Virus record (IMG/VR): IMGVR_UViG_3300043438_000350
Location: 1-29,236 of that record
Length of the DNA stretch: 29,236 bases
From: a virus
Reading direction: 5' to 3' (one strand)
A model generated the notes under the pieces. That model did not search any database. It worked only from the letters and a program-made list of their open reading frames with translations, and was not told the DNA's origin. A program made the position numbers and the translations under genes. Of the stretch, positions 1-29,236 are shown piece by piece (the first letter of the stretch is position 1; every line of letters starts with the position of its first letter).

Positions 1-2
1 AA

Positions 3-149
3 GACATCAAGGGCAATGTTCAGGAGCTTGAACTAGATGTTCAGAAGCTAGAGACTCAGCGTAGTCAAACCAAAGAAAACGTGGCATTGCTATTTGCCTT
101 TGTCGCATTTACAGCCACAGTAATTAACCTTATACTTGACAATATGTAA
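3..149 (+). CDS. Holin-like coiled-coil/membrane protein, C-terminal part
   Basis: The open frame enters from the left edge and stops at TAA 147-149, leaving 48 residues. It starts with a charged heptad-like stretch (roughly residues 1-28, rich in Q, E, K, L), followed by one hydrophobic helix (VALLFAFVAFTATVINLIL) and a short DNM tail. Coiled coil followed by a single C-terminal helix is the plan of XhlA-type haemolysin/holin accessory proteins, so a role in lysis or membrane anchoring is inferred. It reads in the same direction as the late genes at the other end of the window and is closed by the terminator at 165-200. The N-terminus is missing, so the family cannot be fixed. Confidence 0.6.
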   Translation, partial: DIKGNVQELELDVQKLETQRSQTKENVALLFAFVAFTATVINLILDNM

Positions 150-164
150 TTACCCGACAAGAGT

Positions 165-200
165 AAAACCCCCAGTTATTACGCTGGGGGTTTTATTTTT
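165..200. terminator. Rho-independent terminator between convergent genes
   Basis: An 11-bp perfect stem (AAAACCCCCAG at 165-175 with CTGGGGGTTTT at 184-194) encloses an 8-nt loop and runs into a T-rich tract to about 202. A-residues on the other flank mean it may also work on the minus strand. It sits between the end of the rightward gene (149) and the end of the leftward gene (206). Confidence 0.9.
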
Positions 201-205
201 TTATA

Positions 206-853
206 TTACTTTTGGTCTAAGTTAATTCTGTTGACCCAGGCTTGACCAGCTGTGCCACCCCAAGCATCCCAGGCCACACGACCTGGTGATGGGTAGCCCT
301 CTTCGCCTGAGTTAAATCCTGTTGCCTTCTTGTCACCGTTGTGCCTAGCCAAGTAAGATTTCATCCTAGCAACTACATCTCTAGTTACACTTCCACCAGC
401 TGCTAGCTGAGAGGCTCTGCGTCTTCCAGTAGAAGTAAATCCACTTCCAGCTTTACCTTCGCTAATCCACTTTAGTGCTCTCTTGGCTGCAGACTGAACT
501 CCAGCTGGCACCTTGTAAGTGTCTGCCTCGCTTACGGTAGCCTCACGTACGTTGACTAACCCTGGTGGGATAGCTGCAAATCTGCAAGCGCCATCTTCTT
601 CGATGTCTTGCTCAATAGCAGAACATTCGATGTCTTCGCCTTCGCCCATGTGGAACACACAGTTGCCACACTTTACGCCAATCTCAAGGTTTGGGTTGTT
701 CTGTGCGTTGTCATAGCCAGCGTTGATTGAGCTGCCCTCGGACTGGAACTTGCCAAACTCTTCTACTACCGCAAGCATTGCGTCAATAAGAGCCTTCTCG
801 TCACCAGATGTCTGGTCGTATAGGTCTTGGCTAAACTCTTCAAATCTTTGCAT
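206..853 (-). CDS. Phage protein with Cys-rich domain and actinophage virion-type C-terminal domain
   Basis: 215 aa. Residues about 62-95 hold a compact four-cysteine motif (CGNC-x11-C-x12-C followed by RFAAIPPG), which could bind zinc or an iron-sulphur cluster (HiPIP-like spacing, a guess). The last 100 residues (VPAGVQSAAKRALKW ... VVARMKSYLARH ... GYPSPGRVAWDAWGGTAG) match from memory a module often fused to prohead proteases or MuF-like head proteins of actinobacterial phages; its function is not established. ATG 853 is preceded by AAAAGGT. It is the last gene of the leftward block, facing the lysis-type gene across a terminator. A head- or DNA-associated role is possible but not shown. 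Confidence 0.65.
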   Translation of the reverse strand: MQRFEEFSQDLYDQTSGDEKALIDAMLAVVEEFGKFQSEGSSINAGYDNAQNNPNLEIGVKCGNCVFHMGEGEDIECSAIEQDIEEDGACRFAAIPPGLVNVREATVSEADTYKVPAGVQSAAKRALKWISEGKAGSGFTSTGRRRASQLAAGGSVTRDVVARMKSYLARHNGDKKATGFNSGEEGYPSPGRVAWDAWGGTAGQAWVNRINLDQK

Positions 854-881
854 GGCTACCTTTTCTGTTAGTACAATTGTA

Positions 882-1085
882 TCATATATTGAGGTCTAGC
901 GTAGCTTTCTTGTCATTAGAGTAGAAGCCATCCCCCTTGAAGGATATGCCCCTAACCTCAAAGAGCCTAGTTAGTGGCTTATTGCACTCGCTGCACTCAG
1001 TAATTCGTGGCTCTTCATTCATCCCACGTACTTCAGTAAATCTGTGCTCAGGCTTTTCGGAGCACTTATATTCATAGATTGGCAT
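882..1085 (-). CDS. FmdB-family zinc-ribbon protein
   Basis: 67 aa from ATG 1085. The N-terminus MPIYEYKC and a later CSEC pair give the two-knuckle zinc ribbon of the FmdB/CxxC regulatory family; the first knuckle here is reduced (C at residue 8, followed by EKPEHRF), so the site may be partly degenerate. An upstream in-frame extension to 1211 exists but lies inside the preceding gene, and MPIYEY is the family's standard start. It overlaps the upstream gene by 14 nt, suggesting translational coupling. These small proteins are common in phages; the molecular role is unknown. Confidence 0.75.
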   Translation of the reverse strand: MPIYEYKCSEKPEHRFTEVRGMNEEPRITECSECNKPLTRLFEVRGISFKGDGFYSNDKKATLDLNI

Positions 1086-1413
1086 CGTCTTCCCATAAGT
1101 CTTTTGAGCGAAGCTCATGGCACACTTCGCAGTCTTGTAGCTGGCAAATTGAATCACAGTGTATACAGGCGTAGCTACCATCCACGCCCATCTGATAAAC
1201 ATATTCATCACAGGAGCAAATGTACTTTACCCTAATCTCCATGTCATCTTCTTCGTCATACATAACGTTAGTCATGTAAGACAAAGCCTCAGGCTCTAGG
1301 TCAAAGAATGGTCCAGCTGGGTACTTGTATTTTAAAGTACCTCGCCTTTTAATCTCTGACCTAATTACCATTAGGACAAAGGAATTATATAGACCGATAA
1401 GTAGTCTTCTCAA
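1072..1413 (-). CDS. Small cysteine-rich (zinc-ribbon-like) protein
   Basis: 113 aa if TTG 1413 is used, which has AAGGGAG about 9 nt upstream inside the end of the preceding gene; ATG 1371 would give 99 aa but has no clear ribosome-binding site. The C-terminal half has seven cysteines in pairs (CSC, CIHC, CxxxxxCEVC), typical of zinc binding. No family was recognised. It lies in a tightly overlapping cluster between the DEDD exonuclease and the FmdB-like gene. Confidence 0.6.
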   Translation of the reverse strand: MRRLLIGLYNSFVLMVIRSEIKRRGTLKYKYPAGPFFDLEPEALSYMTNVMYDEEDDMEIRVKYICSCDEYVYQMGVDGSYACIHCDSICQLQDCEVCHELRSKDLWEDDANL

Positions 1414-2119
1414 TTGCCTTGTCTCCCTTTAGCCACTTACCACAATCCATGCACTGGAAGCGCTGGTAGGTAGCAGTAGTAGTTCTAGCAAACCCTCTAC
1501 GCTGCAGTTTTACAGACGCACAGTTGGTACAACCGCCCTCAACACCATTATATAATGCGGCGTGTGGATGGTTTTTAATCCAAGGCTTTAGGATTTCGTA
1601 AAGGTCAATCAACAGGTCAACATCCTGAATCTGATACTCCTTCATCTTCGCCCAGGACTTCTTGTCATCAGCCATACAGCCAACCCACAGGTCAAAGCCT
1701 GAGTGCTGCACCTTGGCCCCAACCCCAAGGGTCTGAGCTACGTAATCTAATTTGTTGGATGGGAATTTGAACTGAGACTTCACAACACGCATCAAGTCCA
1801 GCTCTTTGTAAGGTGATGGTGGCAGGTAGCCATTCTCTAGAAACTCTCGCTTAATATGCTTCGAGTCAAAAGCTGCAGAGTTCCAGCCCACAAGCACATC
1901 AGCTTCTTCCATAAGCCTGTGCAGTTCATCAAGCATTGCCTTCTTGCCGTGATGGTGCACAGATTTAAAGTTTACGGTCTTCTCGCCGTACCAACGAGCA
2001 CCAAAACAAATGACTTCGGTTGACTCCATAAGCTGATTGATTGATACGTTCTGTTGCCATAGTCCCCACACAAATGCTAGGTTAGGACTGGTTTCTAAGT
2101 CAAGAAATAGTATTTTCAT
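1385..2119 (-). CDS. DEDDy 3'-5' exonuclease (PolB proofreading-like) with C-terminal zinc ribbon
   Basis: 244 aa. An RNase H-fold exonuclease is indicated by motif I DLETSP (residues 7-12, Asp and Glu ligands), motif II VGWNSAAFDSKHI (about 77-89, the NxxxFD element) and motif III YQIQDVD (about 162-168, Tyr and Asp), matching the stand-alone exonucleases related to family B polymerase proofreading domains. Residues about 198-228 add a zinc ribbon (CTNC ... CMDC). Predicted to degrade or proofread DNA 3' ends, although no polymerase gene is in the window. ATG 2119 overlaps the stop of the RuvC-like gene (ATGA), indicating coupling. Confidence 0.82.
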   Translation of the reverse strand: MKILFLDLETSPNLAFVWGLWQQNVSINQLMESTEVICFGARWYGEKTVNFKSVHHHGKKAMLDELHRLMEEADVLVGWNSAAFDSKHIKREFLENGYLPPSPYKELDLMRVVKSQFKFPSNKLDYVAQTLGVGAKVQHSGFDLWVGCMADDKKSWAKMKEYQIQDVDLLIDLYEILKPWIKNHPHAALYNGVEGGCTNCASVKLQRRGFARTTTATYQRFQCMDCGKWLKGDKAIEKTTYRSI

Positions 2120-2553
2120 TTCCAGCCTTTCTTTAATGTTGGCATGTGCTTAGAGTTCCTAAGGTAAATAATACCATGCCTTATTGCATCCATGCCATGT
2201 GGCTTAGACGGTAAATAAAGGTTCATCTTTTTTAGCCTGTCGTTATCGCACAACGGCTTGAGCTTTGGCTCTTGGTAAATAAGCTCAGTGGTGGGGTAAA
2301 GTGCTTCCAATGCCCCAATAATGTAGACTGGCGATAGGTCTGCACCGTAGATTCCCTCACGCAAAGTGAAGGACTCGCATACAATTTTGTCTATGTTCAT
2401 GTTCTCAAGCTGGTCCCAGTGGAAGTCTAAGAAGCCCTTGAGACCGCCACCTATCTGCTTTACCCAGACTAGCTCAGGCTCATCTGTGTCAATGACCTCG
2501 AACAAGGCCACCCCAGTTGTGCCACCAGGGTCAAGGCTTAATATTGCCGACAA
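2116..2553 (-). CDS. RuvC-like Holliday junction resolvase
   Basis: 145 aa. The N-terminus LSLDPGGTTGVAL is the RNase H-fold first strand with the catalytic Asp; CESF (about residue 60) supplies the Glu and HGMDAIRHGIIYL near the C-terminus the last acidic residue, as in RuvC/YqgF-type phage resolvases. Predicted to cut branched DNA during recombination or before packaging. The start is TTG 2553, preceded by GAGGGAAAC; it overlaps the end of the upstream small gene by 23 nt and is followed by the exonuclease with an ATGA overlap. Confidence 0.8.
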   Translation of the reverse strand: MSAILSLDPGGTTGVALFEVIDTDEPELVWVKQIGGGLKGFLDFHWDQLENMNIDKIVCESFTLREGIYGADLSPVYIIGALEALYPTTELIYQEPKLKPLCDNDRLKKMNLYLPSKPHGMDAIRHGIIYLRNSKHMPTLKKGWK

Positions 2554-2740
2554 AGTTTCCCTCGCTCTGGTCTAGAAAAATCTGATAAGAGTTTCTGCTG
2601 TTAGATAGTTGCACAAATTGGTAGCACTGCTTAGCCAGCGGATAAACAGCACCCGCTATGTACTTGCCTGCGTGAAAGGTCAGTGCATCCTTGTCAAACT
2701 TCACAGATTCAAACTTTGCTTTCCTGCTAAACTTATCCAT
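2531..2740 (-). CDS. Small hypothetical protein
   Basis: 69 aa from ATG 2740, chosen over an upstream in-frame start (2773) because AGGAGG sits 5 nt before it. The sequence is basic at the N-terminus (MDKFSRKAKFESVKFDKDAL) then amphipathic, resembling a small beta-strand protein; no family was recognised. It overlaps both neighbours (8 nt with the HTH gene, 23 nt with the resolvase), so it is part of the same leftward operon. Confidence 0.65.
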   Translation of the reverse strand: MDKFSRKAKFESVKFDKDALTFHAGKYIAGAVYPLAKQCYQFVQLSNSRNSYQIFLDQSEGNFVGNIKP

Positions 2741-3128
2741 TCCGCCTCCTACTAATTGAGCTCTGGCTAACACCAGTTAGCTTTGAAATCATCCCTTGGG
2801 ACGTGCCCTGCCCGATTGCTTCTTTGATGAGCTTGTAATCGGTTTCGCCGTTCGCCCTAGAATAAAGTACATTACGTAGTATTTCAAGTGTACCCACATT
2901 TAAATTGCCTCCTGTCTTACTTGCCTTGTCAATCATCTTACTAATCATGCTGTGGCTAATTCTGTTATTCACTATAGCAGACATCTGCCTGCTTGACAGT
3001 ATTTCGTAGTCTGCCATTAGGCCAACCTGCTTCTTTATTTCGTCAAGCTCCATAGAGTCAACGTTATCCCTAATCCAAATTGCCAGATTAAGAAGTTCGG
3101 CTACCTTGATTTCCTGCTGTCTGTCCAT
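2733..3128 (-). CDS. Putative helix-turn-helix DNA-binding protein
   Basis: 131 aa. The C-terminus (IKEAIGQGTSQGMISKLTGVSQSSISRRRNG, described in parts: a recruiting helix GTSQGMISKLTG and a recognition helix SQSSISRRRN) is a resolvase/Xre-like helix-turn-helix. A weaker similar segment in the middle (SRQMSAIVNNRISHSMISKM) suggests an internal duplication. No catalytic residues are seen, so a regulator or replication accessory is inferred. Starts at ATG 3128 sharing TAATG with the upstream stop, so it is coupled to the primase-helicase C-terminal fragment. Confidence 0.65.
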   Translation of the reverse strand: MDRQQEIKVAELLNLAIWIRDNVDSMELDEIKKQVGLMADYEILSSRQMSAIVNNRISHSMISKMIDKASKTGGNLNVGTLEILRNVLYSRANGETDYKLIKEAIGQGTSQGMISKLTGVSQSSISRRRNG

Positions 3129-3535
3129 TAGACAATCACCTCTAGGTAGCTCTTGCGATTGTCAACTGCAATCTGCACACGTGCCTGAGAGTGGAGTGCT
3201 TGCACCATCTCATCGAACTCACGCTTACGCTTGTTGCTAAACTTTCGGTAGGCTTCTTCGTAGCGAATCTTACCGCCCCTGTCAACAACCAATGCCTCAA
3301 GCTTATCAACATCCCTCTGCCATTCCGATGCAGAGATTGCGCTCGCCATCTTGATTAGGTTCTTGAACCAGTCCTGTGAGTAGTAAATTGCAGTGAGCAT
3401 ATGGCGAAGCTCGACCTGCTCTTTTTGTTCGTGCATGGCAAGCAAGATTGCACACTTCCAAACCGAAAGTGCAAGTCGCTGGCGTGATGGCTCAATGGAG
3501 TCACGCTCTGGGTGGCTGTCTGCCCAGTTGCCCAT
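3128..3535 (-). CDS. C-terminal fragment of the primase-helicase (frameshifted)
   Basis: 135 aa from ATG 3535, but the same frame is open back to 3643 and encodes NAVVFWQKK ... PRPIRLSDSALERFNQF, which reads as natural protein and resembles the C-terminal lid of DUF3987/phage primase-helicases (RLALSVWKCAILLAM follows). The upstream gene runs in the other frame through the same DNA and ends in a nonsense-like tail. The simplest reading is that this is the C-terminal part of one protein, split by a -1 frame change near 3641-3646. It could be real frameshifting, a natural mutation or a base-call error in a G run (CCC on the plus strand, 3641-3643). Confidence 0.75.
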   Translation of the reverse strand: MGNWADSHPERDSIEPSRQRLALSVWKCAILLAMHEQKEQVELRHMLTAIYYSQDWFKNLIKMASAISASEWQRDVDKLEALVVDRGGKIRYEEAYRKFSNKRKREFDEMVQALHSQARVQIAVDNRKSYLEVIV

Positions 3536-3561
3536 CTCCCACTTGAACTGGTTGAATCGCT

Positions 3562-5322
3562 CTAGTGCTGAGTCGCTGAGTCTGATTGGTCGTGGGTTAG
3601 GCTCACCCTTCTTCTGCCAGAATACAACCGCATTAAGATTCCCTTAACAAGAGTATCCATAACAGCGTCACGAACTACAATTTCATACTCGTCTGCTTGC
3701 TGAATATCTTCAAGCTCTTTGCTTCTGTCTGGAGTCTCCGCTGTGACGTACAGGAATCGTGCAAGGAATCCAGAGCGGAAGTACTCAGTTGTGAGAACAT
3801 CTGCAACCTTGCTAGTGATACCCATCAAGAACATCACGAAGTTAGTTGTGGCTCTTTCGGTCTGAGACTTGCCTTTGCCAGAACGAATTACAACAGGCAC
3901 GTGACCATCGTAAAGCTCAGTGAATCGCTCAGCTGCTGATGCCATGTAGGTCTTATTGATAAAGTCCTTGAACATACCCTGGACTTCATCTCTGTGCAGA
4001 AGGCTAGTCTTGCCGTCACGCTCTGCAAGGATTGAAGTCACACCTTCAGGGGTTGCATCGGAACCGATATCAATCTGGTAGCCAGAGTACTTCTCAAACT
4101 CACGAATCATTCGGAGCATTAGGTTTCGGCTGGTTGATTTACGAGTAAGTGTAGTCTCACCAAGCACCATGAACCACAGGTTCAATCCCATCTTGCCGTA
4201 CTTTGGGATAGCATAGCCAATGTCTGAGAAGGAGGAGGACAGCACAGTAAAAGCGCTCGCAATGTGATACTGGTAAGCAGCATCAGTCTTTGACTTAGCC
4301 CAGTCCATGTAGTCATCAATAAAAGTCCTACGAGAATCAACTACATACTGCTCATCGTCAGTTAGGAACTTTATGTCTTTTGGTTCTGCAGTGACAGTTT
4401 GCACCAGTGGCTCGACAGCTTGATATTGCTGAGCTGGCTCAGTTCGGTAAGATACGCTTGCCCTCTGCACCTCACGCCACAGGTCACCATCAGCGTCATT
4501 GCGTTTAGGTCTAAGTGGCGAGTGATACTTGTTGCACTTTGCATTGCGAGCAATTACAAAAACTTCTTCGGTTGTCAAGCCCTGCCTAAATAGTTCAAGC
4601 TCAAGCTTCCAAAGCAACACAGACATATCAGCATTAGGTGCTGGTTGCTCCATGTACAATCCGATAATTTCAGGATTGCTGTTAATCTTACCCATTGTCT
4701 GCATTAGGTCAGGCCACTGTGGTGGTAGCTCTTTCAATGATAGGTCTTTGATTGGCTCAACATCAACATCACCGTATTGCTCAGCCAGTTCCGCAAGAGA
4801 ATAGATTGAACCGTTAGAAGTAGCAGTGACTGGGTGGTCCTTGCCTTCTTTGCGGTTCATGGAGTTGGGCACACGCAATAGCTTAGTTGTATTCCAACCA
4901 GACCTATCGCAACCTTGGTGAGAGTGAGCATAGGCAATCTTCTTAGCAATCAGGGCTACATCCTGTGGGTCTGCCTCGCTATCGAGAATCCAGTAGGTGT
5001 GCCAGTGCCCTTCTGAAGTTTGCACAGAGATAGATGGCTCAACAAAAAAGTTTTCTGGCTCGCAGGAGTCTGCATCTGCGTAGACTACAGATACGGTCTT
5101 AGCATTTTCTTTGATGCGTCTCGGTGATGCAAACAGGATAGGCGAGAAATAAACGTCACCACTGGCATGAGTAGTTGCGTGTGCAACCATATCCTCTTTT
5201 TGCTGTGGGTAATCAAAGAACTTCTGGTCAGTCAGGTCATTGCTTACTGGGTGCCGTGTGACGATTGTTGCAATACCACGACCATCGCCGTATATCGCAT
5301 CGAAGAAATCACCTGTCTTAAT
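3562..5322 (-). CDS. Primase-polymerase / helicase, N-terminal and central parts
   Basis: About 586 aa from an apparent ATT start at 5320-5322. Residues about 80-111 carry the archaeo-eukaryotic primase signature (YADAD with two Asp, then SEGHWHTYW). Residues about 388-397 are a Walker A variant (GETTLTRKST) and about 440-446 a Walker B (SLLHRDE), so it combines primer synthesis with a P-loop helicase of the DUF3987 kind. The first ATG (5190) would remove coding sequence that looks genuine (GDFFDAIYGDG, IATIVTRHPVSND). No ATG, GTG or TTG is in frame upstream; ATT 5322 has GAGGAG six nt before it. After residue about 561 the frame leads to a nonsense tail, and the true continuation is the 3128-3643 frame. 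Expected to prime phage DNA replication. Confidence 0.82.
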   Translation of the reverse strand: MKTGDFFDAIYGDGRGIATIVTRHPVSNDLTDQKFFDYPQQKEDMVAHATTHASGDVYFSPILFASPRRIKENAKTVSVVYADADSCEPENFFVEPSISVQTSEGHWHTYWILDSEADPQDVALIAKKIAYAHSHQGCDRSGWNTTKLLRVPNSMNRKEGKDHPVTATSNGSIYSLAELAEQYGDVDVEPIKDLSLKELPPQWPDLMQTMGKINSNPEIIGLYMEQPAPNADMSVLLWKLELELFRQGLTTEEVFVIARNAKCNKYHSPLRPKRNDADGDLWREVQRASVSYRTEPAQQYQAVEPLVQTVTAEPKDIKFLTDDEQYVVDSRRTFIDDYMDWAKSKTDAAYQYHIASAFTVLSSSFSDIGYAIPKYGKMGLNLWFMVLGETTLTRKSTSRNLMLRMIREFEKYSGYQIDIGSDATPEGVTSILAERDGKTSLLHRDEVQGMFKDFINKTYMASAAERFTELYDGHVPVVIRSGKGKSQTERATTNFVMFLMGITSKVADVLTTEYFRSGFLARFLYVTAETPDRSKELEDIQQADEYEIVVRDAVMDTLVKGILMRLYSGRRRVSLTHDQSDSATQH

Positions 5323-5344
5323 AATAGTCTCCTCTAGTCTGCAT
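5318..5344 (-). promoter_or_regulatory. Primase leader: SD, upstream mini-ORF and ATT start
   Basis: GAGGAG (5329-5334) lies 6 nt before ATT 5320-5322. An 8-codon mini-ORF (ATG 5342-5344, MQTRGDYY, TAA 5318-5320) overlaps the ATT by one nt in another frame. TACAAT at 5354-5359 with TTCGAG 17 bp upstream (inside the T-loop of the tRNA-like element) is a weak candidate promoter. GAGGAG is complementary to CTCCTC in the loop of the tRNA-like element. Confidence 0.4.
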
Positions 5345-5359
5345 AAGTTTTAAATTGTA

Positions 5360-5430
5360 TGGTGCCCCTATCTGGACTCGAACCAGATACCCGACAAAGG
5401 AGGAGAGAAAACGAGTACACCTGTAGGGGC
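5360..5430 (-). ncRNA. tRNA-like element without a D-arm, 18-nt anticodon-position loop
   Basis: Read on the minus strand from 5430: a perfect 7-bp acceptor stem (GCCCCTA 5424-5430 with TAGGGGC 5364-5370), 7 unpaired nt, a 5-bp stem (ACTCG 5412-5416 with CGGGT 5389-5393, one G-T pair) closing an 18-nt loop (5394-5411), one variable nt, a canonical T-arm (TCTGG-TTCGAGT-CCAGA), discriminator A and encoded CCA. There is no D-stem and no 7-nt anticodon loop, so it is unlikely to decode. The plan recalls the tRNA-like domain of tmRNA. The loop includes CCTCCTTT, the same as the anti-Shine-Dalgarno end of 16S rRNA. It lies directly upstream of the primase-helicase. A decayed tRNA or attachment-site relic is the alternative. 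Confidence 0.6.
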
Positions 5431-5474
5431 TAATGTGCGTTGTTTACGAGACGCACCCCTCGCTTGCCCATTGC

Positions 5475-5945
5475 TTAGGCCCAGATGTCACCAGCTGGGA
5501 CTGCGCCCATTGCAGTGAGCAAAGACTCTGAGGTTGCCTTGTCGAAACCTGCTACCTCATTACGGTCTTCACCGTTCTGGTCTTTCCCCACCTTGACACG
5601 CACTCCAATTGCCTTGCCCTGAAGTTCGTTAAGGTCTGGTACTTCAAAGTCTCCCGACTTCATGTCGTAGCCAAGTGAAGAGAAGAAGCTCTGTGTCTTC
5701 CAGAAGTCACCTGCTACATAAAGTGGAATGTAAGAGAATACTCTACGGTTCTCGTACTGCCCACTTGAAATTCTGAACTGAACATTGAAGCGTGGCTTGC
5801 CTTCGTTTGGTCCAGAGCGAACCTCTTCCTGCTTTACCTCAAACACAGTTGCGTTGTAGGACCCAGCAGGAATTGCTGACATTGGCCCACTAGATGGTCC
5901 ACTTGATAGTGAACTTTCTGTGATACCTGTAATTTTAATTGACAT
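5475..5945 (-). CDS. DUF669-family protein, likely ssDNA-binding
   Basis: 156 aa. The N-terminus is Ser/Gly/Pro-rich, followed by AGSYNATVFEVKQEEV and a beta-strand-rich core with RFNVQFRI and NRRVFSYIPL, typical of DUF669 phage proteins usually encoded beside Sak-type recombinases and thought to bind single-stranded DNA. ATG 5945 shares TAATG with the stop of the Sak4-like ATPase, so the two are translationally coupled. The gene ends 45 nt before the tRNA-like element. Confidence 0.75.
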   Translation of the reverse strand: MSIKITGITESSLSSGPSSGPMSAIPAGSYNATVFEVKQEEVRSGPNEGKPRFNVQFRISSGQYENRRVFSYIPLYVAGDFWKTQSFFSSLGYDMKSGDFEVPDLNELQGKAIGVRVKVGKDQNGEDRNEVAGFDKATSESLLTAMGAVPAGDIWA

Positions 5946-6673
5946 TACTTAGTACCTCCTTGGATTAGTCCCATGATTTTCTTCATGGATGGTTGATATA
6001 TTTTTGCTGGTAAACCGAAGCGATTCTTTGTAATCAATCGGTTTGACGGGGCTACAATCAGCACCCGCTGTGGTGTTCCCTCTACCTCTTCAACCGTTAG
6101 ATAACCAACGATATCAGGGATACCAGGAAGTGTACTCTTGAATGACCCAGGTAGCATTGCAGTTGTCTTCACAGCTCCAGTGTTTTCATCCTTGTCATCA
6201 AGTGCGTGAGCAATGATTATTGAGGTAAACGGTGCGGTGTGCAACGCCCTGAATACTTCATTAGCCCAATTCTTTAGGTCTCCCCAGCGACCAAACTTAT
6301 TGTTCTGGTTCTCTGGCTTCTCACCAAAATACTTCTCTGCCCTGTCCATCACAACACCAATCGTGTCAACGATTACGGTCTTGTATTTGTGTGGCTTGTT
6401 TAGTAAGTCTTCGACTACCGATACAAACTGCTGGTGAGTTGTGATGTTTAGCACATCAACATTCTTCCAGTCTCTTGCGATAGCTGAAGCTCCGCCTTCT
6501 GCGTCAAGCAAAAGCACAGGGCCCATTGATGGAACCTCGGTAGCAGATGATGCCAGCCAAGTCTTGCCCCTGCCAGCATCAGCAAAAAGCAAGATGCTCT
6601 TTGGTGCGTTTAGAGCTTCTGCTTTATGGATAAACTTAGCAAAGCCTAGCTCTGGGAAATTCGTGTCGCTCAT
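5945..6673 (-). CDS. Sak4-like RecA-fold ATPase (AAA_24), single-strand annealing
   Basis: 242 aa from ATG 6673, which has AGGAGG nearby; an earlier in-frame ATG (6712) has no such site. Walker A is FADAGRGKTW (about residues 30-39), a Walker B-like VLLLDAEGG follows, then KTVIVDTIG with a second acidic strand and SIIIAHALDD as sensor. This is the compact RecA-core ATPase found in phages as Sak4, which promotes annealing of single strands with an SSB-like partner. The neighbours (Cas4/RecB-like nuclease upstream, DUF669 downstream) complete a recombination module. Confidence 0.82.
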   Translation of the reverse strand: MSDTNFPELGFAKFIHKAEALNAPKSILLFADAGRGKTWLASSATEVPSMGPVLLLDAEGGASAIARDWKNVDVLNITTHQQFVSVVEDLLNKPHKYKTVIVDTIGVVMDRAEKYFGEKPENQNNKFGRWGDLKNWANEVFRALHTAPFTSIIIAHALDDKDENTGAVKTTAMLPGSFKSTLPGIPDIVGYLTVEEVEGTPQRVLIVAPSNRLITKNRFGLPAKIYQPSMKKIMGLIQGGTK

Positions 6674-6754
6674 TTGTTTCCTCCTATATCTATTGTGTGT
6701 GTATTCTAGCACATATTCTATTCACTACAAAATTTGCAGTTGTTTGGCGTGTCG

Positions 6755-7456
6755 CTAGATTCCTATATTGCATTTAAAGCACTCTGGGTTTGACGGGTAG
6801 TTGTCTGGGTGAGCTCCACTCTGAAGTTCATCCCACAGCCTAATCAGTCTATTCCAAAGAGCCACAGCAAATGACTCATCATACTCGTAAGTGTGAGTCC
6901 AGATGTCGTTCTCATAAGTGCCCTCACGATTGATGAATACCAAACTGATGCTGTCAACCTTGATGTTTGTTTGGTTCATTCCCCAAGCGTAAAGCTGGGT
7001 CTGACCAATGTACTTCTTAAGAGTATACTCAGCCCCACTGTCATGCTTCACACCATCCACCAAGTCCTTCAGCTTCTTGACCTTAGTTCTTGAGCTGGTC
7101 TTCCAGTCAATCAAGTGCTTATGAGTTGGTAATACAAGGTCAGGTTTACTACTGATAGAACCGTACCCACTAACATTACCCAGACTAATCTTCTGTTCAA
7201 CGAGAGCATTGTCGAAAAGACCAGTGCTGTCAGTAGAAATAGCAGACTCAAGAAAACTGTGAATGGCTGTCCCAATCTTTGCTCCCATCCAATACTTTTG
7301 TTGTGGCTCTGGCTCTGCAAGCAGTGCCTTAGCTAAATGTTTTGTGCAAGGGTCTGATATTTGAGATGCACCCACCTTGCGTTGCTTATCTCTATCAGAC
7401 TCCTGTTTAAATAGCCCGACTGTCATAGCCATGACCTCTGTGTTAGTCAAGCCCAT
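6755..7456 (-). CDS. Cas4/RecB-like PD-(D/E)XK exonuclease
   Basis: 233 aa. The nuclease core is visible as GTAIHSFLE (about 62-70), SKPDLVLPTHKHLIDWKTSS (about 107-126, with the Asp and D-x-K catalytic residues) and the QTQLYAWG helix (about 151-158, QxxxY). Cys-36 (DPC) and a C-terminal CFKC could hold part of a Cas4/AddB-type iron-sulphur cluster, but I count only three of the usual four cysteines. Expected to resect DNA ends for the Sak4/DUF669 pair. ATG 7456 has AAGGAGGAG upstream and overlaps the WhiB gene by 14 nt. Confidence 0.82.
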   Translation of the reverse strand: MGLTNTEVMAMTVGLFKQESDRDKQRKVGASQISDPCTKHLAKALLAEPEPQQKYWMGAKIGTAIHSFLESAISTDSTGLFDNALVEQKISLGNVSGYGSISSKPDLVLPTHKHLIDWKTSSRTKVKKLKDLVDGVKHDSGAEYTLKKYIGQTQLYAWGMNQTNIKVDSISLVFINREGTYENDIWTHTYEYDESFAVALWNRLIRLWDELQSGAHPDNYPSNPECFKCNIGI

Positions 7457-7967
7457 ACTTCATCTCCTCCTTAGTAAAGTTGATTCCACCCCAGACACCC
7501 CACTCTTGCTTGCTTTCGACTGCAAAGTCGTAGCACTGCTTTAGTAGTGGACAGCCAAAGCAAATCTTCTCAGCTAAATCTTCTGATACATACTCTGGCT
7601 CGTCAATGTACAAGCGTGGGTCTAACACGCAAGGCACAGTGTTTCCTGACACTTGAGCAAACGCTTCGGTCAAAGCATACCACGACTGCTGTGCTTTCTC
7701 AACTAGCAACACAGATTCTGGAATCTCAATTATCTGAGGCTTATCCTTCTTCGGTCTTGCTACTCCGCCGTTCTTGAGTTTGTTCCGCTGATACTTTTCT
7801 CTAGCGTATTGCTTGCGACACTCACGACATACCCTTGCATTATCATAGGCACGAATGAAAGTGTTCTCTTCTGTAAACTCATGCCCCTTAGAGCAATGGC
7901 TTCCTCGAACTCGCTTCTTGCCCCAAGGGTTATGCTTCTCAGCTTCTTCCCATTGGTAATCAGTCAT
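7443..7967 (-). CDS. WhiB-family regulator with N-terminal zinc domain
   Basis: 174 aa, longer than a typical WhiB (about 80-120). The C-terminal half is WhiB: C in TVPCVLDP, CFGC and C in LLKQCYDFA (four cluster ligands) and the EWGVWGG beta-turn. The N-terminal 60 residues form another domain, GSHCSKGHEF ... ARVCRECRKQYAREKYQR, a CxxGH...CxxC zinc motif often seen in phage HNH-type proteins, followed by a basic linker. WhiB proteins are confined to Actinobacteria and their phages and bind sigma factor region 4 to control transcription; phage copies can interfere with host septation or exclude other phages. Start shares TAATG with the upstream stop. Confidence 0.88.
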   Translation of the reverse strand: MTDYQWEEAEKHNPWGKKRVRGSHCSKGHEFTEENTFIRAYDNARVCRECRKQYAREKYQRNKLKNGGVARPKKDKPQIIEIPESVLLVEKAQQSWYALTEAFAQVSGNTVPCVLDPRLYIDEPEYVSEDLAEKICFGCPLLKQCYDFAVESKQEWGVWGGINFTKEEMKYGLD

Positions 7968-8497
7968 TAATTCCTTGGCTTCTCAAAAGCAAGGCGAGTA
8001 ATTTCTTCAGCCGCAAGTAGCACAGCGATAGGTGCAGCAGCTGTGATTAGCACACCAATCCAAGCTCTGAAGTCAGTAAGCTCGCCGTTCCAGAACGAAA
8101 GTGTGTGAGCAATGTTTGCAACCACAGAGATGCCAGCAAAAGCAATCAGCCCAACCATTGTTCGCCAAGTTGATTCGCCTCTGGCCTTAAAGACCACCAG
8201 TGAGATAGTGTAGGCTAGAATTGCAGCATCAATAAACACCGCTGGTAGCCATTGGATAACCTGAGGGATACCAGTCCACTGACTCACATCATAGATACCA
8301 GTAAACGACACAATGAATGAGCTAATCATTAGTAGTCCAACTAGAACAACTGCAGTTGCCAACACTGGGATAGCATCTGGGTTAATTCGTGCCGTGTTGG
8401 AACTTGGCTTTACTTCTTCCATATACCTGTGCTCCTTCTCGTCATAGATAACTTTCTCTGGTTCTTGGATTTTGTAGAATCCGCTTACCTCACTCAT
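7967..8497 (-). CDS. DUF2637-type membrane protein
   Basis: 176 aa with a soluble N-terminus of about 40 residues and four hydrophobic segments (about 44-66, 80-103, 112-132, 144-165). Polar residues inside helices (WLPAVFIDAAILAYT, NIAHTLSFW) match DUF2637 proteins of actinobacterial plasmids, integrative elements and phages. Function unknown; roles in plasmid spread or membrane sensing have been suggested for relatives. It is coupled to the WhiB gene by TAATG, and a tiny membrane protein lies directly upstream. Confidence 0.72.
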   Translation of the reverse strand: MSEVSGFYKIQEPEKVIYDEKEHRYMEEVKPSSNTARINPDAIPVLATAVVLVGLLMISSFIVSFTGIYDVSQWTGIPQVIQWLPAVFIDAAILAYTISLVVFKARGESTWRTMVGLIAFAGISVVANIAHTLSFWNGELTDFRAWIGVLITAAAPIAVLLAAEEITRLAFEKPRN

Positions 8498-8603
8498 TTT
8501 TATTCTCCTTTACAAAATAACTGACAATCACTGCGATTATAACAGCACCTACTGACAGGGGTATAGCCCAGTAGTCTACGAAGTCTTCATACAACTGTCT
8601 CAT
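8490..8603 (-). CDS. Tiny single-pass membrane protein
   Basis: 37 aa, ATG 8603 to TGA 8490-8492. A polar N-terminus (MRQLYEDFVDYW) is followed by one helix (AIPLSVGAVIIAVIVSYFV) and a basic tail KENKNE. It begins 5 nt after the preceding stop and overlaps the DUF2637 gene by 8 nt, supplying that gene's AAGGAG. The context supports translation, though its own ribosome-binding site is weak. A partner of the DUF2637 protein is a plausible guess. Confidence 0.6.
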   Translation of the reverse strand: MRQLYEDFVDYWAIPLSVGAVIIAVIVSYFVKENKNE

Positions 8604-8608
8604 CAAAC

Positions 8609-8800
8609 TTACGACTGCTCTTTTATCAAAGCTATTACTTGACTAACTGGCAGATACTTCTCGTCTGCTGATGGGATTTCGTTAGGGGATTGCCATCTTC
8701 CGCTTTCAAGCAACTTGATTATGTGGTCTCGTTCGTGTTGCATCCCACTTCTAAAAGCTCTTATGCTACTGTTAACAATAATTTCCTGCAGGTCGCTCAT
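8609..8800 (-). CDS. Small hypothetical protein
   Basis: 63 aa from ATG 8800, chosen because it forms an ATGA overlap with the preceding stop; an in-frame ATG at 8812 is possible. The sequence is helical and charged (HERDHIIKLLESGRW, VSQVIALIKEQS). No family recognised. Part of the leftward operon. Confidence 0.6.
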   Translation of the reverse strand: MSDLQEIIVNSSIRAFRSGMQHERDHIIKLLESGRWQSPNEIPSADEKYLPVSQVIALIKEQS

Positions 8801-9132
8801 TTCTTGGGCCACTTTCCATCAAGTACCAGCATCCCAATCATTGCGTAGTTAGCCAAGTCCATAAAGCTATCCCGCAGTGGTTCGTTCACAGCTTCCTGCT
8901 GGTTGTCCACCAAGTGATTGATGCGAGCCATCTTGTCGTGCATCCTAACTCTCAGCCCGTTGATTGGTCCCCCTGGACTATCACTGATATTGCTTGGCCC
9001 ATAGTCCCTGTGCTTTTTGAGAAGTAGCTCTGCGTTATAGCTAAAGTATCCTCGCACAGTTGTTTGAAAGGAATCATCTTTTTCAATCTTTTCTAACACT
9101 CTAAAAAAATCTTCATTCATTCCCAATTGCAA
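8797..9132 (-). CDS. DUF1599/Nmad1-type protein (nucleotide modification-associated domain 1)
   Basis: 111 aa from TTG 9132 (GGAG 6 nt upstream) or 107 aa from ATG 9120. Key elements are KKHRDYGPSNI, PINGLRVRMHDKMARINHLV, EPLRDSFMDLANYAMIGMLVLDGKW; the DYG, R-x-x-DK-x-R and D-x-x-NYA arrangement is the helical core of this family, which shows distant similarity to all-alpha NTP pyrophosphohydrolases. It may act on nucleotides or DNA modification in phage infection, but the biochemical role is not known. Confidence 0.75.
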   Translation of the reverse strand: MQLGMNEDFFRVLEKIEKDDSFQTTVRGYFSYNAELLLKKHRDYGPSNISDSPGGPINGLRVRMHDKMARINHLVDNQQEAVNEPLRDSFMDLANYAMIGMLVLDGKWPKK

Positions 9133-9388
9133 CTCCTATCCTTAGTTCCTTCTTTACAAACTCCCAGAAATCATCAAAGTCTAGGTCTTCTCTTTCGCCA
9201 TCATCCAACCATCTTTGATAGTGGGACTCACACATATTCCTAGCCTTGTAAGGCTTGTCGCATCCATCCTCTGTGCACACAGGCTTCGTTGCCTTGCGGT
9301 GCTGTTGGTAGTGATACATACACATACCCTTGCCGTGATACTTCCTGTCGCAACCTTCTGTGCTACAAGCTTTGACTTGCTTAGTCAT
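9113..9388 (-). CDS. Tandem zinc-finger protein
   Basis: 91 aa from ATG 9388. Two near-identical zinc motifs are visible: CSTEGCDRKYHGKGMCMYHYQ and CTEDGCDKPYKARNMCESHYQ, each C-x4-C-x8-C-x2-H. This unit is common in phage zinc proteins beside HNH nucleases and may bind DNA. The acidic tail (DLDFDDFWEFVKKEL) follows. ATG 9388 overlaps the preceding stop by 8 nt. Confidence 0.72.
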   Translation of the reverse strand: MTKQVKACSTEGCDRKYHGKGMCMYHYQQHRKATKPVCTEDGCDKPYKARNMCESHYQRWLDDGEREDLDFDDFWEFVKKELRIGVAIGNE

Positions 9389-9611
9389 TAAGAATCTCTT
9401 CAATCATATCCACAAGTGGGTTGGTGTGCTCTGTCAGGAACCCAGGGTCCTGCTCATTGAATACATCATAGAGTCTTTGCAGTTTGATTCTCGCATCCAT
9501 ATTCACAAGGTGCTCAGCATAATCCTCTGGGCTCCAGCGTGGTGGATAGAGTTCCTTGTCTCTCTTCCATTCTAAAAACTTCTCAAGTTCTTTAGCAAGC
9601 TTCTCATTCAT
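9381..9611 (-). CDS. Small hypothetical protein
   Basis: 76 aa, start supported by AGGAGG 5 nt before ATG 9611. Mostly helical and charged (NEKLAKELEKFLEWKRDKEL; MIEEILND at the end). No family recognised. Between it and the helicase (9612-9666) is a 20-codon ORF overlapping both ends that carries its ribosome-binding site; I do not list that as a gene. Confidence 0.65.
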   Translation of the reverse strand: MNEKLAKELEKFLEWKRDKELYPPRWSPEDYAEHLVNMDARIKLQRLYDVFNEQDPGFLTEHTNPLVDMIEEILND

Positions 9612-9658
9612 TGCTTTCCTCCTGTGGTTGCGTTGGGTAGTTCTCCTCTAGCCACTGC

Positions 9659-11032
9659 TCATTCATCTTTGACATTGCTCTCCTTTCTTAGTGATGCGTT
9701 CATACTTAGTTGTGTCTGGACTAGGTTGCTCAGCTGTCCCTCGTCAAAGGTATCTCTGGCAACTATGTCATAGACCTTTACTAACTCCTTTTGTCCACGC
9801 CTTCTGATGCGGTCAAGGACCTGCTGATTTAGAACATTGCTGTCGCTGTGTGATAGCCACACAACTGTTGAGCATACATCCTGCAAACCATCCACGCCTT
9901 CAGCAATCGCTGGAATAACTGCCACGATATACTTCAGCTCCTTCTTCAAGAACTTCTGCTTGGCATCCTCACGCTGTTTCTGGTTGGCCTTACCTGACCA
10001 CTCAAAGGCAACCTCGCCCTTCTTGTTCAGCCGTCTTGCCACCAGTCTAGCATACTTCTGGCTATCTGTCAAGAGCAACATTGGCTCATCTGGATTGTCA
10101 TCTATGATTTCCATCAGTGCCTTGAACTTGGTGCTTACTGCCTCATCATCAAAGTCTACTTCGCCAGATGCGTTGATTGCTGGCACAGCTAAGGTAATCT
10201 GCCTCAGCCTGATTCTCGCAGCAACAGGAACCTCAGCGACCATTGGATTCTCCTTCAGCCACACAACCAAGTCCTTCTCGAACTTGTCGTATATCTTACG
10301 CTGAGCTGGTGCTAGGTCCACATACCTGACCTCTTCTACAAAGTCAATCTCTTTGTCTGGGTAGAGTCTGATGTAAGAAGGCAGTGCGTTAGCAAATGCT
10401 CCCTCGTTCTTCTCTCCAGTAATTTCGTGCTTGGTAAATGGAGAGTAGCCCATCTCGCACCAGTCGTAAGCCCAGCCCCAGAAAGACCTTGGGATAAGCT
10501 CAGGCCAAAGCCAGCGTGTGATAGCCCAGAATCCCTCGAACTTATTGCCATAAGGTGTGCCACTCATTGAGAGTTTGTATCCTGCCTTCAGGCTCATCAG
10601 CGTCTTGTAAGACTTGCTGTGTCTGTTCTGTGCAAAGTGGCACTCGTCTACGATTACCATATCTGGATTGACAGGCTTCCATTCCTTCGTTCTAAAGTAT
10701 TCACGACCAATAAAATACCAACCCTCTACCCCTTTAGCAAGGTCATACATATTGCTAGAGCCCTGCTTGGTAGAGTCAATCTTGTGAAGACCATTAGCCT
10801 TGTAGTCTGTCTGCCTCTGGATGGTATCGTGCCAACCCCAGAAAGTATTCAGTGGTCCAATGACTAAATTAGTTTTCGTTCCAAGGCCTAAGGCTGACTC
10901 TACCGCCATCAAAGTCTTGCCCGTTCCCATAAGGCTGGCGTTGAGACTCGCTTTGGTAGGCTCTGAGATAATCTTCTCGACTGCCTTCTTCTGATTCCCA
11001 TCCAGTGTCAGCTTCGGTAATTGTGTTCTCAA
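9659..11032 (-). CDS. SF2/SNF2-like DNA helicase
   Basis: 457 aa. Motif I MGTGKT (residues 35-40), motif II DECH (129-132), motif III SGTP (157-160), and C-terminal motifs TKFKALMEII, LLLTDSQKYA, VAVIPAIAEGVDGLQ and the arginine-rich DRIRRRGQ (motif VI) define a two-lobed superfamily 2 ATPase of the SWI2/SNF2-related phage type. Expected to unwind or remodel DNA during replication. The start is TTG 11032, with AAGGAG five nt upstream. The last motif shows no truncation, and the length is normal for phage versions. Confidence 0.88.
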   Translation of the reverse strand: MRTQLPKLTLDGNQKKAVEKIISEPTKASLNASLMGTGKTLMAVESALGLGTKTNLVIGPLNTFWGWHDTIQRQTDYKANGLHKIDSTKQGSSNMYDLAKGVEGWYFIGREYFRTKEWKPVNPDMVIVDECHFAQNRHSKSYKTLMSLKAGYKLSMSGTPYGNKFEGFWAITRWLWPELIPRSFWGWAYDWCEMGYSPFTKHEITGEKNEGAFANALPSYIRLYPDKEIDFVEEVRYVDLAPAQRKIYDKFEKDLVVWLKENPMVAEVPVAARIRLRQITLAVPAINASGEVDFDDEAVSTKFKALMEIIDDNPDEPMLLLTDSQKYARLVARRLNKKGEVAFEWSGKANQKQREDAKQKFLKKELKYIVAVIPAIAEGVDGLQDVCSTVVWLSHSDSNVLNQQVLDRIRRRGQKELVKVYDIVARDTFDEGQLSNLVQTQLSMNASLRKESNVKDE

Positions 11033-11102
11033 GAATCTCCTTTTGTATTGTGTAATAATGTAGCCAGATAAAAAAGAATATGATACTTAGTATTCCTACC
11101 AT
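10869..11102 (-). CDS. Possible small membrane protein overlapping the helicase start
   Basis: 77 aa from ATG 11102, preceded by GGAGG five nt upstream and overlapping the previous stop by 7 nt. The first 20 residues are a membrane helix (MVGILSIIFFFIWLHYYTI). From about residue 24 the frame lies within the helicase gene, so its tail may be accidental and only the N-terminal helix meaningful. The ribosome-binding site and the otherwise empty 70 nt support translation; the 160-nt out-of-frame overlap argues for caution. Confidence 0.4.
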   Translation of the reverse strand: MVGILSIIFFFIWLHYYTIQKEILENTITEADTGWESEEGSREDYLRAYQSESQRQPYGNGQDFDGGRVSLRPWNEN

Positions 11103-11347
11103 AGTTCCTCCAGTGGGTCTGATGTATCTCCGTTGTCGGTTAGGTAGTTCTCATACACAATCTCTAGTCTTCTCTCAGCTTCTTCCACGCTTGAGAAATA
11201 CTCACGACCAGAGGTGCGATAGCCAGATATCCAAATATCGCCATTGCCGTCAATGCCCACATCAACACTACGACCAGTGAGATTAGAATAGTAGTCGGAT
11301 AGACCACTAGCCATTTCATAAGCTTCATCAAAATACTCATCAGCCAA
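11096..11347 (-). CDS. Small hypothetical protein
   Basis: 83 aa from TTG 11347, chosen because GGAGGAG lies about 5 nt before it and it overlaps the preceding stop by 8 nt; ATG 11416 would overlap by 77 nt. Contains DGNGDIWISGYRTSG and an acidic helix SSVEEAERRLEIVYENY. No family recognised. Confidence 0.55.
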   Translation of the reverse strand: MADEYFDEAYEMASGLSDYYSNLTGRSVDVGIDGNGDIWISGYRTSGREYFSSVEEAERRLEIVYENYLTDNGDTSDPLEELW

Positions 11348-11834
11348 GTGCCTCCTCCAATACTCTATCCTTTTGTCCAAGCTTGTATAGCTGAACCTGA
11401 ATCCACATATCTCCATCTACACAGGAGAAGTTCTCACCATCTTCGTCAATGCTGAAGGTGCCATAGCCACTAAGCCCTGACTCACCAAGTGAGTAAGCCT
11501 TGATATTGAAGGTGCCATCTGAGTTCTTAGATAGCTTCCACTCTGGGTGTGGGTTGGCAATGTCAAACGAATCGTTCTCCATTGCTTCGTTCACTAATCG
11601 CTTCGCAGTGTTCGGGTCTGATGAACCATAGGCAAAGCCAATCTGCCTTGCCGTCTGTCCAGCCAGCAGTGCCACTCTCACAGCCTCAATGACAGCTTCG
11701 TGTGCGTCCTTGGTGTCTTCCTTGATACGCTCCTCAGCTCGCTTCCTAGCCTCTGCTAGTGCCACCTTCTCATAGGCTCTGGCAACTCGAATCTGATTCA
11801 GCACATCATCATTCTTCTTGGGTGATGCTCTCAT
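11340..11834 (-). CDS. Hypothetical protein with N-terminal helix-turn-helix-like region
   Basis: 164 aa. Residues about 18-45 are a charged helix rich in A, E, K, R; residues about 48-84 (EAVRVALLAGQTARQIGFAY then DPNTAKRLVNEAM) resemble an Hin/resolvase-type helix-turn-helix; the C-terminal part is beta-rich (GYGTFSIDEDGENFSC). A DNA-binding role is possible. ATG 11834 forms an ATGA overlap with the preceding gene. Confidence 0.55.
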   Translation of the reverse strand: MRASPKKNDDVLNQIRVARAYEKVALAEARKRAEERIKEDTKDAHEAVIEAVRVALLAGQTARQIGFAYGSSDPNTAKRLVNEAMENDSFDIANPHPEWKLSKNSDGTFNIKAYSLGESGLSGYGTFSIDEDGENFSCVDGDMWIQVQLYKLGQKDRVLEEALG

Positions 11835-12190
11835 CTTAGCATACTCCTATCTAAATCCTCGGTGTATTTGGGTAGCGATTCTAGCAGGAACTTTACCCTG
11901 TCGGATAGCTTATCCCATTTGTCAAATAGGAATCCTTTCATACCATACCACACATCATCCTCGTCAAAGTAATCGTCATTGTGTCTGAGAGCAAACTCCT
12001 CAGCCTTGGTCAGCATAATAGACTCGCCGTATTCTGAGCTACTGCCATCCTCGTAGACATAAGGTGCGATAAACCAGAAGTCGGTTTCCTCTGATGGGTC
12101 CTTGTAAATGTTCAGGTCCCAGTCCACCTCCTCAAAGGTTCTGCCAAGCCTATCCCTGAGTGGCTCAATGATTATCGGTCTGATGGTCAT
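11831..12190 (-). CDS. Acidic hypothetical protein
   Basis: 119 aa from ATG 12190, supported by GGAGGAG 5 nt before it and a 4-nt overlap with the preceding stop; the upstream in-frame start at 12229 lies inside the previous gene. Strongly acidic (DEDDVW, EETDFWF). No family recognised. Confidence 0.6.
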   Translation of the reverse strand: MTIRPIIIEPLRDRLGRTFEEVDWDLNIYKDPSEETDFWFIAPYVYEDGSSSEYGESIMLTKAEEFALRHNDDYFDEDDVWYGMKGFLFDKWDKLSDRVKFLLESLPKYTEDLDRSMLR

Positions 12191-12774
12191 ACCAGCTCCT
12201 CCTGCTTGATGAGTGGGAATAGGTCCCATAGGTTCAGGTTGCTCTCGTCCCAGTCAATCTTGCCGTCATCACCTAGCACTGCTCCAACTGTCAGGCATAG
12301 CTCAGTAGGCACATCATTGAAATACACTTCGTCAAGGGTTTCGCCGTTCTGAATAATCTCCTGCCCTATAAAGAACATACCTTCCTCAATGTATCTCAGG
12401 TCAATTCTCAGGTTAGGGAATCGCTTGCTTACTGTTCTCCAGAAGTCCCTGTTCGGTGCCCAAGCGGTTAGGTAGTTCAATCCACCTTCGCTATCGCCTT
12501 CGGTGTAGTAGACTCTGGTTTCATCATACTCTTGGTTCAGGTCCCATTTAGTTCCCCAGTTCTCCAAGCTCCAGTCATACCAGTTGGGCTTATCCTGTGG
12601 TGCTGTGGTGTCCCTAAGCTCTGTTGGCATAGGCACAAGGTTGTCCATCAGGAACTTGATTGGGTGTTCTGGGTCATCATATCTTTCGTTTGGCTTGCTT
12701 GCCTCGTTGAATAGTTCCTGTAGTTCATCAGCGTTTCCTGTAATCCATACTTCATTGTCGCACCAGTTTGGCAT
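12187..12774 (-). CDS. Api92/YubB ferredoxin-like domain protein (DUF1281-like)
   Basis: 195 aa. The opening MPNWCDNEVWITG and the later ENWGTKWDL with LNYLTAWAPNRDF are the hallmarks of the YubB/Api92-like ferredoxin-fold family found on phages and plasmids. Function unknown. It starts at ATG 12774 sharing TAATG with the small gene before it, and overlaps the next gene by 4 nt. Confidence 0.75.
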   Translation of the reverse strand: MPNWCDNEVWITGNADELQELFNEASKPNERYDDPEHPIKFLMDNLVPMPTELRDTTAPQDKPNWYDWSLENWGTKWDLNQEYDETRVYYTEGDSEGGLNYLTAWAPNRDFWRTVSKRFPNLRIDLRYIEEGMFFIGQEIIQNGETLDEVYFNDVPTELCLTVGAVLGDDGKIDWDESNLNLWDLFPLIKQEELV

Positions 12775-12896
12775 TAGTTATCCTCCAATAGTTGTGTGTA
12801 TATTTCCTCGATAGTTTTGTTCGGGTCCTTGGCTAGAATCTCCCCAAGGTATGCCCTGAGTGTGTCTGCTTGTTCAAGTGTCAGCATAAGTGTCAT
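12774..12896 (-). CDS. Small hypothetical protein (40 aa)
   Basis: ATG 12896 to TAA 12774-12776; AAGGAGATGGACTA lies upstream. The product is a helical, charged peptide (MTLMLTLEQADTL ... TIEEIYTQLLEDN). TAATG coupling to the YubB-like gene and a good ribosome-binding site support it. Confidence 0.62.
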   Translation of the reverse strand: MTLMLTLEQADTLRAYLGEILAKDPNKTIEEIYTQLLEDN

Positions 12897-12908
12897 TAGT
12901 CCATCTCC

Positions 12909-13037
12909 TTACATCTTCTCTAGTCTGTTTTCTAGAGCCTCTAGTGTGTCATCATCATAGTCCCCAGACTCACGCATATTGGCAATCGTGTCTAGGATAT
13001 CGCTGATAATTGCTAGGTAAGTTTTGCTGTCAATCAT
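12909..13037 (-). CDS. Small hypothetical protein (42 aa)
   Basis: ATG 13037 to TAA 12909-12911. Acidic helical peptide (MIDSKTYLAIISDILDTI ... DDDTLEALENRLEKM). Joined to the upstream gene by TAATG; its last codons provide the ribosome-binding site of the next small gene. Confidence 0.6.
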   Translation of the reverse strand: MIDSKTYLAIISDILDTIANMRESGDYDDDTLEALENRLEKM

Positions 13038-13309
13038 TAGCCTAGCACCTGCCCATCTGAATCGGTGATGAAGAAGTTCTCCTCCAGTAGCGAGGCTCCC
13101 TCTACCTCAATTGAGTTCATAAGCTCCTCAACTGAGTTCAGCATAACATACTCAATGAAGTCCTCAAAGCTGTAATTGCTATCGTTGTCCTTGATTATGT
13201 TTAGGTAGTTGCCTAGTGTCTGCTTGGTATCCCAAGTGATTGTAAGCTGTGCGTTCAGGGTTTGCCCAACACGCTGTAAGACTCCATCTATGATATCCTC
13301 GTTAGGCAT
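13037..13309 (-). CDS. Small hypothetical protein (90 aa)
   Basis: ATG 13309 with AAGGTG about 10 nt upstream; overlaps the preceding stop by 8 nt and ends in TAATG with the next gene. Acidic, helical middle (FEDFIEYVMLNSVEELMNSIEVEG). No family recognised. Confidence 0.6.
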   Translation of the reverse strand: MPNEDIIDGVLQRVGQTLNAQLTITWDTKQTLGNYLNIIKDNDSNYSFEDFIEYVMLNSVEELMNSIEVEGASLLEENFFITDSDGQVLG

Positions 13310-13523
13310 TTACAATCACCTTACCCTCATCTCTGGTAATGACCGCACCTGTTGCGTTCTGAATCCAGTATCGCTCAAAGTCAATGTCCCAAGTCTGAAT
13401 CATCTCAACATAATCTCCGCTGTTGAAATCCTTATCAGCCAGTTCAATGGCAAGGTTTATATCTTCAGCTTCGACAACAGTTTCTAGCCAGATAGTAGCA
13501 GGTCGTTGAATAGTGTATCTCAT
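13302..13523 (-). CDS. Small protein resembling DpnD/PcfM type
   Basis: 73 aa. The pattern of an N-terminal strand (RYTIQRPATIWLETVVEAED), a helix (INLAIELADKDFNSGDY) and a short strand is like the small DpnD/PcfM-type proteins of mobile elements, but the match is weak. Overlaps the next gene by 8 nt; start at ATG 13523 overlaps the preceding stop by 4 nt. Confidence 0.5.
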   Translation of the reverse strand: MRYTIQRPATIWLETVVEAEDINLAIELADKDFNSGDYVEMIQTWDIDFERYWIQNATGAVITRDEGKVIVNA

Positions 13524-13723
13524 TTGCCCTCCTCCTTGTTTAGCATATTCCAGAGCAACTCTCTGGCAGTTTCACTTTCCGTTGCGTGGTCGTAGTTCGG
13601 TTCCCAGTCGTTGATATCATCATTCCAGACTGAGCCCTCGTAGAACTTGTGGTCGGTGGTGTCATCATCTATCCAAGCCTTGCCGTCCTCAATCACGACA
13701 ACGAAGTGGTGTTGTAGTCCCAT
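13520..13723 (-). CDS. Small hypothetical protein (67 aa)
   Basis: ATG 13723 is chosen over 13822 because it shares TAATG with the preceding stop and has GGAGAGG upstream. The sequence starts MGLQHHFVVVIEDGKAWIDDDTTD and is rich in D, E and W. No family recognised. Confidence 0.6.
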   Translation of the reverse strand: MGLQHHFVVVIEDGKAWIDDDTTDHKFYEGSVWNDDINDWEPNYDHATESETARELLWNMLNKEEGK

Positions 13724-13911
13724 TAGATTACCTCTCCGTTCATAGCTACTAGGGTTGCTTCTAGTGGTGTATCTCCCCAGCCCTCGCTGAATAGCAACAT
13801 CTCTGGGTCGTAGATAGAACAACGATACTCGGTGCCTTTGCCGTCTGACACATCATCAACTATGAATCGGTAGGTCAAGTCCCTGACAATCCTCTTGTGT
13901 AAGCTCTCCAT
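13723..13911 (-). CDS. Small hypothetical protein (62 aa)
   Basis: Short beta-rich protein (YRFIVDDVSDGKGTEYRCSIYDPEMLLF, given in part) with a helix near the C-terminus (TPLEATLVAMNGEVI). TAATG overlaps at both ends place it in a translationally coupled chain. Confidence 0.58.
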   Translation of the reverse strand: MESLHKRIVRDLTYRFIVDDVSDGKGTEYRCSIYDPEMLLFSEGWGDTPLEATLVAMNGEVI

Positions 13912-14225
13912 TAGATTACCTCCTCTAGCTCTCCGTCAAATTGTGGCACAACTGTATAGAATCCGCTGTTCGGGTCATCTGTGCGTGGTGTTTCGCATAT
14001 GTCAATGAACCTCAGTCCACAAGAATCCCGATACCATCTGGATAGCATAGCGAACATCTGCTCTGGTGTGTGGGTGTCTGTTGTGATAAGTGGGTCGTAA
14101 TCATACGCTCTCATCTTGTCCACCTCGCCTGTATCCATCAGGATATAAATCTTGTGGCATCCGTCCCAAGCGATACCCTCTGCCGTTGCTAGTGCGTTGC
14201 GAATCTCATCTAGGTTTGGTAGCAT
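13911..14225 (-). CDS. Hypothetical protein (104 aa)
   Basis: Starts at ATG 14225 in TAATG and ends in TAATG at 13911. Contains three cysteines (GCHK, DSCG, DICE) and a helix TPEQMFAMLSRWYRDS. No family recognised. Confidence 0.58.
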   Translation of the reverse strand: MLPNLDEIRNALATAEGIAWDGCHKIYILMDTGEVDKMRAYDYDPLITTDTHTPEQMFAMLSRWYRDSCGLRFIDICETPRTDDPNSGFYTVVPQFDGELEEVI

Positions 14226-14398
14226 TAGTCCATCTCCTCAATCTCTCTGACATCAAGCCACATCTTGAACTTGTTGTCCCTGCTTGCTACTTCCAGTAGC
14301 CTCTGTGTAAGCTCTCCTAAGATGAGCTTGTCTGCTGAATCTGAATCACTTGCCTCTACCTCAATGGTCAGGTCAATCACCGCTTCATACTTTGCCAT
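14225..14398 (-). CDS. Small hypothetical protein (57 aa)
   Basis: ATG 14398 to TAA 14225-14227. Begins MAKYEAVIDLTIEVEASDSD and continues with a helix (ADKLILGELTQRLLEVA) and KFKMWLDVREIEEMD: a beta-helix-beta arrangement. Joined to both neighbours by TAATG. No family recognised. Confidence 0.6.
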   Translation of the reverse strand: MAKYEAVIDLTIEVEASDSDSADKLILGELTQRLLEVASRDNKFKMWLDVREIEEMD

Positions 14399-14586
14399 TA
14401 CAATACCTCCTTGGTGATTCTGAATCTCAGCTCATCTAGCCACTGAGCCTTTTGCCTGTGTCCCTGAGCTACATCTCCATCAGGGTTTGCTGAGTTGTGG
14501 TAATACATATAGTGCCTGTCCCTCAGTAGCTGAATCGCTTTGTCTAGGGTTCGTGCCTCTTGTGGTGCTATCTCTACTTGTGCCAT
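14398..14586 (-). CDS. Small hypothetical protein (62 aa)
   Basis: Helical protein: TLDKAIQLLRDRHYMYYH, then GHRQKAQWLDELRFRITKEVL. Joined by TAATG to the clamp-like gene before it and to the next gene. No family recognised. Confidence 0.58.
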   Translation of the reverse strand: MAQVEIAPQEARTLDKAIQLLRDRHYMYYHNSANPDGDVAQGHRQKAQWLDELRFRITKEVL

Positions 14587-15161
14587 TATGCTCTCCTTAG
14601 TGGTTGTGCTAGTGCTGTGAAGGTGTTGCTGTTGTCAGTCAGGACAACTGGGTCGTGCTTTGCTCCAACTCTGATGGTCCAGTCTACACGCCGTTTGGCT
14701 GGTGTAAGCGAGGTCTGGTTGGCTGGTGTAAGCTTCTGAATCTTGGCAATAAGGCTCAGGTTCATACTGATAAGCTCAGGGGTTGCCTTGCTCTCTAGTG
14801 CCTGTTGGATTATCATATCGTAGTCCCTGTTGGGTAGCGTTGAGCCATCCGATATCAGGCAATAGGTGTGGTTGGTGTCCGTTGCTATCGTGCCTTGTGT
14901 CAGGGTAAAGGTGGTGGTGGTCTTGGCATTATCCTTGATGAACTTGATTGCTCCTCTATCGAGATAGATGATAGCAGGTTCGGTTGATTCATACAAGTCA
15001 TAGGTTGCCCTTGCCATTACATATCGGTCTGTGGCATAGGCTTTGAGCTTGAAGTCATCTGAGAACTCTAGCTTGATGAACTGTAATGGCTGGAAGTCCT
15101 TGTCGGTTAGCTCCACCATACTTGCGATAGATAGTGCTTGGTCTTTGCTGATTACTGGCAT
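14586..15161 (-). CDS. Possible sliding-clamp-like (DnaN-related) protein
   Basis: 191 aa. KAYATDRYVMARATYDL resembles the ATDGxRLA strand of bacterial beta clamps; IIYLDRGAIKFIKD and STLPNRDYDMIIQ fit the following helix and the FPDY-like loop; and the C-terminus PVVLTDNSNTFTALAQPLRR resembles the final strand ending in MPVRL. It is about half a normal clamp (366 aa), so it would be a reduced form or only a structural relative. ATG 15161 has AGGAGG 8 nt upstream. If real, it would tether a polymerase, which is not encoded here. It is first in the coupled chain running down to 12187. Confidence 0.45.
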   Translation of the reverse strand: MPVISKDQALSIASMVELTDKDFQPLQFIKLEFSDDFKLKAYATDRYVMARATYDLYESTEPAIIYLDRGAIKFIKDNAKTTTTFTLTQGTIATDTNHTYCLISDGSTLPNRDYDMIIQQALESKATPELISMNLSLIAKIQKLTPANQTSLTPAKRRVDWTIRVGAKHDPVVLTDNSNTFTALAQPLRRA

Positions 15162-15441
15162 TGTATCCTCCTGTTGTGTGTTTGGTGTTCGGTTATCGTG
15201 CTATAATGCTGTTATACTATGTTGGCAGTATAGTATATTTTCCTAAAAAAAATATAGTATAAGGCTGTATAGTATATGGCAGTATAGCATACTTCTGATA
15301 CATATTCAACCCAAAACGCTGAAATAGTTTCACATATTCAATTCTGAGCGTCATATTTTACATACATACTAATATAATATTTATAATATATATATAGTAT
15401 ATAGTAGTTATAGTGGTGTTGGTGAGTAGAGCAGTTGGTGT
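15162..15441. promoter_or_regulatory. AT-rich intergenic control region, possible origin
   Basis: 280 bp without a convincing gene. It contains the GGCnGTATAGnATA repeats (15224-15291), an A-run at 15245-15252, and a very AT-rich stretch at about 15345-15412 made of TA steps. TGCTATAAT at 15199-15207 is a good extended -10 but points right, antisense to the surrounding genes; leftward -10-like hexamers also occur within the repeats. The layout fits a promoter/operator region for the leftward chain starting at 15161, or a replication origin; neither is proven. Confidence 0.5.
15211..15291. repeat. GGC(A/T)GTATAG(T/C)ATA iterons with inverted TATACTA
   Basis: Three 14-bp copies at 15224-15237, 15263-15276 and 15278-15291 differ at only two positions. 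An inverted half (TATACTA, 15213-15219) makes a dyad with the first copy, and another TATAGTATA lies at 15253-15261. Copies two and three start 15 bp apart. Typical of sites bound by a repressor or replication initiator. Confidence 0.65.
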
Positions 15442-15624
15442 TTACATATCCGATTCAAGAATCAGGTTGGTCCCAAATGCTTTCGAGGCAAGCTCGACAT
15501 AGGGGTTCTCCATTGTGGTCCCTAGAATCTTCACTCCAACCCAATCATCAACCGCCTGATACATCACTTGGACCAAGCCACCTGTAATCTTAGACCTGTA
15601 AATCTGTCCCTCTTTGATTCTCAT
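15442..15624 (-). CDS. Small hypothetical protein (60 aa)
   Basis: ATG 15624 with AAAAGGAGAATAGAT before it; a longer in-frame ORF to 15750 lies over the previous gene and is rejected. MRIKEGQIYRSKITGGLVQVMYQAVDDWVG (quoted in part) looks like a small SH3-like beta barrel. Second gene of a two-gene unit driven by the promoter at 15808-15836. Confidence 0.6.
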   Translation of the reverse strand: MRIKEGQIYRSKITGGLVQVMYQAVDDWVGVKILGTTMENPYVELASKAFGTNLILESDM

Positions 15625-15626
15625 AT

Positions 15627-15782
15627 CTATTCTCCTTTTGTTGTTAGATAGTAGCCTTTGCCTGATTCGTAAGCGACAGACCAGAGCGTTATGATTCCGT
15701 TCTGAAGAAGAATCCTGTTGGCTCTTTCTGCCTTGAATCTTGTTGCCCAATATTTTGTTTGACCTTTGTGTTCAAGGTTCAT
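15627..15782 (-). CDS. Small basic hypothetical protein (51 aa)
   Basis: ATG 15782 to TAG 15627-15629, with AAAGGAG 6 nt upstream. MNLEHKGQTKYWATRFKAER then LLQNGIITLWSVAYESGKGYYL: a basic helix followed by strands. A perfect consensus promoter lies 26 nt upstream, strongly supporting expression. No family recognised. Confidence 0.62.
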   Translation of the reverse strand: MNLEHKGQTKYWATRFKAERANRILLQNGIITLWSVAYESGKGYYLTTKGE

Positions 15783-15807
15783 ATATCTCCTTTGTTGTTA
15801 TATCCAC

Positions 15808-15836
15808 ATTATAGCACAAGCCATAGCTAATGTCAA
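15808..15836 (-). promoter_or_regulatory. Consensus sigma-70-type promoter
   Basis: On the minus strand TTGACA (15831-15836), 17-bp spacer, TATAAT (15808-15813) with TGC before it. Full match in both hexamers. Transcribes left into the genes at 15782 and 15624. Confidence 0.85.
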
Positions 15837-16018
15837 ATCAAGGCTCAAAATAGGATAGCGTGTCATCAGCCTTGTGAGCCTTCTACAAGCCACGAAGGTC
15901 TTGGTGAGGTAATCACATAGAGGATAGTCTGTTGTGCCCTCTACGGGGATTGTGCGTTTGTCAAATTGACACGCCGTCCGTTATCAAATCGTTATAATCT
16001 GAATTGGGCACCAAACCT
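15837..16018 (-). other. Non-coding stretch, possible small RNA
   Basis: 182 nt between two leftward promoters without a convincing start codon and ribosome-binding site. One minus frame stays open across it but begins without ATG. It contains possible hairpins (GGCTCA 15842-15847 with TGAGCC 15875-15880; CTTGT/ACAAG near 15871-15889). The promoter at 16019-16047 would transcribe it, so a regulatory RNA or a long leader is possible. Confidence 0.4.
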
Positions 16019-16072
16019 ATTCTATCACAAAAGCGTTTGATTGTCAAGTGTGTTTACCAAATCGTTATAATC
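15985..16072. repeat. 15-bp direct repeat flanking a promoter
   Basis: CAAATCGTTATAATC occurs exactly at 15985-15999 and 16058-16072, one on each side of the promoter at 16019-16047. Each copy includes TATAAT on the plus strand. The pair could be an operator or a rightward promoter element. Confidence 0.6.
16019..16047 (-). promoter_or_regulatory. Sigma-70-type promoter
   Basis: Minus strand TTGACA (16042-16047), 17-bp spacer, TAGAAT (16019-16024). It points into the non-coding stretch 15837-16018 and lies between the two copies of the 15-bp repeat. Confidence 0.75.
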
Positions 16073-16095
16073 GAAAATTTGTTCGAATGATGCAG

Positions 16096-16130
16096 CCAAA
16101 AGAAAACCCTCCAGCTATAAGCCAGAGGGT
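16096..16130 (-). terminator. Rho-independent terminator
   Basis: Minus strand: ACCCTCTGGCT (16120-16130) pairs over 11 positions (two G-T) with AGCTGGAGGGT (16106-16116), a 3-nt loop, followed by TTTCTTTT. It closes the single-gene unit of the 33-aa gene at 16153. Confidence 0.82.
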
Positions 16131-16152
16131 CTTCCCAACTAGGAGAGTTGGT

Positions 16153-16254
16153 CTATATATTCTTCAGGATTTCAAGTAGTTCATCTACTTGGCTGTCCGT
16201 TAGATTGTCAATTGCGTCATTGTCAATTAGTTCGTTAGCGTTCCAAATGTCCAT
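16153..16254 (-). CDS. Tiny acidic protein (33 aa) in its own transcription unit
   Basis: ATG 16254 to TAG 16153-16155. AAAGGAG precedes the start, a perfect consensus promoter lies at 16284-16312 and a terminator follows at 16096-16130, so this is a complete miniature transcription unit. The product MDIWNANELIDNDAIDNLTD plus SQVDELLEILKNI is acidic and amphipathic, possibly a protein inhibitor or adaptor. No family recognised. Confidence 0.65.
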   Translation of the reverse strand: MDIWNANELIDNDAIDNLTDSQVDELLEILKNI

Positions 16255-16283
16255 TGTATTCTCCTTTTGTTTGGTGTGATTGT

Positions 16284-16312
16284 ATTATAGCATAGTTCTT
16301 GGTGATTGTCAA
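16284..16312 (-). promoter_or_regulatory. Consensus sigma-70-type promoter
   Basis: Minus strand TTGACA (16307-16312), 17-bp spacer, TATAAT (16284-16289) with TGC immediately before. The -35 overlaps the stop codon region of the upstream gene (16309). Drives the 33-aa gene. Confidence 0.88.
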
Positions 16313-16896
16313 GCTACTGCTTGCTTCTCCCAAAGGTGCCCAAAGTAGGTCTTAGCCATATCCTCAAAGGTCTGTCCCTTTACTGGCAGGATTGAGCCTA
16401 TGGTGTCTTGGACCTCCCATTGTTCTATCTTGATAGCAGGATTAGATTCAGCGGTGTAGGTTTCTAATCTCTCGTGTGCTATCGTGAATACATCTCCCCT
16501 GAACCAGTCCCTCAAGCCTTCCTCACAGGCTTCTAGGTCTACCCTGTCATCGGGATGAGCATAGATGATTACATTAGCCCAGTCGGATTGTGAGTTTCCA
16601 GTAAGGCTAACCTGTCGGTATTCTAATCCCGATAGATTCATATATAGCTCTATCGCTCTTAGCTTTCGCTCTCGCCAGTCTGTCCTGAATCCAGAGTGTA
16701 GATTCCTAATCAGCCTGTCAAGGTCTTTAGTTCTTGGTCCGTTCTCCATAGCTCGAAGGTCCCTAGATATATCTATGGTGTAGACTCCAACTTCCTCACC
16801 GAGAATCCAGTCAAGGTCGTATTGGTCATCATCATAGTAAAGCGTGATTCTGTCTGTTGGTGTGAACTCAAAAGGCTCTACGCCAGTTTCTATCAT
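16309..16896 (-). CDS. Hypothetical protein (195 aa)
   Basis: AAGGAG precedes ATG 16896 and a promoter lies at 16925-16953. Acidic and aromatic protein: ITLYYDDDQYDLDWIL, LIRNLHSGFRTDWRERKLRAI (in part), a strand segment DWANVIIYAHPDDR and a helix EDMAKTYFGHLWEKQ. No family recognised; the length and single promoter suggest an early protein interacting with host targets, but this is speculation. Confidence 0.65.
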   Translation of the reverse strand: MIETGVEPFEFTPTDRITLYYDDDQYDLDWILGEEVGVYTIDISRDLRAMENGPRTKDLDRLIRNLHSGFRTDWRERKLRAIELYMNLSGLEYRQVSLTGNSQSDWANVIIYAHPDDRVDLEACEEGLRDWFRGDVFTIAHERLETYTAESNPAIKIEQWEVQDTIGSILPVKGQTFEDMAKTYFGHLWEKQAVA

Positions 16897-16924
16897 AACT
16901 TCTCCTTAGTTAGTGTGCTGCTTT

Positions 16925-16953
16925 ATTCTATCACAGTTCCGATGGATTGTCAA
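16925..16953 (-). promoter_or_regulatory. Sigma-70-type promoter
   Basis: Minus strand TTGACA (16948-16953), 17-bp spacer, TAGAAT (16925-16930). The promoter lies within the last codons of the preceding 53-aa gene and drives the 195-aa gene; leader about 22-28 nt with AAGGAG. Confidence 0.8.
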
Positions 16954-17092
16954 GCTTGGCAACCCACCATTCTAGCGTGAATCCTATTGTGCTGTCTGCC
17001 CACTCCTGGGCTTGGTCGAATGATTCGAATGTGCCGTAGTGTGTGAATCCGTCAAACGGACTTCCTGCCAATACTATCCATTGTTCTATCAT
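16931..17092 (-). CDS. Small hypothetical protein (53 aa)
   Basis: ATG 17092 (ATGA overlap with the preceding gene, GGGAG upstream) to TGA 16931-16933. MIEQWIVLAGSPFDGFTHYG, then TFESFDQAQEWADS and EWWVAKLDNP: the pattern of strand, FDTFEEAxEWA helix and strand recurs in small phage and plasmid proteins of unknown role. Its final codons contain the promoter of the next gene. Confidence 0.6.
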   Translation of the reverse strand: MIEQWIVLAGSPFDGFTHYGTFESFDQAQEWADSTIGFTLEWWVAKLDNPSEL

Positions 17093-17190
17093 CTGCTACT
17101 CCCTAATAGTTGTTTACGCCGCCTTGCTTGCTTGATTGTAATGGTCCTCACCTTAGCTAAAGGTGTTCTCTTACTGTCTGGTCTAGGCAT
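17089..17190 (-). CDS. Tiny basic protein (33 aa)
   Basis: ATG 17190 with AAGGAG upstream to TGA 17089-17091, overlapping both neighbours. Strongly basic (MPRPDSKRTPLAKVRTITIK, QARRRKQLLGSSR), so nucleic-acid binding is conceivable. No family recognised. Confidence 0.55.
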   Translation of the reverse strand: MPRPDSKRTPLAKVRTITIKQARRRKQLLGSSR

Positions 17191-17491
17191 CTTCTTCTCC
17201 TTGTTTGTCGCAGTCCTTACAGAGTGTGTCCCTATGGTCATCAGTGATAATCTCGCACTCATTACAAGTGATTAGGTCATCATCATTGTAGCCTTCAATA
17301 GCTGTGCCATCTTCCCATAGGTGATTGGCGAACTCATCAAAGACAACCCCATAGGCTATCGGGTCCACCTCCTCTAGGATTCTACTAGGCAAGTAGCTCA
17401 TCCCTAGAATCTTTATCTCAGGTGTTGCTTCGTTGATGTAGTCCCTGTATTGGTCCTCCGCTTGTGCGTAGGTTATGACTTGGTATTCCAT
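17183..17491 (-). CDS. Hypothetical protein with C-terminal zinc ribbon
   Basis: 102 aa. Residues about 76-95 carry CNEC ... CKDC, a zinc ribbon; the rest is acidic. ATG 17491 has AAGGAG upstream and a promoter at 17523-17551. Heads a three-gene unit with the 33-aa and 53-aa proteins. No family recognised. Confidence 0.62.
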   Translation of the reverse strand: MEYQVITYAQAEDQYRDYINEATPEIKILGMSYLPSRILEEVDPIAYGVVFDEFANHLWEDGTAIEGYNDDDLITCNECEIITDDHRDTLCKDCDKQGEEDA

Positions 17492-17517
17492 TGTTCTCTC
17501 CTTGTATTGTAATGGTG

Positions 17518-17551
17518 TGAGCAGTTTAGCACAACTTGCTCAGGTTGTCAA
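17518..17551 (-). promoter_or_regulatory. Promoter with dyad operator (TGAGCA/TGCTCA)
   Basis: Minus strand TTGACA (17546-17551), 17-bp spacer, TAAACT (17523-17528). A 6-bp inverted repeat TGAGCA (17518-17523) / TGCTCA (17537-17542) straddles the -10. Compared with the copies at 17768, 18170 and 18702 both arms changed together (G to A and C to T), so the dyad is conserved rather than accidental. Confidence 0.75.
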
Positions 17552-17555
17552 GTGT

Positions 17556-17744
17556 TTAGCCCAGTCTTTCAACTACTCGAACTGTGCCGATGTCCCAAGA
17601 GATAAAGTCCCTGTCATCGTGAAAGCCATTTCCTGAGTCTAGCTCTGCTCTTACGATTTTCTTGGCTTCTTCTATTGTGCTGGCTGTGTCAATTTCGATT
17701 TCGAAAGTGTCCACCATTTGGAACTGAACTTTGTATGTTGGCAT
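17556..17744 (-). CDS. Small hypothetical protein (62 aa)
   Basis: ATG 17744, chosen over an in-frame start at 17801 that lies within the promoter; AAGGAG is 7 nt upstream. MPTYKVQFQMVDTFEIEIDT, then a helix TIEEAKKIVRAELDSG and a strand: like DpnD/PcfM-type small proteins. Single-gene unit with its own promoter. Confidence 0.6.
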   Translation of the reverse strand: MPTYKVQFQMVDTFEIEIDTASTIEEAKKIVRAELDSGNGFHDDRDFISWDIGTVRVVERLG

Positions 17745-17767
17745 TTCTATCTCCTTAGTTGTTGTAA

Positions 17768-17801
17768 TGGGCAGTTTATCACAAGATGCCCAGCTTGTCA
17801 A
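17768..17801 (-). promoter_or_regulatory. Promoter with dyad operator (TGGGCA/TGCCCA)
   Basis: Minus strand TTGACA (17796-17801), 17-bp spacer, TAAACT (17773-17778). Dyad TGGGCA (17768-17773) / TGCCCA (17787-17792) straddles the -10, with the same 13-nt spacing as at 17518. Drives the 62-aa gene. Confidence 0.78.
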
Positions 17802-17805
17802 GCGT

Positions 17806-18123
17806 CTAGCCCATTACCGCCATGATGTCAGCGTATTTCTTGATGTTCGGGATGTAGGCTGGATTGATGCCCAGCGTGTTGCCTTCTTCATCTATGCCTC
17901 CAGTGATAAAGGCTGGTCCATTCAGTGGCATGTTTGCTATACCAGATGCCAGGGGATTGTAGTCATCTCTATACATTCCCTCCTCATTCACCCAGAGTGT
18001 CATGTCATCTGTCAGGTCTACTGGCTGGATAAGCCCCTCCACTATCTCCTGCATTGACTGTAGTGAACCATCTATCTCTTTTGACTCTACTGTGCCATCT
18101 GTGTTTATAATTGCTACTAGCAT
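17806..18123 (-). CDS. DUF3846-family protein
   Basis: 105 aa. The order INTDGTVESKEIDGSLQSMQ, EIVEGLIQPVDLTDDM, TLWVNEEGMYRDD, NPLASGI, GPAFITGGIDEEGNTLG matches DUF3846, a small family common in actinobacterial phages and plasmids, function unknown. AAAGGAG lies 5 nt before ATG 18123; promoter at 18156-18184. Confidence 0.78.
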   Translation of the reverse strand: MLVAIINTDGTVESKEIDGSLQSMQEIVEGLIQPVDLTDDMTLWVNEEGMYRDDYNPLASGIANMPLNGPAFITGGIDEEGNTLGINPAYIPNIKKYADIMAVMG

Positions 18124-18155
18124 TACTCTCCTTTGTTATGTTGCTTTATAGTTGT

Positions 18156-18192
18156 ATTGTAGCATAGATTGGGCAGTTTTACAAGGTGCCCA
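18156..18192 (-). promoter_or_regulatory. Promoter with dyad operator
   Basis: Minus strand TTGTAA (18179-18184), 17-bp spacer, TACAAT (18156-18161). Dyad TGGGCA (18170-18175) / TGCCCA (18187-18192) with 11-nt spacing surrounds the -35 rather than the -10. Confidence 0.65.
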
Positions 18193-18203
18193 GCTTGAGT
18201 GTT

Positions 18204-18323
18204 TTACAAGACTTCGAATGGGTCTCCATCCCAGTCATCAAAAGCATCCTGTAGGTCTGATAGGTCTGCTTCTCCAGCGTTGTACATCTCTACAATCTCG
18301 ATTACTTCATCCTTGTCTAGCAT
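18204..18323 (-). CDS. Tiny acidic protein (39 aa)
   Basis: ATG 18323 with AAGGAG 5 nt upstream to TAA 18204-18206. MLDKDEVIEIVEMYNAGEAD continues LSDLQDAFDDWDGDPFEVL: very acidic, could be a DNA mimic or adaptor. Own promoter at 18358-18386. Confidence 0.6.
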   Translation of the reverse strand: MLDKDEVIEIVEMYNAGEADLSDLQDAFDDWDGDPFEVL

Positions 18324-18357
18324 TGTTCTCCTTAGTTAGTTGGTGCGTTGTGTGGTC

Positions 18358-18386
18358 ATTGTAGCATAGTTCTAGCCCAATAGCAA
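18358..18386 (-). promoter_or_regulatory. Sigma-70-type promoter
   Basis: Minus strand TTGCTA (18381-18386), 17-bp spacer, TACAAT (18358-18363) with TGC before it. The -35 lies in the last codons of the 28-aa membrane peptide gene. Drives the 39-aa gene. Confidence 0.65.
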
Positions 18387-18458
18387 GCTTATAAGCAAGT
18401 CAGCGAGCGCCATTGGTAGTAAGCCTGTGATGCTTAGAACAAAGAGGGTTGTTCTCAT
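18372..18458 (-). CDS. Tiny membrane peptide (28 aa)
   Basis: ATG 18458 shares TAATG with the preceding stop; ends TAG 18372-18374. MRTTLFVLSITGLLPMALAD then LLISLLLG is almost wholly hydrophobic, either one long membrane helix or a signal-like peptide. Supported by coupling only. Confidence 0.45.
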   Translation of the reverse strand: MRTTLFVLSITGLLPMALADLLISLLLG

Positions 18459-18682
18459 TAGTTCAACCCCCACGCTCTCTTGATTAGGTTCTGTGCCCTG
18501 CTTGTGGTGTTGCTGTATCGCTCAGGGCTTACCCAGCGTTCCCCACCTTCTTCTAGTGTTGCGATTAGTGTGTGATAGCTGATGACCTTGTAAGTGTTGC
18601 CGTCCCAGTATCCTCTTAGACTGTTGCCAATGAATGGCTCTCGGTTCTTTAGTCTGTCGCTGATTGTGTAGTAATCATCCAT
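18458..18682 (-). CDS. Small hypothetical protein (74 aa)
   Basis: AAGGAG 8 nt before ATG 18682. MDDYYTISDRLKNREPFIGN followed by SLRGYWDGNTYKVISYHTLIA (in part) and a basic end (RAQNLIKRAWGLN). This type of small protein recurs in actinobacterial phages from memory; function unknown. Dyad-bearing promoter region at 18702-18735. Confidence 0.62.
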   Translation of the reverse strand: MDDYYTISDRLKNREPFIGNSLRGYWDGNTYKVISYHTLIATLEEGGERWVSPERYSNTTSRAQNLIKRAWGLN

Positions 18683-18701
18683 CTTGCTTCTCCTTAGTTA
18701 G

Positions 18702-18735
18702 TGGGCAGTTTAGAGAGGTGCCCAGCTCGGTTGGT
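18702..18735 (-). promoter_or_regulatory. Dyad operator with weak promoter
   Basis: Minus strand TAAACT (18707-18712) with dyad TGGGCA (18702-18707) / TGCCCA (18719-18724) across it, as at 17768, but no good -35 at 16-18 bp (best reads ACCAAC). Probably weaker or activator-dependent. Confidence 0.5.
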
Positions 18736-18911
18736 TAGTTGTTTGTTCTGTGTGCTTCGTTTGCTTCTTCGTGTGCTTCTTCTCTTGCTAGACTAGCATC
18801 TGCCATCATCTCATTACACTTGTCGCAGTTGCCGCCTTGTCCGTCCCAATCGCTAGTGTTGTAATCGCTTAGGATACTAGGGCATAGTTCGCACTCGGTG
18901 CCCGTCATCAT
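18735..18911 (-). CDS. Small zinc-ribbon-like protein (58 aa)
   Basis: ATG 18911 (followed by a second ATG) to TAA 18735-18737. Two knuckles, CELC and CDKC, 22 residues apart, then a charged helix with repeated EAxEEA (LAREEAHEEANEAHRTNN). Overlaps the preceding stop (ATGATGA). Likely zinc-binding; no family recognised. Confidence 0.62.
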   Translation of the reverse strand: MMTGTECELCPSILSDYNTSDWDGQGGNCDKCNEMMADASLAREEAHEEANEAHRTNN

Positions 18912-19051
18912 TTGTCATCACCATAAGGCTCAAACTCGATAACTTGAACATCATCACCAAACACCGCTCTAACAGTGTCTAACACGCTGAAACGCTCGTC
19001 ATCTCTAGATGACTCTAGCTGTAAATCTAGAATCTCTAACAGTTCGTTCAT
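18908..19051 (-). CDS. Small acidic protein (47 aa), first gene of the leftward block
   Basis: ATG 19051 with AGGAGAG about 9 nt upstream to TGA 18908-18910. MNELLEILDLQLESSRDDER continues FSVLDTVRAVFGDDVQVIEF. Helical and acidic. First gene after the divergent control region and ATGA-coupled to the next. Confidence 0.6.
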   Translation of the reverse strand: MNELLEILDLQLESSRDDERFSVLDTVRAVFGDDVQVIEFEPYGDDK

Positions 19052-19264
19052 CTTGCTACTCTCCTAGTCTGTCGGGAACTTCCCAACAGAATCAACTCTA
19101 CACCCGACACGACCAACCGCAACCCCAAAACGCAACCTAGTTGTACCAAACAAATCATTTTATTGGCTCATTTACAGCGGATTACGGCGGGGCACCATCG
19201 CATCCACTTCAGGTCATTTTCCAATCTTTTCGGCTACAATCCATGAGTATGCTAAGATAGCTAT
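19052..19264. promoter_or_regulatory. Divergent control region between early and late blocks
   Basis: 213 bp without genes. Holds a perfect palindrome GGGAACTTCCC (19074-19084) close to the first leftward gene; a weak leftward promoter (TTGCGG/TAGAGT, 16-bp spacer, near 19100-19127); and rightward -10 candidates TACAAT (19235-19240) and TGCTAAGAT (19250-19258). The palindrome is a good candidate operator for an early repressor. Confidence 0.55.
19250..19264 (+). promoter_or_regulatory. Extended -10 promoter, leaderless start
   Basis: TGCTAAGAT ends at 19258, six nt before ATG 19265, so transcription would start at or next to the A of the start codon. No Shine-Dalgarno sequence is present. 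Leaderless mRNAs are common in Actinobacteria. A candidate -35 (TTCGGC) lies 18 bp upstream but is weak. Confidence 0.5.
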
Positions 19265-19498
19265 ATGTCAGATATCACAGTAAACATCCAAGGCTACGGG
19301 CAGTTCAGCTTGAGCCTAGATTTGCACGACCCAGGGGAAACCGAGGTTTGGAGTGCAACTTTTACTGATAGAATATCCGAAGACGAATGGGTTGTATACT
19401 TTGAAATGGAAGACCACGACTACGAAGTCTGGGACTTGATTGACATAGCGATTGAAACCTATCGAGACGAATACGCACAAGACGAAAATCAAATCTAA
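19265..19498 (+). CDS. Hypothetical protein, first late gene
   Basis: 77 aa, acidic (MSDITVNIQGYGQFSLSLDL, then EDEWVVYFEMEDHDYEVWDL). Probably translated from a leaderless message. No family recognised. First gene of the rightward operon. Confidence 0.6.
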   Translation: MSDITVNIQGYGQFSLSLDLHDPGETEVWSATFTDRISEDEWVVYFEMEDHDYEVWDLIDIAIETYRDEYAQDENQI

Positions 19499-19534
19499 AA
19501 AAATTTCCCGCAATATTTTAAAATAAGGAGCAAG

Positions 19535-19753
19535 ATGTCCAGAGGGCTAACAGACCTACCACCTGAGCCAGAAAAAAACCAAGCCCAGTCAGAAGAGCTC
19601 GACCAGGTTATCCGTGAGATTATCATCGGACAGAATAAGCTCCATGACCGCCTTGTGCAGTTAGAGCGTGACATGGACCAGATGGCCTACCACTTTGCAT
19701 CAAAAGAAGATGGCTCAAGACCACCAAAGAAGAAATGGAGCATGGGTCTTTAA
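19535..19753 (+). CDS. Hypothetical coiled-coil protein
   Basis: 72 aa, TAAGGAG 5 nt before ATG 19535. Pro-rich start (DLPPEPEKNQ), then a heptad-like helix (ELDQVIREIIIGQNKLHDRL) and a basic C-terminus (RPPKKKWSMGL). Immediately upstream of the putative small terminase. Possibly a packaging accessory; no family recognised. Confidence 0.62.
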   Translation: MSRGLTDLPPEPEKNQAQSEELDQVIREIIIGQNKLHDRLVQLERDMDQMAYHFASKEDGSRPPKKKWSMGL

Positions 19754-20257
19754 ATGGGAAAAGAAGTTGCACTACTTGATGACCTGCTAATTAAAGCAGC
19801 GGCTGGCGGTAAGTCAGGGGATGAGATTGAGCGTTTGACAGGCATCCCTGCAGCTCAAGCTGTGCTTCACGTAAAGCAACTTCTAGCAACCCGTGATATC
19901 TGGACTGAGCAAGAACAAAGGCAACTGCTACTTAGCGAACTGCACGAACTAAAAGACAGCCTCTCCGACCACGCCATCAAAGCTGGTGACCCAGAATCTG
20001 CAAGGCTACTACTAAAGACGCTGGAGATTATCGGCAAGCGACTTGATGGTCAGCAGCAGGTTCTGGACGAGAACATGATTAAGCTTAGCCACTTCCAGGA
20101 GCGAGTACTACTCCGTGCGATGGACACAGCTCTAAATTTTGCAACGAAGCAGCTTGGTGAAAGATACCCAGATATTACAAGAAGCGAACTTGAGGAATTA
20201 GTTGCAGACGGACTGCAGCAGGCAAAGTATGAGATAGTAGAAGATGAGTCTATCTGA
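19754..20257 (+). CDS. Putative terminase small subunit
   Basis: 167 aa. An N-terminal helix-turn-helix (KSGDEIERLTGIPAAQAVLHV) and a long helical remainder (LLLSELHELKDSLSDH, ARLLLKTLEIIGKRL) with an acidic tail match the layout of DNA-recognising small terminase subunits, and the gene lies just before the large subunit. The start follows directly after the preceding TAA. Role inferred mainly from position. Confidence 0.6.
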   Translation: MGKEVALLDDLLIKAAAGGKSGDEIERLTGIPAAQAVLHVKQLLATRDIWTEQEQRQLLLSELHELKDSLSDHAIKAGDPESARLLLKTLEIIGKRLDGQQQVLDENMIKLSHFQERVLLRAMDTALNFATKQLGERYPDITRSELEELVADGLQQAKYEIVEDESI

Positions 20258-20465
20258 GACCTGTAGTTGCGGTGCGGCTTTTTCTGCTGAGCGCAATGAC
20301 GAACTGAAGTTGCTAAACGCTTGGCGTACCCAGCACAAGTGCGCTTATCCAAAGCAGGGGGACCTAGCGATTATGGATTCTTCTAGAAACGAACTTGCCC
20401 CAGACTACACCGAGCCTGAGCTACACATTGGCTTTAGACGCTCTGAAGAAGATGACGATGATTGA
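20244..20465 (+). CDS. Small hypothetical protein with CxC motif
   Basis: 73 aa, overlapping the putative small terminase by 14 nt. ETCSCGAAFSAERNDELKLL and WRTQHKCAYP give three cysteines and a His, a reduced zinc-finger-like pattern; the C-terminus is acidic (SEEDDDD). Lies between the terminase genes and overlaps terL. No family recognised. Confidence 0.6.
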   Translation: MSLSETCSCGAAFSAERNDELKLLNAWRTQHKCAYPKQGDLAIMDSSRNELAPDYTEPELHIGFRRSEEDDDD

Positions 20466-21969
20466 TACCGTTATTGATGGAGTTATCGCTGACCTTCGTA
20501 AGCGCAGCAAGAACTCAGTATACCTAACTGACCCAGAAGCTTGGGCACAGGATGTGCTTGGCAAATCACTTTGGTCAAAGCAAAAAGAAATTGCTGAGAG
20601 CGTTGTGCACAACACGCATACCGCAGTTGTATCTTGCAACGGTGCTGGTAAGTCAGCCCTTGCTGGTATCATGGGCGCTTGGTGGATTGCGGTGCATGAC
20701 CCGTATGAAGTTGCGTTGATTTGTTCAGCACCTACCTACCCGCAGATTGCTAGAGTGCTTTTCCGTGAACTAAAAGATAATCACAAGCTTGCAGCAGAGC
20801 GTGGCTTTAGTCTGCCAGGTCACATCAACCAATCAGAAGAATGGAAGCTAGATGATAGCTACGGCACACTTATTGGCTTTGGTCGCAGGCCTGCAGATAC
20901 TGACATTGTTTCCGCTTTCCAGGGTATTCACCGTAGGTTCGTTTTTGTGGTTCTCGATGAAGCTGGTGGTATTCCTCTCGATTTGTACACTGCTACTGAA
21001 GCCGTAACAAACACAGCCGATGCAAGAGTACTTGCGATTGGAAACCCTGACCGCCGAGGCACAGAGTTCCACCGCATCTTCCGTGAAGACCCGACTTGGA
21101 ATAAGATTAGCATTTCAGCTTATGATACTCCAAACTTTACAGGCGAAGATGTTCCAGAAAGCTTGAAGCCACTTCTAATCCAGCGTGAGTGGGTTGAGAA
21201 GCAAAAGATTTCTTGGGGTGAAGAATCCGCTAGGTTTAAGTCAAAGGTGCTGGGCGAGTTCCCAGATGAAACCGATAACACATTCTTCTCGCAAGCTGCC
21301 ATTGATAAAGCAATTGACACCGAGATTGCAGATGACACTCAGCAAACTACAGTACTTGGCGTTGACCTTGCACGATTCGGTGAAGACGAATCTGTTGTGT
21401 ACATGAACCGTGGTGGCAGATGCCGTAAGATACAAACTTGGTCTAAGGCTACAGCCATCGAGTCGGCTAACAGGGTGCACAAGCTGGCAATTGATAACGC
21501 AGCCACAGAAGTCCGAGTTGACGCTGCAGGTTTGGGTGGACCAGTAGTTGATATGCTTGCCAACCTTGCCAACAACAGATACGTTGTAATTTCTATGATT
21601 GGTTCTGCAGCTAGCCCAGACAGGATGCGCTGGCTCAACGCCCGTGCTCACATTTATGATGGCTTGCGTGAGGCAATGATTGACGGCAAGCTGGACCTAG
21701 ACCCAGATGACAAGAGCCTGCTAGATGAAATGCTAATGATTCAATATAAGTTCTCGCCTAAGGGTGCAATCCAGATTGAATCCAAGGATGACATGCGTTC
21801 TCGTGGAGTTAAGTCCCCTGACAGCCTAGATGCCTTGACTTATGCTACCGCTGACCTATCTCACATAGTAAATGCCAAGTATGGAGACAAGAAAGCTGGG
21901 GATTTAGTAGAGTTTGATTACAATGTTCTTGACAATCAGTACACCTTTTATAAGGACTGGGTATGGTAA
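20452..21969 (+). CDS. terL: Terminase large subunit
   Basis: About 505 aa from ATG 20452 (or 503 from ATG 20458, better spaced from GAAGAAG). Packaging ATPase with Walker A SCNGAGKSA (about 61-69), Walker B FVFVVLDEAGG (about 165-175) and a coupling motif AIGNPDRRG; RNase H-fold nuclease with GVDLARFGED, RVDAAGLGG and the SPDSLDALTYA helix supplying the acidic residues. It cuts and pumps phage DNA into procapsids. An upstream in-frame ATG-less extension lies over the previous gene and is rejected. Confidence 0.93.
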   Translation: MTMIDTVIDGVIADLRKRSKNSVYLTDPEAWAQDVLGKSLWSKQKEIAESVVHNTHTAVVSCNGAGKSALAGIMGAWWIAVHDPYEVALICSAPTYPQIARVLFRELKDNHKLAAERGFSLPGHINQSEEWKLDDSYGTLIGFGRRPADTDIVSAFQGIHRRFVFVVLDEAGGIPLDLYTATEAVTNTADARVLAIGNPDRRGTEFHRIFREDPTWNKISISAYDTPNFTGEDVPESLKPLLIQREWVEKQKISWGEESARFKSKVLGEFPDETDNTFFSQAAIDKAIDTEIADDTQQTTVLGVDLARFGEDESVVYMNRGGRCRKIQTWSKATAIESANRVHKLAIDNAATEVRVDAAGLGGPVVDMLANLANNRYVVISMIGSAASPDRMRWLNARAHIYDGLREAMIDGKLDLDPDDKSLLDEMLMIQYKFSPKGAIQIESKDDMRSRGVKSPDSLDALTYATADLSHIVNAKYGDKKAGDLVEFDYNVLDNQYTFYKDWVW

Positions 21970-22024
21970 TTACAGTATACAATTGTTTTATTATAGTTTT
22001 AACTAACTTTTAGGATGTTTCTCC

Positions 22025-23431
22025 ATGGATTTTTCCCAACTTTCAGAACAATTTAACGCCACTCTTGCAGAGAATGAAATGCTTCGTGAATCTTACACAA
22101 GCATGGCTCAGGCAGTACTTGCCTTCGATGATGCAGGTTGGAACCCTGGTGGCGCTGTAACTGAGCGTGGATTCACACTTGCCCAGCTAAAAGACATCGC
22201 AGAGAAGGCAAGGCAGACCACAGAAGGTAACCCACTTCTAAAGCGTGGTTCTGGTTTGCGTACTTCCTACATCTTTGGACGTGGCATCCAGTTCAGCGAG
22301 CAGCCTCCACGTATCAAGCGATTCATGGAGCTTCAGCAGAACCAGGATGTTCTATTCTCCCCTGAGGCACAGGTCATTAACGAGCGTAGCCACTTCACAG
22401 ACGGACAGTTCTTTGTGCTTGGAAGCATCGCCACTAAGACTTTCCAGCGTATTCCTATGGAGCAAATTAGTGCAGTAGTCACAAACCCAGATGACGAAGA
22501 AGATATCTGGTACTACCGCAGAAGCTGGACTCGTAAAGCATCTAACCTAGTTGGTTCAGGTGGCTCAGACCAGACCCTTGAAGTTTGGTATCCAGCAGAT
22601 ACTTACCAGCCATCCAATGGAAGATACGTTTCACGTATTGAGAACCAGCCAGTAGATGTTAACTTTAGAATGTTTGCTTCCCGTGTCAACCGCAGAGCTG
22701 GTTCTATCTGGGGAGTGCCAGATGCTTTCCCAGCTTTGCCTTGGGCTTACGCTTACAACGAGTATCTAAAAGACGGAAGCCGTATGCTAAAAGCTTTGGC
22801 TATGTTTGCTTGGCAGCTAAAGTCAAAGAGCAAGGGTGGGGCCGCATCTGCTGCTGCAGCAATTGCAAACCCATCAAGCGTTGGCTCTACCGCTGTGGTT
22901 GGAAACGACATGGAGCTTTCCTCCCTACCCCGTGCGAGTGCAATTGACCTAACCGATGGAAGACCGCTTGGCTCTATGGTTGCGAGCGCCTTGGAAGTTT
23001 CTGTTGTGGCACTGCTATCAGACCCAGGAACCTCTGGTGCCTACGGAACTGCACAGACCTTGGATGTCCCTACGATAAAGGCGATGGAGGCTAGACAGCA
23101 CGTTTGGACTTTGTTCTACAAGAGGATTATGAACTTCATCGGAGCCAGAGATGTTGAGATTAACTGGCCTAAGATTGAAACCGAATCCAGCCAGAGACTA
23201 ATGCAGGCCCTAGCCCTAGCCCGTGAGACCAACGCAATCTGGGATGACGAGTACCGTGCTGCTGTTATCGAGACCTTGGATATTCCAAAGTTGCACACCA
23301 CTAACCCACCAGTGCAAGGTGCTGAGCAACCTGGTTCGGCAATTCCTTCTCAGGGTAATTCGGGTGCCGTAGGTTCGATGCAAGACAACGCAAATGATTT
23401 GAGAGACGCAGACGCAGCTCCCGTAGCATAA
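22025..23431 (+). CDS. Portal protein
   Basis: 468 aa. The gene lies between the large terminase and the protease-scaffold, the invariant portal position. LLKRGSGLRTSYIFGRGIQFSE, TDGQFFVLGS and a C-terminal region with MEARQHVWTLFYKRIMNFIG (quoted in parts) fit the actinophage portal type; a Gly/Ala/Ser run is present near residue 275. Forms the dodecameric channel at the capsid vertex. The ribosome-binding site before ATG 22025 is weak (AGGA). Confidence 0.88.
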   Translation: MDFSQLSEQFNATLAENEMLRESYTSMAQAVLAFDDAGWNPGGAVTERGFTLAQLKDIAEKARQTTEGNPLLKRGSGLRTSYIFGRGIQFSEQPPRIKRFMELQQNQDVLFSPEAQVINERSHFTDGQFFVLGSIATKTFQRIPMEQISAVVTNPDDEEDIWYYRRSWTRKASNLVGSGGSDQTLEVWYPADTYQPSNGRYVSRIENQPVDVNFRMFASRVNRRAGSIWGVPDAFPALPWAYAYNEYLKDGSRMLKALAMFAWQLKSKSKGGAASAAAAIANPSSVGSTAVVGNDMELSSLPRASAIDLTDGRPLGSMVASALEVSVVALLSDPGTSGAYGTAQTLDVPTIKAMEARQHVWTLFYKRIMNFIGARDVEINWPKIETESSQRLMQALALARETNAIWDDEYRAAVIETLDIPKLHTTNPPVQGAEQPGSAIPSQGNSGAVGSMQDNANDLRDADAAPVA

Positions 23432-23440
23432 TACTCTGTA

Positions 23441-23449
23441 TGCTATAAT
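23441..23449 (+). promoter_or_regulatory. Extended -10 promoter (TGCTATAAT)
   Basis: Full TGn-TATAAT consensus 33 nt before the protease-scaffold start; no clear -35. GGAG lies 6 nt before ATG 23482. Would boost capsid-gene transcription. Confidence 0.62.
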
Positions 23450-23481
23450 AGTCTATGTATCTATAACTATATGGAGAATTT

Positions 23482-24459
23482 ATGAGCATTGAACTAAGAG
23501 AAAATCTTGGTCCCAATTTCGAGCCCACCAAGGGTAACAAATGGAAAGTCAAAGTCATCGAGGCTGGTTGGGGTAGCTCAGGTTATTACCCAGCAGAAAT
23601 GCTTCGTGAGTACGGACCGAATGTATTCAAAAAAGGTACTAAAGTTTTTATGAACCACCCTTCAATGAATGAAGAGAATGACCGCCCCGAAAGAGACGTT
23701 GAGAAGCTCGCTGGTAAACTAACCTCCGATGCTTACTTTACTGAAAACGGACTTGTCGCAGAAATCCAATTTTACTCCCACTACGCTCCTATTATCAAGG
23801 AGATGTACGAGGACGTAGGTTTGTCTATTCGTGCGCTTGGTGAAGCCAGCGTTGGAGAGGCAGAGGGTCGTGAAGGACCTATCATCGAAAGCTTAGTAGC
23901 CGATGCGCTAACAAGTGTAGATGTTGTAACCGTAGCTGGAGCTGGAGGGAAATTTATTTCTCTTCTCGAAAGTTACACCAGAAAAGATGCTGGTACCTTA
24001 GAGGTAACAGAATCCTTATCGGAAGGAAATGGAATGTCCATTAGCAAGGAAGAATTTGACGCAGCAATTGCTGACCTCAAAGCAGCCTTCGTTGAGGCAA
24101 TCTCGCCTGTTATCGAATCAGTTTCGATTTTGGCGGAAGCAGCTAAGCCTGCTGAGGAAGAAGTAGCGTCAGCTGAAGAGGAAACTCTTGAGCCAGCTAT
24201 TGACCCAGTAGACGTAGCTACTAAATTCAACGAGTCAGGCCTACCTAAGCTTGCCCTTCAGCGTGTAGCTGAGGCAATGAAGGCTGGTTCTGAAAAGTCC
24301 GTAGACGAACTAATTGAAGACGAGAAAGCATACGTCACAGCAGTTAGCGAGTCTGTATCAACCCCTGCGGCTGACACCTATGGTGTTATCCACGAGGCAT
24401 CAAACATCAGCCCAGTAGACGAGCTAGACGCAATTGTGTCTCGCATCGCTGGCAAGTAA
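23482..24459 (+). CDS. Capsid maturation protease fused to scaffold
   Basis: 325 aa. The N-terminal 165 residues form a phage prohead protease-like domain: KVFMNHPS (candidate catalytic His), AGKLTSDAYF, VGLSIRALGEA (candidate catalytic Ser) and TSVDVVTVAGAGG. Residues about 178-260 form an acidic, Ala/Glu-rich coiled region (SKEEFDAAIADLKAAF, AEEEVASAEEETLEPA) typical of scaffolding, with a helical tail. Protease-scaffold fusions assemble the procapsid, then are degraded. Confidence 0.82.
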   Translation: MSIELRENLGPNFEPTKGNKWKVKVIEAGWGSSGYYPAEMLREYGPNVFKKGTKVFMNHPSMNEENDRPERDVEKLAGKLTSDAYFTENGLVAEIQFYSHYAPIIKEMYEDVGLSIRALGEASVGEAEGREGPIIESLVADALTSVDVVTVAGAGGKFISLLESYTRKDAGTLEVTESLSEGNGMSISKEEFDAAIADLKAAFVEAISPVIESVSILAEAAKPAEEEVASAEEETLEPAIDPVDVATKFNESGLPKLALQRVAEAMKAGSEKSVDELIEDEKAYVTAVSESVSTPAADTYGVIHEASNISPVDELDAIVSRIAGK

Positions 24460-24475
24460 AGTAAGGAATAAGTAA

Positions 24476-24826
24476 ATGGCTCTTAATGAAATTTACAAAT
24501 ACGCCAACGAGCTAGTATTCCCAGTTAACACCGCTGTCGTATCTGGCAACGTTGTTAAGGTTGGAGACCTTGTCGGTGTGGCACAGAACACAGCAGTAAC
24601 TGGCGAAGATGGCAACAAGTATGCCACTCTAAAGCTAGATGGTGCTGTTAAAATTGCATCAAAGTCTGGTGACACATTTACCGTAGGCGCAAAGGCATAT
24701 GGAGTTGCTAACTCAACCACTGGAGTTATTCCAGAGGCTCAGGTCTCCGCAACTAGCGCAAAGCTAATGGGACACGTAACCGAAGTTCTAACTGGCTTCG
24801 TTGTTGTTCGTCTAGCTCAGAACTAA
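24476..24826 (+). CDS. DUF2190 head decoration/cement protein
   Basis: 116 aa. Short all-beta protein with VVSGNVVKVGDLVGVAQ and KLMGHVTEVLTGFVVVRL, the recurrent DUF2190 capsid-stabilising protein, located directly before the major capsid gene. AAGGAA is 7 nt before ATG 24476. Confidence 0.82.
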   Translation: MALNEIYKYANELVFPVNTAVVSGNVVKVGDLVGVAQNTAVTGEDGNKYATLKLDGAVKIASKSGDTFTVGAKAYGVANSTTGVIPEAQVSATSAKLMGHVTEVLTGFVVVRLAQN

Positions 24827-24838
24827 GGATAGGTAAAA

Positions 24839-25942
24839 ATGACAGAAAACACTACATCAAGACAGGTTGAAGCAGCTAAGCTTCTCGAAGGTGCACTTCG
24901 TGGAGACCGCCGTGACAAGCTAAAGCTACAAGAAGGTATTTCCACAAGCGACCTACCTATCCAGCTAGCACCAGTAATCAACAAGATTCTATTGCAGAAC
25001 TACGAGTCCACCCCAAAGGTGTGGGACCGTTTCGCAACTCGTCTAGTTGTTGATGACTTCCGCAAGCAGCAGTTCCTAAACCTCCGCTACGAGGACTCAG
25101 GCATGGACAACCAGGGAGACAAGTTCCGTGAGGGCTCACTTCCTACCGTTGGCGAGTATGACGAGTACCCAAGCGCAGGATTCTTCTCAGTAACTGAGGC
25201 AGACTTCGCAGTTAAGAAGGCTGGACAGAGAGTACGTTTCTCATGGGAAGCTGTTGTTAACGATGGAAACATCTCACTACTAGAGCGTCTACCAATCGAG
25301 CTAGGCCTAAAGGCTGCTGGAAAAGAAGACGAAGAAGTTACAAAGCAGCTTGTTGCAAGCTCAGGTCTAAACACCACTAACTTCAAGTCAGGAAACAACA
25401 ACTTGTTCTCTGGCAACGGAGCGCTAACCCTAGAGAACCTAGAGAAGGCAATCCAGGCTGCAAACCTACAGCAGTACAACGGCAAGCTAATCCAGCCTGT
25501 AAGCCGCTTCGCATTGGTAATCCCACGTGCGCTTGAGCTTACTGCTAGAAAGATTCTTGCAGTTCAGACTGTTGAGACATCAGCTACTGTTGGTTCAATT
25601 GTAACCAAGACCATCACTGGAAACCCAATCGGTTCTCAGGTTGAGATTGTTGTAAACGACTGGATTACAAAGATTAACTCTGGAGCAGGTGCATACTGGT
25701 TCCTAATCCCAGTTCCATCAGCAACTCTAAACCCAAGCGTAGTTCTTGGATTCCTTCGTGGATTCGAGGCTCCTGAGCTTCGTGTCAAGGCAGCTGCTGG
25801 TCAGTTCCTTGGTGGCGGAGATGTCCCAGAGAACTTCGGTTCATTCGATAACGATGACTGGCAGATGCGAATCCGCCACATCGCTACTGGTGGATTCTTC
25901 GTTCCTGCTGGAACCATTGCTTCAACTGGAGCTGGAAGCTAA
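24839..25942 (+). CDS. Major capsid protein
   Basis: 367 aa. Follows the decoration gene and is followed by a strong terminator. SAGFFSVTEADFAVKKAGQR and VRFSWEAVVNDGN, FALVIPRALELTARKIL, EIVVNDWITK and the C-terminal WQMRIRHIATGGFF are features of HK97-fold capsid proteins of the Mu gpT-like group. AAGGATAGG precedes the start. Codons are strongly skewed to a small set, as expected for an abundant protein. Confidence 0.88.
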   Translation: MTENTTSRQVEAAKLLEGALRGDRRDKLKLQEGISTSDLPIQLAPVINKILLQNYESTPKVWDRFATRLVVDDFRKQQFLNLRYEDSGMDNQGDKFREGSLPTVGEYDEYPSAGFFSVTEADFAVKKAGQRVRFSWEAVVNDGNISLLERLPIELGLKAAGKEDEEVTKQLVASSGLNTTNFKSGNNNLFSGNGALTLENLEKAIQAANLQQYNGKLIQPVSRFALVIPRALELTARKILAVQTVETSATVGSIVTKTITGNPIGSQVEIVVNDWITKINSGAGAYWFLIPVPSATLNPSVVLGFLRGFEAPELRVKAAAGQFLGGGDVPENFGSFDNDDWQMRIRHIATGGFFVPAGTIASTGAGS

Positions 25943-25964
25943 TAGCTCAAAGCCCCTAAAGATA

Positions 25965-25995
25965 GCCCCTCACTTCGGTGGGGGGTTTTCTTTTA
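25965..25995 (+). terminator. Rho-independent terminator after the capsid gene
   Basis: CCCCTCAC (25966-25973) pairs with GTGGGGGG through a UUCG tetraloop, followed by TTTTCTTTT. Ends the head operon 23 nt after the capsid stop. Confidence 0.9.
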
Positions 25996-26005
25996 CCCAC
26001 AACTG

Positions 26006-26014
26006 TGCTATAAT
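26006..26014 (+). promoter_or_regulatory. Extended -10 promoter (TGCTATAAT)
   Basis: TGCTATAAT directly after the terminator; no clear -35. Leader of about 60 nt to ATG 26080, with GGAAAGGTGG as ribosome-binding site. Confidence 0.65.
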
Positions 26015-26079
26015 ATACCAATAACTTAATAGGGGCATAATTACAAAAGACCAGTACTAACGCAAGGAAAGGTGGTCCT

Positions 26080-26622
26080 ATGAAAAAGCTTATCGCAATT
26101 AGTGCAATGACACTTATGCTAACAACCTGTGGAGTTCCATCGCAGGCAGATGTAAAAAAAGAAATAGCAACACAACAAGAAGAAGTCACTTTCAACTTCT
26201 GGGATTTAATTTTAGAAATTAAAGAACAGGAAGCTGCTGAACTTCGAGCAAGTCAAATGCAACAAAGGATTATGGAACTGCAACCATACGTTCACAATAC
26301 GTGGTATGTATTCGCAGGCTCTACCCCAGAAGGCTGGGATTGCTCTGGCCTTGTGATGTGGTTTTATTCTAAATTTAATTTACAATTAGAGCACTCCGCA
26401 ACAGCACAAATGTATTCTGGTGAGCACACAAAAGAACCCTTGCCTGGTGATGTAGTTTCCTTTTCCCATGTTGGCTCAGAAGTGGCGTATCACAATGGAA
26501 TATATATTGGCGCTGGATTATTTATACATTCTCCAAGACCTGGAGCTAAAACTAGATTATCTTTAGTTGATGAATATATGGATGGTAATCCAGAAGTTAC
26601 TTACACTAGGTTGGATTTCTAG
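26080..26622 (+). CDS. NlpC/P60-family lipoprotein peptidase
   Basis: 180 aa. The N-terminus MKKLIAISAMTLMLTTCGVP is a lipoprotein signal with lipobox LTTC, so the mature protein would be lipid-anchored outside the host membrane. The C-terminal domain has WDCSGLVMWF (catalytic Cys, about 88), YHNGIYIG and FIHSP (about 143-158, catalytic His region): NlpC/P60, usually cleaving peptidoglycan stem peptides. The lipid anchor is unusual for an endolysin; it could aid lysis, act on the cell wall during infection, or modify the host. It has its own promoter between the head and fibre genes. Confidence 0.83.
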   Translation: MKKLIAISAMTLMLTTCGVPSQADVKKEIATQQEEVTFNFWDLILEIKEQEAAELRASQMQQRIMELQPYVHNTWYVFAGSTPEGWDCSGLVMWFYSKFNLQLEHSATAQMYSGEHTKEPLPGDVVSFSHVGSEVAYHNGIYIGAGLFIHSPRPGAKTRLSLVDEYMDGNPEVTYTRLDF

Positions 26623-26629
26623 ACAATGT

Positions 26630-26635
26630 TATAAT
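26630..26635 (+). promoter_or_regulatory. -10 element (TATAAT)
   Basis: TATAAT 27 nt before the NrdH start; no convincing -35. AAAGGAG precedes ATG 26663. Confidence 0.5.
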
Positions 26636-26662
26636 AGGGTTTCACAATCCTAAAGGAGAAAA

Positions 26663-26896
26663 ATGCCAGCAGTAATTTATACATTGCCGTCCTGTGTCCA
26701 GTGTGACACAAGCAAGCGCTTAATGAAAAGCATGAACATCGAATACACAGAAGTTGACCTTAGCCAGAACGAGGAAGCTTACGAAATGGTAAGAGCCCTC
26801 GGCTACACTGCAGCCCCTGTGATTATTTCTGGAAACCAACACTGGAGTGGTTTCCGCATGGAAAGAATCAAATCACTTGTGGTCAATAAGGGCTAA
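26663..26896 (+). CDS. nrdH: NrdH-type glutaredoxin
   Basis: 77 aa, the usual length. Redox motif CVQC (residues 11-14), TAAPVI with the cis-proline, and the GFR end (HWSGFRMERI) identify NrdH, which reduces ribonucleotide reductase with thioredoxin reductase. No nrdE/F genes are in the window, so it would serve host or distant phage enzymes. The gene sits among late structural genes. Confidence 0.88.
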   Translation: MPAVIYTLPSCVQCDTSKRLMKSMNIEYTEVDLSQNEEAYEMVRALGYTAAPVIISGNQHWSGFRMERIKSLVVNKG

Positions 26897-26917
26897 TACA
26901 TGATAGAATAGCACTAC

Positions 26918-27022
26918 ATGATGTACCTCCTTTCATCGTGTGTGTGTTGCGAGAACCGCCCTGTTGAGCTAGACTCCAGGGCGGTTTTCCCTACAATGAC
27001 TGATAGAATAGAGCTAGTATGA
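26918..27022 (+). CDS. Possible leaderless Cys-rich leader peptide (34 aa)
   Basis: ATG 26918 lies 8 nt after TGATAGAAT (26901-26909), so the message would be nearly leaderless. MMYLLSSCVCCENRPVELDS then RAVFPTMTDRIELV, stop TGA overlapping the next start (ATGA). The terminator at 26954-26990 is inside the ORF, downstream of the CVCC codons, an arrangement resembling transcription attenuation. Could be chance. Confidence 0.4.
   Translation: MMYLLSSCVCCENRPVELDSRAVFPTMTDRIELV
26954..26990 (+). terminator. Rho-independent terminator or attenuator
   Basis: AACCGCCCTG (26954-26963) pairs perfectly with CAGGGCGGTT (26977-26986), loop 13 nt, short T tract ending TTCC. Lies between nrdH and the fibre gene. 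Confidence 0.8.
27002..27018 (+). promoter_or_regulatory. -10 element giving near-leaderless fibre mRNA
   Basis: TAGAAT (27004-27009) preceded by TGA, 9 nt before ATG 27019, so the leader would be a few nt. No Shine-Dalgarno sequence. The same TGATAGAATAG occurs at 26901-26911. Confidence 0.5.
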
Positions 27023-28242
27023 TTATCTGGCCTGACAGTAACTTACCCCCTCAATCCCAAGAATGGGCTGAAAAGGTTGAAGGGGAAATTGAGCGCATTG
27101 ACAAAAAACCATCTGGTGGTGGTGGCGATTCTGCTGCTGGCACTCCTGGACCACAAGGCCCAGCAGGTCCTCAGGGGCCGCAGGGCGAGCCTGGAGCCAC
27201 TGGAGCAACTGGAGCCAAGGGCGATAAGGGTGACCAAGGTGAACAGGGCATACAGGGCATACAGGGGCAGCAGGGCCTAAAGGGTGACACTGGACTAAAA
27301 GGTGACACTGGAAGCCAAGGTATTCAAGGAGTAAAAGGAGATACTGGAGATACTGGAGCAACAGGCGCAAAAGGAGATACTGGGGCCCAGGGCCCACAAG
27401 GTTTAAAGGGCGATACTGGCGACCAAGGAATCCAAGGCATACAAGGAATCCAAGGCGAGCAAGGAGCTCAAGGTGCACAAGGTGTTAAAGGCGATACTGG
27501 TAATACTGGACCGAAAGGGGATACGGGCGCTACAGGAGCAACGGGAGCTCAAGGTCAAAATGGTTTTTCGGCTTATCAAGTTGCTGTTATTGATGGATTC
27601 ATTGGTACGGAAGCGGAGTGGCTAGATAGCTTAGTCGGTCCCGAAGGTCCCACAGGCCCAACTGGACCACAAGGTGCTTCGGGTGATAGCTCAACACATT
27701 ATCACTACACTGCAAAAACTAACACAACAAGCGGAGACCCCTCACATCAGCATCTTGCTTGGAATAACGCAACCCAGATAAACTCCACTGCACTTCAGGT
27801 AAGCCACATAGATGCTGATAACCAAGATGACAGCATTTTTCTAGACCTAATTAATCAAAACGATGTTTTAATTATTCAAGACAAAACCAATGCTGCAAAT
27901 TATCAGAAGTGGGAAGTGTCAGGCACTCCAACTTACAACTCTACATGGAATCGGTTTCCTGTAACCCTTATTGAATCAGGGGGCACTGGGACAACTAACT
28001 TTGCAAATAACCACGCCGTGCTTTTGATTATTGTTTCTGTCGGAAACGTTGGGCCTCAGGGTCCCCAGGGAATCCAAGGGGTTAAGGGTGATACTGGAGC
28101 AACGGGTGCCACTGGTCCGAAGGGTGATAAAGGAGATAAAGGTGACGATGGTGCTGCTTATGGTAATATAGATGGTGGAAAGTCTAATAGCGTTTATGGC
28201 GGGATTAGTTCGATAATGGGCGGAAATGCGGTAATGGTCTAA
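27019..28242 (+). CDS. Collagen-like tail fibre protein
   Basis: 407 aa. N-terminal 34 residues precede a long Gly-X-Y block (about 42-176) that would form a collagen-type triple helix; a globular domain follows (FIGTEAEWLDSLVGP, then STHYHYTAK to about 340), then a second Gly-X-Y block (about 343-375) and a GGKSNSVYGGISSIMGG end. Typical of trimeric host-binding fibres of actinobacterial phages. The repeats (runs of GACACTGGA-like and CAAGG-like codons) invite length variation. Confidence 0.87.
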   Translation: MIIWPDSNLPPQSQEWAEKVEGEIERIDKKPSGGGGDSAAGTPGPQGPAGPQGPQGEPGATGATGAKGDKGDQGEQGIQGIQGQQGLKGDTGLKGDTGSQGIQGVKGDTGDTGATGAKGDTGAQGPQGLKGDTGDQGIQGIQGIQGEQGAQGAQGVKGDTGNTGPKGDTGATGATGAQGQNGFSAYQVAVIDGFIGTEAEWLDSLVGPEGPTGPTGPQGASGDSSTHYHYTAKTNTTSGDPSHQHLAWNNATQINSTALQVSHIDADNQDDSIFLDLINQNDVLIIQDKTNAANYQKWEVSGTPTYNSTWNRFPVTLIESGGTGTTNFANNHAVLLIIVSVGNVGPQGPQGIQGVKGDTGATGATGPKGDKGDKGDDGAAYGNIDGGKSNSVYGGISSIMGGNAVMV

Positions 28243-28433
28243 TGGCAGTTCAAATACAACTTAGAAATGACACGGCAGCTAACTGGACTGCTGCTAATCC
28301 AATTCTTGCTCAAGGCGAGATGGGCTTAGAAACAGATACTAGATTATTTAAAATTGGCGATGGAGTAAAAACCTGGTCACAACTTTCGTATGGTGCTTTA
28401 AGCGTCCAGACGATTGATGGCGGAACGGCATAG
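28242..28433 (+). CDS. Small fibre-associated protein (tropism-determinant N-terminal-like)
   Basis: 63 aa. MAVQIQLRNDTAANWTAANP, then LAQGEMGLETDTRLFKIGDG: this is the phage motif found at the N-terminus of many fibre and receptor-binding proteins (Mtd-like), here as a stand-alone protein. Shares TAATG with the fibre stop. Could be a fibre cap or adaptor. Confidence 0.75.
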   Translation: MAVQIQLRNDTAANWTAANPILAQGEMGLETDTRLFKIGDGVKTWSQLSYGALSVQTIDGGTA

Positions 28434-28439
28434 TCAAGG

Positions 28440-28445
28440 TATAAT
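28440..28445 (+). promoter_or_regulatory. -10 element (TATAAT)
   Basis: TATAAT 9 nt before ATG 28455, giving a near-leaderless message as for the gene at 27019; no Shine-Dalgarno sequence. Confidence 0.45.
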
Positions 28446-28454
28446 AAAGACATA

Positions 28455-29236
28455 ATGGCTAATATTCCAAGCAACGTTTCTTACGGTACCGTAAAAGGTA
28501 GGTTTATCCTAGCTTACGGTGATACGGTTGATTCTGGTCCAGAACCAGATGCAATACCAGCGGCTGGAAGTGTATTCTTTACAGCTTCCCCAGTACTTCT
28601 TAAAAACGCAACGGCATCCCCAGACCCAGTTACAATTCTTCCAGCAACTGTTGAGGTGCCTCTTGACGTAGATGGATACCTTCGAGCATTTGCTGGCACA
28701 GACGGACTTGGCGTAAGGCTAGTTGCAACTGATGACCCTCAGAACAATCCAGTTAACTGGACATGGCGTGTTGACTTTAGGCTTACTGACCCAGCTGGCA
28801 CACCACTAACTCTTCCAAGCTTTAGCTTCTCTCTTGCAAGCGGTGCAACTGTAGACCTAACTAGCCTTAGCCCTGTGCCAGATGCAAACGGAACTTTCTA
28901 TCTAGTTGGACCTACTGGACCTACTGGTGCTACTGGACCAGCGGGTCCTGCAAATGCTCTTACTGTTTCTGGAACTACAACTGGTGCTGCTGGTTCAAGC
29001 GCATCTGTAACTGTTTCTGGAACTTCCCCAACTCAGTCTTTGGCTTTTACTATTCCACGTGGTGACAAAGGTGACAAGGGAGATAAAGGTGACACTGGAG
29101 ACACTGGACCAGTAGGAGCAACTGGTGCAACTGGTATTCTCTGGCAAGGCACTTGGTCCAATACTGTTGATTACGTAAATAATGATGCAGTTTTCTATAA
29201 TGGCGCATCTTGGTTTGCTTCTGGTAATCCACCAGT
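28455..29236 (+). CDS. Tail fibre / minor tail protein, N-terminal part
   Basis: Open from ATG 28455 to the right edge (260 codons, incomplete). MANIPSNVSYGTVKGRFILAY begins a beta-sandwich domain of about 150 residues (TVEVPLDVDGYLRAF, NPVNWTWRVDFRL), then a short Gly-X-Y stretch (VGPTGPTGATGPAGP), a strand-rich segment and a second Gly-X-Y stretch (GDKGDKGDKGDTGDTGP), then LWQGTWSNTVDYVNNDAVFY, a carbohydrate-binding-like motif. Likely a host-recognition protein. Confidence 0.8.
   Translation, partial: MANIPSNVSYGTVKGRFILAYGDTVDSGPEPDAIPAAGSVFFTASPVLLKNATASPDPVTILPATVEVPLDVDGYLRAFAGTDGLGVRLVATDDPQNNPVNWTWRVDFRLTDPAGTPLTLPSFSFSLASGATVDLTSLSPVPDANGTFYLVGPTGPTGATGPAGPANALTVSGTTTGAAGSSASVTVSGTSPTQSLAFTIPRGDKGDKGDKGDTGDTGPVGATGATGILWQGTWSNTVDYVNNDAVFYNGASWFASGNPP

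What the first reader, a model, noticed from the sequence alone, without database searches (positions are those of the whole stretch)
5360..5430. D-arm-less tRNA-like element whose loop carries an anti-Shine-Dalgarno sequence
Seen: perfect 7-bp acceptor stem, canonical T-arm (TTCGAGT loop), encoded CCA, a 5-bp stem in anticodon position, but no D-arm and an 18-nt loop containing CTCTCCTCCTTT. Known: the 3' end of 16S rRNA contains CCUCCUUU; tmRNA also lacks a D-stem and replaces the anticodon stem. Inference: a non-decoding tRNA mimic that could bind Shine-Dalgarno sequences or act in cis on the next gene. The chance of the acceptor match arising beside a T-arm is low.
Basis: partly seen in the sequence, partly recalled or inferred. 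Interest (0 to 1): 0.72.

Follow-up and report, generated by a model that had tools for sequence, protein, structure and literature searches.

The report
Phage tRNA-mimic RNA with anti-Shine-Dalgarno loop
Uncultured phages of this lineage, probably infecting Actinobacteria, carry a small RNA shaped like a tRNA without its D-arm, whose oversized anticodon-position loop matches and evolves together with the ribosome-binding site of the phage's DNA-primase gene, so it is probably a translation regulator built on a tRNA scaffold rather than a decoding tRNA.

Summary
On the minus strand, 5430-5360, lies a tRNA-like element (TLE): 7-bp acceptor, unpaired linker with a nearly invariant GG, 6-bp middle stem, 18-nt loop with CTCTCCTCCTTT, T-arm, ACCA. 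A covariance model finds exactly one TLE in each of 73 related IMG/VR loci, and in 15 further contigs found later, at a fixed place between a DUF669 (SSB-like) gene and a DUF3987 primase gene. 15 of 16 base pairs show compensatory changes (96% paired; covariation 0.88 against 0.25 shuffled). No ARAGORN or Rfam match. The loop keeps CUCC-type anti-SD sequence in nearly all, and its variants co-vary with the SD region of that phage's own primase mRNA (81 loci, z about -8 and +9; thinned and within-clade z about -3.7 and +4.1), not with the adjacent DUF669 gene. This holds when tRNA genes separate TLE and primase, which suggests a processed, trans-capable RNA. A conserved H-type pseudoknot sits immediately upstream. 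Best explanation: a non-decoding, tRNA-processed antisense regulator of phage replication-gene translation, mostly repression (inferred). No expression data. A 9-locus held-out test, with loops pre-selected by pattern, was not significant, and the window's own loop-primase match is short (7 nt).

The parts
5360..5430 (-). tRNA-like element (TLE), whole, with encoded ACCA
   Evidence: CM R1 hit 5359-5430 minus, 62.9 bits; covariation across 73 loci
5424..5430 (-). acceptor stem, 5' strand GCCCCTA
   Evidence: pairs 7/7 with 5370-5364; first five pairs all show double compensatory changes in relatives
5418..5423 (-). linker CAGGTG replacing the D-arm; its GG is nearly invariant and is the likely equivalent of D-loop G18-G19
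   Evidence: role of two conserved guanosines plus T-loop as elbow: PMC11693755
5412..5417 (-). middle (anticodon-position) stem, 5' strand TACTCG
   Evidence: pairs with 5393-5388; all five modelled pairs co-vary in relatives, 92% paired
5394..5411 (-). 18-nt loop TTTTCTCTCCTCCTTTGT with anti-SD sequence
   Evidence: co-variation with the primase SD
5388..5393 (-). middle stem, 3' strand CGGGTA
5371..5387 (-). T-arm TCTGG-TTCGAGT-CCAGA
5364..5370 (-). acceptor stem, 3' strand TAGGGGC
5435..5463 (-). H-type pseudoknot [GCGAGG]G{GTGCG}[TCTCGT]AAACAA{CGCAC}, 4 nt upstream of the TLE
   Evidence: same layout with changed but pairing stems in nearly all relatives; also by inspection in Arthrobacter phages Anansi and Molivia
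5475..5945 (-). upstream gene, DUF669 family (SSB-like; the gene at this position is annotated SSB in Arthrobacter phage Molivia)
5328..5334 (-). SD region GAGGAGA of the primase gene, complementary to TCTCCTC of the loop (7 nt)
3562..5322 (-). primase/helicase gene (DUF3987), apparent start codon ATT at 5322
7463..7472 (-). AAGGAGGAGA, SD of the PDDEXK nuclease gene (6755-7456): longest complement (10 nt) of this TLE loop in the window

Best explanation
A dedicated phage riboregulator on a tRNA scaffold. The co-transcribed pseudoknot-TLE segment lies between the SSB-like and primase genes. The TLE's acceptor, T-arm and GG linker give it a tRNA-like elbow, so host RNase P and RNase Z (plus CCA addition) should cut it out of the polycistronic mRNA as a stable RNA of about 70 nt. 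Its oversized anticodon-position loop then presents an anti-SD sequence tuned to the translation-initiation region of the primase mRNA, and more weakly to the AAA_24 and PDDEXK mRNAs of the same operon, and blocks 30S binding. It would act in cis before excision and in trans afterwards, coupling replication-gene expression to operon transcription. Shown: structure, conservation, fixed position, co-variation of loop and primase SD. Inferred: transcription, processing, base-pairing in the cell, repression as the outcome.
For: Structure under selection: (15/16 pairs compensated; exactly one TLE in each of 73 loci); 15 further contigs, nearly all absent from the model's seed, score E <= 2e-7. Fixed position between DUF669 and DUF3987. 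Own-leader complementarity beats other phages' leaders, 0 of 10,000 permutations; combined 81 loci z -8.2 (energy) and +9.0 (match length); thinned at 90% and permuted only within clades z about -3.7 and +4.1. Specific to the gene: primase z -8.2/+8.3, AAA_24 -4.1/+6.0, PDDEXK -4.0/+3.5, adjacent DUF669 -1.0/+1.5, most other genes near 0; after thinning within clades only the primase remains clear on both measures. Own primase leader is the best partner in 28 of 65 phages against 7.2 expected. Still seen when more than 100 nt, often tRNA genes, separate TLE and primase, which favours an excised, trans-capable RNA. Two conserved guanosines plus T-loop are the elbow recognised by RNase P and Z in mascRNA (PMC11693755).
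Against: No RNA, processing or binding data. In this window the loop-primase match is only 7 nt (leader rank 37 of 65). A held-out set of 9 loci, whose loops had been selected for CTCCTTT, showed no own-leader preference (p 0.31 and 0.60), and further held-out loci were mixed. L033-type and L253/L265-type phages have a TLE without an anti-SD loop. AAA_24 and PDDEXK signals mostly vanish within clades. SDs and pyrimidine loops are low-complexity, and clade structure can inflate z-scores. Upregulation instead of repression is not excluded.
Confidence: 0.55

Rival explanations
1. Purely cis-acting leader switch. The TLE stays in the mRNA; its loop kisses the SD of the next gene and hides it, and RNase P/Z excision, the pseudoknot or a bound protein (perhaps the phage SSB) releases it. 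No trans-acting RNA exists.
For: TLE lies 15-45 nt from the primase start in many phages; co-variation is strongest for close pairs, z -6.4 against -3.3 for distant ones; in L033 and L265 types the TLE 3' end abuts the SD directly.
Against: In many phages 100-1000 nt, often with true tRNAs that must be cut out, lie between TLE and primase, yet own-leader complementarity persists. In the window the best complement is the SD of a gene about 2 kb upstream.
Confidence: 0.25
2. General 16S 3'-end mimic: the loop copies the ribosome's anti-SD and titrates SDs (or an initiation component) broadly, to shut off host translation or favour phage mRNAs.
For: Many loops contain CCTCCTTT, as in the 16S tail; the window loop matches SDs of several phage genes.
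Against: Loops drift from the 16S sequence together with the primase SD, e.g. L041 CTTCTTCTCC, L031 CTCCTCTT, L078 CCTCCTCCCTG, L106 TCCTTTCTC; specificity for the primase over the neighbouring DUF669 gene, whose SD is about as strong.
Confidence: 0.1
3. Processing signal only: a degenerate tRNA used as an RNase P/Z cleavage site to separate SSB and primase mRNAs; the loop is incidental.
For: Acceptor, T-arm and GG are the most conserved parts; the same locus holds ordinary or aberrant tRNAs in Amigovirus and loop-less TLEs in L018-L021 and Clavibacter phage CN1A.
Against: The middle stem is maintained by compensatory change, the loop keeps anti-SD sequence in nearly all phages, and it co-varies with the primase SD.
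Confidence: 0.08
4. Decaying tRNA relic with no function.
For: D-arm missing; an extra D-less CAU-anticodon tRNA-like element exists in L039.
Against: Massive compensatory covariation and presence in all complete syntenic intervals examined.
Confidence: 0.01

Closest known systems
CDS-less ('tRNA-like-domain only') tmRNA, mycobacteriophage DS6A (PMC4131195; PMC11915505)
   Same: Phage-encoded small RNA; acceptor, T-arm and GG-containing linker without a regular D-stem; extra stem in anticodon position; no tag reading frame. An Rfam tmRNA hit of this CDS-less type sits upstream of the primase in Stenotrophomonas phage Jojan60.
   Different: The TLE has no tmRNA score, never G3-U70 (C-G or U-A in 73/73), no GGNUUCGACG motif, and carries an anti-SD loop that co-varies with a phage mRNA.
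mascRNA / menRNA (MALAT1 / NEAT1)
   Same: tRNA-like RNA with reduced D region and non-standard anticodon arm, cut from a longer transcript by RNase P and Z; two conserved guanosines plus T-loop form the elbow (PMC11693755).
   Different: Human; no anti-SD loop; TLE processing untested; no Rfam match for the TLE.
alpha-r14 / cuckoo RNAs of Alphaproteobacteria (PMC10746234)
   Same: Small RNAs with CCUCCUCCC anti-SD motifs in hairpin loops that target mRNA translation starts.
   Different: Three simple hairpins, no tRNA fold, bacterial rather than phage genes, ultraconserved motif instead of one tuned to a particular neighbour gene.
T2/T4 gene 32 leader pseudoknot (PMC3014915)
   Same: H-type pseudoknot next to a phage SSB gene; compare the pseudoknot just upstream of the TLE.
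   Different: In T4 it lies upstream of the SSB gene and is bound by gp32; here it lies downstream of the SSB-like gene, precedes a tRNA-like element, and no binding has been shown.

Membership tests
tRNA | Acceptor stem and T-arm with canonical T-loop | tested here: met
   helices 1 and 3 paired in 98.9% and 96.5% of cells
tRNA | D-arm stem | tested here: not met
   only about 5-11 nt between acceptor and middle stem, no stem
tRNA | 7-nt anticodon loop with an anticodon | tested here: not met
   18-nt loop here, 10-25 nt in most relatives; ARAGORN and Rfam negative
tRNA | Aminoacylation and decoding | not testable with these tools
   needs biochemistry
tmRNA (incl. CDS-less form) | Match to Rfam tmRNA model | tested here: not met
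   window: no hit; positive control L114 61.8 bits
tmRNA (incl. CDS-less form) | G3-U70 alanine identity pair | tested here: not met
   pair 3 is C-G in 68 and U-A in 5 of 73 sequences
tmRNA (incl. CDS-less form) | Tag reading frame | tested here: not met
   whole element is 71 nt with no room for a tag
Anti-SD antisense sRNA (cuckoo-like) | Unpaired loop complementary to SDs | tested here: met
Anti-SD antisense sRNA (cuckoo-like) | Expressed as a separate small RNA that represses targets | not testable with these tools
   needs RNA-seq and reporters
RNase P/RNase Z-processed tRNA-like RNA (mascRNA-like) | Elbow made by two guanosines and the T-loop | tested here: inconclusive
   GG at nearly fixed spacing and T-loop conserved; tertiary contact not shown
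RNase P/RNase Z-processed tRNA-like RNA (mascRNA-like) | Cleavage by RNase P and RNase Z | not testable with these tools
   needs in vitro assay or 5'/3' end mapping

The most novel reading that the evidence does not exclude
A new class of trans-acting viral riboregulator: a former tRNA that lost its D-arm, turned its anticodon loop into an antisense probe for Shine-Dalgarno sequences, uses the host tRNA-maturation machinery for its own biogenesis, and sets the translation of the phage replication operon, with an SSB-binding pseudoknot as a second control layer.
Probability: 0.4. Interest if true: 0.92.

Novelty: categorically new. Interest (0 to 1): 0.82.

Why it matters
It is a conserved, covariation-supported RNA family absent from Rfam 15 that joins two principles not known to be combined: tRNA-fold biogenesis and anti-SD antisense control. 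It would show how a tRNA can become a regulatory RNA by exchanging the anticodon for an anti-SD, would give a natural blueprint for stable SD-targeting regulators, and might explain odd 'undetermined' tRNAs between SSB and primase genes of actinophages. Cultured relatives with a related locus (Arthrobacter Amigovirus, Clavibacter CN1A, Stenotrophomonas Jojan60) make the origin of the locus testable.

Tried and rejected
Single-sequence folding: does not return the cloverleaf for the window copy and gives only modest z-scores, so not used as evidence. Direct DNA similarity to cultured phages: only generic tRNA T-arm hits. Prophage copies in 84,980 bacterial and archaeal species: none confirmed. 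Rfam-wide match: only a spurious lncRNA hit. A tRNA model search of the window record found none. attP/tRNA-integration remnant: considered and rejected, because the 5' acceptor strand and middle stem co-vary and the element is not a 3' tRNA half. Plain 16S mimic: weakened by loop variants that follow the primase SD. Literature searches for a tRNA-like anti-SD phage RNA found none. Attempt to fetch phage DS6A by a remembered accession failed.

Full report
WHAT IS THERE. The element is on the minus strand at 5430-5360: acceptor GCCCCTA/TAGGGGC (7 bp), linker CAGGTG, middle stem TACTCG/CGGGTA (6 bp, one G.U), 18-nt loop TTTTCTCTCCTCCTTTGT, T-arm TCTGG-TTCGAGT-CCAGA, then ACCA. It lies between a DUF669 gene (5475-5945, SSB-like) and a DUF3987 primase/helicase gene that runs from 5322 to 3562. 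ARAGORN finds no tRNA, Rfam no family, and a tRNA model finds nothing in the whole record.

IS IT REAL. Folding the single sequence does not give the cloverleaf as the minimum, so the case rests on relatives. The DUF669 protein retrieved 57 IMG/VR loci, then 80 with an alignment, then 72 with a second-clade alignment, largely overlapping sets. The element follows the DUF669 gene in essentially every locus with a complete interval. RNAalifold on 32 sequences predicts 16 pairs, 15 with compensatory changes. A covariance model finds exactly one copy in each of 73 loci. On that alignment 95.9% of cells pair, the covariation score is 0.880 (shuffled 0.249, slid at most 0.167), and all three helices co-vary. 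Ten further contigs found by a DNA pattern and five found by the second-clade scan, nearly all absent from the seed alignment, also match; the ten from the pattern scan carry the same two flanking genes. One distant DUF669 relative (L287) showed no element.

ARCHITECTURE OF THE FAMILY. Acceptor of 6-7 nt with at least 5 pairs; then NNGG (mostly CTGG or TTGG) at nearly constant distance (the likely equivalent of D-loop G18-G19); no D-stem; a middle stem of 4-9 bp abutting the T-stem, so almost no variable loop; a mostly 10-25-nt loop; T-loop mostly TTCGATT; discriminator mostly A followed by C. CCA is not generally encoded. Position 3-70 is C-G or U-A, never G-U. Nearly every copy is preceded, a few nucleotides upstream, by an H-type pseudoknot whose two stems change but keep pairing, e.g. 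[AGTC]C{TGAGACA}T[GACT]TAAAAC{TGTCTCA}.

THE LOOP. Most loops contain CUCC or CUCCUCC. In many phages the loop departs from the 16S tail, and the SD region of the primase gene departs with it: L078/L082 CCTCCTCCCTG with CAGGGAGGAGG; L041-L051 and L079 CTTCTTCTCC with GGAGAAGAAG; L031 CTCCTCTT with AAGAGGAG; L106 TCCTTTCTC with GAGAAAGGA; L063/L088/L105 TTTATCTCTC with GAGAGATAAA; L073/L074 CCTGTTTG with CAAACAGG. Tests: (i) 65 distinct loop-leader pairs, own-leader duplex energy -16.3 against -13.7 permuted, 0 of 10,000 permutations as good. (ii) Within each phage, the primase leader is the best partner in 28 of 65 against 7.2 expected. (iii) By gene, the signal is largest for the primase (z -8.2/+8.3), weaker for AAA_24 and PDDEXK, and absent for the adjacent DUF669 gene and most others. 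(iv) One sequence per 90% cluster and permutation only inside the two major clades: primase z -4.2/+3.8, DUF669 control of opposite sign. (v) All 81 loops, held-out ones included: z -8.2/+9.0; thinned within clades about -3.7/+4.1. (vi) The signal holds in pairs more than 100 nt apart, where true tRNA genes often intervene.

WEAK POINTS. Nine new loci whose loops were pre-selected to contain CTCCTTT gave no significant own-leader preference by themselves, and seven others were mixed. In this window the loop matches its own primase leader over only 7 nt (GAGGAGA), while its longest match is the 10-nt SD AAGGAGGAGA of the PDDEXK gene at 7463-7472. A few phages (L033, L253, L265 types) have a TLE without an anti-SD loop, with the TLE 3' end directly at the SD. 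The AAA_24 and PDDEXK signals are mostly between-clade.

ORIGIN. At the same place between SSB and primase, Arthrobacter Amigovirus phages have the same pseudoknot (by inspection) and tRNAs, several with 6- or 8-nt anticodon loops that ARAGORN cannot assign. Clavibacter phage CN1A has an acceptor + GG + T-arm element without an anticodon arm. L018-L021 carry both an anticodon-less element and the anti-SD TLE; L039 has an additional D-less element with a CAU anticodon loop. Stenotrophomonas phage Jojan60 has an 83-nt CDS-less tmRNA there (61.8 bits, gathering 47). The TLE therefore probably arose from a tRNA or tmRNA-like domain at a long-standing RNA-rich locus (inference).

MECHANISM. I favour a tRNA-processed antisense regulator of primase translation. 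Two conserved guanosines and a T-loop are the elbow that RNase P and RNase Z recognise in mascRNA (PMC11693755), so excision is plausible. An anti-SD loop as antisense effector has precedent in alpha-r14/cuckoo RNAs (PMC10746234). Repression is the usual outcome of SD occlusion; activation is not excluded. The adjacent pseudoknot resembles the T-even gene 32 operator bound by the phage SSB (PMC3014915), a lead only.

MEMBERSHIP. Not a tRNA (D-arm and anticodon loop fail), not a tmRNA (Rfam, G3-U70 and tag fail), not a cuckoo RNA (different fold). It works like an anti-SD antisense RNA carried on a mascRNA-like scaffold. 'Categorically new' refers to the RNA family and the combination; each ingredient has precedents. 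Literature searches in the held library found no description.

Noticed in passing
window 5320-5322 (minus strand): The primase gene appears to start at ATT (GAGGAGACTATT ATT AAG ACA GGT), where relatives have ATG, GTG or TTG followed by the same codons; L001 also has ATT.
   Followed up: partly
window 5435-5463 (minus strand): Highly conserved H-type pseudoknot between the DUF669 stop codon and the TLE, with changing but pairing stems in nearly all relatives and in Arthrobacter Amigovirus.
   Followed up: partly
L114:2886-2968: Stenotrophomonas phage Jojan60: 83-nt CDS-less tmRNA directly upstream of its primase gene, not annotated as such in the record.
   Followed up: partly
L190:5967-6042: Unrelated viral contig with a TLE-like element downstream of a recT-like gene: tmRNA-like acceptor GGGGCT/AGCTCC with G3-U70 and a loop with ACCTCCTTT; weak Rfam mascRNA-menRNA score. 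Loop was pre-selected by the search pattern.
   Followed up: partly
L039:5650-5715: Second D-arm-less tRNA-like element with a normal-looking anticodon arm (loop TTCATAA, CAU) downstream of the anti-SD TLE.
   Followed up: no
L018:5501-5554, L021:5463-5517, L112:2922-2968: Tiny tRNA-like elements with acceptor, GG and T-arm but neither D-arm nor a clear anticodon arm.
   Followed up: no
L108:2575-2652, L110:2600-2753: Amigovirus 'tRNA-Gly(ccc)' and 'tRNA-OTHER' between SSB and primase have abnormal anticodon loops (ARAGORN: undetermined), so they may be regulatory tRNA-like RNAs too.
   Followed up: partly
L033, L253, L265, L266: TLE without anti-SD loop; the TLE 3' end runs directly into the primase SD (e.g. 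GGGGCACAAGGAGGATAATG), suggesting another way of controlling the same start.
   Followed up: partly
window 7443-7967 (minus strand): Protein with a WhiB-like cysteine pattern by inspection; the equivalent gene is annotated WhiB in Arthrobacter phages Anansi and Molivia, which suggests an actinobacterial host.
   Followed up: no
window 27019-28242 (plus strand): Long collagen-like G-X-Y repeat protein in the structural gene region.
   Followed up: no
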